Shown: positions 1 to 41,960 of the stretch, in pieces
How positions within the stretch are numbered: the stretch's first letter is position 1
How the letters are laid out: each line of letters opens with the position of its first letter
NCBI GenBank assembly: GCA_011056645.1
Contig: DSEL01000155.1
Location: 1-41,960 of the forward strand
Length of the DNA stretch: 41,960 nt
Direction: 5' to 3'
DNA from: Candidatus Atribacteria bacterium
Lineage (GTDB): Bacteria > Atribacterota > Phoenicimicrobiia > Phoenicimicrobiales > Phoenicimicrobiaceae
The notes under the pieces: generated by a model
What the model was told of the DNA's origin: nothing
The model's input: the letters and a program-made list of their open reading frames with translations, nothing else
The model's database searches: none
Translations under genes and position numbers: made by a program

Positions 1-999
1 AGACTGCATGATGCGGGCTGCTGGATGATGGTTATTGGTCTGGAAAGCTTCAATCAGCGCTTGTTGGATTTCATGAACAAGGACACAACAGTTGAAATAA
101 ATGTTGAAGCCGTTAAAACCTGCCAGAGTTTAGGTGTTAAGGTTTGGGCTAACGTCATGTATGGATTGCCCACAGAAACCAAAGAAGAAGCACTAGAAAT
201 TTTATACAAAGAGGGAGTAAATGCTTGTATAGTAGCTGGCAGTACCAATGTTCTGCCTGATATTAAAATGAAAAAGTTAAGTCCAAAAATTTTAATAGAC
301 CTTTCTACCCTTAAGGAATTAAGAGGCATAGAAAATAAACAAAACAAAATCTGCATAAAACCTTTGACCACTATTGCCGAATTAACTCATTCAGAGCTTA
401 TACTAAAAGAAAGTAAAGTATTAATTCAATCTGCCGAACAATTTGCTGACCCTCTGGTAAGAAATAATGCCACTATCGGAGGAAATTTAGTTACTGCTTC
501 ACCGGCAGCAGATATGGCAGTGCCTCTCCTTGCCCTTGATGCCCTTATTAAAATAGAAAGTATTGAACAGAAGAGGGAAGTCAAGCTAAAAGAATTTTTC
601 CTTGGACCGGGCAAGACAGTTTTGCAGGATGATGAGATGATGGTAGGAATTGAATTTGAGCAGAGTGACATAAATAAAAATGGATATTTTGTTAAGCTGG
701 GGCAAAGAAAGGCTATGGCTATTGCCATAGCTAGTTTAGCCTTGAACTTAGCAATGAAACAAAACAAAATTATTCAGATTCGTATTGCTATGGGCTCTGT
801 AGCCCCCAGGCCAATTAGGCTGACTGTGGTGGAAAAATTTTTAGAAAATAAAGAAATAAGTAGTAAATTAGTGGAAGAAGCCGTAAGCAAAATAAGAGAA
901 GAAGTCAATCCCATTAGCGATATACGAGCATCTGCTGAATATCGTCGATATATTTCCGGAATCCTTTTCAAGCGAGCACTTGAAAAATTGACTCATTAA
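1..999 (+). CDS. Chimeric ORF: radical-SAM tail fused to xanthine dehydrogenase FAD-binding subunit (5' end outside window)
   Basis: The frame is open to the left edge, so the true start lies outside the window; the first in-frame ATG is at 25. The first ~60 codons (1 to about 185) read like the late barrel of a B12-binding-type radical SAM protein (DAGCWMMVIGLESFNQ, then MYGLPTET). From about 187 the protein becomes the FAD subunit of a molybdenum hydroxylase: EEALEILYKEG, the flavin loop AGSTNVLPD, and ADPLVRNNATIGGNL followed by SPAADMAVPLLALDA. The FAD part is nearly full length (about 270 residues), lacking only the usual first ~10-15 residues. It sits just upstream of the 2Fe-2S and Mo subunits, where an FAD subunit is expected. 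The N-terminal part has no place in that complex, so this looks like a deletion fusion or an assembly join. The ATG at 157 could restart a near-normal FAD subunit, but I see no good ribosome site before it. Confidence 0.85.
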   Translation, partial: RLHDAGCWMMVIGLESFNQRLLDFMNKDTTVEINVEAVKTCQSLGVKVWANVMYGLPTETKEEALEILYKEGVNACIVAGSTNVLPDIKMKKLSPKILIDLSTLKELRGIENKQNKICIKPLTTIAELTHSELILKESKVLIQSAEQFADPLVRNNATIGGNLVTASPAADMAVPLLALDALIKIESIEQKREVKLKEFFLGPGKTVLQDDEMMVGIEFEQSDINKNGYFVKLGQRKAMAIAIASLALNLAMKQNKIIQIRIAMGSVAPRPIRLTVVEKFLENKEISSKLVEEAVSKIREEVNPISDIRASAEYRRYISGILFKRALEKLTH

Positions 1000-1083
1000 A
1001 TAATTAGATATTATTCATTTATTTATTATTTATTATTTTTTACTCATTACTTAATTTATTACTTATCAAAAAGGAGGCTTTAA

Positions 1084-1575
1084 ATGGAAGAATATAGAAT
1101 AGAACTAACCGTAAACGATGAAAAAATAATTGGAACCGCCAAGGCTGAAGAATCTCTGTTAAAATTTTTACGCAGACATGGTTTTAGTGAAGTAAAATGC
1201 GGCTGTGAAAAAGGAGAATGCGGTACTTGTACGGTTATTCTGGATAAAAAAGCTATTAAATCCTGTATTACCTTAGCTCTCCGGGCTGACCACAAAGAAG
1301 TATGGACCGTGAAAGGTATGGAAAAATTAGAATTAGGGAGAAAATTACAGGAAAGTTTTGTTAATCACGGGGCCATACAATGTGGTTTTTGTACCCCGGG
1401 AATGATTCTTACTGCTAAAGATTATTTGGATAAAAATCCACTTCCCAATAGAGAGGAAATTAAAAAAGCAATATCTGGAAATCTATGCAGATGTACCGGA
1501 TATAAGAAGATTGTTGATGCCATTTACGATGTGGCGGGAGAGAATCATAAATTGGGAGGTGATATCGATGTCTGA
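1084..1575 (+). CDS. Molybdenum hydroxylase small subunit, two 2Fe-2S clusters (xanthine dehydrogenase family)
   Basis: This 163-residue iron-sulfur subunit passes electrons from the Mo site to FAD in XDH/CO-dehydrogenase-type enzymes. The N-terminal plant-ferredoxin-like cluster uses C41, C46, C49 and C61 (in CEKGECGTC and a later Cys). The C-terminal helical cluster uses C100 and C103 (CGFCTPG) and C135 and C137 (CRCTGY). Length and motif order match the family. The start is set by AAGGAGG about 6 bases before the ATG. Its last 8 bases overlap the start of the Mo subunit (ATGTCTGA), which indicates coupled translation. An A/T-rich stretch of 84 bases separates it from the FAD gene. Substrate cannot be read from this subunit. 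Confidence 0.95.
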   Translation: MEEYRIELTVNDEKIIGTAKAEESLLKFLRRHGFSEVKCGCEKGECGTCTVILDKKAIKSCITLALRADHKEVWTVKGMEKLELGRKLQESFVNHGAIQCGFCTPGMILTAKDYLDKNPLPNREEIKKAISGNLCRCTGYKKIVDAIYDVAGENHKLGGDIDV

Positions 1576-3871
1576 ATTTAAGATAGTTGGTAAACCCATA
1601 CCCCGGCATGATGCCTGGTCAAAAGTAACCGGAGACCTTAAATACGCTGACGATTTTACTATGCCCGGAATGTTATTTGCCAAAGTTCTTCGCAGCAAAT
1701 ATCCGGCAGCTAAAATTATTTCTATAGATACTGGTAAAGCAGAGCAATTAGATGGCGTAAGAGCTGTTTTAACCGCTAAAGATGTTCCTCACAATGAAAC
1801 AGTAACCAAGTTTGGTCAGAGCACGGAAGTTGGTAAAGGATTTGAAGGTTTATACCGGGTTTTAGCCGAGAAAAAAGTCAGATTTATGGGAGAAGCAGTT
1901 GCTCTGGTTGCTGCCGAGACAGAGGAAATTGCCGAGGAAGCCTTGGATCTAATTGAGGTAAAGTATGAACCCCTCACCGGGGTTTTTGATCCTTTAGAGG
2001 CCATAAAGCCGGGTGCTTATCTGGTGGGAGAAAGCAAGTCCAATATCATAGGCGAATTTGGCTGCCAGCAAGGTGACCTGGAAAAAGGTTTTGCCCAGGC
2101 AGATGTAATAATTGAAGATACCTATAAGGTGCCTTTTGTTGACCATGCTTATTTAGAACCAGAAGCGGGCATTTCCTGGATAGATGATTATGGAATACTT
2201 ATAATCCGGGTAAGTACCCAAGTAATAGAGCACTTTAGAGATGTAGCTGATGTATTGGGTTTGCCCCATAATAAAGTCCGATATATAGGGACTATGATGG
2301 GCGGAGGTTTTGGCGGTAAAGAAGATATTACCGTGGAAACTTATTTGGCTCTGCTTACCTGGAAGACTAAGAAACCGGTAAGATTAGTTTATACCCGCGA
2401 AGAATCTATCTTGTGCCATAGCAAAAGACATCCTTTAGTGATGAAGTATAAAGTTGGCGCGAAAAAAGATGGTAAGCTTATCGCTTTAGATGCGGACTTA
2501 ATATCTGATGCCGGCGCCTATCCTTACTTAAGTCCCTGGGTCACTTTATACGCAACGGTTAATGCAGCCGGTCCTTATTGTATTCCCAATGTGAAAGTCA
2601 GAGCTCATTGTGTATTAACTAACAATACTTTTACCAGTGCTAACAGAGGATTTGGAGCCCCCCAACCTAATTTTGCTTATGAAAGCATTATGGATGAATT
2701 ATCTCATAAACTGAATATAGACCCTCTGGAAATCAGGCGTAGAAATTGCCTTACTACCGGAAAAGCTTTGGCGACAACCGGTCAGGTCTTCAAGACCTAT
2801 GTTGCTCTTCCGGAAGTTGCCGAAAAAGCCTGGAAAGCTCTGGGAGAGTCTACTGAATGTAAAAAAGATGAAGGCAGAAAAATAGGACGAGGATTAGCAA
2901 TTGGGTTGATGAGCTATGGCCGGATGACCTTTCTTCATGACTCTTCCCGCTGCTACGTAAGGTTGGAGTCAGACGGGAGTATATTGATTAGATCCGGGAT
3001 ACCTGATTTAGGAGGGGGGCAGATTTCTTTACTCTGTCAGATTGTTGCTGAAGAACTGGGAGTGCCTACGTCCCGGGTAAAGATTTACCATAGCGATACC
3101 GCATTGACCCCTCTTGCCGGAACCACCACTGCTACTCGACAGACCTATATGTCCGGGAATGCAACTCTTAAAGCTGCCCGAGAAATAAGAAACAGAATTT
3201 TGAATAAAGCTGCGGAAATATTAAATGTTAATCAAGATAAATTAGATCTTATTAATGAAAAAGTTATAGTTAACTATGATCCCTCGCAATATGTTCCTTT
3301 AGTAAAAGTGATACAGGTTTGCAATGCGGATGGAATAGAGTTGTTTTGTGAAGCCCAATTTAATGCCCCCTCTACCATGGTGCCTGACTTATCTAATATA
3401 AGAGGGATGACCTTTCCTGATTTTACTTTCGGAGCCCAGGCAGTAGAAATAGCTGTGGATACGGAAACCGGGCAGGTTGAAATCTTAAAACTTGTAACCT
3501 GTTATGATGTGGGAAAAGCTATTAATCCTTTAAGTGTAGAAGGCCAGATGGAGGGTGGTTCTATCTATGGAATGGGCTATGCCCTGACCGAAGAGGTTAT
3601 TATGGAAAAGGGAATGACCATGACCCCCTCTTTTGCTGAGTATATTATTCCTACAGCGGCTGATGTGCCTGATGTAAAGGCGATTCTGGTAGAATCAGGC
3701 GGAGGATTAGGTCCTTACGGAGCTAAAGGAATCGGTGAGCCTTCCTGCAGTATAATTGCTCCGGCTATCTTGAATGCTATTTATGATGCAGTTGGTGTGA
3801 GAATTAAGAGTTTACCGGCAACTCCGGAGAAAATAATAAGGGCTTTAAAGAGTGATTATTTTAGGAAATAG
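1568..3871 (+). CDS. Molybdenum hydroxylase large (Mo-cofactor) subunit, xanthine dehydrogenase family
   Basis: This 767-residue catalytic subunit binds the molybdopterin cofactor and hydroxylates an N-heterocycle or aldehyde. The ATG at 1568 is chosen because GGAGG precedes it and the resulting N-terminus (MSEFKIVGKPIPRHDAWSKVTG) is standard for the family; the frame is open about 19 codons further up without support. Family signatures are the Moco-binding GGGFGGKED at residues 245-253, NRGFGAPQ (substrate-side Arg), GTTTATRQTYMSGNA, and the catalytic Glu in GAKGIGEPS at E724. The loop that often reads GQG in xanthine dehydrogenases reads DLGGGQ here. The downstream yqeC/mocA/yqeB/yedE set suggests it is a selenium-dependent hydroxylase with a labile Se ligand rather than selenocysteine; no in-frame UGA is seen. 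Purine, xanthine or nicotinate-like substrates are possible and cannot be separated from sequence alone. Confidence 0.93.
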   Translation: MSEFKIVGKPIPRHDAWSKVTGDLKYADDFTMPGMLFAKVLRSKYPAAKIISIDTGKAEQLDGVRAVLTAKDVPHNETVTKFGQSTEVGKGFEGLYRVLAEKKVRFMGEAVALVAAETEEIAEEALDLIEVKYEPLTGVFDPLEAIKPGAYLVGESKSNIIGEFGCQQGDLEKGFAQADVIIEDTYKVPFVDHAYLEPEAGISWIDDYGILIIRVSTQVIEHFRDVADVLGLPHNKVRYIGTMMGGGFGGKEDITVETYLALLTWKTKKPVRLVYTREESILCHSKRHPLVMKYKVGAKKDGKLIALDADLISDAGAYPYLSPWVTLYATVNAAGPYCIPNVKVRAHCVLTNNTFTSANRGFGAPQPNFAYESIMDELSHKLNIDPLEIRRRNCLTTGKALATTGQVFKTYVALPEVAEKAWKALGESTECKKDEGRKIGRGLAIGLMSYGRMTFLHDSSRCYVRLESDGSILIRSGIPDLGGGQISLLCQIVAEELGVPTSRVKIYHSDTALTPLAGTTTATRQTYMSGNATLKAAREIRNRILNKAAEILNVNQDKLDLINEKVIVNYDPSQYVPLVKVIQVCNADGIELFCEAQFNAPSTMVPDLSNIRGMTFPDFTFGAQAVEIAVDTETGQVEILKLVTCYDVGKAINPLSVEGQMEGGSIYGMGYALTEEVIMEKGMTMTPSFAEYIIPTAADVPDVKAILVESGGGLGPYGAKGIGEPSCSIIAPAILNAIYDAVGVRIKSLPATPEKIIRALKSDYFRK

Positions 3872-3873
3872 GA

Positions 3874-3888
3874 AAAACAGAGAACCGT
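3874..3888. repeat. 15-bp direct repeat, left copy
   Basis: The sequence AAAACAGAGAACCGT occurs here, just after the xdh stop codon, and again at 4775-4789, just after the methyltransferase. The two copies are identical, 901 bases apart and in the same orientation, and they bracket one gene. The core resembles the AGAGAACCGTC motifs seen at the ends of some REP/IS200-like elements, from memory only. Confidence 0.6.
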
Positions 3889-3913
3889 CACCTGTTTTAG
3901 CAAAGAGGTAGTC

Positions 3914-4741
3914 ATGGATAAAGAAAAAGTAAAGCTTCGGAATGAAAAAGAGACTCTATTGATACCGCTTTATTGCAAGTATCTAGAAAGCCAAAAAGAT
4001 TCGCCGATTATCAAAGATGAAAAAGCAATCGAAATGGTCAATAGTATTGAATATGATTATGAACAATTACAAATTCCCAAACAAACCTATGTTACAATCT
4101 GTCTGAGAGTAAAACAATTTGATAATTATGTTAATAATTTCTTAATGGCTGAACCTGATAGTATTGTTATTCATTTAGGATGTGGTCTTGATAACCGATT
4201 TAAGCGGGTTGATAATAATGCAGTTGAATGGTATGACTTGGATTTTCCGGAAGTAATCGAATTACGGAAGCATTTTTATCAGGAGACAGAAAGATATCAT
4301 TTTATTTCATCACCGGTTATGGAATTGAATTGGTTAGACAGCATAAATGCTAAAAATAAATGGGTAATCATTCTGGCAGAAGGTTTATTCATGTACCTGA
4401 AAGAAGAGGAGGTAAAATTATTATTTCAAAGTTTCCAAAATAAATTTTCCATTAATACTATTATTTTTGATAGTTATAGTGCGCTTACAGCAAAAAGCAT
4501 AAAAAACCATCCCTCAATTAAAAAAACGGGTGCAGTTATTCGTTGGGGAATTGATAACGCAAAGGATATCGAATCATGGGGCAATAAAATATATCTCAAA
4601 GAGGAATGGTATTTCACGCAATCTGATGAGATCAACAAATTGGATATCGGTTACAGAATTCTATTTAAATTAATGAGTTTATTTCCGATGGCACGAAAAG
4701 CACATCGCATATTAGTATTTCAAATCGGAGATATTAAATGA
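3914..4741 (+). CDS. Class I SAM-dependent methyltransferase, leucine carboxyl methyltransferase / TcmP-like family
   Basis: A 275-residue protein of the LCM (PF04072-type) fold. The SAM-binding glycine motif is HLGCGLDNRF at residues 88-96, followed by WYDLDFPEVIELRK (acidic strand end) and the family block VIILAEGLFMYLKEEEV. The length fits TcmP/Ppm2-like bacterial members, which O-methylate carboxylates or small metabolites; the substrate here is unknown. A weak ribosome site (AAGAGG) precedes the ATG. The gene lies inside a block that interrupts the xdh maturation operon and is flanked by identical 15-bp repeats, so it is probably an acquired cargo gene. The reading frame stays open for 78 more codons after its TGA. 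Confidence 0.82.
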   Translation: MDKEKVKLRNEKETLLIPLYCKYLESQKDSPIIKDEKAIEMVNSIEYDYEQLQIPKQTYVTICLRVKQFDNYVNNFLMAEPDSIVIHLGCGLDNRFKRVDNNAVEWYDLDFPEVIELRKHFYQETERYHFISSPVMELNWLDSINAKNKWVIILAEGLFMYLKEEEVKLLFQSFQNKFSINTIIFDSYSALTAKSIKNHPSIKKTGAVIRWGIDNAKDIESWGNKIYLKEEWYFTQSDEINKLDIGYRILFKLMSLFPMARKAHRILVFQIGDIK

Positions 4742-4978
4742 AAGTATCAGTTTATTGTTAGATCTTTCGAGCATAAAACAGAGAACCGTTGTACTAGCTC
4801 AATAAATAAATTTATCCGGTTACCAAGGTTTAAGCAGAACTATAAAAAATTATCTCTTCAATTTCAAAAAAGAATCAATCAAGCCTACTTACAAATGGAA
4901 AGAGATTTGAAACACCTTTCTTTGGATACAAAAAAACTTAAAAGGAACAAATTCTATTTGGGAGGCGAGGGCTTCTAA
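4742..4978 (+). other. Open frame of 78 codons without a start, directly after and in frame with the methyltransferase stop
   Basis: The codons after the TGA at 4739-4741 stay open until TAA at 4976-4978. The peptide is basic and helical in look (for example KKLSLQFQKRINQAYLQ). I do not recognise it. There is no ribosome site, and the only in-frame ATG is at 4894. It may be the remnant of a truncated gene, or chance in A/T-rich DNA. Confidence 0.25.
4775..4789. repeat. 15-bp direct repeat, right copy
   Basis: AAAACAGAGAACCGT, identical to 3874-3888. Together the copies mark the likely edges of a mobilised or duplicated segment carrying the methyltransferase. Confidence 0.6.
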
Positions 4979-5059
4979 AAGCTTCGGTAATTACGACCCC
5001 CTGTTTTTAGTCAATTTTTAGCTCCCCAAAATCACAAAACCATTGTAAAGAGCCACTTT

Positions 5060-5087
5060 CAATTTTTGGAGGGGTGAAAATTTAGCT
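5060..5087. repeat. Short imperfect direct repeat, copy 1
   Basis: The core TTTTTGGAGGGGTGAAAA followed by TTTAGCT matches, with a few changes, the unit at 5096-5122 (TTTTTGAGGGGTAAAA followed by CCATAGCT). The units start 36 bases apart. They look like binding-site iterons of a lost mobile-element end. Confidence 0.45.
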
Positions 5088-5095
5088 AAAAAAAG

Positions 5096-5122
5096 CCATT
5101 TTTGAGGGGTAAAACCATAGCT
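5096..5122. repeat. Short imperfect direct repeat, copy 2
   Basis: The core TTTTTGAGGGGTAAAA followed by CCATAGCT is the partner of 5060-5087. Confidence 0.45.
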
Positions 5123-5399
5123 CGACTTAAAATAATGCGCCAAAAGCGATATCTCGCATTCTGACTCTAAAATCCTTATATTATAAGGCTTTTCTCTTGC
5201 TATAAATTAGTTAAAATCATAAACTTTAAGCTCCTGCCCTCTTCTTGATCTTCCCCAGGAGTCCTAAAGAAGAAAATCCTCAAGGAGCGTGGGGTATGAT
5301 GAATAGATATATTAGCGTCTTTAAGAATGAACCTTAAGAGAGAGAAGTCGAGATTTTATTGTTGAAAGTGACTTTTTTCAAGTCTTATCTAAAATAGTC

Positions 5400-5428
5400 T
5401 TGACTTTTTTCGAATTAATTAGTATTAT
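5400..5428 (+). promoter_or_regulatory. Sigma-70-type promoter giving a probably leaderless transcript
   Basis: TTGACT (5400-5405), a 17-base spacer and TATTAT (5423-5428) form a near-consensus promoter. The expected start of transcription (about 5434-5437) coincides with the ATG at 5436 of the ATPase gene, and no ribosome-binding site precedes that ATG. The gene is therefore probably read from a leaderless mRNA. Confidence 0.6.
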
Positions 5429-5435
5429 GGGTGCT

Positions 5436-6653
5436 ATGAAAGAGAGAATACTTTATCAGAAAATATGGCAAAAGCTATCATCTTATAAAAATATGGTATT
5501 TTTGTCCGGTCCCAGGCAAAGCGGAAAAACGACCTTTGCAAAGATAATTGCCAGAGATTTTAAAAATCAAGTTTACTTTAATTGGGATGATATTCCTAGC
5601 AAGAGAACATTGATACGGGATCCTTACTTCTTTGAGAAAGTCGACCGGATGGATGAATCGATTCCTTTGGTTATTTTTGATGAAATTCATAAATACAGCA
5701 ATTGGAAGAATTACCTCAAGGGAGTTTATGACAGATTTGCTGAAGAATATAAGATTCTTGTCACCGGTAGCGGTAGATTAGATTTGTATCAAGAAGGTGG
5801 AGATTCCCTGGCTGGCAGATATATGAAATTTCATCTATTGCCTTTTACCTATTCAGAATTGATAAATAAACAAAACTCGATAACGGATTTCATAAGCAAT
5901 CCCTTTCATTTTCAAGAGGATAATCAAACGGACTATGGTCTGTGGGATGATCTTTTTGAACTTAGTGGATTCCCTGAACCGTTTTTGAAAGGGGAAAAGG
6001 ATTTTTACCGATTATGGTCAAACAATTATCAGCACCAGTTAATTCGGGAAGATATTCGAGATTTAACTCAAATCAAAAAGTTTGATTCCCTGGAAATTTT
6101 GTATTCCCTCTTACCGCTAAAGGTAGGTAATCCTCTTTCTTTAAGTTCATTAAATTCAGATGTCCAAGTATCTGTGGACAGTGTCAAAACCTGGCTCGAA
6201 GTATTTGAGATCCATTATTTGATATTTCGAATATCACCATGGACACATAAAATTTCCCGGGCAATTAAAAAGGAAAAAAAGGTTTATCTTTTTGACTATG
6301 CACAAATAAATGATCGAAGTATACGTTTTGAGAATATGATTGGCTTAGAGTTATACAGGGCAATTTTTAATTGGAACGATTTGGGATTAGGATATTTTTC
6401 CCTGCATTATATTCGCAATAAAGAAAAAGAAGAAGTTGATTTTCTTATTTGTAAAGATCATTATCCTATATTGCTGATTGAATGTAAATTATCAGATGAA
6501 AATATCTCCAATAGCTTGATTAAATTTCAGAATACGCTCAATATACCTGCAATTCAGTTGGTAAATAAACCACATGTTGGAAGAATGGTAACCAATCAAA
6601 AAAATAAGAGTTTAATTATATCTGCTCCCAGGTGGTTATCCTTTTTGCCGTGA
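5436..6653 (+). CDS. DUF4143-type AAA ATPase (archaeal-like ATPase with C-terminal PD-(D/E)XK-like domain)
   Basis: A 405-residue P-loop ATPase. The Walker A motif is GPRQSGKTT (residues 25-33), the Walker B region is LVIFDEIHK, and the sensor-like block ILVTGSGRLDLYQEGGDSLAGRY is diagnostic of this family. The C-terminal DUF4143 part ends with EEVDFLICK and LLIECKLSD, a nuclease-fold-like core (D, then E-x-K). Such proteins are common, often strain-variable genes of unknown role, sometimes linked to mobile DNA or defence. In-frame TTG (5400) and ATG (5427) codons lie upstream, but they overlap the promoter elements, so ATG 5436 is preferred. It lies in the inserted block between the xdh operon and yqeC and is probably foreign to that operon. 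Confidence 0.85.
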   Translation: MKERILYQKIWQKLSSYKNMVFLSGPRQSGKTTFAKIIARDFKNQVYFNWDDIPSKRTLIRDPYFFEKVDRMDESIPLVIFDEIHKYSNWKNYLKGVYDRFAEEYKILVTGSGRLDLYQEGGDSLAGRYMKFHLLPFTYSELINKQNSITDFISNPFHFQEDNQTDYGLWDDLFELSGFPEPFLKGEKDFYRLWSNNYQHQLIREDIRDLTQIKKFDSLEILYSLLPLKVGNPLSLSSLNSDVQVSVDSVKTWLEVFEIHYLIFRISPWTHKISRAIKKEKKVYLFDYAQINDRSIRFENMIGLELYRAIFNWNDLGLGYFSLHYIRNKEKEEVDFLICKDHYPILLIECKLSDENISNSLIKFQNTLNIPAIQLVNKPHVGRMVTNQKNKSLIISAPRWLSFLP

Positions 6654-6728
6654 TGTTTGGTTGTGCAGGTGAGAATCGGTTCGGAGAAAATAATCAGAGC
6701 TTTAAAAAAAGATTACTTTAAAAAATAA
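6652..6728 (+). pseudogene. Relic of a second xdh Mo-subunit 3' end
   Basis: After the ATPase stop, the frame ending in TAA at 6726-6728 reads VQVRIGSEKIIRALKKDYFKK. This matches the last residues of the Mo subunit at 3790-3871 (VGVRI, then PEKIIRALKSDYFRK), with about seven residues lost between VRI and SEK. The DNA is also clearly related (for example GAGAAAATAAT in both). It has no start or domain and cannot be functional. It shows that a Mo-hydroxylase gene once ended directly upstream of yqeC. Confidence 0.75.
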
Positions 6729-6799
6729 ACTATGTATCCCTTAAAAACCTTTGTTTAAAAAGTTAAATTACTATCATAATTAAATAAGGATTGAATAAA

Positions 6800-7609
6800 A
6801 TGTTAATCAGTGAGGCGTTAGATCTAAAAGAAAAGGCCTTTATATCTTTAGTAGGAGCCGGAGGGAAGAGCACCCTTTTTAATCGATTAGCCGAAGAGCT
6901 GCTTCTTAAAAATAAGCGGATGATCCTAACTGCTACTACTAAGATGTTTACCTGGCAGTTGGCTCCTTTTATAAAAAAGGGCAAATTAGTTGAAGGCCAC
7001 GACGAAGAGTCCATTCGGAAATTGGTTAAACAATACTTTTCTATGAAAAGTAAAAACGGTAAATTGGTAGTTATTGGAGAGAAGATCGAGGATAATGGAG
7101 AGGAAAAAGTATCCGGTCCGCCCCCTGACTGGTTGGATAAAGGGTGGAAGGATAAGTTGGCCGATTATTTCTTGGTAGAAGCTGATGGGGCAGCGGGGAG
7201 ACCGGTAAAAGCCCCGGCGTCTCACGAACCGGTCATTCCTTTATCGACTACAGATTTAATCGGAGTGATTGGTCTTGATGCCCTGGGTCTTTCTTTGAGG
7301 GAAGAAAGTGTTTTTCGTTCTGAAATTTTCTCTCAGCTGACCGGAGTAAAATTGGGAGAAAGGATTGGGATGGAAGCTTTATCTCTTTTAATCTGCCATC
7401 CCGAAGGTTTATTTAAAGGAACCCCTCCGGGTTGCCGCCGCCATCTTTTTATTAATAAAGTAGAAAACTCTAAAGATCTAAAAAAGGCAGAAGAATTGAC
7501 TTTCCAGGTTTTAAAAATCTGTCATCGAAAAATAAGTAATATAATCATTGGAGCAGCGAATCAGAAGGAAGTGGTAGCTGAAGTGATCAGAGAGGAAAAA
7601 ACGCCATGA
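6800..7609 (+). CDS. yqeC: Selenium-dependent hydroxylase accessory protein YqeC
   Basis: A 269-residue P-loop protein of the YqeC family found with selenium-dependent molybdenum hydroxylases. It has Walker A GAGGKST (residues 19-25), TATTKMF, the family core FLVEADGAAGRPVKAPASHEPVIP, and GVIGLDALG. Its exact step is not established; it is thought to help insert or prepare the Se-modified molybdenum cofactor. ATG 6800 is preferred over the in-frame TTG at 6791 because AAGGA at 6786-6790 is well spaced only for the ATG. The stop overlaps the next start (ATGA), so translation of the two is coupled. Confidence 0.92.
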   Translation: MLISEALDLKEKAFISLVGAGGKSTLFNRLAEELLLKNKRMILTATTKMFTWQLAPFIKKGKLVEGHDEESIRKLVKQYFSMKSKNGKLVVIGEKIEDNGEEKVSGPPPDWLDKGWKDKLADYFLVEADGAAGRPVKAPASHEPVIPLSTTDLIGVIGLDALGLSLREESVFRSEIFSQLTGVKLGERIGMEALSLLICHPEGLFKGTPPGCRRHLFINKVENSKDLKKAEELTFQVLKICHRKISNIIIGAANQKEVVAEVIREEKTP

Positions 7610-8220
7610 TCTACGGAATCATTTTAGCGGCAGGTGAAGGTAAAAGGATGGGCAAAGTAAAACTAACTCTTCCCTTAGGTGATAAGCAACTGATAGAATG
7701 GGTGTTGCAAGCAGCAAAATTAGCTCCTTTAGATAAATATTTTTTGGTGCTCCGCCCGGAAGATAAAGAGATGATCAAGATAGGTGAAAGCTGGGGAGCT
7801 GAAATTGTGCTTAATCCTGATTTTCGTAAAGGAATGAGTACTTCAATTAAGAAGGCTTTGCTAAAAATAGACATTCAGGAAGTAGAAGGATTTTTTCTAA
7901 TTTTAGGAGATCAACCCTTAATTACTTCTAAAGTTATAAATCAATTAATAAAATCTTTTTCTCCGGGCAAAGCAGAAATAGTGGTACCTTATTTTAAGGA
8001 TAAGCGAGGTAATCCGGTTCTTTTTGATATTTACTGGAAAGATGAATTAATGGCGGTAACTGGTGATGTAGGAGGGAGAGTGTTAATTAAAGCCCATCCC
8101 GAAAAGGTAAAAAGAGTAAATATTCCAGATGAAACAATTTTATTTGATATTGATCAAGAAGAAGATTATTTAAAAGCCCAGAGGTATTTAAAATTATTAG
8201 ATAATAGAAGGGAAAATTGA
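7606..8220 (+). CDS. mocA: MocA-like nucleotidyltransferase (molybdenum cofactor cytidylyltransferase family)
   Basis: A 204-residue GT-A-fold NTP transferase. The N-terminal signature IILAAGEGKRMGKVKLTLP (nucleotide-binding loop and Lys) and FFLILGDQPLI (metal/nucleotide site) match MocA/MobA-like enzymes. MocA transfers CMP from CTP to molybdopterin to form the dinucleotide cofactor used by XDH-type enzymes. Its place between yqeC and yqeB, overlapping both by 4 bases, supports a role in maturing the nearby Mo hydroxylase. The gene symbol is by family and context; nucleotide specificity is not proven. Confidence 0.88.
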   Translation: MIYGIILAAGEGKRMGKVKLTLPLGDKQLIEWVLQAAKLAPLDKYFLVLRPEDKEMIKIGESWGAEIVLNPDFRKGMSTSIKKALLKIDIQEVEGFFLILGDQPLITSKVINQLIKSFSPGKAEIVVPYFKDKRGNPVLFDIYWKDELMAVTGDVGGRVLIKAHPEKVKRVNIPDETILFDIDQEEDYLKAQRYLKLLDNRREN

Positions 8221-9020
8221 ATTTGGATAATATATTGATAGTTATTCGCGGCGGAGGAGATCTGGCCACCGGGGTGGCTGTAAGGCTTTTTCGAGCTGGA
8301 TTTCCGGTAATGATTTTAGAAATAGAACGTCCTACCGTCATCCGTCTTCCCGTTTCTTTTGCTCGGGCAGTTTATGAGGGTAAGGCTATGGTAGAAGAGA
8401 TAGAAGCTGTTTTAATTCCTTCCTGGGAAAAAGCGAAAGATGCTATTAAGCAGGGAAAGATCCCGGTTTTAATAGATCCGAAAGGAAGTTGTATTAAAAA
8501 ACTTTTCCCTACTGTTTTAGTGGATGCTATTTTGGCCAAACGTAATTTAGGAACCAGGAAAGATCAAGCTCCTCTGGTCATCGGATTAGGTCCGGGATTT
8601 ACCGCAGAGGAGGATGTTGATGTAGTCATAGAAACCAAGCGAGGGCATTACCTGGGGAGAGTTTACTATCAAGGGCAGGCTATACCGGATACCGGTGTGC
8701 CCGGAGAAGTAGGGGGAGAATCTAACAGAAGATTACTGCGAGCTCCGGTTGAAGGTAAAATTGTACCATTGCATCAAATAGGAGATTTAATTAAGTCAGG
8801 TGAGATCATTGCAGAAGTGGAGGGAGTTCCTTTAAAAGCAGAAATATCTGGTGTTCTGAGGGGATTAATTCATTCTCAAAGTAAGGTTACCAAGGGGATG
8901 AAGGTTGGCGACATTGACCCGAGAGGAATTAGAGATTACTGCTTTACCGTTTCCGATAAAGCTCGTTCGTTGGGAGGAGCAGTTTTAGAGGCAATCTGCG
9001 CTTATTTAAATAAAAAATAG
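8217..9020 (+). CDS. yqeB: Selenium-dependent molybdenum hydroxylase maturation protein YqeB
   Basis: A 267-residue YqeB-family protein (EF2563-type). Hallmarks are VIRGGGDLATGVAVRLFRAGF, a Rossmann-like glycine-rich start, LEIERPTVIRLPVSFARAVYEG, VLIDPKGSC and GLGPGF. YqeB occurs almost only in genomes with Se-dependent Mo hydroxylases and is thought to act in their maturation. The start is TTG at 8217, overlapping the previous stop (TTGA) and preceded by AGAAGGG; no upstream ATG is available. A probable promoter and ModE-like operator lie directly after it, so the unit yqeC-mocA-yqeB likely ends here. Confidence 0.92.
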   Translation: MNLDNILIVIRGGGDLATGVAVRLFRAGFPVMILEIERPTVIRLPVSFARAVYEGKAMVEEIEAVLIPSWEKAKDAIKQGKIPVLIDPKGSCIKKLFPTVLVDAILAKRNLGTRKDQAPLVIGLGPGFTAEEDVDVVIETKRGHYLGRVYYQGQAIPDTGVPGEVGGESNRRLLRAPVEGKIVPLHQIGDLIKSGEIIAEVEGVPLKAEISGVLRGLIHSQSKVTKGMKVGDIDPRGIRDYCFTVSDKARSLGGAVLEAICAYLNKK

Positions 9021-9035
9021 CTAAGGAAAAATTTT

Positions 9036-9068
9036 TTTACATTCCGTTATATTTATATTAGAATAACG
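9036..9068 (+). promoter_or_regulatory. Promoter with overlapping ModE-like dyad operator
   Basis: TTTACA (9036-9041), a 17-base spacer and TAGAAT (9059-9064) make a good sigma-70 promoter for xdhC and the genes after it. A dyad at 9045-9068 (CGTTAT, 12 bases, ATAACG) covers the spacer and -10. It resembles the CGTTATAT-type half-sites of ModE and closely matches the site at 13070-13093. A protein bound here would block RNA polymerase, so repression is the likely mode. Confidence 0.6.
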
Positions 9069-9110
9069 ATTAGGTGATAGAGGTAATTTTGTAAAAGGAG
9101 GGGAGAGTAG

Positions 9111-9899
9111 ATGTCAGAGATCTTAAAAGAAGCGATTAGAAGAATTGATAAAGGTGAAACAGTTGCTTTAGTTACTGTGGTGGAAACTGATGGTTCTACT
9201 CCAAGAGAATTGGGAGCGAAGATGATAGTGAGCAAGGATGGCTTGATAGCCGGAAGTATCGGAGGCGGAATAACCGAAAGTAAAGTAATCGAGGAAGTAA
9301 AACAGGCACTAAAGGAAGGCAAGGGAAAGCTTTTAACTTACCATTTAACCAAAGAACAGTCTGCCTTGGATGAAGGAGCTATTTGTGGTGGTGAGATGAA
9401 AGTTTTTATAGATATCCTGCAACCCAAAGAAGAAGTATTGATTTTCGGGGCAGGCCATATTGCTGTCTGTGTCTCTAAATTGGCCAAAATGGCGGGATTT
9501 AAAGTAATTATTGTTGATGATCGAAAAGAATTTGCCAATCAAGATAGATTTCCGGAAGCCGATGAAGTAATAGCTGAAGAAATAGAAGAAGCTCTAACCC
9601 ATCTTAATATTACCCCTTCTACCTATATTATTATATTAACCCGAGGGCATTTGAAAGATGAAGAAGTCTTGACATCAGTGATTGGGTCAGGTGCTGCCTA
9701 TATAGGGATGATCGGAAGTCGGAAAAAGAATGCCACTATCTTTCAACATTTAATAAAAAAGGGAATATCCCAAGAAGCGCTGAACCAAGTTCATGCCCCC
9801 ATCGGGATTGATATTGGAGCCCAGACTCCCGATGAGATTGCAGTCAGTATCATTGCCCAAATTATTCAATACAAAAGAAGTAAGAAGGGAAATATATAA
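9111..9899 (+). CDS. xdhC: XdhC/CoxI family Mo-hydroxylase maturation protein
   Basis: A 262-residue protein. The N-terminal XdhC/CoxI domain has ALVTVVETDGSTPRELGAKMIV, GSIGGGITES and CGGEMKVFID. The C-terminal Rossmann domain has LIFGAGHIAVCVSKLAKMAGF and IVDDRKEF. In characterised systems XdhC binds Mo cofactor and helps sulfurate and insert it into the enzyme; in Se-type operons a related role with selenium is likely. A strong AAAAGGAGGGGAG site precedes the ATG. It heads the operon xdhC-yedE-tusA-like-csd-DUF3343, which has its own promoter and ModE-like operator. Confidence 0.93.
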   Translation: MSEILKEAIRRIDKGETVALVTVVETDGSTPRELGAKMIVSKDGLIAGSIGGGITESKVIEEVKQALKEGKGKLLTYHLTKEQSALDEGAICGGEMKVFIDILQPKEEVLIFGAGHIAVCVSKLAKMAGFKVIIVDDRKEFANQDRFPEADEVIAEEIEEALTHLNITPSTYIIILTRGHLKDEEVLTSVIGSGAAYIGMIGSRKKNATIFQHLIKKGISQEALNQVHAPIGIDIGAQTPDEIAVSIIAQIIQYKRSKKGNI

Positions 9900-9903
9900 A
9901 GTT

Positions 9904-10995
9904 ATGTTAAAAAAATTTTTTTGTTCTCGAAAGAATATCATTTTTACCGGAATCTTTATTGGTATTTCCGCAGCCTTTTTACAAAAATTAGGGAATCCGG
10001 CTAATATGGGGATTTGTGTAGCCTGTATGTTGCGGGATATTGCCGGCGCTTTAGGTTTTCATCGGGCAGCAGCAGTGCAATATATTCGCCCTGAAATCAT
10101 CGGTTTTGTTTTAGGTTCTTTAATAGCAGCCCTCATATTTAAGGAGTTTAAACCCCGGGCTGGTTCGTCCCCCCTTATCCGTTTTGTCTTAGGTTTTTTG
10201 GCGATGATCGGCGCCTTAGTCTTTTTGGGTTGTCCCTGGCGCACTTTGTTACGATTGGCCGGTGGCGATGGCAATGCCCTTTTTGGATTGGCGGGATTAG
10301 TAGTAGGGATTTGGATAGGAATATTTTTTATTAAATCAGGTTATAATTTAGGCCGAAACCAAGAAGTTTATCCTTTAGTCGGTTGGATTATGCCGCTTAT
10401 CATGGTAGGGCTTTTTCTACTTCTTATTTTTCGGCCTCAATTGCCTTCAGGGGCGGTTTTCTTTAGTAGGGGGGGAGCTGGAGCTCAGCATGCTCCTATA
10501 TTGATAGCATTGGTCATCGCAATGTTAATTGGATTTTTTGCCCAAAGAACCAGGTTTTGTACCGTGGCAGCCGTTCGAGATGTGATCCTTATTAAAGATA
10601 CTTACCTTTTTACAGGAGTGGTGAGTCTGTTATTGGCTGCTTTGATAAGTAATCTGATATTAAAACAATTCCATCCCGGTTTCCAGGATCAACCCATTGC
10701 CCATACTAACCAATTATGGAATTTTGGAGGCATGGTTTTAGCTGGATTGTCTTTTACCTTAGCCGGAGGTTGTCCCGGCCGCCAACTCTTCCTTTCCGGG
10801 GAGGGCGATGCCGATGCCGCTGTATTTGTTCTGGGGATGATTGCGGGAGCAGGCTTTGCTCATAATTTTGCTATAGCTAGCTCCTCGGAAGGACCGGGTC
10901 TTTGGGGACCTGCTTCAGTTATTACCGGATTAATTATCTGTCTTATCATTGGAATTAGTATGAGTGATTTAGTAAAAAAGAAAAAAGAGGCATAA
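9904..10995 (+). CDS. yedE: YedE-family selenium transporter (YeeE/YedE-type membrane protein)
   Basis: A 363-residue membrane protein with about ten hydrophobic segments and internally repeated halves. Conserved Cys/Gly motifs include NPANMGICVACMLRDIAGALG, FLGCPWRTLLRLAGGDGNALFG, AQRTRFCTVAAVRD and LAGGCPGRQLFLSGEGDADAA. These match the selenium-metabolism branch of YeeE/YedE (thought to import a selenium species) rather than the thiosulfate importer. ATG 9904 with upstream AGAAGGGAAA is chosen; the frame is open further up inside xdhC, but that part is not membrane-like. It follows xdhC by 4 bases and precedes a TusA-like gene, the usual YedE neighbour. Confidence 0.92.
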   Translation: MLKKFFCSRKNIIFTGIFIGISAAFLQKLGNPANMGICVACMLRDIAGALGFHRAAAVQYIRPEIIGFVLGSLIAALIFKEFKPRAGSSPLIRFVLGFLAMIGALVFLGCPWRTLLRLAGGDGNALFGLAGLVVGIWIGIFFIKSGYNLGRNQEVYPLVGWIMPLIMVGLFLLLIFRPQLPSGAVFFSRGGAGAQHAPILIALVIAMLIGFFAQRTRFCTVAAVRDVILIKDTYLFTGVVSLLLAALISNLILKQFHPGFQDQPIAHTNQLWNFGGMVLAGLSFTLAGGCPGRQLFLSGEGDADAAVFVLGMIAGAGFAHNFAIASSSEGPGLWGPASVITGLIICLIIGISMSDLVKKKKEA

Positions 10996-10999
10996 GCTT

Positions 11000-11212
11000 A
11001 TGAGTGAGAAAATCGATGTCCGGGGATTTTCCTGTCCGCTTCCGGTAGTAACGGTTAGAAACAAACTGTTGGAGATAAAAAAAGGAATTTTAGAGGTTTT
11101 AATAGATACCGGAACGGCTAAAGATAATATTACTCGGATGGCTGAAAATGCAGACTGGAAAGTAGAAGCAAAGGAAGAGGGTGGAGAATATTTACTTACC
11201 ATTTCCAAATAG
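11000..11212 (+). CDS. TusA/SirA-like sulfur (selenium) carrier protein
   Basis: A 70-residue TusA-fold protein with the family signature DVRGFSCPLP, whose Cys12 would carry persulfide or perselenide. It matches the N-terminal domain of YedF selenium-metabolism proteins, but the C-terminal DsrE-like domain of YedF is absent. The gene starts 4 bases after yedE, so a cytoplasmic partner that receives the imported selenium species is likely. It could equally carry sulfur; only the neighbourhood favours selenium. Confidence 0.9.
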   Translation: MSEKIDVRGFSCPLPVVTVRNKLLEIKKGILEVLIDTGTAKDNITRMAENADWKVEAKEEGGEYLLTISK

Positions 11213-11238
11213 AAAAAATGAGTTTGAAAGGGAAAATT

Positions 11239-12390
11239 ATGATTTATTTCGATAATGCAGCTACCTCTTATCCCAAACCTAAAGAGGTAAGCGAGGCGAT
11301 GCTTCATTTTTTGGAAAAAGTCGGTGCCAGCCCCGGGCGTTCCGGTCATCGGCTTTCTATAGAGGCTGGGCGTATTATTTATCGGGTCAGAGAGAGTTTA
11401 GCGGAATTATTTAATGTCGATGATCCTTTGCGAATTATATTTACTTTGAATGTCACCGAGGCTTTAAATCTTGCTTTGAAGGGGCTGCTAAGGCCTGGAG
11501 ACCAGGTAATTACCAGCAGCTTGGAACATAATTCAGTTATGCGGCCTCTTCGAGAATTGGAGAAAGAAGGGATAGAGGTTGAATTAGTTTCTTTTTCGCC
11601 TAAAGGTTTTCTTGAACCCCAAGATATAGAAAAATCGATTAAAAAAAATACCAGATTAATCGTCTTAAATCACGGCTCTAATGTAATAGGTAGTCTACTA
11701 CCTATTACTGTTGTGGGAGAGATCGCCAAAAGACACGATATTCTTTTTTTAGTAGATACAGCTCAAACTGCAGGCTGTTATCCTTTAGATTTTAAAAAAG
11801 ATAATATTGACCTTTTGGCTTTTACCGGCCACAAAGCTCTTTTTGGACCACAAGGTACAGGAGGGTTGGTAATCGGAGAAAGAGTGAATGTTAAAAAATT
11901 AAGTCCCTTAAAGACCGGGGGGACAGGCAGCCGTTCAGAGTCAGAAGAGCAGCCAAATTTCCTACCGGATATCTATGAAAGTGGAACTCCCAATACAGTA
12001 GGCTTGGCCGGATTAAATGAGGGTGTTCGATTTGTCCTGAAAGAAGGGATTGATAAAATTCGTCAACATGAACTTCGTTTACATCAGAAATTAGTTACCG
12101 GATTAAAAGAAATACCGGGAGTAATAATTTATGGAGAAGGACAGGGAAAAGATCGGATAGCGGTTATTTCTTTTAATGTTAAGGACCAATTGCCTTCAGA
12201 AGTGGGATTAAAGCTTAACGAAGAATATAATATTATGTGCCGGGTTGGCTTGCATTGTTCCCCGGTTACTCATAAAACTATTGGTACTTTTCCTACGGGA
12301 ACGGTTCGTTTTAGCATGAGTTGGTTTAATACTTTTAAAGAAGTAGACCAGGTCATTATGGCGGTAAAAAATATTGCTAAAGAGAAATAA
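11239..12390 (+). CDS. Cysteine desulfurase-family PLP enzyme (selenium-cluster type)
   Basis: A 383-residue fold-type I PLP enzyme of the aminotransferase class V family. It has YFDNAATSYPKP at the start, SLEHNSVMRPL, VDTAQTAGC, the PLP lysine in FTGHKALFGPQGTGG (K199), and the active-site Cys in GLHCSPVTHKTIGTFPTGTVRFS (C340). This subgroup sits beside YedE, TusA-like and Se-dependent hydroxylase genes in many anaerobes and may release Se from selenocysteine or S from cysteine. ATG 11239 has a good AAAGGGA site; an ATG at 11218 is in frame but has no ribosome site and adds residues the family lacks. The downstream DUF3343 protein could accept the chalcogen. Confidence 0.92.
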   Translation: MIYFDNAATSYPKPKEVSEAMLHFLEKVGASPGRSGHRLSIEAGRIIYRVRESLAELFNVDDPLRIIFTLNVTEALNLALKGLLRPGDQVITSSLEHNSVMRPLRELEKEGIEVELVSFSPKGFLEPQDIEKSIKKNTRLIVLNHGSNVIGSLLPITVVGEIAKRHDILFLVDTAQTAGCYPLDFKKDNIDLLAFTGHKALFGPQGTGGLVIGERVNVKKLSPLKTGGTGSRSESEEQPNFLPDIYESGTPNTVGLAGLNEGVRFVLKEGIDKIRQHELRLHQKLVTGLKEIPGVIIYGEGQGKDRIAVISFNVKDQLPSEVGLKLNEEYNIMCRVGLHCSPVTHKTIGTFPTGTVRFSMSWFNTFKEVDQVIMAVKNIAKEK

Positions 12391-12410
12391 CTCGGAAAGG
12401 ATTACTGTTC

Positions 12411-12635
12411 ATGAAAGAAAATTTTAGCGTAGTCATATTTTTTTCTACCAGTGCAGCAATAAGAGCGGAAAGTTTAACTGAAAAAGAAAATTTAAAAATA
12501 AATCTTATTCCTATCCCCCGGCACTTAAGCTCAGACTGTGGTGTTTGTTTACGTTTTAATGATGAAGATAAAGCGAAAATAGAAAAAATTTTACAAGATG
12601 AGAAAGTTGAATATGAAAATATTTATAAAATATAA
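12411..12635 (+). CDS. DUF3343 putative Se/S carrier protein
   Basis: A 74-residue protein of the DUF3343 family (annotated in Pfam as putative Se/S carrier-like). The core is TSAAIRAESL, IPIPRHLSSDCGVCLRF, with C43 and C46 as the likely chalcogen-binding pair. GGAAAGGA precedes the ATG, and the gene lies 20 bases after the desulfurase-like enzyme in the same operon. With the one-domain TusA-like protein it may do the job that YedF does as a single protein. Function is inferred from context. Confidence 0.88.
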   Translation: MKENFSVVIFFSTSAAIRAESLTEKENLKINLIPIPRHLSSDCGVCLRFNDEDKAKIEKILQDEKVEYENIYKI

Positions 12636-12709
12636 TACTTTTCGAATCAAATAAATAAATTTACCAAAACAAGATATAGTGAGACGAGAGTAAATGTTTA
12701 CAGGAAGTG

Positions 12710-13054
12710 ATGAAATTGAAATTAAGATATAAACTGTGGCTAGAAAATAATGGAGAAAAAGCCTTTGGCAATGGTCCCTTGGATATCCTTCATCGGATAG
12801 AAACAACCGGTTCCCTAAGACAGGCGGCAGAGGGAATAAACATGTCTTATTCCCAAGCCTGGAATCTAATGAGAGATTTAGAAAGAAGATTAGGATTTAA
12901 TCTTTTAAAAAGAAAAGTCGGAGGGGAAAGAGGAGGAGGGTCAGAGATTACCGAGGAAGCAAGAGAATTGATAATGAAGTTTAAGCTATTTCGGGAGAAA
13001 GCGGACCAGAATTTGAATTCACTTTATAAGAAAATATTTCAAGAAAAAGAATAG
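12710..13054 (+). CDS. ModE-type winged-helix regulator lacking the molybdate-binding domain
   Basis: A ~114-residue protein equal to the N-terminal DNA-binding domain of ModE (LysR-like winged helix). It has LRYKLWLENNGEKAFGNGP, then LDILHRIETTGSLRQAAEGI, MSYSQAWNLMRDLERRLGF and the GGERGGGSEIT wing. The C-terminal MOP molybdate-binding domains of E. coli ModE are absent, as in many anaerobe ModE-like proteins, so its signal may differ. The start is uncertain: ATG 12710 sits close to AGGAAG, while TTG 12716 is better spaced. The dyad operators at 9045-9068 and 13070-13093 are likely targets. It probably controls both the Se/Mo maturation operon and the downstream transporter operon. Confidence 0.88.
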   Translation: MKLKLRYKLWLENNGEKAFGNGPLDILHRIETTGSLRQAAEGINMSYSQAWNLMRDLERRLGFNLLKRKVGGERGGGSEITEEARELIMKFKLFREKADQNLNSLYKKIFQEKE

Positions 13055-13069
13055 TCTTTTTTTGTTTTA

Positions 13070-13093
13070 CGTTATACAAATAAAAGTATAACA
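13070..13093 (+). promoter_or_regulatory. ModE-like dyad operator upstream of the molybdopterin-binding gene
   Basis: A perfect 7-bp inverted repeat GTTATAC - 8 bases - GTATAAC at 13071-13092. With the flanking C it has the same 24-base CGTTAT-N12-ATAAC frame as 9045-9068, and both sites run on into a near-identical tail (ATTAG). It lies between the ModE-like gene and the next operon and probably overlaps that operon's -10 region. Confidence 0.62.
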
Positions 13094-13121
13094 ATTAGAT
13101 GGGGGTGTTATTTCAAATATA

Positions 13122-14141
13122 ATGAAAAAGATTCCGGTAGAAAAAGCAGTAGGAATGATATTATGTCACGATATTACCCGAATTATCCCTGGGGGATTTA
13201 AAGGAAGGGCTTTTAAAAAAGGTCATATTATCCAGAAAGAAGATGTAGAAAAACTATTGAAGTTAGGGAAAGAACAGATATATATATGGGAACCGAAAGC
13301 TGGTGAAATTCACGAAGATGAAGCGGCGCTTCGTATAGCCCGGGCAGTAGCAGGAGAAAATGTAGATTATGATGAACCGAAAGAAGGAAAGTCTGTTTTA
13401 AAATCAAAAGAGAAAGGTGTATTTAAAATTAATTTTGAACTTTTATACCGGATAAACTCTATTAAAGATATTTCTATTGCATCTCTTCCTCAGAATTTTA
13501 TAGTGGATAGGGGTCAAAAATTAGCCGGTGTTCGAATTATCCCTCTGACTACCAGGGAGGAGAATTTAATTGAAATCGAAGATTTATGCCGGGGAGAAAG
13601 TAAAGTCTTTGAAATTAAAAAATATAAAAAATTAAAAACTGCTCTGATAACTACGGGCAATGAAATATATAAAAAAAGAATTCAGGATAAATTTGGACCG
13701 GTAATAAGAAAAAAACTAGAATTTTTTCCAGCCCAATATCTTAGTCAAACTTTTTGTCCGGATGTTATAGAAGAAATAAAAAAAGAAATTTTACATTTTA
13801 AGCAGCAAGAAGCTGATTTGATCATACTAACGGGAGGTATGTCCGTAGATCCTGATGATCTTACCCCTGGGGCGATAAGAGAGAGTGGAGCAAAAATAGT
13901 AACTTATGGTGCGCCGGTTCAACCGGGAAATATGTTTATGATGGCTTATCTGGGTGAGACTGTCTTATTAGGAGTTCCCGGTTGTGCCATGTATTATAGA
14001 ACTACCATTTTAGACGTAGTACTACCAAGAATATTTGTGGGAGAGATTTTCACCAAAGAGGATTTTATAAAGATGGGAGAAGGAGGATTTTGTTTAAATT
14101 GTGCAGTTTGTCGCTATCCCCAATGTTTTTTCTGCTGGTGA
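13122..14141 (+). CDS. Molybdopterin-binding (MoeA/CinA-like) protein with a cysteine-rich C-terminal tail
   Basis: A 339-residue protein. The first ~110 residues have MKKIPVEKAVGMILCHDITRI and the GRAFKKGHII region typical of this Mo-hydroxylase-linked subgroup. The MoCF domain follows (TALITTGNEIY, LIILTGGMSVDPDDLTPGAI, YGAPVQPGNMFMMAYLGE, LLGVPGCAMYYRTTILDVVLPR). The tail has five cysteines (C324, C327, C330, C335, C338), a possible metal or Fe-S site. It likely handles molybdopterin cofactor for the XDH-type enzyme rather than being the housekeeping MoeA. A GGGGGTG stretch lies somewhat far upstream of the ATG. The ModE-like dyad just before it indicates molybdenum-linked control. Confidence 0.88.
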   Translation: MKKIPVEKAVGMILCHDITRIIPGGFKGRAFKKGHIIQKEDVEKLLKLGKEQIYIWEPKAGEIHEDEAALRIARAVAGENVDYDEPKEGKSVLKSKEKGVFKINFELLYRINSIKDISIASLPQNFIVDRGQKLAGVRIIPLTTREENLIEIEDLCRGESKVFEIKKYKKLKTALITTGNEIYKKRIQDKFGPVIRKKLEFFPAQYLSQTFCPDVIEEIKKEILHFKQQEADLIILTGGMSVDPDDLTPGAIRESGAKIVTYGAPVQPGNMFMMAYLGETVLLGVPGCAMYYRTTILDVVLPRIFVGEIFTKEDFIKMGEGGFCLNCAVCRYPQCFFCW

Positions 14142-14163
14142 AATAAAAAGGAGAGAGAAAAAG

Positions 14164-14889
14164 ATGGATTTTTATAAGGATATAAAAGAGAAATTTTTTA
14201 ATCTAATCATAGAAGATGACTTATTATCCCAAAAAGTAGAAGTAGTGAGTGCCCGATCTTTAACCCCCCAAGAAGTGATCGGAAAACCAGAGCGCAATGA
14301 TTTTCCTCTATTAAAAGGGAAAGAAGTAATGCTTCAAGCAGGGTTTAAAGGGAGTTTAGGGCAGGCTTTTACGGATATGCCGGGAAATTATAGCGGTAGT
14401 TTACAGGAAATTTTAAATCTGCCTCTGGATAATAATTTTAATAGGGCGGTTTTTATTTCTACTGTAAATGCGGTGTTGCGATACCTAAATTATATTTGTA
14501 AAACAGTTCACTGCAAAGATAAAGAACCGGGAGAGTGCGCTGCTCACCTGGCAGATTATATCAAAGAGCGATTTGGCAATCCTCGTATCGCTTTTATCGG
14601 AATGCAGCCAGCTATGGTGGAGGCTTTAGCAGCTCAATTTGAAATCAGAGTAGTAGATTTAGATCCAGATAACCTGGGGCAAAGAAGATGCGGAGTATTA
14701 ATAGAGGATCCTGCTCATACCCAAGAAATATTATCCTGGGCAGAGGTGATTCTGGCTACCGGAACTACCGTAGTTAATCACACCCTCACTTCATTGTTAA
14801 TAGGAAAGCCGATACTATTTTATGGAGTGACTATTGCCGGAGTTACTTACCTTAAAGGGTATGAACAATACTGTTACTGCGGACATTAA
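14164..14889 (+). CDS. DUF364 family protein (putative heavy-metal chelation domain)
   Basis: A 241-residue protein matching DUF364/PF04016-like proteins, with KEVMLQAGFKGSLGQAFTD, a central STVNAVLRYL segment, a Rossmann-like RIAFIGMQPAMVEALA and the C-terminal ILATGTTVVNHTL. Family members are often next to metal or oxyanion ABC transporters; chelation is a structural guess and no reaction is known. Several Cys/His residues (CKTVHCKDKEPGECAAH) could bind metal. GGAGAGAG precedes the ATG at 14164. It lies between the molybdopterin-binding gene and an ABC importer in one operon. Confidence 0.82.
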   Translation: MDFYKDIKEKFFNLIIEDDLLSQKVEVVSARSLTPQEVIGKPERNDFPLLKGKEVMLQAGFKGSLGQAFTDMPGNYSGSLQEILNLPLDNNFNRAVFISTVNAVLRYLNYICKTVHCKDKEPGECAAHLADYIKERFGNPRIAFIGMQPAMVEALAAQFEIRVVDLDPDNLGQRRCGVLIEDPAHTQEILSWAEVILATGTTVVNHTLTSLLIGKPILFYGVTIAGVTYLKGYEQYCYCGH

Positions 14890-14914
14890 AGAAAACCAGG
14901 AAAGAGGAAAATTT

Positions 14915-15925
14915 ATGAAGAAAGTACTTAAATTATTAGTATTAGGATTATTAGTTTTTGCATCTTTTGGTGAATGCGCGCCCTTGCCTTCAAAAGCGCT
15001 TTCTATCGGTATGGCGGTAGAATTTATGGACCATGCTGCCTGTGCCTACATAAGTCAGGATAAGGGCTGGTTTGAGGAAGAAGGCCTAAATCTGAATTCC
15101 TATGAAAGTTATGTAACCGGCATGGCTTTGGCCTCTGCCCTGGCTCGGGGCGACATTCAGGTGGCCTATATGTGTTTAATACCGGCGATAAATGTCTATG
15201 CTAATGCTGAAGTTCCTATTAAAATAGTAGCCGGGACCCATAAGTACGGTTATGGTTTGGCGGTTAATCCCGAGAAGATAAAAAATGTTAAGGATTTAGA
15301 AGAATCAGGAATTCGTATCGGATGTGTCAGGGAAGGCGGGGCAGTAGATGTGCTTCTCCACAAAACGATAGATAAATATAATTTAGATGAGAAAAAAATA
15401 TTAAATAATATCCGGCGAATGAACCCTCCAAAACAGGTCTTAGCTATTAAAACAGGGCAATTAGATGCTGCCTTTCTCCCTGAACAATGGGCTACTATGG
15501 CTGAAGCTTTTGGTTTTAAAATGCTGCTAACAAGTCAGAAAATCTGGCCGGAGATGCAGGGGAGCGTTCTGGTAGTCAAAGAAGAATTGATAAGAGACAC
15601 TCCTGAAGTCGTGGAAAAATTAGTAAGAATAACCCAAAAAGCGACTGATTGGATTAATCAAAATCCTCGGGAAGCGGCGGAGATTGTAGCTCGGCAATTG
15701 CAGGAAGCCGGGGGAAACCTTTTCCCTGTGGAAATAGCCGGTATAGCTACTCAGACAGAGATGACTCCCGAGGTTTTATTAAAGTCTATGGATAGGTTGG
15801 AATATGTCACCGGCATTGATCCCGAAGTAGTTCAAGAAACCATAGATTATGTTGTTCAATTAGGTTACATTAAAAGCAGTTTTAAAGCCGAGGAAATAAT
15901 AGATTTGAGTTTGATAAAACCATGA
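14915..15925 (+). CDS. ABC transporter substrate-binding protein, NMT1/TauA/SsuA-like
   Basis: A 336-residue periplasmic-binding protein. The N-terminus is a secretion signal (KKVLKLLVLGLLVFASFG) followed by Cys21, possibly a non-canonical lipobox. The mature protein has the NMT1-like pattern AYISQDKGWFEEEGLNL, MALASALARGDIQVAYM, VREGGAVDVLLHK and TGQLDAAFLPEQWATMAEAFGF. This superfamily binds sulfonates, pyrimidine-like compounds or other small organics, and the ligand here is unknown. Linkage to ModE-like control, DUF364 and a TOBE-domain ATPase makes an oxyanion or metal complex conceivable. ATG 14915 with AGGAAAGAGG is chosen. It overlaps the permease gene by 4 bases. Confidence 0.88.
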   Translation: MKKVLKLLVLGLLVFASFGECAPLPSKALSIGMAVEFMDHAACAYISQDKGWFEEEGLNLNSYESYVTGMALASALARGDIQVAYMCLIPAINVYANAEVPIKIVAGTHKYGYGLAVNPEKIKNVKDLEESGIRIGCVREGGAVDVLLHKTIDKYNLDEKKILNNIRRMNPPKQVLAIKTGQLDAAFLPEQWATMAEAFGFKMLLTSQKIWPEMQGSVLVVKEELIRDTPEVVEKLVRITQKATDWINQNPREAAEIVARQLQEAGGNLFPVEIAGIATQTEMTPEVLLKSMDRLEYVTGIDPEVVQETIDYVVQLGYIKSSFKAEEIIDLSLIKP

Positions 15926-16683
15926 AAAAAGTAAAAATATTTAAATTAAAATGGGAGATAATTCCCATTATTATCTTTCTGGGAATATGGGAGATCATTG
16001 CCCGTTTTGATCTGTTCCCCGGACAATTTTTCTTTCCTTCTTTTTTTACGGTAGCAAAAGAGTTTTGGTATTTAAGCACAAACGGGGTATTAGGACCTAA
16101 TTTCTTCAGCAGTTTAATCCGGGTTCTTATAGGTTTTTTTATGGGTTCTTTTACCGGATTATTGATGGGAATTATGATGGGATGGAACTATTTAGCCCAT
16201 AAGGCATTAAATCCTATCATCAGTTTACTTTATCCTATTCCTCCCCTGGGGTGGCTTCCTTTATTGATGTTGTGGTTCGGTATCGGTGAGATCTTACCGA
16301 TTGCCATTATATTTATCTGCTCCTTTTTTCCTATCCTTTATAATACCATCACCGGGATTAAACAAGTTAATAAGAATTATATCTTTGCAGCCAGAACGTT
16401 AGGTGCTTCTGACTTAAAGATTTTAAGTACCGTAGTCATTCCCTTGGCTCTACCTAATATTTTTACCGGACTGAAATTAGAATCAGGGATGGCCTGGCGG
16501 GTAATCATAGCGGCAGAGATGGTAGCCATTCCCACCGGGATTGGTGCCTTAATGATGAAGGCGGAAAGTCTTATTCGTATAGATATTATTATAGTATGTC
16601 TAATGGTTTTAGGGTTAATGTGTCTTTCTTTTGAGAAATTTTTTGCCTACTGGGAAAAAAAGCTAACCAATCGATGGAGATAA
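15922..16683 (+). CDS. ABC transporter permease, TauC/SsuC-like
   Basis: A 253-residue integral membrane permease with about six transmembrane segments. The coupling-helix motif is ARTLGASDLKILSTVVIPLALPNIFTGLKLESGMAW, where EAA-type residues contact the ATPase. The C-terminal half has IAAEMVAIPTGIGALM, as in the TauC/SsuC group. It overlaps the binding-protein stop (ATGA) and is followed directly by the ATPase, completing one importer. Confidence 0.92.
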   Translation: MKKVKIFKLKWEIIPIIIFLGIWEIIARFDLFPGQFFFPSFFTVAKEFWYLSTNGVLGPNFFSSLIRVLIGFFMGSFTGLLMGIMMGWNYLAHKALNPIISLLYPIPPLGWLPLLMLWFGIGEILPIAIIFICSFFPILYNTITGIKQVNKNYIFAARTLGASDLKILSTVVIPLALPNIFTGLKLESGMAWRVIIAAEMVAIPTGIGALMMKAESLIRIDIIIVCLMVLGLMCLSFEKFFAYWEKKLTNRWR

Positions 16684-16684
16684 T

Positions 16685-17737
16685 ATGTCATCTATCAAAC
16701 TTAAAAACATTTCTAAATATATCTGTAAAAATATTGATTTAGAGATATTTGATAAAGAACTGTTGGTCTTACTGGGACCGAATGGGGCAGGAAAAAGCAC
16801 TTTATTAAATGTTATAGCCGGGTTAATTGATTATGAAGGATCTGTGTTATTTGATGGTAATCCGATAGACGGATTGCCTGCTAACATGAGGAAAATAGGT
16901 TACTTATTCCAAGAACTAAATTTATTTCCTCATTTAAATGTGGCTGCTAACATCGCTTATGGTTTGAGAGTGCAGAAAAAACTGTCTAATAAAATAAAGC
17001 TAAAAGTTGAAGAATTTCTTCAAATAATGAAAATAAAACACTTATCGTCTCGTTTTCCCAAAGAATTAAGCGGGGGAGAAAAGCAGAGAGTAGCCTTAGC
17101 GAGGGCTTTAGCTAATTCTCCGCGCATTCTACTTCTTGATGAGCCGATGAACAGTTTGGATTACCGTACTTCTAAATATCTTCGAACCGAATTTAAAACT
17201 TTGCAGAAAAAATTGGGAATCACTACCCTTTACGTTACCCACAATTTTTATGAGGCGGAGGAAATGGCAGACAGAATTGCCGTTCTTGATAAAGGAAGAG
17301 TAGAGCAAATTGGTCCTCCCCAAGAGATATTTTTTCACCCAACGGAGGCAGTTAATGATTTTATCGGGGCACCCAATATTTTAACTTGTGATGACTGTAA
17401 CAGGTTAAGTTTTGGGTTAATAGAGGTAAAATGTGGAGACATTTCTTTGTTAGTTTCCAGTGAAAGAGAGAAGATAAAGAAGATAGCAATTTTACCGGAA
17501 GATATCTATCTTTCCGATGCTATTCCTCCCGGTCCTGGTATAAACAGGGTCAAAGGCAGATTAATAGAAATTTGGGAATCACCTTCTACGGTATACTGTA
17601 CCGTAGGAATCGGAAGAAATTCTCTGAAGATAAAATTACCTCAGGAGATATTTGTTAGTATGAATTTGAAGACCGGTGATGAAGTATGGTTGATCCTGAC
17701 GCTTCGAAAATTAAAGACCATCACTGATAGTGAATAA
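16685..17737 (+). CDS. ABC transporter ATP-binding protein with C-terminal TOBE-like domain
   Basis: A 350-residue ATPase. It has Walker A LLGPNGAGKSTL, Q-loop YLFQELNLFPHL, signature LSGGEKQRVALARAL, Walker B ILLLDEPMNSLD and switch His in YVTHNFYEAEEMADR. Residues after ~230 form a TOBE-type regulatory domain, typical of ModC/PotA/CysA rather than TauB/SsuB, which usually lack it. A ModC-like ATPase is thus paired with an NMT1-like binding protein and a TauC-like permease. The ATG lies one base after the permease stop. This is the last gene of the ModE-site-linked operon. Confidence 0.92.
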   Translation: MSSIKLKNISKYICKNIDLEIFDKELLVLLGPNGAGKSTLLNVIAGLIDYEGSVLFDGNPIDGLPANMRKIGYLFQELNLFPHLNVAANIAYGLRVQKKLSNKIKLKVEEFLQIMKIKHLSSRFPKELSGGEKQRVALARALANSPRILLLDEPMNSLDYRTSKYLRTEFKTLQKKLGITTLYVTHNFYEAEEMADRIAVLDKGRVEQIGPPQEIFFHPTEAVNDFIGAPNILTCDDCNRLSFGLIEVKCGDISLLVSSEREKIKKIAILPEDIYLSDAIPPGPGINRVKGRLIEIWESPSTVYCTVGIGRNSLKIKLPQEIFVSMNLKTGDEVWLILTLRKLKTITDSE

Positions 17738-17894
17738 CTTTTTGAATAGAAAAATAAATTAATTTTCAATACTTCAGATATCAATAATTTAAATATCTTG
17801 GTCAAGAAATGGGAATAACTAAAAAAAGGATCAATTTTTTTAAAAAAAGAAGATTTTTTAGTTTTTATGTGATATACTACCTTTAATGATAGTA

Positions 17895-17921
17895 TGGAAC
17901 AGTTTTCTATATAATGGAACA
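17895..17921 (+). promoter_or_regulatory. Candidate IclR autoregulatory operator with overlapping -10
   Basis: TGGAACAGTTTTCTA (17895-17909) is an imperfect dyad of the TGGAA-N5-TTCCA type recognised by some IclR proteins. TGGAACA recurs exactly 20 bases later (17915-17921). A TATAAT sits between them (17910-17915), and another possible -10, TATACT, lies at 17873-17878. The site is 25 bases before the IclR start, so self-repression is likely. The rest of 17738-17945 is A/T-rich with no gene. Confidence 0.45.
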
Positions 17922-17945
17922 TAATGATGAAAGGAAAACCATCAG

Positions 17946-18716
17946 ATGAGTTCAATTGAAAAATCTATAAAGATTTTAAATTATCTTAGCGAAATAGAAA
18001 GAAGCGTAGGAATAACTGAATTAAGCGCTCAATTATCCTTCCCCAAGAGTACCATCCACCGAATACTAAATACCTTATCAAAATATTCACTGGTTACCCA
18101 GGAAGAAGAAACATCCAAATATAAATTAGGTCTGCAAGTAGTTAAATATTCAAATTCATTTTATAACTCTTTTGATTTTAGGCAAATCGCCAAACCTATT
18201 CTAAAAGAAATTTGTTGGGAAACGAAGCTTACTACTTTTTTAACTATTTGGTACAATAGCAAAGGCATTTGTATAGACTCAATAACTCCTTCTTTTGATA
18301 CAAATACCCATCTTTTTGTTGAGATTGGAAAGAAAATGCCATTTCATTGTGCTGCTTCAGCCAAGGTTCTTTTGGCATATCGACAGCCAAAAGAAATTAA
18401 TAGTATTATCAATAAAAAAAATCTGCATAAATATACCTCCAAAACCATAACAGATCCCCAAGAATTAGAAAACCATTTAAAGCAAATAAAAGATAAGGGA
18501 TTTGCTTTTTGCGATGAAGAACTCGAAGAAGGTGCGAAAGCTATTTCAGCCCCCATTAAAAATATTAATAGAGAAGTTGTTGCCAGTATCACTATTACCG
18601 GGTTGTCCAGGAGGATATCTAAGAACAATATAGGAAAACTTACCGCCATTTTGCTTGATGCATCGCAAAAATTATCCGAAATGCTGGGACATAAGAAGGA
18701 AAAATATTTATATTGA
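17946..18716 (+). CDS. IclR-family transcriptional regulator
   Basis: A 256-residue regulator. The N-terminal winged helix is SIEKSIKILNYLSEIERSVGITELSAQLSFPKSTIHRILNTL (residues 3-44 in outline). The C-terminal effector domain has FHCAASAKVLLAY, GFAFCDEELEEGAKAISAPI and VVASITITGLSRRI, the standard IclR signature. It precedes the carbamate kinase/carbamoyltransferase/Liv importer genes on the same strand and is their likely local regulator; the ligand is unknown. There is no clear ribosome site other than AAGGAAAA. Confidence 0.93.
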   Translation: MSSIEKSIKILNYLSEIERSVGITELSAQLSFPKSTIHRILNTLSKYSLVTQEEETSKYKLGLQVVKYSNSFYNSFDFRQIAKPILKEICWETKLTTFLTIWYNSKGICIDSITPSFDTNTHLFVEIGKKMPFHCAASAKVLLAYRQPKEINSIINKKNLHKYTSKTITDPQELENHLKQIKDKGFAFCDEELEEGAKAISAPIKNINREVVASITITGLSRRISKNNIGKLTAILLDASQKLSEMLGHKKEKYLY

Positions 18717-18760
18717 GAGAAATAGAGGAATTAGAAAATTTGGAAAGATTTCATTAAGCT

Positions 18761-18778
18761 CTAAAATTTCTATTTTAG
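18761..18778. promoter_or_regulatory. Small perfect inverted repeat before carbamate kinase
   Basis: CTAAAAT-TTCT-ATTTTAG, a 7-bp dyad with a 4-base loop, 35 bases before the carbamate kinase ATG. It has no T-tract, so it is more likely an operator or chance than a terminator. Confidence 0.3.
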
Positions 18779-18812
18779 GATAAATAATATATTAAAAGGA
18801 GAGAAAATATCA

Positions 18813-19781
18813 ATGGCGAAAGTAATTTTAATAGCCTTAGGCGGAAATGCAATAAAACAATCAAACGAAAAGGGATCTTCAGAGGAACAATTCAATAATT
18901 GCAGGAAGACCACCAAACATATTTCGGAAATTATCAAAAATCTCGACCAGGAAGATCGGTTAATCATCACCCATGGAAACGGACCGCAAGTCGGCAATTT
19001 AATGGTACAGCAAAAGCTATCTCAAGAGGTTGTTCCGGCTCATCCTATGGATGTAGTAGGGGCTATGACCCAAGGTCAAATTGGTTATATGCTGCAGCAG
19101 ACCTTGATAAATCATCTGAAAAAAATGGCACTTGATGTACCGGTTTGTGCCATAATCAATCAGGTCCTGGTAGACAAAAATGACCCGGAATTTTTTGGAG
19201 ATAAAGCTTCCAAACCAGTGGGTAATTTTTTGACCGCCGAAGAAGCTAAAGAGATGAAACAGAATAACCCTCAATATATAATTAAGCAAGTTAAACCCAA
19301 CGGAGAGCGTTGTTGGAGAAGAACTGTCCCTTCACCGGATCCTATATCTAACCTGGAAGCTGAAGTGATTAAAAAGTTAGTCAATGCAGGGGTAGTTGTC
19401 ATTGCTTCAGGTGGTGGAGGTATCCCGGTGTTAGAAGACGAAAAGGGAAATTACCAGGGGATTGAGGCAGTGATAGATAAAGACCTTGCCGGAGAGAGAT
19501 TAGCGGAAATAGTCGGTGCCGATATTTTTTTAATTCTTACTGATGTAGAGGAAGCGAAAATTAATTATGGCAAAGATAATGAGAAAGGTTTGGGTAAAAT
19601 AACTTTCAAAGAAGCTAAACAATATTTTGATGAAGGGCATTTTCTGGCGGGAAGTATGGGACCAAAGGTGAAAGCTTGTCTAAGATTTTTGGAAAATGGG
19701 GGGAAGAAAGCCATTATTACCTCTTTGGATAATGCTTTAGAAGCCTTAAAAGAACAAAGCGGGACGATAATAGAAAAGTAA
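18813..19781 (+). CDS. arcC: Carbamate kinase
   Basis: A 322-residue amino-acid-kinase-fold enzyme that converts carbamoyl phosphate plus ADP to ATP, CO2 and ammonia in fermentation. It has the N-terminal LIALGGNAI, ITHGNGPQVGNL, PAHPMDVVGAMTQGQIGYML, RTVPSPDP, VVIASGGGGIPV, IDKDLAGERLAEIVGAD and FLAGSMGPKVKAC, in the family order and at full length. AAAGGAG precedes the ATG. The next gene is a carbamoyltransferase, so the pair can split an N-carbamoyl compound by phosphorolysis and save the carbamoyl group as ATP. Confidence 0.95.
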   Translation: MAKVILIALGGNAIKQSNEKGSSEEQFNNCRKTTKHISEIIKNLDQEDRLIITHGNGPQVGNLMVQQKLSQEVVPAHPMDVVGAMTQGQIGYMLQQTLINHLKKMALDVPVCAIINQVLVDKNDPEFFGDKASKPVGNFLTAEEAKEMKQNNPQYIIKQVKPNGERCWRRTVPSPDPISNLEAEVIKKLVNAGVVVIASGGGGIPVLEDEKGNYQGIEAVIDKDLAGERLAEIVGADIFLILTDVEEAKINYGKDNEKGLGKITFKEAKQYFDEGHFLAGSMGPKVKACLRFLENGGKKAIITSLDNALEALKEQSGTIIEK

Positions 19782-19881
19782 GATGATGGACTAAATATTA
19801 CCCGGAGTACAAGGCACTATGATGGTTGGTATCGTGGGGTTGCCGGTAAGACAAAAGATATAAAATGTAAAGGAGTAAAAA

Positions 19882-20805
19882 ATGTTAAAAGGAAAAGATG
19901 TTTTGAACGCTGCCCAATTTTCACTTAAAGAATTAGATTTGATCATGAATACTGCTGCGAGATTTGAAAAAAGAGTGAAAAGCGGAGAGGTGATTAACAG
20001 TTTGGAAGGCCAGGTAGTAGCCAGCCTATTCTTTGAACCGAGTACTCGCACCCTACTTTCTTTTGAAACAGCCATTAACAGATTGGGTGCTCGAGTAGTC
20101 AGTATGGCAAATGCTGCCACTTCTTCTGTAGCCAAAGGAGAAACACTGGCTGATACCATAAGAACAGTAGATGGTTATGTAGATATTATTGTGATACGTC
20201 ATCCTATGAAAGGTTCTGCCCAGATTGCTGCCGATAATGCTATTCACCCGGTAATTAATGGTGGTGACGGGGCAGGACAGCATCCCACCCAAGCCCTTTT
20301 AGATCTTTATACTATTCGCAAGGAAAAAGGAATTTTGAGTGGACAGACCATTACTTTTTTAGGTGATTTAAAAAACGGAAGAACCGTTCATTCCCTTGGT
20401 TACTTTATGACTTTATTCCAAAATAAAATGATCTTTGTATCTCCCGAATCTTTAAAAATGCCTGCAGAAATAACTCAAGATCTCAGGAGCAGAGGAGCGG
20501 AAATTGAAGAAACCGAAGATGTGGGAAAAGCATTATCTGACAGCGACCTGGTTTATGTGACGAGAGTACAAAGGGAAAGATTTGAAAATCCTGAAGAATA
20601 CGAAAAAGTTAAAGGTGTGTATGTAATAAATAGAAAAATGATTAAAAAAGCGAAAAAAGGTATCACTATCCTTCATCCCTTGCCGAGAGTTGATGAAATT
20701 GCTATCGATGTTGATGATTATGAAGGGGCAGCATATTTTCGGCAGGCACATAATGGACTTTATGTGAGAATGGCTCTTCTGGCTTTAATAAGCGGAAAAG
20801 AATAA
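19882..20805 (+). CDS. pyrB: Aspartate carbamoyltransferase-like enzyme
   Basis: A 307-residue carbamoyltransferase closest to the ATCase catalytic chain. It has FFEPSTRT (carbamoyl-phosphate site), VAKGETLADT (Lys loop from the next subunit), IRHP, HPTQALLDLYT, GDLKNGRTVHSL, TRVQRERF and HPLPRVDEI. The usual Arg after STRT is Leu58 here (STRTLLSFE), and the usual Tyr in GDLKYGR is Asn. The gene lies next to carbamate kinase, not pyrimidine genes, and no pyrI is present. It may therefore work catabolically (ureidosuccinate to aspartate and carbamoyl phosphate) or on another N-carbamoyl acid. Plain biosynthetic PyrB cannot be excluded. AAAGGAG precedes the ATG. The 100 bases before it hold no recognisable gene. 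Confidence 0.85.
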   Translation: MLKGKDVLNAAQFSLKELDLIMNTAARFEKRVKSGEVINSLEGQVVASLFFEPSTRTLLSFETAINRLGARVVSMANAATSSVAKGETLADTIRTVDGYVDIIVIRHPMKGSAQIAADNAIHPVINGGDGAGQHPTQALLDLYTIRKEKGILSGQTITFLGDLKNGRTVHSLGYFMTLFQNKMIFVSPESLKMPAEITQDLRSRGAEIEETEDVGKALSDSDLVYVTRVQRERFENPEEYEKVKGVYVINRKMIKKAKKGITILHPLPRVDEIAIDVDDYEGAAYFRQAHNGLYVRMALLALISGKE

Positions 20806-20891
20806 ACTTCAATATGGACGGTAATAATTTAGATAAGAAAATTTTTCGATTAGAGAACACTATTTTTTTTCATTGTATTTTGATAAAATCA

Positions 20892-20920
20892 TTGTTTTTT
20901 TTATTTGATTTGTATATGAT
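20892..20920 (+). promoter_or_regulatory. Candidate promoter of the liv operon
   Basis: TTGTTT (20892-20897), 17 bases, TATGAT (20915-20920), in the A/T-rich gap of 148 bases before livH. Hexamer match and spacing are good, and AAGGAGAAG follows before the ATG at 20954. Confidence 0.5.
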
Positions 20921-20953
20921 AGATTACAAATTTTGTGAAGGAGAAGTATTTAC

Positions 20954-21817
20954 ATGAACTTACAAATGTTAATAAATGCTGTTCTGTTGGGGGGATTATA
21001 TGCCTTAATGGGCATCGGTTTTTCCTTGCAGTGGGGTATTAGCGGAATCATTAATTTGTCCTATGGAGCAATGGTTATATTAGGTTCTTATATTTCCCTG
21101 GAATTTTTTAATTTATTTCACCTCGATCCTTTTATCAGTATGATAATTTCTGGCGGTATCCTTTTTGTCATAGGAGCAGGAATATATCGCACCCTCTTAC
21201 AACCATTACTTAAAGGTGGAATTGTTTTTACCCTTATTTTAACTTTTGCTTTTCGATTGGTGATAGAAAATATTATCCTGAAGGTGTGGTCTGCTGATTA
21301 TCGTACTATACGTGTCACTTACGCTGGTAGTAATTTTCAATTTGGCGATGCCTATATTCCCTTAATAAAGTTTTTAGTTTTCTTTGTGGCTGCCATATTA
21401 ATTTATTTGACCTATCTTTTTATGATGAACACGAAAACCGGGAAAGGAATTCAGGCAGTTGCCTTGGATAAAGAAGGAGCACAGGCGGTAGGGATAGATG
21501 TAGAAAAAATGTACCTAATTAATTTTGCTTTGGGAACTGCTTTGGCAGGATTAACCGGTTCTCTTTGGGCAAGTATCTATAGTTTTTCTCCCCATCTTTT
21601 AGGTCCCATCGTGGGGAAGGTATTTATTATTGCCATACTTGGTGGATTGGGAAATATCTGGGGTGCAGCTGCCGGAGGATTGCTCCTGGGGATTGCAGAA
21701 ACTGCGGGGGCAGTATTCCTTGGTTCGGAGTGGCAAGAAGCTATCGGTATGGTCATTATGGTAAGTGTGTTACTCTGGAGACCATACGGACTTATGGGGA
21801 AAAAGTTTTTTGGATAA
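20954..21817 (+). CDS. livH: Branched-chain amino acid-type ABC transporter permease LivH
   Basis: A 287-residue membrane permease of the LivH family with about eight hydrophobic segments. It starts LINAVLLGGLYALMGIGFSLQWGISGIINLSYGAMV, the canonical LivH N-terminus. The coupling motif is AVALDKEGAQAVGIDVEKMYLINFALG, and ILGGLGNIWGAAAGGLLLG lies near the C-terminus. It is first in a livH-livM-livG-livF-livK order. HAAT importers carry amino acids but also urea, amides and aromatic acids. With carbamoyl-handling genes on both sides, a ureide or amino-acid-like substrate is plausible. Confidence 0.93.
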   Translation: MNLQMLINAVLLGGLYALMGIGFSLQWGISGIINLSYGAMVILGSYISLEFFNLFHLDPFISMIISGGILFVIGAGIYRTLLQPLLKGGIVFTLILTFAFRLVIENIILKVWSADYRTIRVTYAGSNFQFGDAYIPLIKFLVFFVAAILIYLTYLFMMNTKTGKGIQAVALDKEGAQAVGIDVEKMYLINFALGTALAGLTGSLWASIYSFSPHLLGPIVGKVFIIAILGGLGNIWGAAAGGLLLGIAETAGAVFLGSEWQEAIGMVIMVSVLLWRPYGLMGKKFFG

Positions 21818-21829
21818 TTTAGGAATTAT

Positions 21830-22816
21830 TTGAAACGAGAGGAGCGTAGGCAGGTGTTCAATAATAAAAAAGTAAATGTTTTTTTAATAATACTCGGAAT
21901 AATTATATTTTTCTTTTTACCGCGCTTTATATCAGGTTATTGGGTTAGGGTGATTACTACTATCTTTATGTATGCGGTAATTGCTCAAGGAATGAATCTT
22001 ATGTCCGGTTATATGGGCTATCTTCCTTTTGGTAATGCCATGTTTTTTGGGATAGGAGCCTATATTACTGCTATTGGTATGAGTAAAGGGATGTCTTTTT
22101 TGGCTGTTTTACCCTTATCCGCTCTAACTGCAATCTTGGTTAGTATTTTATTTGGACTCCCGGTGCTGAGACTTCGAGGTCATTACTTTGCTATTGCTAC
22201 TATTGGTATGAGTGGAGCAATTTTATCGGTAGTGCAAAATGCTACCGAGATAACCGGAGGGGCAATGGGAACCACTTTACCTATTATTAATAAATCTCCG
22301 GAAGTAACCTATAATTACTTCTATTTAGCCATGTTAGCCTTAATGGTCATCACCAGTTTAACCATATATTTGGTAGTCAAGTCAAAATTTGGTTTTGGGA
22401 TACGAAGTATCAAGGCAAATGAAGAAGCAGCAAATTCTATGGGGATCAATACCACTTATCATAAAGTAGTTGCCTGGGCAATAAGTGCTTTATTTACCAG
22501 CATAGCCGGTGCTCTTTACGCCTACTGGATGTCTTTTATTGGTCCTGAAGAAGTTTTCGATGTCATGATCGCAGTTAATACTATTGTTATTATGCTTATT
22601 GGAGGAGCAGGCAGTGTTTTAGGTCCCATCATTGGTGCATTTGTCATTTCTCTATTATCCGAGGTAGTTTGGGGCACTTTTCTTGAGTATCATCTCGCTG
22701 TATTGGGAATTATTATTATTATCATTGTATTCTTTGTGCCCAAAGGAATTACCGGGACTATAGCTGATCTTATAAAAAAAAGAGAATTAAGACTAAGAAA
22801 GAAGGTGAGTGTATAA
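21830..22816 (+). CDS. livM: Branched-chain amino acid-type ABC transporter permease LivM
   Basis: A 328-residue second permease with about nine membrane segments. It has LMSGYMGYLPFGNAMFFGIGAYITA, the LivM-typical VLRLRGHYFAIATIGMS, the coupling segment RSIKANEEAANSMGINTTYHKVVAWAISALF, and MLIGGAGSVLGPIIGAFVI. The start is either TTG 21830 (AGGAA 5 bases before) or GTG 21854 (GAGGAGC before); both are possible, and the first is listed. It pairs with LivH. Confidence 0.92.
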   Translation: MKREERRQVFNNKKVNVFLIILGIIIFFFLPRFISGYWVRVITTIFMYAVIAQGMNLMSGYMGYLPFGNAMFFGIGAYITAIGMSKGMSFLAVLPLSALTAILVSILFGLPVLRLRGHYFAIATIGMSGAILSVVQNATEITGGAMGTTLPIINKSPEVTYNYFYLAMLALMVITSLTIYLVVKSKFGFGIRSIKANEEAANSMGINTTYHKVVAWAISALFTSIAGALYAYWMSFIGPEEVFDVMIAVNTIVIMLIGGAGSVLGPIIGAFVISLLSEVVWGTFLEYHLAVLGIIIIIIVFFVPKGITGTIADLIKKRELRLRKKVSV

Positions 22817-22817
22817 G

Positions 22818-23585
22818 GTGGGAGAAAATAATGTAATTTTAGAAATACAGGCTGTAAGTAAGCATTTTGGAGCTTTAAAAGCAGTAGATGAGGTCAGCTT
22901 TGAAGTAAAAAAGGGAGAAATAGTTGGCTTAATTGGCCCTAACGGTGCAGGGAAGACCACCCTTACCAATCTTGCCACCGGTGCTTTTCCTAAAACCGCC
23001 GGTAAAGTAATTTTTAAAAATTTAGATATAACTAATTTAAAACCTTACCAGATAGCCCGGTGTGGATTGACCCGTACCTTTCAAGTAGTGAAACCTTTAA
23101 TCGGAATGACGGTTGAGGAAAATGTGTTGGTCGGCTCCCTTTACGGAAGGGATAAGAGAAATACTGATATGAAAAATGCATCCAAAAGAACTAGAGAAAT
23201 AATAAATTTGGTAGGTCTGGCGAGTAAAAAGGATGCTTCGGTAAGTGATATTACTTTACCTGATTTGAAAAAAATGGAATTTGCCCGAGTTTTGGCTATG
23301 GAACCTGAAGTATTATTTTTAGATGAAGTTATGGCGGGTTTAAATCCCACAGAAGCTGAAGAGGCAAGTACTTTAGTTAAAAAAGTCAGGCAGGAAAAAA
23401 ATTTAACTATCGTATATATTGAACATATTATGAAAGCAGTAATGGGCATTTCCGATAGAATTGTAGTTTTACATCACGGCAGAAAGATAGTTGAAGGTAT
23501 CCCTCAAGAAGTAGTGAATAATTCAGCAGTTATTGAAGCCTATTTGGGGAAGAGGTATGCCAAGGAGGTAAATAATGAAGGATAA
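22818..23585 (+). CDS. livG: Liv-type ABC transporter ATP-binding protein LivG (degenerate signature motif)
   Basis: A 255-residue ATPase with Walker A LIGPNGAGKTTLTN and RTFQVVKPLIGMTVEENVLVG, typical of LivG. The signature usually reading LSxGQQR is LPDLKKMEFARVLA, and Walker B ends DEVMAGLNP rather than DEP. I know similar LPDLK/DEV forms in some HAAT subfamilies, so this is likely a subtype, not decay. The start is GTG 22818 by spacing from AAGGTGAG; GTG 22809, overlapping the livM stop, is also possible. The last 11 bases overlap livF. Confidence 0.9.
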   Translation: MGENNVILEIQAVSKHFGALKAVDEVSFEVKKGEIVGLIGPNGAGKTTLTNLATGAFPKTAGKVIFKNLDITNLKPYQIARCGLTRTFQVVKPLIGMTVEENVLVGSLYGRDKRNTDMKNASKRTREIINLVGLASKKDASVSDITLPDLKKMEFARVLAMEPEVLFLDEVMAGLNPTEAEEASTLVKKVRQEKNLTIVYIEHIMKAVMGISDRIVVLHHGRKIVEGIPQEVVNNSAVIEAYLGKRYAKEVNNEG

Positions 23586-24300
23586 TATATTATTGAAAGT
23601 TTCCGATCTTGATGCAGGTTATGAAAGTATTCAAGTTCTGTGGGGTATAAATTTGGAAATAAAACAAAAAGAGGTAGTGTGTGTAATTGGAGCAAATGGA
23701 GCAGGAAAAAGTACTCTATTAAAGAGTATCGTAGGCATGGTGTCCTCATCCAAAGGGGAAATATTATATTCGGGAACCAATATTAGTAAAATGATATCTT
23801 CTGAAAGAATAAAAATGGGAATCGGTTTTGCTCCCGAGGGAAGACATTTGTTTTTTGGCTTAACCGTAGAAGACAATCTTTTAATGGGTGCTTTTCAAAG
23901 GAAGTATGATCAAAGTGTAAAAGAAGACTTAGATTTTGTCTATACACTTTTTGAGCCGCTAAAAGGATATAGGAAAAAACTTGCCGGTAATTTATCCGGT
24001 GGCGAACAACAGATGTGTGCCATAGGAAGAGCCTTAATGTCTCATCCTACCCTGCTTATCATTGATGAACTTTCTTTGGGATTAGCCCCGGTAGTGGTAG
24101 ATGATCTGATTGATATAATAGCCAAATTAAGAAAGGAAAGAGGAATTGGCATATTATTGGTGGAACAAGACGTAAAAGTTGCTCTTGATATTGCAGATAG
24201 AGGATATGTATTGGAAGCAGGCGCGATATCTATTCATGATAAAGCCGATAAGTTAGCCAAGAACGAACATATAAAGGCCGCTTATTTGGGGGTAGCTTAA
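23575..24300 (+). CDS. livF: Liv-type ABC transporter ATP-binding protein LivF
   Basis: A 241-residue ATPase with Walker A VIGANGAGKSTLLKSI, IGFAPEGRHLFFGLTVEDNL (LivF-typical), an intact signature LSGGEQQMCAIGRALM, Walker B LLIIDELSLGLAP and LLVEQDVKVALDIADR. GGAGG sits 6 bases before the ATG inside the end of livG. It completes the ATPase pair. The 149 bases between it and livK contain no convincing gene. Confidence 0.93.
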   Translation: MKDNILLKVSDLDAGYESIQVLWGINLEIKQKEVVCVIGANGAGKSTLLKSIVGMVSSSKGEILYSGTNISKMISSERIKMGIGFAPEGRHLFFGLTVEDNLLMGAFQRKYDQSVKEDLDFVYTLFEPLKGYRKKLAGNLSGGEQQMCAIGRALMSHPTLLIIDELSLGLAPVVVDDLIDIIAKLRKERGIGILLVEQDVKVALDIADRGYVLEAGAISIHDKADKLAKNEHIKAAYLGVA

Positions 24301-24449
24301 TAATTAAGTACAGCATGAAGACCTGGTAAAGTGATTCTTGAAAGTAAAATGAAAAAGGAAGGTGATAAATGAGATAAAACAAGAAATAATAGAGATACTG
24401 AGAGCTGTTTACAGAATTTTCCAATTAAATAGAACGGAGGATAAAAAAA

Positions 24450-25670
24450 GTGAAAAAAGTAATAATTATTATCATGTTAATCAGTATGTTATTGCTTGGT
24501 TTAACCGGGATAGTATCTGCTCAGGAAAATATAATAAAAATTGGAGTCGCAGTTTCTTTGACCGGTAAAATTGCTTATGAAGGAAGATTGGTTAAGGATG
24601 GATACGAAGTATGGGAAGATTGGGTCAATAGTCATGGAGGAATTACTGCCGGAGGGAAAAATTATAAAGTAAAGATGGTTTATTATGATGATGAAAGTAC
24701 TCCGGTAAGAGGTGCAAAACTAACCGAAATGCTGATCACTCAAAATAAAGTAGATTTTCTATTTGGTCCCTTCTCTAGTGCTATTACCTTTGCCACTACA
24801 GCCATTGGGGAAAAATATAAAAAAATTACCATTGCCCCTGAGGCAAATGCTGTTAATATTTATGAACGAGGTTACAAATATGTATTTTCAGTTCTTCCCC
24901 CGGCTCCTATGTTAATGGTACCTATAGCCTATATGGCAGAGAATTTAGACCCTAAACCGAAAACAGTAGCTATTATAGCCGCAAATGATCTGTTCCCATT
25001 AAGTTGTGCTGAAGGATTTAGAGATAAATGTAAAGAATTAGGATTCGATGTGGTGCTTTTTGAAAAGTACCCTGCGGGTGCCACCGATATATCTACCTTA
25101 CTTACTCAAGTGAAAAACTTAAATCCTGATATTTTAGGTGTTGCCGGCTACACTGCAGATAGCTTAATGGCTATTAGACAATGTAAAGAACTGAATATTA
25201 ATCCTAAAATTTATGCTTTTTCAGTAGGAGTGATGATTCCCAGCTTTATATCGGAATTGGGAGCAGACGCCGAATATGCTTTTGAAGGTGAATGGTGGCT
25301 GCCAGGTATGAAGAATAGTGATAAAGTATTCGGAACTACTGCAGATTACGTACAAGCCTGCAAAGATAAATTCGGGCCTGACTATATGCCCGAATATCAT
25401 GTATCAAGTGCCAGTGCTGCTGGAACTTTACTTCAATTAGCTATAGAAAAGGCTGACTCAATTGAAACCGAAAAAGTTAGAGAAGCTTTATCTACTCTTG
25501 ACTTAGAACTTGCTACTTGGCCGGCAGTAGCTTTTAACGAAAAAGGACAGAATATTAAATGGCCGCATCCCGTAGTACAAGTTCAAAATGGCAAATATGT
25601 CATTGTATACCCTGAATCTTCCAAAGAAAATACTCCTACATACCCAGCACCAGAATGGAAGGATAGATAA
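24450..25670 (+). CDS. livK: Liv-type ABC transporter substrate-binding protein
   Basis: A 406-residue periplasmic ligand-binding protein (type I fold, Peripla_BP_6). GTG start with CGGAGG 9 bases before. The signal peptide is residues 1-23 (KKVIIIIMLISMLLLGLTGIVSA). The mature protein begins IIKIGVAVSLTGKIAYEGRLVKDGYEVWEDWVN and has VKMVYYDDESTPVRGAKL and FLFGPFSSA. The ligand is not deducible; the symbol marks position, not leucine specificity. A clear hairpin terminator follows, closing the liv operon. Confidence 0.92.
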   Translation: MKKVIIIIMLISMLLLGLTGIVSAQENIIKIGVAVSLTGKIAYEGRLVKDGYEVWEDWVNSHGGITAGGKNYKVKMVYYDDESTPVRGAKLTEMLITQNKVDFLFGPFSSAITFATTAIGEKYKKITIAPEANAVNIYERGYKYVFSVLPPAPMLMVPIAYMAENLDPKPKTVAIIAANDLFPLSCAEGFRDKCKELGFDVVLFEKYPAGATDISTLLTQVKNLNPDILGVAGYTADSLMAIRQCKELNINPKIYAFSVGVMIPSFISELGADAEYAFEGEWWLPGMKNSDKVFGTTADYVQACKDKFGPDYMPEYHVSSASAAGTLLQLAIEKADSIETEKVREALSTLDLELATWPAVAFNEKGQNIKWPHPVVQVQNGKYVIVYPESSKENTPTYPAPEWKDR

Positions 25671-25688
25671 TATAAAATCATCTAAAGT

Positions 25689-25715
25689 AGGGGTTGTAAT
25701 AAATTTGCAACCCCT
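25689..25715 (+). terminator. Rho-independent terminator after the liv operon
   Basis: AGGGGTTG - 11-base loop - CAACCCCT, a perfect 8-bp G/C-rich stem, followed by ATGCAATTTT. It lies 19 bases after the livK stop. The T-run is short and offset. Confidence 0.7.
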
Positions 25716-25860
25716 ATGCAATTTTAAAAAATTTGTTATTAACGATTATTTTAAAAATTTTTACTCGATATAAAACTAATATATGGAATTATCATTTATT
25801 ATTAGCAATATTAGTATGGTAGTATATCAATCCTTTATCTGGTTTTTTAAAGGAAAAATT

Positions 25861-26115
25861 ATGAAGATCATTAGAAATAGTAATTTATGCTATGCTTGTA
25901 AAACTTGCCAATTAATCTGTTCCTTTCACCACACTAAAACCTTCTGGCCAGATCGTAGCAGTATATATGTAACTCGCAATCCTCAAGATGGCACCATAAA
26001 ATGGCGCAAGGATATATCCTGTGATCAATGTATCAACGAGAAAGAGCCTTTATGTGTCAAATACTGTATTTATGGAGCACTTCAAGCGATAAAAGAGGCA
26101 AGAGAATATGATTAA
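25861..26115 (+). CDS. Small ferredoxin-like 4Fe-4S protein, AOR partner
   Basis: An 84-residue protein with eight cysteines in ferredoxin-like spacing: CYACKTCQLICSFHH at residues 10-24, and CDQC, then LCVKYCIYGAL, as in AOR-linked HycB-like proteins. It probably accepts electrons from the aldehyde oxidoreductase encoded next (8-base overlap). ATG 25861 with AAAGGA is chosen; the frame is open upstream, but that part is hydrophobic and unlike the family. Confidence 0.87.
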   Translation: MKIIRNSNLCYACKTCQLICSFHHTKTFWPDRSSIYVTRNPQDGTIKWRKDISCDQCINEKEPLCVKYCIYGALQAIKEAREYD

Positions 26116-28039
26116 AAAAGGAAGCATTAAAGGCTGCCTTGCCGGTAAAATTTTACGGGTAGATTTATCGAATAAGAAAATATGGACTGAAGATACTAAA
26201 AGTTATGCTGAAAAAACATTAGGCGGCAGAGGGATTAATTCCCTTATTATGATTAATGAGATAGAGCCTAAAATAAAATGGTATGATCCGGAGAATCTTC
26301 TCTGTTTTGGAGTAGGGTCTTTAGTGGGAACAATGGCTCCTGGTGCTTGCAGGGTAGATGTTTCCACCATCAATGTATTTAGCGGAGGAAAAGGTTCAGC
26401 CAATGTCGGAGGTTTCTGGGGGGCAGAATTAAAATATGTTGGATATGATAATATAATTATTATCGGTAAATCAGAAAAACCAGTTTATTTATTTATAAAT
26501 GATAACCAAATTGAGATTAGAGACGCTAATTTAATATGGGGTAAAACTGTTTTTGAAACAGAAAAAATATTACGGGAAAGACTGGGTGATAATGACCTAA
26601 AAATTGCTGCCATCGGACCAGCCGGAGAAAATCGGGTTAGAGGCTCTGCAATTATTATCGATACCGCAAAAGCTGCAGGTGGCTCGGGAGTGGGCTGCGT
26701 TATGGGAGATAAAAAACTTAAAGCGATTGTCGTTCGAGGGCATGGAAAAATTGAAGTTGATGAACCGGAAAGATTTATGAGAACAGTAGCGAAATGCTAC
26801 CAGCAGTGTAAGAATGAACCTAATACGAAAATGATGCAGAAAGCCCCATTGAATCTATATTCCGATCCTGAATGGAAAGGATGGGATACTAATATTGTGG
26901 TTAAAAATGGACAAGATGATCAATGGGAGAAGGAAAATAGAGTCAGGTTAATGAATTTTAAAACAGGTGTCCCTAATATGCAAAAAGGAGTACGTGCTTG
27001 TTATTCCTGTCCTACTGGATGCATGCCTTATATGGAAATAAATAAAGGAAAATATAAAGGTAATAAAGGGGAGGGTTTTTGGATTAATACCATTATGGGA
27101 CATGCTTGCCGCTTTGATATTTCAGATCCTGAATCGGTGGTAGAGTCCTGGTTGCTTACCAATGAATTAGGATTAGACGGTGATTATGTGGCAGCTGGGT
27201 TATCCTGGGTTTTTGAATTATATGAAAAAGGCATTATAAATAAGGAAGATACAGAGGGTTTAGAATTGACCTGGGGGAATGGAGATGCCTTAAATAAATT
27301 GATTAAAAAGCTGGCTTATCGAGAAGGAATTGGAGATTTATTAGCTGATGGCATGTTAGAAGCGGCAAAAAAGATCGGTCATCATTCAGAATATTATCTT
27401 ATTCAAGTAAAAGGCCAGCCTTCAATTGAACCTTTTCGTGTTACCAAGGGCTGGGCGTTGGCTGTATCTACCTCGCCTGTGGCGGGGAGACATTTAAGAG
27501 GAGCAACTATGGGAGGCAATAGATATGGTCCTAAACCGAGACCTAGTAATTTTAATGTAATTAATTACGAAAATCAAGCAAGTGGAGTAGTATGGCAGGG
27601 AAAAACGAAAGAATTAGAAGATAACCTGGGTATCTGTAATTACGTAGGAACCTGGTCTGGTGCTAATTTTCTTACCATAGCAGATTTTGCAGAGCTTATT
27701 AATGCTGGAATGGGTCTTGATTTGACTGAAGATGAGCTGATGAACCATTATGCAGTCATAGGCAGAAATATTGAAAAAGCATTTAACACATTACACACTG
27801 ATATGTCTCGCAAAGATGATCTTCCACCCCAGAGGTTTCGGGAGGAGGAAGTAAAATCCGGACCTTATAAAGGTTTTAAAATAGAGGAAAATAAATACAA
27901 TGGGATGCTTGATGAATTTTATAAACTTTGGGGATGGGATAAAACAACGGGGATGCAGACCAGGACAGGTTTGGAGAAACTCGGATTAGAAGATGTTGCT
28001 GAAAAGATAGCAAAACAGGGTAAGTTAATTGACAAATAA
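26108..28039 (+). CDS. aor: Aldehyde:ferredoxin oxidoreductase (tungsten/molybdopterin)
   Basis: A 643-residue enzyme of the AOR family, which oxidises aldehydes to acids with ferredoxin, or the reverse, using a bis-pterin W or Mo site. It starts GKILRVDLSNKKIWTED, then LGGRGINSLIM. The 4Fe-4S ligands are C298, C301, C305 (CYSCPTGC) and C510 (LGICNY), spaced as in characterised AORs. GVGCVMGDKKLKAIVVRG is also typical. The substrate is unknown. It starts inside the ferredoxin-like gene, so the two are coupled. With a Mo/W cofactor it shares needs with the maturation island upstream. Confidence 0.95.
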   Translation: MIKKGSIKGCLAGKILRVDLSNKKIWTEDTKSYAEKTLGGRGINSLIMINEIEPKIKWYDPENLLCFGVGSLVGTMAPGACRVDVSTINVFSGGKGSANVGGFWGAELKYVGYDNIIIIGKSEKPVYLFINDNQIEIRDANLIWGKTVFETEKILRERLGDNDLKIAAIGPAGENRVRGSAIIIDTAKAAGGSGVGCVMGDKKLKAIVVRGHGKIEVDEPERFMRTVAKCYQQCKNEPNTKMMQKAPLNLYSDPEWKGWDTNIVVKNGQDDQWEKENRVRLMNFKTGVPNMQKGVRACYSCPTGCMPYMEINKGKYKGNKGEGFWINTIMGHACRFDISDPESVVESWLLTNELGLDGDYVAAGLSWVFELYEKGIINKEDTEGLELTWGNGDALNKLIKKLAYREGIGDLLADGMLEAAKKIGHHSEYYLIQVKGQPSIEPFRVTKGWALAVSTSPVAGRHLRGATMGGNRYGPKPRPSNFNVINYENQASGVVWQGKTKELEDNLGICNYVGTWSGANFLTIADFAELINAGMGLDLTEDELMNHYAVIGRNIEKAFNTLHTDMSRKDDLPPQRFREEEVKSGPYKGFKIEENKYNGMLDEFYKLWGWDKTTGMQTRTGLEKLGLEDVAEKIAKQGKLIDK

Positions 28040-28071
28040 GTAATACTATATTTTTTCACAGGAGGTTTATT

Positions 28072-28743
28072 TTGAAAATATTGTGTATCAATCCTAATAG
28101 CTCATCTGAAGTAACCGAGGGTATTGAAAAAATTTGCCAAGAGTATGCTTTACCAGATACAGAAGTAAAGGTTATATCGATTAAAGAAGCCCCCACCGGT
28201 ATAGAAAGTTATCATGATGCTGCTATTTCTGAAAAATATTTATTGGAAAGATTTCAAAAATGGAAAGAAAAATATGATGGATTTATTATTGCCTGTCATA
28301 GTGATATAGGTGTGGACTTACTGAGGGAATTGACGGATAAACCAGTTATAGGTATCGGAGAAGCTTCCATGCTCTTGGCTTTGCCTTTAGGGCATAAATT
28401 TAGTATACTTTCTTTAAAAAGAAAAAAAATTCCTCAAAAAGAGGATTTAGTAAAAAAATATGGTCTGGAGAATAGGTGTGCATCTATTAGAACTACCGGA
28501 TTGGGAGTAGTTGCCAATGATAAAGAGAAAAGAGAAAAGCTTATTCAAGAAGGAGAAAAGGCAGTAAAAGAGGATAGAGCAGAAGTCCTTATCCTGGGAT
28601 GTGCAGGGATGGCTGGAATGGATAAAGAGATTGAAAAAATAATTGAAGTTCCGGTTATTGATGGAGTAGTTAGCGCATTGATGTTAATAGAATCACTTAT
28701 CAGATACGGAGCATCAACAAGCAAAGTGGGCAAATATTTATAA
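28072..28743 (+). CDS. Asp/Glu/hydantoin racemase family protein (hydantoin/allantoin racemase-like)
   Basis: A 223-residue two-domain racemase. The N-terminus is MKILCINPNSSSEVTEGI. The two catalytic cysteines are C75 (IIACHSD) and C177 (LILGCAGM), the pair used by hydantoin racemases (Cys76/Cys181 type). It would interconvert D and L forms of a 5-substituted hydantoin or allantoin. TTG start with GGAGG 6 bases before. It follows AOR by 32 bases and precedes a cyclic amidohydrolase, as in hydantoin or allantoin pathways. Confidence 0.9.
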   Translation: MKILCINPNSSSEVTEGIEKICQEYALPDTEVKVISIKEAPTGIESYHDAAISEKYLLERFQKWKEKYDGFIIACHSDIGVDLLRELTDKPVIGIGEASMLLALPLGHKFSILSLKRKKIPQKEDLVKKYGLENRCASIRTTGLGVVANDKEKREKLIQEGEKAVKEDRAEVLILGCAGMAGMDKEIEKIIEVPVIDGVVSALMLIESLIRYGASTSKVGKYL

Positions 28744-28806
28744 ATAAATATATTGCGAAAAAACTATGGTAGGGGTCATAACCATTTAATTTTTTCTTAT
28801 TTTTCC

Positions 28807-28815
28807 TGCTATAAT
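28807..28815 (+). promoter_or_regulatory. Extended -10 promoter before the cyclic amidohydrolase
   Basis: TGCTATAAT is a perfect extended -10 (TGnTATAAT). There is no convincing -35, as is usual with this type. It lies about 70 bases before the amidohydrolase ATG. A weak hairpin (ATGGT/ACCAT) with a T-run just upstream could end the AOR-racemase transcript. Confidence 0.5.
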
Positions 28816-28885
28816 AGTTTAAAATGAAATTAGAAATGTGTTGGTTGATAAAGATATTGAAGAAGTAATATCCGGAGGATAAACT

Positions 28886-30268
28886 ATGAAAAAGCTTGAT
28901 CTCGTAATCAAGTCAGACAAGGTATTTATTGAGGGTAGGATGATAGATTGTTATGTTGGAATAAAGGACGGAATAATTACTACCATCAGTAAAGAAAAAT
29001 TAGAGGCAGAAAAAGTTATTGATGCAAGAGGCAAAATGGTTCTGCCGGGAACCATAGACCCCCATGTTCATATCAGGGCTCCCGGGCATGATGAAAGAGA
29101 GACCTTTGAAAGCGGCACAAAAGATGCTGCTTTGGGTGGGGTTACTACCGTAATTGAAATGCCTATCTCTCTTCCACCTCCACATTCCCCAGAAATAGTG
29201 AAAAGAAGAATGAACATCGCAGACCAGGAGGCTGTCGTCGATATAGCTTTTTTTGGAGCGGCAGGAACGGATTGTATAGATGATGTAATCTCTTGTGCTA
29301 AATCTGGTATAGTTGCTTTTAAAACCTTTTTACATGAAGCGCCTCCCGGAAGAAAAGAGGAGTTTGTAGGGCTTACTGCACCAAATACCGGCGACCAGTA
29401 TGAGCTGATGGAAAAAGTTGCTCAGACTGGAGTAATGATTGGTTTTCATACAGAAAATAATGATATGGTTAATAAAAATATTGCACGCTTAAGAAGTGAA
29501 GGAAAAATATCCCCCATATATCACGGGAGGTCTCGTCCGCCAGTTGTCGAGATTGAGACAGCAGCAAAGATTTTACTCTTTGCTGAAAAAATTGGCGCAA
29601 AAGTAGAAATTTGTCATATTACTACACCGGGGGTTGTAGAATTAGTAAATAGAGCAAAATCTAAAGGAGTATATGTTGTAGCAGAAACCTGTCCTCACTA
29701 TTTGTTTCTTAATGAGAATGCCCTTAATAAAGTAGGGGTATTTGCCAAATGCAACCCTCCCCTAAGAGGTGAAGAAGAAAGACTGAAAATGTGGGAATTT
29801 GTAAGAGATGGAAGTATAGATATTATCGGAAGTGACCACGCACCTTATACTAAAGAGGAAAAAGAAAAGGGAAGTGAAGATATCTTTACTCCTCCTGCGG
29901 GATTCCCAGGGTTGTCAACCAGATTGCCCTTGCTTTTTACTGCGGTAAAGGAAGGGAAAATTAAATTAGATAAAATGGTTGAACTTATCTGTGAAAATCC
30001 GGCAAGAATATTTGGTTTATATCCCAGAAAAGGAACGATTACTGTGGGCTCTGATGCGGATTTTGTGATATTTGACCCTGATAAGAAAGATATTATTTGT
30101 AAAGATAAGATGTTTACTAAATGTAGAGATAGTGCCTTAGTATATGACGGATGGGAAGTTTACGGAAAACCGGAAAAGACTGTAGTCAGAGGAACAGTGG
30201 TCTTTGATAAAGGGAAAATAACCATTTCTCCGGGATATGGGGAAATTATAAAAGTAAGCAGAAATTAG
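28886..30268 (+). CDS. Cyclic amidohydrolase, allantoinase/hydantoinase/dihydroorotase family
   Basis: A 460-residue amidohydrolase with the complete binuclear metal set: H60 and H62 (IDPHVHIRAPG), carbamylated-Lys candidate K146 (VAFKTFLH), H188 (GFHTEN), H244 (EICHITTP) and D317 (GSDHAPY). The blocks ETCPHYLFLN and KCNPPLRG resemble allantoinase and AllB-like dihydropyrimidinases. It would open a cyclic ureide to an N-carbamoyl acid. GGAGG precedes the ATG. Together with the racemase, carbamoyltransferase and carbamate kinase it outlines a ureide-degrading route; the exact ring (allantoin, hydantoin, dihydropyrimidine) is undecided. Confidence 0.9.
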   Translation: MKKLDLVIKSDKVFIEGRMIDCYVGIKDGIITTISKEKLEAEKVIDARGKMVLPGTIDPHVHIRAPGHDERETFESGTKDAALGGVTTVIEMPISLPPPHSPEIVKRRMNIADQEAVVDIAFFGAAGTDCIDDVISCAKSGIVAFKTFLHEAPPGRKEEFVGLTAPNTGDQYELMEKVAQTGVMIGFHTENNDMVNKNIARLRSEGKISPIYHGRSRPPVVEIETAAKILLFAEKIGAKVEICHITTPGVVELVNRAKSKGVYVVAETCPHYLFLNENALNKVGVFAKCNPPLRGEEERLKMWEFVRDGSIDIIGSDHAPYTKEEKEKGSEDIFTPPAGFPGLSTRLPLLFTAVKEGKIKLDKMVELICENPARIFGLYPRKGTITVGSDADFVIFDPDKKDIICKDKMFTKCRDSALVYDGWEVYGKPEKTVVRGTVVFDKGKITISPGYGEIIKVSRN

Positions 30269-30350
30269 TGATTTGGATTATGATAAGGGTGTGTTCTCAA
30301 TTACACCTGAATTTCTTTAATTATATTGAGAGTTAAGTGGGGGGAAATCT

Positions 30351-32189
30351 ATGGATAAAATTAATTTAAGGAAATTAGCAGAACTGAATAACGAAAAGGC
30401 TATAAAAGCAGTAGAAGAAGCCATTCAACTCTGTAAACCGGCGAAAGTAACCGTTATAACCGATTCGAAAGAAGATATTGACTATGTAAGAGAATTAGCT
30501 CTAAGGAATGGAGAAGAAAAGACATTAAAGATGGAAGGTCATACTATTCATTTTGATGGCTATTATGATCAAGGCAGAGACAAAGTCAATACCAGATATT
30601 TATTATCCCGAGAGGTAGATTGGGGTACCAATATTAATTCGATAGAAAAAGGTAAAGGCCTTAAAGAAATAGTTTCTTACTTGGATGGTAGTATGGCCGG
30701 AAAGGAGATGTTGGTAAGATTTTTTTCTCTCGGTCCCACTGCTTCGGTATTTTCCTTAAAAGCCCTGCAGATAACTGATTCTGCTTATGTTGCCCATAGT
30801 GAAGACCTTCTCTATCGGCAAGGGTATGAAGAATTTAAAAAACTTAATGGTTCCCCCGATTTCTTTTTCTTCCTTCACTCTGCCGGAAGATTAGAAAATA
30901 ATGTAAGCACAGATATAGATAAACGGAGGATTTATATTGACCTCGAAGAAAATAGAGTATACTCGGTTAATAATCAGTATGCTGGTAACTCTTTAGGATT
31001 AAAGAAATTGGCTTTCAGATTAGCAATTAAAAAGGCCAACGAAGAAGGGTGGTTGGCGGAACACATGTTTATCATGGGTGTTCATGGACCAAAAGACCGG
31101 ATAAGCTATTTTACCGGGGCTTACCCCAGTGCTTGCGGGAAGACCAGTACCGCCATGATCCCCGGTCAGACCATAGTGGGTGATGATATTGCTTATCTTA
31201 AAAAAATTGACCGGGTAATCAAGGCGGTCAATATGGAATCAGGGATATTTGGCATCATCCATAGTGTAAATGCGGAAGATGATCCGGTGATCTATCAGGC
31301 TTTAATTACACCGGGTGAAATTATTTTTTCTAATGTCTTGATCAATAACCAAAGCCCTTACTGGGAAGGGATGAAAAAAGACATACCGGATAAGGGAATT
31401 AATTTTTCAGGCGAGTGGTTCAAAGGTAAAAAAGATAGCCAGGGCAAGGAAATTCCTTGTTCCCATAAGAATGCAAGATATACCCTTAGATTAAAGGAGC
31501 TAAAAAATATTGATCCCAAGGCCAATGACCCTGAAGGGGTACCAATAAAAGCTATTTTTTATGGGGGAAGGGATTCTGATACGACTATTCCCATTGTGGA
31601 ATCACTTACCTGGGCGCATGGTGTTTTTTTGGGAGCTACCGTTGAATCCGAAACCACTGCCGCAACCCTTGGTGCTCGAGGAGTGAGGAAATATAATCCG
31701 ATGGCTAACCTCGACTTTATTTCGGTACCCTTGGGAATATATATAGAAAATCATCTAAAATTTGCCGAGGGGCTTAAGAAAGTTCCTAAAATTTATACCA
31801 CTAATTATTTCTTAAAAGACGAATCCGGCTATTATTTAAATAGCAAGCTCGATAAGAAAGTATGGCTTCTCTGGGCTGAAGGAAGAGTGCACGATGAATT
31901 AGAAGCCGTCGAAACTCCAATCGGACGAATACCCAAATATGAGGATTTAAAAATATTGTTTGTTCGCGAACTGGGAAAAGATTATACCAAGGCCGAATAT
32001 CTTCAACAGTTTTCCCTAAGGGTAGTAAAATATCTGGAAAAAATGGAAAGGATGACTAAGATTTTTGAAAATATCGAAATGCCCGCTGCCTTTACTGAAG
32101 AGTTAAGGGCACAGACCGAGAGATTAAAATCAGCGAAGAAAAAATACGGAGAAGAAATAATTTCTCCTTTTCAATTTTTAGATAAATAA
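30351..32189 (+). CDS. pckG: Phosphoenolpyruvate carboxykinase (GTP)
   Basis: A 612-residue GTP-type PEPCK, which interconverts oxaloacetate and PEP. The P-loop is YPSACGKTSTAMIPG, with the hyper-reactive Cys262 and Lys264. GDDIAYLK, RYTLRLKEL and LTWAHGVFLGATVESETTAA match the family core. The length is normal. GTGGGGGGAAA precedes the ATG. It lies 82 bases after the amidohydrolase; a possible hairpin (TCTCAAT/ATTGAGA, 30295-30331) lies between. It could feed carbon from aspartate/oxaloacetate to PEP, or fix CO2 in the reverse direction. Confidence 0.95.
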   Translation: MDKINLRKLAELNNEKAIKAVEEAIQLCKPAKVTVITDSKEDIDYVRELALRNGEEKTLKMEGHTIHFDGYYDQGRDKVNTRYLLSREVDWGTNINSIEKGKGLKEIVSYLDGSMAGKEMLVRFFSLGPTASVFSLKALQITDSAYVAHSEDLLYRQGYEEFKKLNGSPDFFFFLHSAGRLENNVSTDIDKRRIYIDLEENRVYSVNNQYAGNSLGLKKLAFRLAIKKANEEGWLAEHMFIMGVHGPKDRISYFTGAYPSACGKTSTAMIPGQTIVGDDIAYLKKIDRVIKAVNMESGIFGIIHSVNAEDDPVIYQALITPGEIIFSNVLINNQSPYWEGMKKDIPDKGINFSGEWFKGKKDSQGKEIPCSHKNARYTLRLKELKNIDPKANDPEGVPIKAIFYGGRDSDTTIPIVESLTWAHGVFLGATVESETTAATLGARGVRKYNPMANLDFISVPLGIYIENHLKFAEGLKKVPKIYTTNYFLKDESGYYLNSKLDKKVWLLWAEGRVHDELEAVETPIGRIPKYEDLKILFVRELGKDYTKAEYLQQFSLRVVKYLEKMERMTKIFENIEMPAAFTEELRAQTERLKSAKKKYGEEIISPFQFLDK

Positions 32190-32191
32190 AA

Positions 32192-32263
32192 TTAATGAGT
32201 AATAAAATTTGTTATTCTAAAAACAATTGCAGAAGAATAGACTAAACAAGGGGGTGAATTCAT
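32192..32263 (-). other. 23-codon open frame with ideal ribosome site, next to the transposase fragment
   Basis: On the minus strand AAGGAGGT stands 5 bases before ATG (CAT at 32261-32263), followed by 23 codons (MNSPPCLVYSSAIVFRITNF and three more) to TAA. It follows the truncated transposase and may be the start of a lost second ORF of the element, or the cut-off start of a displaced gene. No function is claimed. Confidence 0.25.
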
Positions 32264-32296
32264 CTATTACCTCCTTATTTATTGTAATGCAATTAA

Positions 32297-32701
32297 TTAT
32301 TTATCTTGACTTTTTTTCTCTTTCTCCCACAAACCTGCCTTTTTTAAAATTTTCTGTACTCCGCTTGGGCTAATTATTTTTTTGTCGTTATTTTCCCGAC
32401 AGATAATCAAAGCTATAGTTCGTCTACCCCATAAAGGATGTTTCTTTTTTAAGTATATTATTCTATCCTTATACTTTTTATTGATGCTTCCTAAATCTTT
32501 TTGAGTAGACTTTTTTGTTTTTCTAATTCCCTCTAATCCGTTTTCTAAGTAACGTGGGTACCATCTTCGAAAGGTATTAATAGCGACCCCAGCTTTGCGG
32601 CTGGATTGAGTAATATTGCCAGTTTTAAGATAGGTCTCTATCAATAGTTTTCTCTGCGAAAAAGTGGTTATTTTATTACATCTTCTTTTTTCTTCTCCCA
32701 T
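32297..32701 (-). pseudogene. Truncated IS481/IS3-like transposase, N-terminal HTH part
   Basis: A 134-residue minus-strand frame. The N-terminal helix-turn-helix (FSQRKLLIETYLKTGNITQSSRKAGVAINTFRRWYPRYLENGLEGI) and the linker KHPLWGRRTIALIICR, SPSGVQKILKKAGLWE are what precedes the DDE integrase core in IS481-like transposases. The frame stops right there, with no DDE residues, and none are found on the minus strand downstream. It is therefore a fragment without catalytic ability. A DDE fragment of similar type lies on the opposite strand at 34262-34512. Confidence 0.75.
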
Positions 32702-32914
32702 AATCGTGCCTTTACGTAGAATATTTACTTGGTATTTTAAAACTCTTCAGGCTACTAGTCAACCGTAAAGTAACCACTAATTTGAAATATTTTTTAAAAA
32801 AAAGAAGGATATCAGAAAACCATGTCGTAAGTATAAAAATAGTGACCGAATTTCTGCATTATGAATAATATATTCACAATAAGGAAAAATTAAAAAACAG
32901 GGAAGAATCAAAAT

Positions 32915-32944
32915 TATACTATTTAATTTAAATTTTAAATTAAA
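32915..32944 (+). promoter_or_regulatory. Possible -10 and 23-bp A/T palindrome before the aminotransferase
   Basis: TATACT (32915-32920) is followed by a perfect palindrome with 11-bp arms, TTTAATTTAAA - T - TTTAAATTAAA (32922-32944), which ends at the ribosome site AAAGGAG. It could be an operator or a hairpin in the leader. The rest of 32702-32914 is A/T-rich with no gene. Confidence 0.4.
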
Positions 32945-32958
32945 GGAGATTTTATTAA

Positions 32959-34263
32959 ATGAATAAGTTCATTTCCCTTAAAACCAACTTACCAGGACCC
33001 AAGTCTCAGGAAATTGCTAAAAGGAGAGAAAAATATGTCGCAAAACCTATGGGGAGTTCCCTTTCTCCCTGCTATATTGCTCACGGTGAGGGGGCCTTGG
33101 TGACTGACGTAGACGGTAATCAATTTATTGACCTTACTGGTGGATGGGGATGTCTGGCCGTAGGACATACCCATATAAGAGTAGTAGAAGCTATTAAGGA
33201 TCAGGCAGAAAAATATCTACATACCGATTTCACTGCCATACCCTATGAATCACTGGTAGAACTGGCTGAGAAATTAGTAGAGTTAGCTCCTGGAAATACT
33301 CCCAAAGCAGCGGCTTTTTTCAACTCCGGTGCAGAGGCGGTAGAAAATGCGGTAAAGATTGCCCGGGCTCATACCAAAAGACCGGCTATTATCGTTTTCG
33401 AAAACGCCTTTCACGGCCGTACACTCCTGACCATGACCATGACTCATAAGGCGATGCCCTATAAATATCACTTCGGACCCTTTGCCCCAGAGATATACCG
33501 GCTCCCTTTCCCCAGTTCTTCTTATCCCATGACTAATATGAAAGATTTTGAAAAAAATCTGCTAAATACGGTAACCCCTGAATCTGTTGCTGCTATTGTT
33601 ATCGAGCCTATCCAGGGAGAAGGAGGATTTAATGTCCCTCAGGAAGGATTTTTGGAATATTTGAGAGAACTGACCGATAAATACGGCATGTTATTTATAA
33701 CCGATGAGATTCAGACTGGGATAGGTCGAACCGGAAAATTTTTTGCAATAGAAAATTGGGATATAGAACCGGATATAATCTGTTTAGCTAAATCTTTGGC
33801 TGCCGGCCTGCCCCTTTCGGCAGTGATTGCGAAAAAAGAAATTACCGATACTCTCCCCGGAGGATGTATTGGCGGAACTTATGTAGGTAATCCGATAGCC
33901 TGCCGGGCAGCTCTGGAAGTGCTAAAGATTGTTGAAGAAGAGCACCTTTTAAATCGAGCCCAAAAGATTGGAAGAAGATTAAAAGAACGATTTTTTCAAA
34001 TGAAAGAGAAATATCCTCTGATAGGAGAGGTTCGGGGGATGGGAGCGATGATAGCTATAGAATTGGTAAAAGACCATAAGACTAAGGAACCGGCTGTTCA
34101 GGAAACGGCCTTGATCGTTCAGGAATGTATCAAGAACGGTGTATTTATTGCTACTGCCGGAATCAATAAAAATCTTATTAGAATGTTAGTTTCACTCGAG
34201 ATTAGCGATGAACAGTTAGATGAGGCTTTGGGCGTGTTGGAGGAGGCAATGGGTAAGGTTTAA
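32959..34263 (+). CDS. Class III PLP aminotransferase (4-aminobutyrate/acetylornithine type)
   Basis: A 434-residue aminotransferase. It has VDGNQFIDLTGGWGCLAVGHTH, FFNSGAEAVENAVKIARA, FENAFHGRTLLTMTMTH, IEPIQGEGGF, FITDEIQTGIGRTGKFFA and the PLP lysine K278 in CLAKSLAAGLPLSAV. The domain is complete and closest in style to GABA/5-aminovalerate transaminases; ornithine or other omega-amino acids are possible. AAAGGAG precedes the ATG. It lies between two transposase fragments, and its stop codon touches the second, so it may have been moved in or survived a rearrangement. Confidence 0.92.
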   Translation: MNKFISLKTNLPGPKSQEIAKRREKYVAKPMGSSLSPCYIAHGEGALVTDVDGNQFIDLTGGWGCLAVGHTHIRVVEAIKDQAEKYLHTDFTAIPYESLVELAEKLVELAPGNTPKAAAFFNSGAEAVENAVKIARAHTKRPAIIVFENAFHGRTLLTMTMTHKAMPYKYHFGPFAPEIYRLPFPSSSYPMTNMKDFEKNLLNTVTPESVAAIVIEPIQGEGGFNVPQEGFLEYLRELTDKYGMLFITDEIQTGIGRTGKFFAIENWDIEPDIICLAKSLAAGLPLSAVIAKKEITDTLPGGCIGGTYVGNPIACRAALEVLKIVEEEHLLNRAQKIGRRLKERFFQMKEKYPLIGEVRGMGAMIAIELVKDHKTKEPAVQETALIVQECIKNGVFIATAGINKNLIRMLVSLEISDEQLDEALGVLEEAMGKV

Positions 34264-34512
34264 AGTAAAAGACCTTTATGTCGCTGCCCTTGAGAATGAT
34301 TGTACCCGGCTTATCTATTTAGAAATCCTAAAGGACAAGAAGACATCTATCCTAATTCATTTGACTCAATCAAAGATTTTATCTATAATTTAGGAAACTT
34401 CTTATTTGAATATAACCACTTAAGAGGGCACGGGAGGATTTATTATCAGACCCCCCTAAGAAAAGTTAGAAAAAGTTACCGAATTATTGAGATAGTACAA
34501 CAGATGCCTTAA
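34262..34512 (+). pseudogene. Internally deleted, frameshifted DDE transposase fragment (IS481-like)
   Basis: One frame from 34262 reads VKDLYVAALENDCTRLIYLE, then ILKDKKTSI, the first strand of a DDE core with its Asp. Another frame (open 34300-34512) carries the core's end: SIKDFIYNLGNFLFEYNHLR, then GHGRIYYQTPLRKV. The middle of the catalytic domain is missing and the frame is broken, so it is inactive. It begins at the aminotransferase stop and runs into the M20 remnant, so it marks a recombination scar. Confidence 0.72.
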
Positions 34513-35258
34513 TTAGAGACGGGATCACCAGCAAATGTGATATGGCTATCGTGACCGAACCGTCTGCCGCCTTTGCTCCCAAAAATATACACAATCCCTG
34601 TTTACTTATTGGGGCAAGGGGGCGTTATTTATATGAAATTCAGGTTAAGAGAAAAGCTGCGCACGGGTCAATGCCCTATTTAGGTGTAAATGCAGTCGTC
34701 GATGCCTCTAAGATCGTTTTAGAGTTACAGAAGATGAAATTAGGATTTCATCCTTTCTTGGGAGAAGGATCTCTCTGTGTCCTCGTGATAGAAGGTGGGG
34801 GAGAGACACTTTCCGTTCCTGATAAATGTAGAATATTAGCTGATAGGCAGGTGGTTATAGGCGAAACCGAAGAGAGAGTAAAGAAAGATGTCGAAGAGGC
34901 TATTAAAAATTTAGATATAAAATCAGAAGTCGAAATTGGATTTCGAAATGCCCCTTATCCGGAAGCAAAAGAATATGGATCTTATATTACCTCACAGGAA
35001 CATAAATTGGTGAAGGAATTTGAAAATTCCTTTGAAGAATTATCTGGCCAAAAACCGGTCTTAAGTAGTTTTGTCAGCGTAGGGGATTTTAATTATCTAG
35101 GAGATAAAAATAGAGCGAATCTCCCCACTATAATCATTGGTGCGGACGGAGACAATGTCCACTCCCCGGAGGAATATGTAGATTTGGAAAGTGCAACAGA
35201 GATCACCAAAGTACTTATCGGAGGATTAATTAACTTATTATGCGCAGAAAAAAAATAG
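34491..35258 (+). pseudogene. 5'-truncated M20 family metallopeptidase/amidohydrolase
   Basis: Homology starts at about 34491 (TTDALIRDGITSKCDMAIVT) right after the transposase fragment and continues to the normal C-terminus. The dimerisation domain (VKRKAAHGSMPYLGVNAVVDASKIV) and the C-terminal metal His (GADGDNVHSPEEYV) are kept. The N-terminal ~140 residues with most metal ligands and the catalytic acids are gone. The first ATG is 34542, without a ribosome site. Relatives include ArgE/DapE, carboxypeptidase G2 and N-carbamoyl-amino-acid hydrolases. Loss of catalysis is near certain. Confidence 0.75.
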
Positions 35259-35363
35259 CAATTCTTGGTTTTTGCCGGTACCCTATCATGCTCGCGAAGG
35301 TATTCGAGAAAATAATAGATGCCAAAGAATTATTTGAATGAATTGATGGAAAAGGTTCATACC

Positions 35364-36116
35364 ATGAAAGACAAAAAAGGTTATTACATAAAATCGGTTA
35401 TTAAAAGCTTAAAAATTTTGGATTTATTTTCGGAATCAAGGCAAGAATTAAGTATAACCGAGATAAATAAGGTATTGAATTTAGGTGTTAGTACGACTTA
35501 TCGATTACTCAGTACTTTAAAATATGAAAATTACATTGAACAAAATCCGTTAAATTTAAAGTATAAATTAGGTTACGCTTTTCTCAATAAGGCTTTTTTG
35601 GTTTCCCACAATGAAGCAGATATTATAAAAAAATCAATGCCCTTCTTAGAGAATTTACGTGATTTTACCAAAGAAAGTGTAAGTTTAGCAGTTTTAGACG
35701 GAGCTAATATAGTTTATATTGCTAAAGCAGATAGCTATGAACTTTTAAGATCGAATATCGAAATAGGCAAAAAGTTTCCCGCACATCTAACTGCTTTGGG
35801 AAAAGTATTATTAGCACATCTTCCTTCAAAAAAAATTGACCAGCTATATAATATGGATAAATGTTCTATTGATTTAAATATTTCTGAACTAAGTCAGACC
35901 TTAGATAAGGTGAAGATTGAAGGATTTGCTATTGATGATGAAGAATGTACTCCGGGAATAAGATGTGTAGCGGCTCCGATAGTGGATGCTATTAATGAAG
36001 TTTCGACAGCCATCAGTATTAGTGGTCCTACTATACGTTTTACTTTAGATAAAATAGATTTATGGAAGAGAGAGCTCCTGAAAGTCGCTAAAGAAATATC
36101 TTTTAAGAGTGTATAG
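35364..36116 (+). CDS. IclR-family transcriptional regulator (second copy)
   Basis: A 250-residue IclR protein. It has winged helix SVIKSLKILDLFSESRQELSITEINKVLNLGVSTTYRLLSTLKYENYI (in outline), then the effector domain with AHLTALGKVLLAHL, GFAIDDEECTPGIRCVAAPI and STAISISGPTIRF. It is clearly paralogous in type to the IclR at 17946 but quite different in sequence. ATG 35364 is preferred (AAAAGG 8 bases before); ATG 35319 is in frame but has no ribosome site. It stands alone between the M20 remnant and the GntR gene. Confidence 0.92.
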   Translation: MKDKKGYYIKSVIKSLKILDLFSESRQELSITEINKVLNLGVSTTYRLLSTLKYENYIEQNPLNLKYKLGYAFLNKAFLVSHNEADIIKKSMPFLENLRDFTKESVSLAVLDGANIVYIAKADSYELLRSNIEIGKKFPAHLTALGKVLLAHLPSKKIDQLYNMDKCSIDLNISELSQTLDKVKIEGFAIDDEECTPGIRCVAAPIVDAINEVSTAISISGPTIRFTLDKIDLWKRELLKVAKEISFKSV

Positions 36117-36257
36117 AAAAAAACAAGATGATCAACTATTTTTTGTTACTCCCCCAAATTATCTACTTGAGTTTTTAATTTTACCTGAAATAACCCCCTT
36201 ACTACTTTAAAAATATTAGAAAATTTCATAAAAAAGAGGGATTTTTTTAACAACTTG

Positions 36258-36300
36258 TGGTATATTTAAAATAGTAAATTGGGTCACCCAATTACCCAAT
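36258..36300 (+). promoter_or_regulatory. Extended -10 promoter and GntR/FadR-type operator
   Basis: TGGTATATT (36258-36266) is an extended -10. Just after the expected start of transcription is the perfect 15-bp palindrome ATTGGGT-C-ACCCAAT (36278-36292), followed by a third half-site ACCCAAT (36294-36300). The GT-n-AC core is the hallmark of FadR-subfamily sites. The gene behind it encodes a FadR-type regulator, so self-repression is likely. The rest of 36117-36257 is A/T-rich without a gene. Confidence 0.65.
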
Positions 36301-36321
36301 CATTTAGCAAAAGAGGTCAGT

Positions 36322-37014
36322 ATGGAATTTAAAGCAATTGCTCCTATTCGTTTATATGAAAGCGTATTAGATCAGATTGTAGCGTTAATTAAAAATAATG
36401 AATTGAAACCGGGAGATAAGCTTCCTCCCGAGAGAGAGCTAGCTGAAAAATTATCTATAAGCAGAGGCTCTCTAAGGGAAGCTTTCCGAGTTTTAGAGTC
36501 GAGAGGATTAATAAAAAGTAAACCAGGTGGAGGAAGATTTATTCGAGATATAAGAAAAAGTGATCCTAACGATACAGAAAATATTCTGTTAAGTTTGGAA
36601 AAATCTTCTATTTTAGAGTTATTAGAAGCAAGAGAAATATTTGAAGTAAAAATTGTCACACTGGCTGCCCAAAGGGCTACCGTCGAAGATATCGAATCAA
36701 TTGAGAAAGCTTTGAACAAAATGAACGGAGAGGGTAGTTTAGAAGATGATTTAAAAACAGAATCGGATACAGATTTCCATTTAGCTGTCGCGAGTGCTTC
36801 TCATAATTTTGTTTTTGTTAATATAATAAAATTACACTTGGATTTATTAAAAGATACACGAGAAAAGACTCAGCAAATTCCCGGAAGGCGGGAAGAACGA
36901 TGGCGGGAACACCAAAAAATACTGCAGGCTGTCAAAGAACATGAACCTGAAAAAGCAGGAGAAGCTATGCTGGAACATCTGAGAAAGGTGAGAGAAGTAT
37001 TAGCAAATATATAA
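36322..37014 (+). CDS. GntR-family (FadR/FCD) transcriptional regulator
   Basis: A 230-residue FadR-subfamily regulator. The winged helix is at residues ~8-75 (ELKPGDKLPPERELAEKLSISRGSLREAFRVLESRGLI). The all-helical FCD domain is at ~95-228 (ELLEAREIFEVKIVTLAA, DTDFHLAVASASHN, and WREHQKILQAVKEHEPEKA, which holds metal-binding His). FCD regulators usually sense organic acids such as lactate, citrate, glycolate or sugar acids, which fits the aconitase/dehydrogenase genes downstream. It heads the cluster and has an evident operator upstream. Confidence 0.93.
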   Translation: MEFKAIAPIRLYESVLDQIVALIKNNELKPGDKLPPERELAEKLSISRGSLREAFRVLESRGLIKSKPGGGRFIRDIRKSDPNDTENILLSLEKSSILELLEAREIFEVKIVTLAAQRATVEDIESIEKALNKMNGEGSLEDDLKTESDTDFHLAVASASHNFVFVNIIKLHLDLLKDTREKTQQIPGRREERWREHQKILQAVKEHEPEKAGEAMLEHLRKVREVLANI

Positions 37015-37107
37015 AGTTAGGCAGAAAATTATTTTAATAATGGGAAATGGTGAATAAAGATCAAGATTTTTAAGAATATTATCCAGTAAAAATGAGGAGA
37101 TTAGACT

Positions 37108-38466
37108 ATGAAAGAGATAAGAGTTCTATCACCCGTAGGAATGTTGGGATATGGTTTCCCAGCAGAATCTTTTCAGAAGGGTTTAGAAAAAAAACCCCAT
37201 GTCATTGCTGCTGATGCCGGCTCAACAGACGGTGGTCCCCACAAATTAGGTGCAGGCGTGGGCATTGTAAGCAAGGAAGCGACTAAAAAAGATCTAACTT
37301 TTATGTTAACAGCGGGTTGTAAAAATAAAATACCGGTTATTATCGGTTCTGCCGGGGGTTCAGGTGCTGAGGTTCATCTTAATTGGACTGTTGAAATAAT
37401 AAAGGAAATTGCCAAAGAGAAAAATCTACACTTTAAGATGGCCTTGATTCACGCAGAAGTTGAAAAAGATTATCTTCAAAAAAAGCTGGCTCAAGGGAAG
37501 ATAAAACCTTTGGGTCCTGTGCCGGAAATAACTTATAAAGATATAGAGGAGGCAATCCGAATTGTGGCAGTAATGGGGGTACATTCTCATATAAAGGCTT
37601 TAGAGATGGGGGCAGAGGTGATTATTGCTGGTCGCTCCAATGACCCGGCTATGTTTGCCGCCCTCCCCATTAAGGAAGGATATGATCCCGGACTGGCTTT
37701 ACACCTGGGAAAGATTTTAGAATGTGGAGCCATGGCATCTACACCCGGAACTACTTCTGATTGTATGATGGGATATCTAAGAGAGGATTGTTTTATAGTA
37801 GAACCTACTAATGCTCTACGAAAATGTATCCCCAGCACGGTAGCAGCCCATACTCTATATGAAAAGTCAAGTCCACTTCATATTATTGGCCCGGAAGGAA
37901 TGGTTGATGTTACGAGATGTAAATTCGAGCAATATAATGAAAGAGCAGTACGGGTATCAGGTTCCAAACTAAAGAGGAGCGAAACTATTCAGATAAAATT
38001 AGAGGGGGTAAGTAAGGTAGCTTATCGAACTATATCTATTGCCGGGGTAAGAGATCCAATTATGATTAAACAAATCAATGAGTGCGAAGAGCATGTTCGT
38101 AAAACAGTTGCCTCTTATTTTAATAGCATTCCTTACCAAAATTATCGATTAATCTTCCATGTTTATGGAAAGAACGGTGTCATGGGAGAATTAGAGCCTC
38201 AAAAAGAGATTACCTCTCATGAGCTTTGCCTTATTTTGGAAGTCGTAGCCAAAGACCAGGGGCTGGCCAACACTATTTGCGCCTTTGCTCGTTCTACTTT
38301 AATGCATTATTCTTATAAAGGCCGTATTGCAACCGCGGGTAATTTAGCTTTTCCCTATGCTCCATCGGATATACCTACCGGAGCGGTGTATAGATTTAAT
38401 ATTCATCACTTGGTAGAAGTTGATGATCCCGACGAGCTTTTTCCCATAGAAATGGTAGAAATTTGA
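37108..38466 (+). CDS. AtuA family protein (DUF1446)
   Basis: A 452-residue DUF1446/AtuA protein. The N-terminal half has LSPVGMLGYGF, VIAADAGSTDGGPHKLGAG and IIGSAGGSGAEVHLNWTVEI. The middle has VIIAGRSNDPAMFAALPI, GKILECGAMASTPGTTSDCMMG and EPTNALRKC. The namesake acts in acyclic terpene breakdown in Pseudomonas, but its reaction is unproven and most relatives, like this one, are not in terpene loci. AGGAG precedes the ATG. It is paired with DUF4387, its frequent partner, and followed by aconitase-type genes, so it likely acts on a hydroxy or unsaturated carboxylic acid. Confidence 0.88.
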   Translation: MKEIRVLSPVGMLGYGFPAESFQKGLEKKPHVIAADAGSTDGGPHKLGAGVGIVSKEATKKDLTFMLTAGCKNKIPVIIGSAGGSGAEVHLNWTVEIIKEIAKEKNLHFKMALIHAEVEKDYLQKKLAQGKIKPLGPVPEITYKDIEEAIRIVAVMGVHSHIKALEMGAEVIIAGRSNDPAMFAALPIKEGYDPGLALHLGKILECGAMASTPGTTSDCMMGYLREDCFIVEPTNALRKCIPSTVAAHTLYEKSSPLHIIGPEGMVDVTRCKFEQYNERAVRVSGSKLKRSETIQIKLEGVSKVAYRTISIAGVRDPIMIKQINECEEHVRKTVASYFNSIPYQNYRLIFHVYGKNGVMGELEPQKEITSHELCLILEVVAKDQGLANTICAFARSTLMHYSYKGRIATAGNLAFPYAPSDIPTGAVYRFNIHHLVEVDDPDELFPIEMVEI

Positions 38467-38499
38467 AATAATAATAAGTTTAAAAAGGAGAATACATAA

Positions 38500-38829
38500 A
38501 TGGCTAAAGAAGTTCCTATTATAGATTTAGTAAAAGTGATAAGAAGTAAAAATGCCGGTCCTTTTGAGTTGACCTTTGATATAATTTTTAAAGATAAAGA
38601 AACTTACCAAAAAGTTAAGGAAACCAAGGTAATTACTAAAGAGCTTATTGCGCAACTTTATCATATTCCCCTTGAGAAGGTGCTTCATTTTGTAGAGTTT
38701 GATCCAGCTAATGCCATAAAAGCTACTATTGTAAGGCAAGTAGATTCAGGAAGCATCGGGGAGACCGATGTATACGGTGCTCAACAACATGCTCCGCTTT
38801 TAGAGATTAAAATACCTTATGAGGAATAA
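38500..38829 (+). CDS. DUF4387 family protein, AtuA partner
   Basis: A 109-residue DUF4387 protein, with IDLVKVIRSKNAGPFELTFDIIF, the core of the family, and FDPANAIKATIVR, GSIGETDVYGAQQHAPLL towards the C-terminus. In many genomes it is encoded beside or fused to DUF1446 proteins and is probably a second subunit of the same enzyme. No activity is known. AAAAGGAG precedes the ATG; it follows the AtuA gene by 33 bases. Confidence 0.88.
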   Translation: MAKEVPIIDLVKVIRSKNAGPFELTFDIIFKDKETYQKVKETKVITKELIAQLYHIPLEKVLHFVEFDPANAIKATIVRQVDSGSIGETDVYGAQQHAPLLEIKIPYEE

Positions 38830-38840
38830 GGAGGAAAAAA

Positions 38841-39371
38841 ATGAGAGAAGATTTATTAAAATATATTCCAGAATTTGATTTAATTAAAGATTTAGATTTA
38901 AAAGAGAAGGTTTTGAAAGTCTGGGAGATAGCTCTTACGAACGGAGGCTGGGAAATGAAAGACCTTCAAAGAATGCCTTTTACTTTGTTGATTGACCCTT
39001 GTCCTTGTAATATGATTGAGCATATTAGGGGAGTAGTCAGTGTTTCCGCGAGTGCAGCGGAAGCCCTTCAAAGTATTTATAAAGATAAAGTAAAAATAAA
39101 TAAGAATTATCTTGTTGCCGGAGCACTGCTTCACGATATTGGGAAATTGGTAGAATACAGGGAGAAAAATGGAAAATTTATACCCAGTAATTTAGGGAAG
39201 TTAGTTCGCCACCCCATATCCGGAGTAGGTCTTTGTTACGGTCTGGACATTCCTCCGGAGGTAATACACATTATTGCTTCTCATTCCTGGGAGGGAGATC
39301 GTTCCCAGCGAACTCCGGAAGCCATTATTGTTCACCATGCCGATTTTACTAACTTCGAACAGTTTAAATAA
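38841..39371 (+). CDS. HD-domain protein of unknown substrate
   Basis: A 176-residue protein. HD-fold metal residues are visible in order: H61 (IEHIRGV), H98 and D99 (ALLHDIGKLVEY), H124 (RHPISGV), H148 (ASHSWEG) and D168 (HHADF). A CPC motif (IDPCPCN) lies just before the first His. HD proteins are usually phosphohydrolases, but some act as hydratases, lyases or oxygenases, and its place inside a hydroxy-acid gene cluster leaves the reaction open. AAGGAGG precedes the ATG, 11 bases after DUF4387. Confidence 0.85.
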   Translation: MREDLLKYIPEFDLIKDLDLKEKVLKVWEIALTNGGWEMKDLQRMPFTLLIDPCPCNMIEHIRGVVSVSASAAEALQSIYKDKVKINKNYLVAGALLHDIGKLVEYREKNGKFIPSNLGKLVRHPISGVGLCYGLDIPPEVIHIIASHSWEGDRSQRTPEAIIVHHADFTNFEQFK

Positions 39372-39378
39372 GCTTTAA

Positions 39379-39396
39379 TACCAAAACCTGTTGGTA
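39379..39396 (+). other. Short stem-loop between the HD gene and the aconitase-type gene
   Basis: TACCAA - AACCTG - TTGGTA, a perfect 6-bp stem. No T-run follows directly, so it is not a strong terminator; it may be an RNA-processing or pause element, or chance. Confidence 0.3.
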
Positions 39397-39465
39397 AATA
39401 AAAATATACTTTTATTCAGTAAAGAATATTTATAGAAAAAGGTTCTTTATATTAAGGAGGAAGAT

Positions 39466-40725
39466 ATGGGTAAGACTTTTGCAGAGAAAGTATTAGCCCT
39501 TAAATCGGGTAAAAAAAATGTAGTTAGCGGAGAAATTGTAACTGTTTCTCCGGATATAGTCATGTCTCATGATAATTCGGCCGCTATAGCTAAAAAATTC
39601 AAACAAATTGGGATTGATAAAGTAAAACATCCGGAGAAGATAATCATTCCTCTGGATCATTGTATCCCGGCCGCAACAGAAAAATATGCTTCTAATCATA
39701 AAGAGATAAGAGAATTTGTTCGGGAACAGAAGATCGAACAATTTTATGATATTAATACCGGAGTCTGTCATCAGGTTCTTCCCGAAAAAGGACACGTCGT
39801 TCCCGGAACTCTCATATTGGGAGCGGATTCCCATACTACCACCTACGGAGCATTTGGTGCTTTTTCCACCGGGATTGGAAGAAGCGAAGTGGCTTCCATC
39901 TGGGCAACAGATGAAATCTGGCTTAGAGTACCGGAGACTATCAAGATAAATATTGAAGGAAAAATACCTTCCGGAATATATCCTAAAGATATTATCCTCT
40001 ACATTATTGGGAATTTAAGTGCGGACGGTACATTGTATAAAGCAGTAGAGTTTTGCGGAAAAGTAATTGAGGAAATGGATATGGGGGGCAGAATGACTCT
40101 ATGCAATATGGCAGTGGAGATGGGAGCAAAGATCGGCTATGTAGAACCAGACGAAAAAACGATACAATGGCTTGCTTCAAGGACCAATAAAAAATACCAA
40201 ATAATAAAATCAGATGCTGATGCCGACTATGAGAAAATTATGAATTACGATATAAGTGATTTGGAACCTCAAATTGCCTGCCCTCATACCGTAGATAATG
40301 TAAAATCGGTAGCGAAGGTGGCGGGAACTAAAATTGACCAGGCATTAATCGGAACCTGTACCAATGGAAGATTGGAAGATCTAAAAGTTGCCAGTAAAAT
40401 TCTTAATGGTAAAAAAATTGCTAAGGGAGTCAGACTTTTAATCTTTCCTGCTTCAATGGAGATCTTTGCCCAGGCGATGGAATTAGGAATTCTTCAGGGA
40501 TTAATCAAAAGCGGAGCGGTAATCATGAATCCAGGATGTGGCCCTTGTTTGGGAGCCCATGAGGGGGCTTTAGCTCCCGGAGAAGTTTGTTTGAGTACTG
40601 CCAATAGAAATTTTAAGGGAAGAATGGGATGTAAAGAGGCAGAGATTTATTTAGCCAGTCCGGCTATTGTGGCCATTTCTTCCCTTTGTGGTGAGATTAC
40701 CGATATAGGAGGGGATTTAAAGTGA
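39466..40725 (+). CDS. Aconitase-family large subunit (3-isopropylmalate dehydratase/homoaconitase type)
   Basis: A 419-residue LeuC/HacA-type subunit. The 4Fe-4S ligands are C298 (IGTCTNGR), C358 and C361 (NPGCGPCLGAHEGAL). It also has LGADSHTTTYGAFGAFSTGIG, IPLDHCIPAA and STANRNFKGRMG. It would isomerise a hydroxy di- or tricarboxylate through dehydration and rehydration with its small subunit. Here it accompanies AtuA/DUF4387 and an isocitrate-type dehydrogenase, with no leucine or lysine biosynthetic synthase in view. AAGGAGG precedes the ATG; it overlaps the small subunit by 4 bases. Confidence 0.9.
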   Translation: MGKTFAEKVLALKSGKKNVVSGEIVTVSPDIVMSHDNSAAIAKKFKQIGIDKVKHPEKIIIPLDHCIPAATEKYASNHKEIREFVREQKIEQFYDINTGVCHQVLPEKGHVVPGTLILGADSHTTTYGAFGAFSTGIGRSEVASIWATDEIWLRVPETIKINIEGKIPSGIYPKDIILYIIGNLSADGTLYKAVEFCGKVIEEMDMGGRMTLCNMAVEMGAKIGYVEPDEKTIQWLASRTNKKYQIIKSDADADYEKIMNYDISDLEPQIACPHTVDNVKSVAKVAGTKIDQALIGTCTNGRLEDLKVASKILNGKKIAKGVRLLIFPASMEIFAQAMELGILQGLIKSGAVIMNPGCGPCLGAHEGALAPGEVCLSTANRNFKGRMGCKEAEIYLASPAIVAISSLCGEITDIGGDLK

Positions 40726-41225
40726 ATATTAAAGGGAGAGTATGGAAATATGGTGATGATGTAAATACCGATATTATCTTTCCGGGTAAATATACTTATA
40801 CTATTTCCGATCCTAAAGAGATGGCACTCCATGCCCTGGAAGACCTTGATTCGAAGTTTGTCAAAGAAGTTGAAAAGGACGATATTATTGTAGCGGGAAA
40901 GAATTTTGGTTGTGGCAGTTCCCGGGAACAAGCCGCTACCTGTCTAAAATATGCGGGAGTGGGAGCTGTTGTAGCCCAATCATTCTCCAGAATATTTTTT
41001 CGGAATGCTATTAATCAGGGACTTCCCGTGATTCAAAGCAAAGAAGCAGTGGAGAATATATCTTCAGGTGAATTAATTGAAATTGATTTTGAAAGAGGAA
41101 AATTGTTGTGCAAAGAGGGAGTTCTTAATTTTCCTCCTTTGCCGGAATTGGTATTAGGGATTCTTACAGATGGGGGACTTATTCCTCACACTAAAAAATT
41201 ATTGAAAATGGAGAAGGGAGAATAA
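40722..41225 (+). CDS. Aconitase-family small subunit (LeuD/HacB type)
   Basis: A 167-residue swivel-domain subunit. It has GDDVNTDIIFPGKY, then the specificity loop YTYT (residues 24-27), GKNFGCGSSREQAATCLKYAG and SFSRIFFRNAINQGLPVI. The loop differs from the YLRT reported for homoaconitases and the YLVY-like forms of isopropylmalate isomerases, so the substrate may be neither. GTG start overlapping the previous stop (GTGA), with GGAGGGG upstream. It partners the large subunit. Confidence 0.9.
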   Translation: MNIKGRVWKYGDDVNTDIIFPGKYTYTISDPKEMALHALEDLDSKFVKEVEKDDIIVAGKNFGCGSSREQAATCLKYAGVGAVVAQSFSRIFFRNAINQGLPVIQSKEAVENISSGELIEIDFERGKLLCKEGVLNFPPLPELVLGILTDGGLIPHTKKLLKMEKGE

Positions 41226-41226
41226 A

Positions 41227-41960
41227 ATGGCGAAATATAAGATAGCCTGGTTACCGGGTGATGGAATCGGAAATGATGTAATGGAAGCAGCAAAAATTGT
41301 ATTAGATGAACTTAAACTTGATGCAGAATATTTGCCTGGCGATGTGGGTTGGGAATTTTGGAAAAAAGAAGGAAATCCTTTACCTGACAGGACTATAAAA
41401 ATTCTCCAAGATACAGATTGTTGTCTCTTTGGAGCGATAACTTCCAAACCTAAAGAAGAAGCAAAAAAGGAACTTGCCCCCGAACTCAAAGAAAAAGGGT
41501 ATGTTTATTCGAGCCCAATTGTAAGATTACGTCAGGAATTTAAGTTACATACGAACTTACGTCCCTGTAAAGCTTATAAAGGAAACCCTCTCAATTATCG
41601 TGATGATATAGATTTGGTGGTTTTTAGGGAAAATACCGAAGGATTGTACAGTGGAGTAGAGTTTCATCCTCTACCCCAAAAGGTAATGGATTCTCTGGTA
41701 GAAAGTCATCCCAAGATGAAAAGATTTAAAGACATCCCTTTAGAAGATATTGCTTTATCTTGCAGGATCTTTACTCGGAAAGCCTGTCAATCTATTATCC
41801 GTCAGGGTTTTGAATATGCCAAGAAGTATAATAGAAGTTCAGTTACGGTAATTGAGAAACCAAATGTAATCAGAGAAACCAGTGGATTAATGATAAGAGA
41901 GGCTCGTAAAATTGCGCAAGAATATCCTGGAATCGAACTTTGGGAGACCAATGTAGATGC
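41227..41960 (+). CDS. Isocitrate/isopropylmalate-type dehydrogenase (3' end outside window)
   Basis: 244 complete codons are visible. The start is ATG 41227, one base after the small-subunit stop. It has LPGDGIGNDVM at the N-terminus, VRLRQEFKLHTNLRPCKA with the substrate-binding arginines (R102, R112), R134 and Y141 in FRENTEGLYSGVEFH, and K211 with EKPNVIRETSGL; the metal Asp segment lies just past the edge. It would oxidatively decarboxylate a 2-hydroxy acid made by the aconitase-type pair. Cofactor and substrate specificity cannot be called without the C-terminal part. Confidence 0.9.
   Translation, partial: MAKYKIAWLPGDGIGNDVMEAAKIVLDELKLDAEYLPGDVGWEFWKKEGNPLPDRTIKILQDTDCCLFGAITSKPKEEAKKELAPELKEKGYVYSSPIVRLRQEFKLHTNLRPCKAYKGNPLNYRDDIDLVVFRENTEGLYSGVEFHPLPQKVMDSLVESHPKMKRFKDIPLEDIALSCRIFTRKACQSIIRQGFEYAKKYNRSSVTVIEKPNVIRETSGLMIREARKIAQEYPGIELWETNVD

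Follow-up and report, generated by a model that had tools for sequence, protein, structure and literature searches.

An in-frame radical-SAM/FAD-subunit fusion at a Candidatus Atribacteria contig end is most probably a chimera

Results

The window analyzed here, a stretch of 41,960 nucleotides, is the entire contig C155 of a Candidatus Atribacteria draft genome (2.25 Mb, 231 contigs, 96.6% complete, 0.9% contamination), and its base 1 is base 1 of the contig, i.e., a contig end. Frame 1 of positions 1–999 is open for 332 codons and extends past the window start. In this one open frame, Pfam searches revealed a Radical_SAM match at codons 1–61 (E 1e-8) and a molybdenum hydroxylase FAD subunit match at codons 60–330 (E 6e-42). 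With the whole frame as query, Radical_SAM aligned to residues 1–68 with 36.9 bits, a significant match which covers only positions 96–163 of the 166-position profile, followed by FAD_binding_5 at residues 60–218 (143.7 bits, profile 10–166 of 170) and CO_deh_flav_C at residues 231–329 (92.2 bits), both of the latter exceeding their cut-offs of 27 and 25.5 bits. Each part also matched its own family when searched separately; the 62-residue tip alone aligned to profile positions 96–157 of 166 (E 1e-8). The earlier note had read the codons before about 185 as radical-SAM and those after as FAD subunit, and both assignments were borne out, the former by a tip match far above chance.

The FAD subunit gene (FAD2; 175–999, + strand) lacks its first ~10–12 codons in the window. 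It adjoins the genes for a 2Fe-2S subunit (FeS2; 1084–1575, + strand; NCBIfam XdhC_XDHase family, E 2e-50, below cut-off) and a molybdenum-binding large subunit (Mo2; 1568–3871, + strand; NCBIfam pucD/4hydrxCoA_A, E 4e-170, below the equivalog cut-offs), as expected of a molybdenum hydroxylase, and both are syntenic in relatives. Further downstream follow yqeC (6791–7609), a MocA-like nucleotidyltransferase (7606–8220), yqeB (8217–9020), an XdhC-family factor (9111–9899), a YedE-family putative selenium transporter (9793–10995) and a cysteine desulfurase/selenocysteine-lyase-like protein (11218–12390). Positions 1084–12390 thus place the hydroxylase genes beside a maturation cluster for selenium-dependent molybdenum hydroxylases. 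YqeB, YqeC and SelD, the last of which is encoded elsewhere in the genome, are markers of such enzymes (PMC2276186, PMC11448449), so that FAD2 most likely represents the electron-transfer flavin subunit of a selenium-dependent molybdenum hydroxylase. In this role, which we infer from the marker genes, intact FAD2 would receive electrons from the molybdenum site via the 2Fe-2S subunit.

The SelD match (L128, G000:C186:52946–53872) spans the full length of the family and contains one in-frame TGA, which may encode selenocysteine. Between the Mo subunit gene and yqeC, positions 3914–6653 carry a leucine-carboxyl-methyltransferase-like gene and an AAA_14/DUF4143 ATPase gene. Since the two flanking genes are nearly adjacent in three relatives (L034, L035, L036; gap under ~100 bases), ~2.9 kb look inserted in the window. 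The distal end of the window had no sequence in common with other contigs of the genome.

FAD2 was found in two genomes of the same genus (G001, G003) and four of the same family (G009, G010, G011, G013), with 58–79% identity. In these relatives the matches begin at the FAD part; the match in G001 reaches slightly upstream, through stop codons. Normal gene starts were read in G001, G003, G009, G011 and G013 (MNHFKYVSPETKEEALKIL, MDQFKYISPKTKEETLKIL, VSQFRYISPKTKEEVLKIL and similar), G010 being left out as its anchor fell in the preceding FeS gene. The gene order in relatives is Mo1-FAD1-FeS1-(spacer)-FAD2-FeS2-Mo2, and FAD2 adjoins the FAD1/FeS1 genes in all six; none of the relatives searched carried the radical-SAM piece as an extension of the FAD gene. 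The two tandem molybdenum hydroxylase modules, Mo1-FAD1-FeS1 and FAD2-FeS2-Mo2 (L006 and window 175–3871), are kept across the family. In viral contigs, no relatives of the FAD part were found.

A near-identical FAD gene also lies at the end of another contig of the same assembly, C66, which is 21,560 bases long and ends at base 21,560 inside this gene. Here, the start is intact, with a ribosome site GGAGGAGAGG, a GTG start codon followed by VNQFKYISPKTKEEVLKILNEEG... and a protein beginning VNQFKYISPKTKEEVLKILNEEGVNACIIAGSTNVLPDIKMKK..., in agreement with the earlier note's view that the window copy had lost its first residues. The last 47 bases of C66 are identical to window positions 415–461 (+ strand). 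Over the full overlap (window 175–461, C66:21274–21560), 263 of 287 bases match (~92% DNA identity), in patches: identical runs of 71 and 47 bases occur beside a stretch, 303–357, with only 76% identity. Among the differing codons, 14 of 19 change the residue. Given these differences, C66 may come from another strain, and the patchiness of the overlap may reflect a strain mixture or further chimerism.

Upstream of its FAD gene, C66 carries Mo1-FAD1-FeS1, as in the relatives, and a permease-like gene. The sole near-identical match to window 400–3900 outside the window is C66:21499–21560, and the FeS2 and Mo2 genes are single copy in the genome and lie in the window, so that C66 and C155 look like neighbors. 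On the plain reading of these sequences, the two contigs would be parted by an assembly break within FAD2.

DNA alignment with the relatives placed the edge of homology sharply at window position 175. Identity at 121–174 is at background (0.43–0.49) and rises to 0.82–0.92 at 184–461 with the three closest sequences; 5′ of 175 the window diverges from all aligned sequences, and 3′ of it agrees with them. Judged from these alignments, the join is at 175, with an ambiguity of 175–204, since PTE.EEAL also occurs at this place in radical-SAM relatives. The previously proposed boundary of about 185 was thus right to within a few codons, as was the observation that the join falls at ETKEEAL, a string natural in both families. 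The join zone (175–204, + strand; ETKEEALEIL) fits both parents: the 17 bases at 175–191 are identical to G001, and the radical-SAM relatives read FPTEKEEEALETM or FPTETREEV at this point. The longest exact string common to the join zone and the radical-SAM loci compared is 11 bases. PTE.KEEAL-like strings are thus present in both parents, which explains why the reading frame is kept across the join; a false join could plausibly have formed at the shared ETKEEAL-encoding string.

The foreign tip itself (1–174, + strand) resembles an internal piece, from the late barrel, of a B12-binding radical-SAM protein. It gave partial, sub-cut-off NCBIfam matches to HpnJ and rSAM_ocin_1. No CxxxCxxC motif occurs within the visible tip; this motif and the B12-binding domain would lie beyond the contig end. 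Protein and DNA searches found the 183-base tip in single copy in the genome. The best matches in genus and family had 33–36% identity and lay inside ordinary radical-SAM genes, and no further matches were obtained at 1e-9 among 50 genomes of the phylum. The closest relatives found in species genomes, with up to ~50% identity, were B12-binding radical-SAM proteins, for the most part from Nitrospira and Brocadia.

An alignment built from six distant radical-SAM pieces proved too heterogeneous for use as a scan query, but a search of species genomes with a two-row alignment returned 209 tip relatives, of which the best 80 were examined. Among these 80, the protein runs ~90–116 residues beyond the piece, the open frame begins ~415–430 residues before it in most loci, and no FAD subunit gene was found within flanks of up to 2.5 kb on each side. 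Single-sequence queries retrieved no close tip relative from genome contigs (84,980 species) or from viral contigs; no tip relatives were found in phages, and those in plasmids had only 33–43% identity. The third-position GC content of the tip is 0.51, compared with 0.33 (SD 0.07) for 303 same-length segments from the window's genes, 1.3% of which are as high. Its codon usage departs mildly, with 6% of segments equally extreme.

Discussion

The earlier note had left two options for this frame, a genuine fusion and a chimeric contig, and our analysis strongly favors the latter. With high confidence, we consider the first ~174–204 bases of the window to be a chimeric contig end and the fusion to have arisen artificially, during assembly or library preparation. 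The join lies near a contig end, the tip is foreign, and a normal gene with an intact 5′ end is present elsewhere in the assembly, on C66, with normal starts in close relatives as well. A piece of a B12-binding radical-SAM gene from another organism of the community would have been joined to the FAD gene, either in the assembler or through a chimeric molecule in the library, at a point where both genes encode a PTETKEEAL-like sequence. The exact cause we infer from the tip, which is roughly one short read long and would fit either a chimeric read or a false walk through the assembly graph. The true upstream region of the FAD gene would then be, or resemble, the end of C66, giving the order Mo1-FAD1-FeS1-permease-FAD2 start, continued by window position 462 onward. 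Consistently, the N-terminal strand that normally precedes the FAD domain is present on C66 and in relatives and absent from the window copy, a loss that we attribute to the chimeric end.

Four observations speak against a chimera. No stop codon interrupts the open frame at the join, although this can be accounted for by the ETKEEAL string common to both parents. Moreover, C66 and the window disagree at some positions of their overlap, with 263 of 287 bases shared. The tip's codon usage is also only mildly unusual, 6% of segments being as extreme. Finally, the separate search of both halves for intact parents succeeded for the FAD gene, whose start was recovered on C66, but not for the tip, for which the best match reached ~50% identity.

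A real rearrangement in a single strain, in which a deletion or horizontal insertion joined the two genes while the strain represented by C66 keeps the intact gene, appears unlikely. It would agree with the open frame, and the 8% difference between the C66 and window versions in the overlap suggests that two gene variants may exist. However, no close relative of the tip was seen in the genus or at any other place in the genome, the tip sits exactly at the contig end, relatives retain the normal gene, and the downstream genes are single copy. The specific proposal of a fusion by microhomology deletion was likewise not supported, given the start on C66, the normal genes in relatives and the lack of radical-SAM extensions there. 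Even if such a rearrangement were true, it would most likely have yielded a defective radical-SAM protein with a crippled FAD subunit instead of a new enzyme. That a minor strain carries a horizontally gained in-frame join encoding a two-domain redox protein is very improbable.

Less probable still is a real but harmless join in a genome with two FAD copies, an intact one on C66 and a pseudogene in the window. Such a pair could show the patchy 92% DNA identity found over the overlap, but C66 stops exactly where the copies become identical, the sole FeS2 and Mo2 genes of the genome accompany the window copy, and the genes expected upstream lie on C66. A standing protein of this clade, with FAD subunits bearing a radical-SAM N-terminal extension, finds only the open frame in its favor and is refuted within the genomes searched: the earlier note had named such an extension as a result that would overturn its fusion, and across 61 genomes the FAD and radical-SAM matches lay in separate genes throughout, the window itself excepted, with no two-domain architecture in the 60 other genomes or in the best 80 of 209 radical-SAM loci, none of which held an FAD gene.

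The probable chimeric end of C155 calls for caution, since short conserved strings such as ETKEEAL allow a false join to keep the frame, and an in-frame, domain-plausible fusion at a metagenome contig end can consequently be an artefact. Unless such a fusion is corrected, protein databases would take it up as a two-domain architecture that is not real.

Compared with known systems, residues 60–330 cover nearly the whole family length of FAD (medium) subunits such as CoxM/CutM and XdhB (PF00941 and PF03450), the nearest solved chains by sequence being CutM of CO dehydrogenase (1ffv_C, 1.8e-32) and the FAD subunit of nicotinate dehydrogenase (3hrd_C). Unlike these subunits, the window copy lacks the first ~10–12 residues, present on C66 and in the relatives. 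Residues 1–68 align gap-free, at up to ~50% identity, with B12-binding radical-SAM proteins from the Nitrospira/Brocadia group (HpnJ and rSAM_ocin_1 profiles), whereas the tip holds only ~61–68 of ~600 residues, with ~420 before and 114 after it missing. As a whole, the arrangement resembles the chimeric contig ends described for short-read metagenome assemblies (PMC8172020), where foreign sequence likewise occupies the extreme contig end. In the published example, the genomes that were joined are highly similar, whereas the parents here are unrelated genes with a short common string, so that a chimeric read, and not graph sharing, may have been the cause.

Follow-up and report, generated by a model that had tools for sequence, protein, structure and literature searches.

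A conserved Atribacterota operon with a two-subunit citramalate lyase homologue as a candidate coenzyme A-free citramalate module

The analyzed window of 41,960 nucleotides, which spans one entire contig of a ~2.25 Mb genome whose near relatives are Atribacterota MAGs, ends in an operon that we propose to be a coenzyme A-free citramalate module (probability roughly 60%). Homologues of the two citramalate lyase subunits, CmlA and CmlB, would form or break the C–C bond between acetate and pyruvate (acetate + pyruvate <=> citramalate), probably with activation of the carboxylate via a nucleotide and not via coenzyme A. A LeuC/LeuD-type pair would convert citramalate via citraconate to 3-methylmalate, and an NADP-type dehydrogenase would interconvert 3-methylmalate and 2-oxobutyrate plus CO2. 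A FadR-type repressor sensing a small acid would act on the whole operon from an operator in front of its own gene. We infer the substrates of the individual steps, the use of ATP or ADP, the role of an HD-domain protein encoded in the operon, and the direction of the pathway. The original prediction, according to which a hydroxy or unsaturated acid is made or activated, isomerized and decarboxylated to a 2-oxo acid, fits this logic well, and the acid is most likely citramalate because the AtuA and DUF4387 proteins match both subunits of a structurally solved citramalate lyase; the predicted enzymes fit cleavage as well.

All genes of the operon are located on the + strand in the order GntR/FCD–AtuA–DUF4387–HD–LeuC–LeuD–Iso_dh, and Pfam profiles recovered each of them where it had been predicted. 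The intergenic distances are 93, 33, 11, 94, −4, and 1 bp, and a Shine-Dalgarno-like stretch precedes every gene. As nine related Atribacterota genomes retain this gene order, the arrangement is non-random; the anticipated co-occurrence of the families extends to two Thermotogota genomes, which likewise possess its parts. The contig stops at position 41,960 inside the dehydrogenase gene, so the window operon could not be extended in the 3′ direction and downstream genes were taken from the relatives, where one PrpD-family and two saccharopine-dehydrogenase-family genes were found. These genes are not accounted for by the citramalate scheme. Class-III aminotransferases also occurred near the operon in relatives. 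An apparent 754-aa fusion of the dehydrogenase with its neighbor in one relative (L004) was rejected, because a run of N bridges idh and prpD.

The first gene (36322..37014, +) encodes a FadR-type regulator with a GntR helix-turn-helix (PF00392, E = 3.2e-19) and an FCD ligand domain (PF07729, 1.9e-25), for which no NCBIfam model reached its equivalog cut-off. A probable operator, the nested inverted repeat ATTGGGTCACCCAATTACCCAAT (36278..36300), lies 21 bp upstream of the start of this gene. The pattern TGGGT-N9-ACCCA has its sole window match at this site, which was retained upstream of the regulator gene in all seven relatives that reach that far, with TTGGGT-N9-ACCCAA as the conserved palindrome. 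These observations corroborate the predicted regulator with its own operator, and a single promoter region probably serves the entire operon. A FadR-like TNGT-ACNA operator was rejected, as it gave only chance-like matches in some relatives.

CmlA (37108..38466, +; AtuA family, PF07287, E = 5.9e-23) and CmlB (38500..38829, +; DUF4387, PF14330, 1e-42) are full-length homologues of the two chains of PDB entry 9erq, with phmmer E-values of 8.9e-143 for CmlA against 9erq_A (51% identity across 437 aa) and 4.9e-31 for CmlB against 9erq_B (52% identity). The chains of 9erq and 9evf are titled citramalate lyase subunits A and B, and chain 9evf_A was the sole significant fold match of the AF2 model of CmlA (pLDDT 82; Foldseek E = 2.6e-56, TM 0.91). 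The earlier view that the reaction of the AtuA–DUF4387 pair is unknown is hence out of date. On the tree, CmlA clustered with citramalate lyases and was distant from other AtuA-family sequences (L013, L015, and L044). AtuA itself has been reported to be an acetate lyase acting on a tertiary hydroxy acid (PMC4847356), and the AtuA-family proteins ThnQ/ThnS have been reported as lyases at tertiary hydroxy acids (PMC12016498). An assignment of 9erq to E. coli O157 was rejected, since ECs_0760 is only 92% identical and thus a close relative. In this strain, ECs_0760/ECs_0759 form a CmlAB-family pair beside genes for methylaspartate ammonia-lyase and glutamate mutase, a pathway that yields (S)-citramalate (PMC8473912); a previous study noted the DUF1446 gene there without settling what becomes of citramalate (PMC4682846). 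Close CmlA homologues were present in 73 of the 399 sampled Bacillota genomes, and methylaspartate ammonia-lyase and/or glutamate mutase genes adjoined CmlA at 27 of the 39 Bacillota loci examined. Our search of the literature, covering mainly open-access journal papers, retrieved nothing on DUF4387, on CmlAB, or on Atribacter together with citramalate.

Judged by its sequence, the window CmlA is a member of a distinct Atribacterota/Thermotogota subclade and not a typical representative of the methylaspartate pathway. When 11 sequences of this subclade were compared with 30 of the methylaspartate type, 23 positions were ≥90% fixed within each group yet different, a distinction that is partly confounded by phylogeny, and ~100 other columns were invariant across both groups. 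The differences include TT/SG at residues 215–216 and H/E at residue 159 of the window CmlA. Since these otherwise fixed positions differ, the substrate of CmlA may differ from that of the methylaspartate-pathway enzymes, and the subclade could act on the opposite stereoisomer of citramalate. Enzymes of the LeuCD family take (R)-citramalate and the methylaspartate pathway uses the (S)-form, and the CmlAB and LeuCD steps connect only if the stereochemistry of citramalate agrees. A search for methylaspartate ammonia-lyase in the source genome gave no PF05034 match; no control genome matched either, and the profile does match a Carboxydothermus gene at one of the compared loci (L014).

The LeuC-type large subunit (39466..40725, +; PF00330, 2.5e-105) and the LeuD-type small subunit (40722..41225, +; PF00694, 2.6e-19), whose gene has a GTG start and overlaps leuC by 4 bp, form a probable citramalate/3-methylmalate isomerase. 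LeuC carries the Fe-S motifs of the aconitase superfamily, GADSHT, GTCTNGR, and CGPC with the cluster cysteines, and scored 564 bits with hacA_fam. The pair remained below the 3-isopropylmalate isomerase equivalogs (489.3 vs. 610.65 for TIGR02083 and 172.7 vs. 245.85 for TIGR02084) and the NCBIfam HacA/HacB cut-offs (525.7 vs. 550, and 174 and 164.1 vs. 230), and LeuC was also under the LEU2 and HacA_Meth equivalog cut-offs. For comparison, a second LeuC encoded on contig C151 of the same genome scored 708.5 with TIGR02083. The unusual YTYT loop that had been pointed out in LeuD is real: the substrate loop reads KYTYT, is one residue longer, and its YTYT is common to all cml-linked LeuD proteins including those from Thermotogota, whereas the genome's canonical LeuD shows YLNT instead. 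The closest PDB match of LeuD was 3vba, the small subunit of an isopropylmalate/citramalate isomerase.

As predicted, an isocitrate-type, beta-decarboxylating dehydrogenase follows (41227..41960, +; PF00180, 5.7e-36), of which the contig end leaves ~244 of ~375 residues. The truncated copy exceeds the PF00180 cut-off, and a full-length orthologue (L037) matches this profile over its whole length. Five complete orthologues bear the NADP-type motif KYAGQYKV (KYARQYKV in one of them); in place of the KY..V of the operon dehydrogenase, the genome's LeuB contains DI, and S..I stands where isocitrate dehydrogenases carry S..N. None of the NCBIfam equivalogs for IPMDH, ICDH, HICDH, or tartrate was reached, and the best score was obtained with AksF2 (360.6 vs. 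540). Because LeuCD and the dehydrogenase reach no equivalog cut-off, we infer their C5 specificity and do not assign it.

The HD-domain protein (38841..39371, +; PF01966, 5.6e-14) has H61, H98-D99, H124, H148, and D168 invariant in an alignment of orthologues. The CPC motif for which it had been singled out is present at residues 54–56, but is not conserved outside Atribacterota, as the Thermotogota orthologues lack it and retain the first Cys alone. Its AF2 model was poor (pLDDT 47, 11 sequences), and a sequence search of the PDB gave no match.

Although the predicted module could run in either direction, we somewhat favor cleavage over synthesis. Cleavage would let the cell break down C5 acids to pyruvate and acetate, or dispose in this way of 2-oxobutyrate after its reductive carboxylation. 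A more specific version, which we consider tentative at best, is a fermentation of free acids that starts from 2-oxobutyrate derived from threonine or methionine. Reductive carboxylation with NADPH would give 3-methylmalate, isomerization would turn this into (R)-citramalate, and a divergent CmlAB that is specific for the (R)-form and uses a nucleotide would split the latter into pyruvate and acetate (or acetyl phosphate). If true, the net conversion of 2-oxobutyrate to two acetates would be redox-neutral, and the route would parallel, at the C5 level, the reductive TCA branch that employs citrate lyase.

For synthesis, the obvious purpose would be isoleucine. The operon contains no acetyl-CoA-dependent synthase of the HMGL family, and the original conclusion that ordinary biosynthesis is unlikely holds, but on other grounds than the stated lack of leucine and lysine synthases. 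That absence is local only, because contig C151 carries leuA, a cimA-like gene, leuC, leuD, leuB, and ilv genes. The operon is a second, separately regulated set beside these canonical genes, whose presence disfavors plain isoleucine synthesis. That it provides a second isoleucine pathway from free acetate, with CmlAB and ATP making citramalate and LeuCD and the dehydrogenase giving 2-oxobutyrate, is an unlikely alternative. The three steps would equal those of citramalate-dependent isoleucine synthesis, ATP could drive the first of them as 9evf (titled 'Citramalate lyase - ADP - pyruvate complex') holds ADP and pyruvate, and JS1 Atribacteria inhabit acetate-rich anoxic sediments where acetate has been proposed as carbon source (PMC6776118). 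Besides the gene set on C151, this alternative is opposed by the FadR-type regulator, and not a leader or attenuator, at the head of the operon and by the lack of any linked ilv gene in the relatives whose locus was examined. Moreover, the Thermotogota genome G050, which has CmlAB, HD-LeuCD, and a dehydrogenase of the same subfamily, possesses a sole KARI-like gene that lies within a TRAP-transporter cluster and was for this reason rejected as proof of isoleucine synthesis. Neither leuA nor cimA was found in G050, which contains only an oxaloacetate-decarboxylase-like HMGL fragment, but in a MAG this absence is weak.

It is improbable that the operon merely joins two unrelated catabolic units, CmlAB for one acid and LeuCD with the dehydrogenase for another, tartrate- or malate-like one, without a common intermediate. 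In G050, HD-LeuCD and the dehydrogenase are on contigs separate from cmlAB, and most Bacillota CmlAB have no neighboring LeuCD, as such a division would suggest. Yet the HD and DUF4387 genes occurred in the identical 2 of 103 Thermotogota genomes, one of which also has the dehydrogenase subfamily (the contig of the other breaks after leuD), an aconitase-family gene again adjoins CmlAB at two further loci (L117 and L123), and each enzyme family yields a product that the following one is known to use. Least probable is a reversed alpha-aminoadipate route, in which lysine-derived 2-oxoadipate would be carboxylated to homoisocitrate, isomerized to homocitrate, and cleaved to acetate and 2-oxoglutarate. 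In its favor, the operon in relatives goes on to encode a protein resembling Pyrococcus PH1688 (PDB 3abi), an L-lysine dehydrogenase, class-III aminotransferases are nearby, and AksF2, the top-scoring model of the dehydrogenase though far under its cut-off, is a homoisocitrate dehydrogenase. Against it, the Arg in the homoaconitase loop YLRT is missing from LeuD, the operon dehydrogenase has no equivalent of the Arg-containing helix seen in homoisocitrate dehydrogenase from Thermus, and CmlA groups with citramalate lyases.

The proposed citramalate module would give an already known enzyme family a new metabolic setting. It shares its predicted intermediates with the citramalate pathway of isoleucine synthesis (CimA, LeuCD, LeuB), which uses the acetyl-CoA-dependent CimA, whereas the operon has the acetate-forming or -using CmlAB and an NADP-type dehydrogenase motif. 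The methylaspartate pathway of glutamate fermentation likewise ends in the cleavage of citramalate to acetate and pyruvate, but has a class I fumarase-type mesaconase instead of a LeuCD-type isomerase. AtuA (acyclic terpene utilization) and ThnQ/ThnS (naphthalene degradation) act on CoA-ester substrates, unlike the free acids proposed here. The branch of the reductive TCA cycle that runs through citrate lyase, from 2-oxoglutarate via isocitrate and citrate to acetate and oxaloacetate, follows an analogous order, with a dehydrogenase that carboxylates, an isomerase of the aconitase family, and a lyase that releases acetate; its substrates have a carboxymethyl arm in place of the methyl group, and the lyase families are unrelated. 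No description of a CoA-free link from acetate and pyruvate to 2-oxobutyrate was found in the literature searched.

Annotations of unknown function, AtuA and DUF4387, thereby become part of a testable three-step reaction sequence, and a recently solved family of acetate-releasing lyases gains a new context in an uncultured deep-sediment phylum. If our reading is true, the AtuA family would comprise at least two citramalate subclades, perhaps opposite in stereospecificity, with a bearing on the annotation of hundreds of genomes, and Atribacterota would possess a CoA-free connection between 2-oxobutyrate and acetate plus pyruvate.

The source genome comprises 2.25 Mb in 231 contigs and is 97% complete; the window is the whole of its contig C155 (41960 bp). 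At 36322-41960, genes for a GntR/FCD regulator, an AtuA-family protein, a DUF4387 protein, an HD-domain protein, LeuC- and LeuD-type isomerase subunits and an Iso_dh-family dehydrogenase follow in this order on the forward strand, with intergenic gaps of 93, 33, 11, 94, −4 and 1 bp. The contig ends within the Iso_dh gene, of which the first 244 codons are present. The closest kin of the DUF4387 gene were found in Atribacterota MAGs (89–93% protein identity). Elsewhere in the window, a large catabolic island (about 84-32189, assigned by eye) encodes xanthine-dehydrogenase-type subunits, a knotted carbamoyltransferase, carbamate kinase, a dihydropyrimidinase-type hydantoinase, a hydantoin racemase-like protein, aldehyde ferredoxin oxidoreductase, a branched-chain amino acid ABC transporter and GTP-type PEP carboxykinase. 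The ORF at 1-999 joins ~60 radical-SAM-like residues to a CoxM-type FAD-binding subunit and probably reflects chimeric assembly where the contig begins, and the M20 peptidase gene at 34542-35258, which retains only the C-terminal part (TIGR01910 profile positions 168–373), looks like a truncated gene.

The original prediction treated AtuA (DUF1446) and DUF4387 as partners of unknown reaction. The partnership stands, but both proteins match citramalate lyase subunits. In sequence searches against solved structures, AtuA had a single real match, 9erq_A (“Citramalate lyase, subunit A (cmlA)”, E = 8.9e-143), as did DUF4387 with 9erq_B (“DUF4387 ... Citramalate lyase, subunit B (cmlB)”, E = 4.9e-31). 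The window AtuA, modelled with AF2 (mean pLDDT 82), gave one significant match in a fold search, 9evf (“Citramalate lyase - ADP - pyruvate complex”, TM 0.91). Because this title names an ADP-pyruvate complex, we infer that CmlAB has a nucleotide site and probably acts via an acyl-phosphate. AtuA itself, an acetate lyase (PMC4847356), and ThnQ/ThnS (PMC12016498) are AtuA-family proteins reported to be lyases acting at tertiary hydroxy acids, so the chemistry of the family is retro-aldol cleavage at a tertiary alcohol.

Gene context in Bacillota and E. coli independently supports the citramalate lyase identity. Close CmlA homologs (E ≤ 1e-100) occurred in 73 of 399 sampled Bacillota genomes, and methylaspartate ammonia-lyase and/or glutamate mutase genes accompanied cmlA in 27 of the 39 Bacillota loci read; in E. 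coli O157 the same cmlAB pair adjoins mal and glutamate mutase. The methylaspartate pathway converts glutamate via mesaconate and (S)-citramalate to acetate and pyruvate (PMC8473912), and in 2015 the DUF1446 gene was noted and the citramalate-cleaving enzyme was reported as not found (PMC4682846). One Bacillota locus (L117, 3924-13301) combines an aconitase-family gene and cmlAB with TctCBA tricarboxylate-transport and CitDEF citrate-lyase genes (assigned by eye), placing two acetate lyases together.

The 11 CmlA sequences from Atribacterota and Thermotogota formed one clade (SH-aLRT 99), separate from the clade that includes the methylaspartate-associated CmlA (SH-aLRT 92). While ~100 columns are invariant across both groups, at 23 positions each group is ≥90% fixed on different residues, several of them within conserved motifs (SPVGMLGYGFP versus SPTAILGYGFP, TPGTTSDC versus TPGSGSDC, and H159 versus E, window subclade first). 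Since the citramalate used by LeuCD-family enzymes is the (R) form and that produced in the methylaspartate pathway the (S) form, the simplest functional reading of these residues is that the subclade may have changed its stereospecificity. The pattern could be explained by shared ancestry alone.

The window LeuC and LeuD scored in the broad homoaconitase/isopropylmalate isomerase subfamilies and reached none of the equivalog cut-offs; among solved structures LeuD is closest to 3vba, the small subunit of an isopropylmalate/citramalate isomerase. The predicted unusual YTYT loop was borne out, as all cml-linked LeuD copies from Atribacterota and Thermotogota carry KYTYT, whereas in the same genome the leucine-operon LeuD has RYLNT and a third LeuD RYLYL. 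In homoaconitase (small subunit 2pkp, loop YLRT) the extra carboxylate is held by the loop Arg. The window LeuD lacks this Arg, which argues against homocitrate or citrate as substrate, and a bulkier Tyr could accommodate a group the size of a methyl. The third LeuC/LeuD pair (loop YLYL) lies in one run with a split class I fumarase, malic enzyme and a LarA-like racemase on contig C152 of the same genome (L034, 4404-10969).

In the dehydrogenase, the helix touching the variable arm has the sequence SSPIVRLRQ, in which Ile replaces the Asn of isocitrate dehydrogenases, and the adenine-site stretch HGSAPKYAGQYKV resembles that of the NADP-dependent isocitrate dehydrogenase of E. coli, with its Lys-Tyr...Val. 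On these residues, 3-methylmalate is predicted as substrate and NADP as cofactor; at this site the genome's own LeuB shows DIAGKNIS, which is of the NAD type.

The gene families, their order and their conservation were directly observed. DUF4387 exceeded the cut-off in 10 of 50 Atribacterota-level genomes searched, nine of which belong to the window's own family, and in all nine the order cmlA-cmlB-HD-leuC, then leuD and idh, is kept wherever the contig allows. An MmgE/PrpD-family gene lies 3' of idh wherever the contig continues (five genomes: L003, L004, L006, L008, L010), followed, where the contig runs far enough, by two saccharopine-dehydrogenase-family genes. In Thermotogota, DUF4387 occurred in two of 103 genomes and the HD protein in the same two (chance of two such pairs coinciding 1.9e-4, shared ancestry ignored). 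One of the two (locus L012) carries cmlA-cmlB-HD-leuC-leuD in one run; in the other, genome G050, cmlAB, HD-leuC-leuD and a dehydrogenase (75–76% identical to that of the window) lie on separate contigs. The tenth Atribacterota genome, from another family, has a distant AtuA separated from DUF4387 by a PrpD-family gene (L044, 6234-10874: AtuA, MmgE/PrpD, DUF4387, MttB-family methyltransferase); PrpD-family genes recur next to AtuA/DUF4387. In three relatives (L005, L006 and L007) the gap separating the GntR regulator gene from cmlA contains an inserted REP/MITE-like palindrome (TTGTCATTACGAGGAACGAAGTGA...), and L006 has a 122-aa ORF, which reads like a GxxExxY protein, between HD and leuC.

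From the combined evidence we infer the substrate of each step and the pathway direction. CmlAB would interconvert acetate (or an activated form) plus pyruvate and citramalate, LeuCD would interconvert citramalate, citraconate and 3-methylmalate, and the dehydrogenase would link 3-methylmalate to 2-oxobutyrate, CO2 and NADPH. This scheme assigns no role to the HD, PrpD-family and saccharopine-dehydrogenase-family proteins. Citramalate lyase itself is already known; a search of a literature library holding few subscription papers and preprints found no paper in which it is combined with LeuCD and a beta-decarboxylating dehydrogenase.

Ordinary biosynthesis had been considered unlikely on the grounds that no leucine or lysine synthase was present. 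The outcome holds but the premise does not: on another contig of this genome, C151, lie ilvD, ilvB, ilvN and ilvC, together with leuA, which passes two NCBIfam cut-offs, a gene resembling Leptospira CimA (656 bits, under its cut-off of 950), leuC (above cut-off), leuD and leuB. The window operon thus adds a second set, controlled separately through a FadR-type regulator of its own and a conserved putative operator. In G050, leuA and cimA were not found (a weak absence in a MAG), the only HMGL match being an oxaloacetate decarboxylase alpha-like fragment. Its ketol-acid reductoisomerase-like gene sits in a TRAP-transporter cluster, beside a fumarylacetoacetate-hydrolase-type-like gene (L145, 74-4866), which suggests a catabolic reductoisomerase. 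We favor the cleavage direction, because the CmlA family cleaves in glutamate fermentation, the biosynthetic synthases lie elsewhere in the genome, and both the regulator type and the catabolic neighboring genes (hydantoinase-type, carbamoyltransferase/carbamate kinase, aminotransferase) point the same way. Given a second regulated set beside that on C151, and a G050 MAG in which leuA and cimA were not found, a catabolic or anaplerotic role of the operon is favored.
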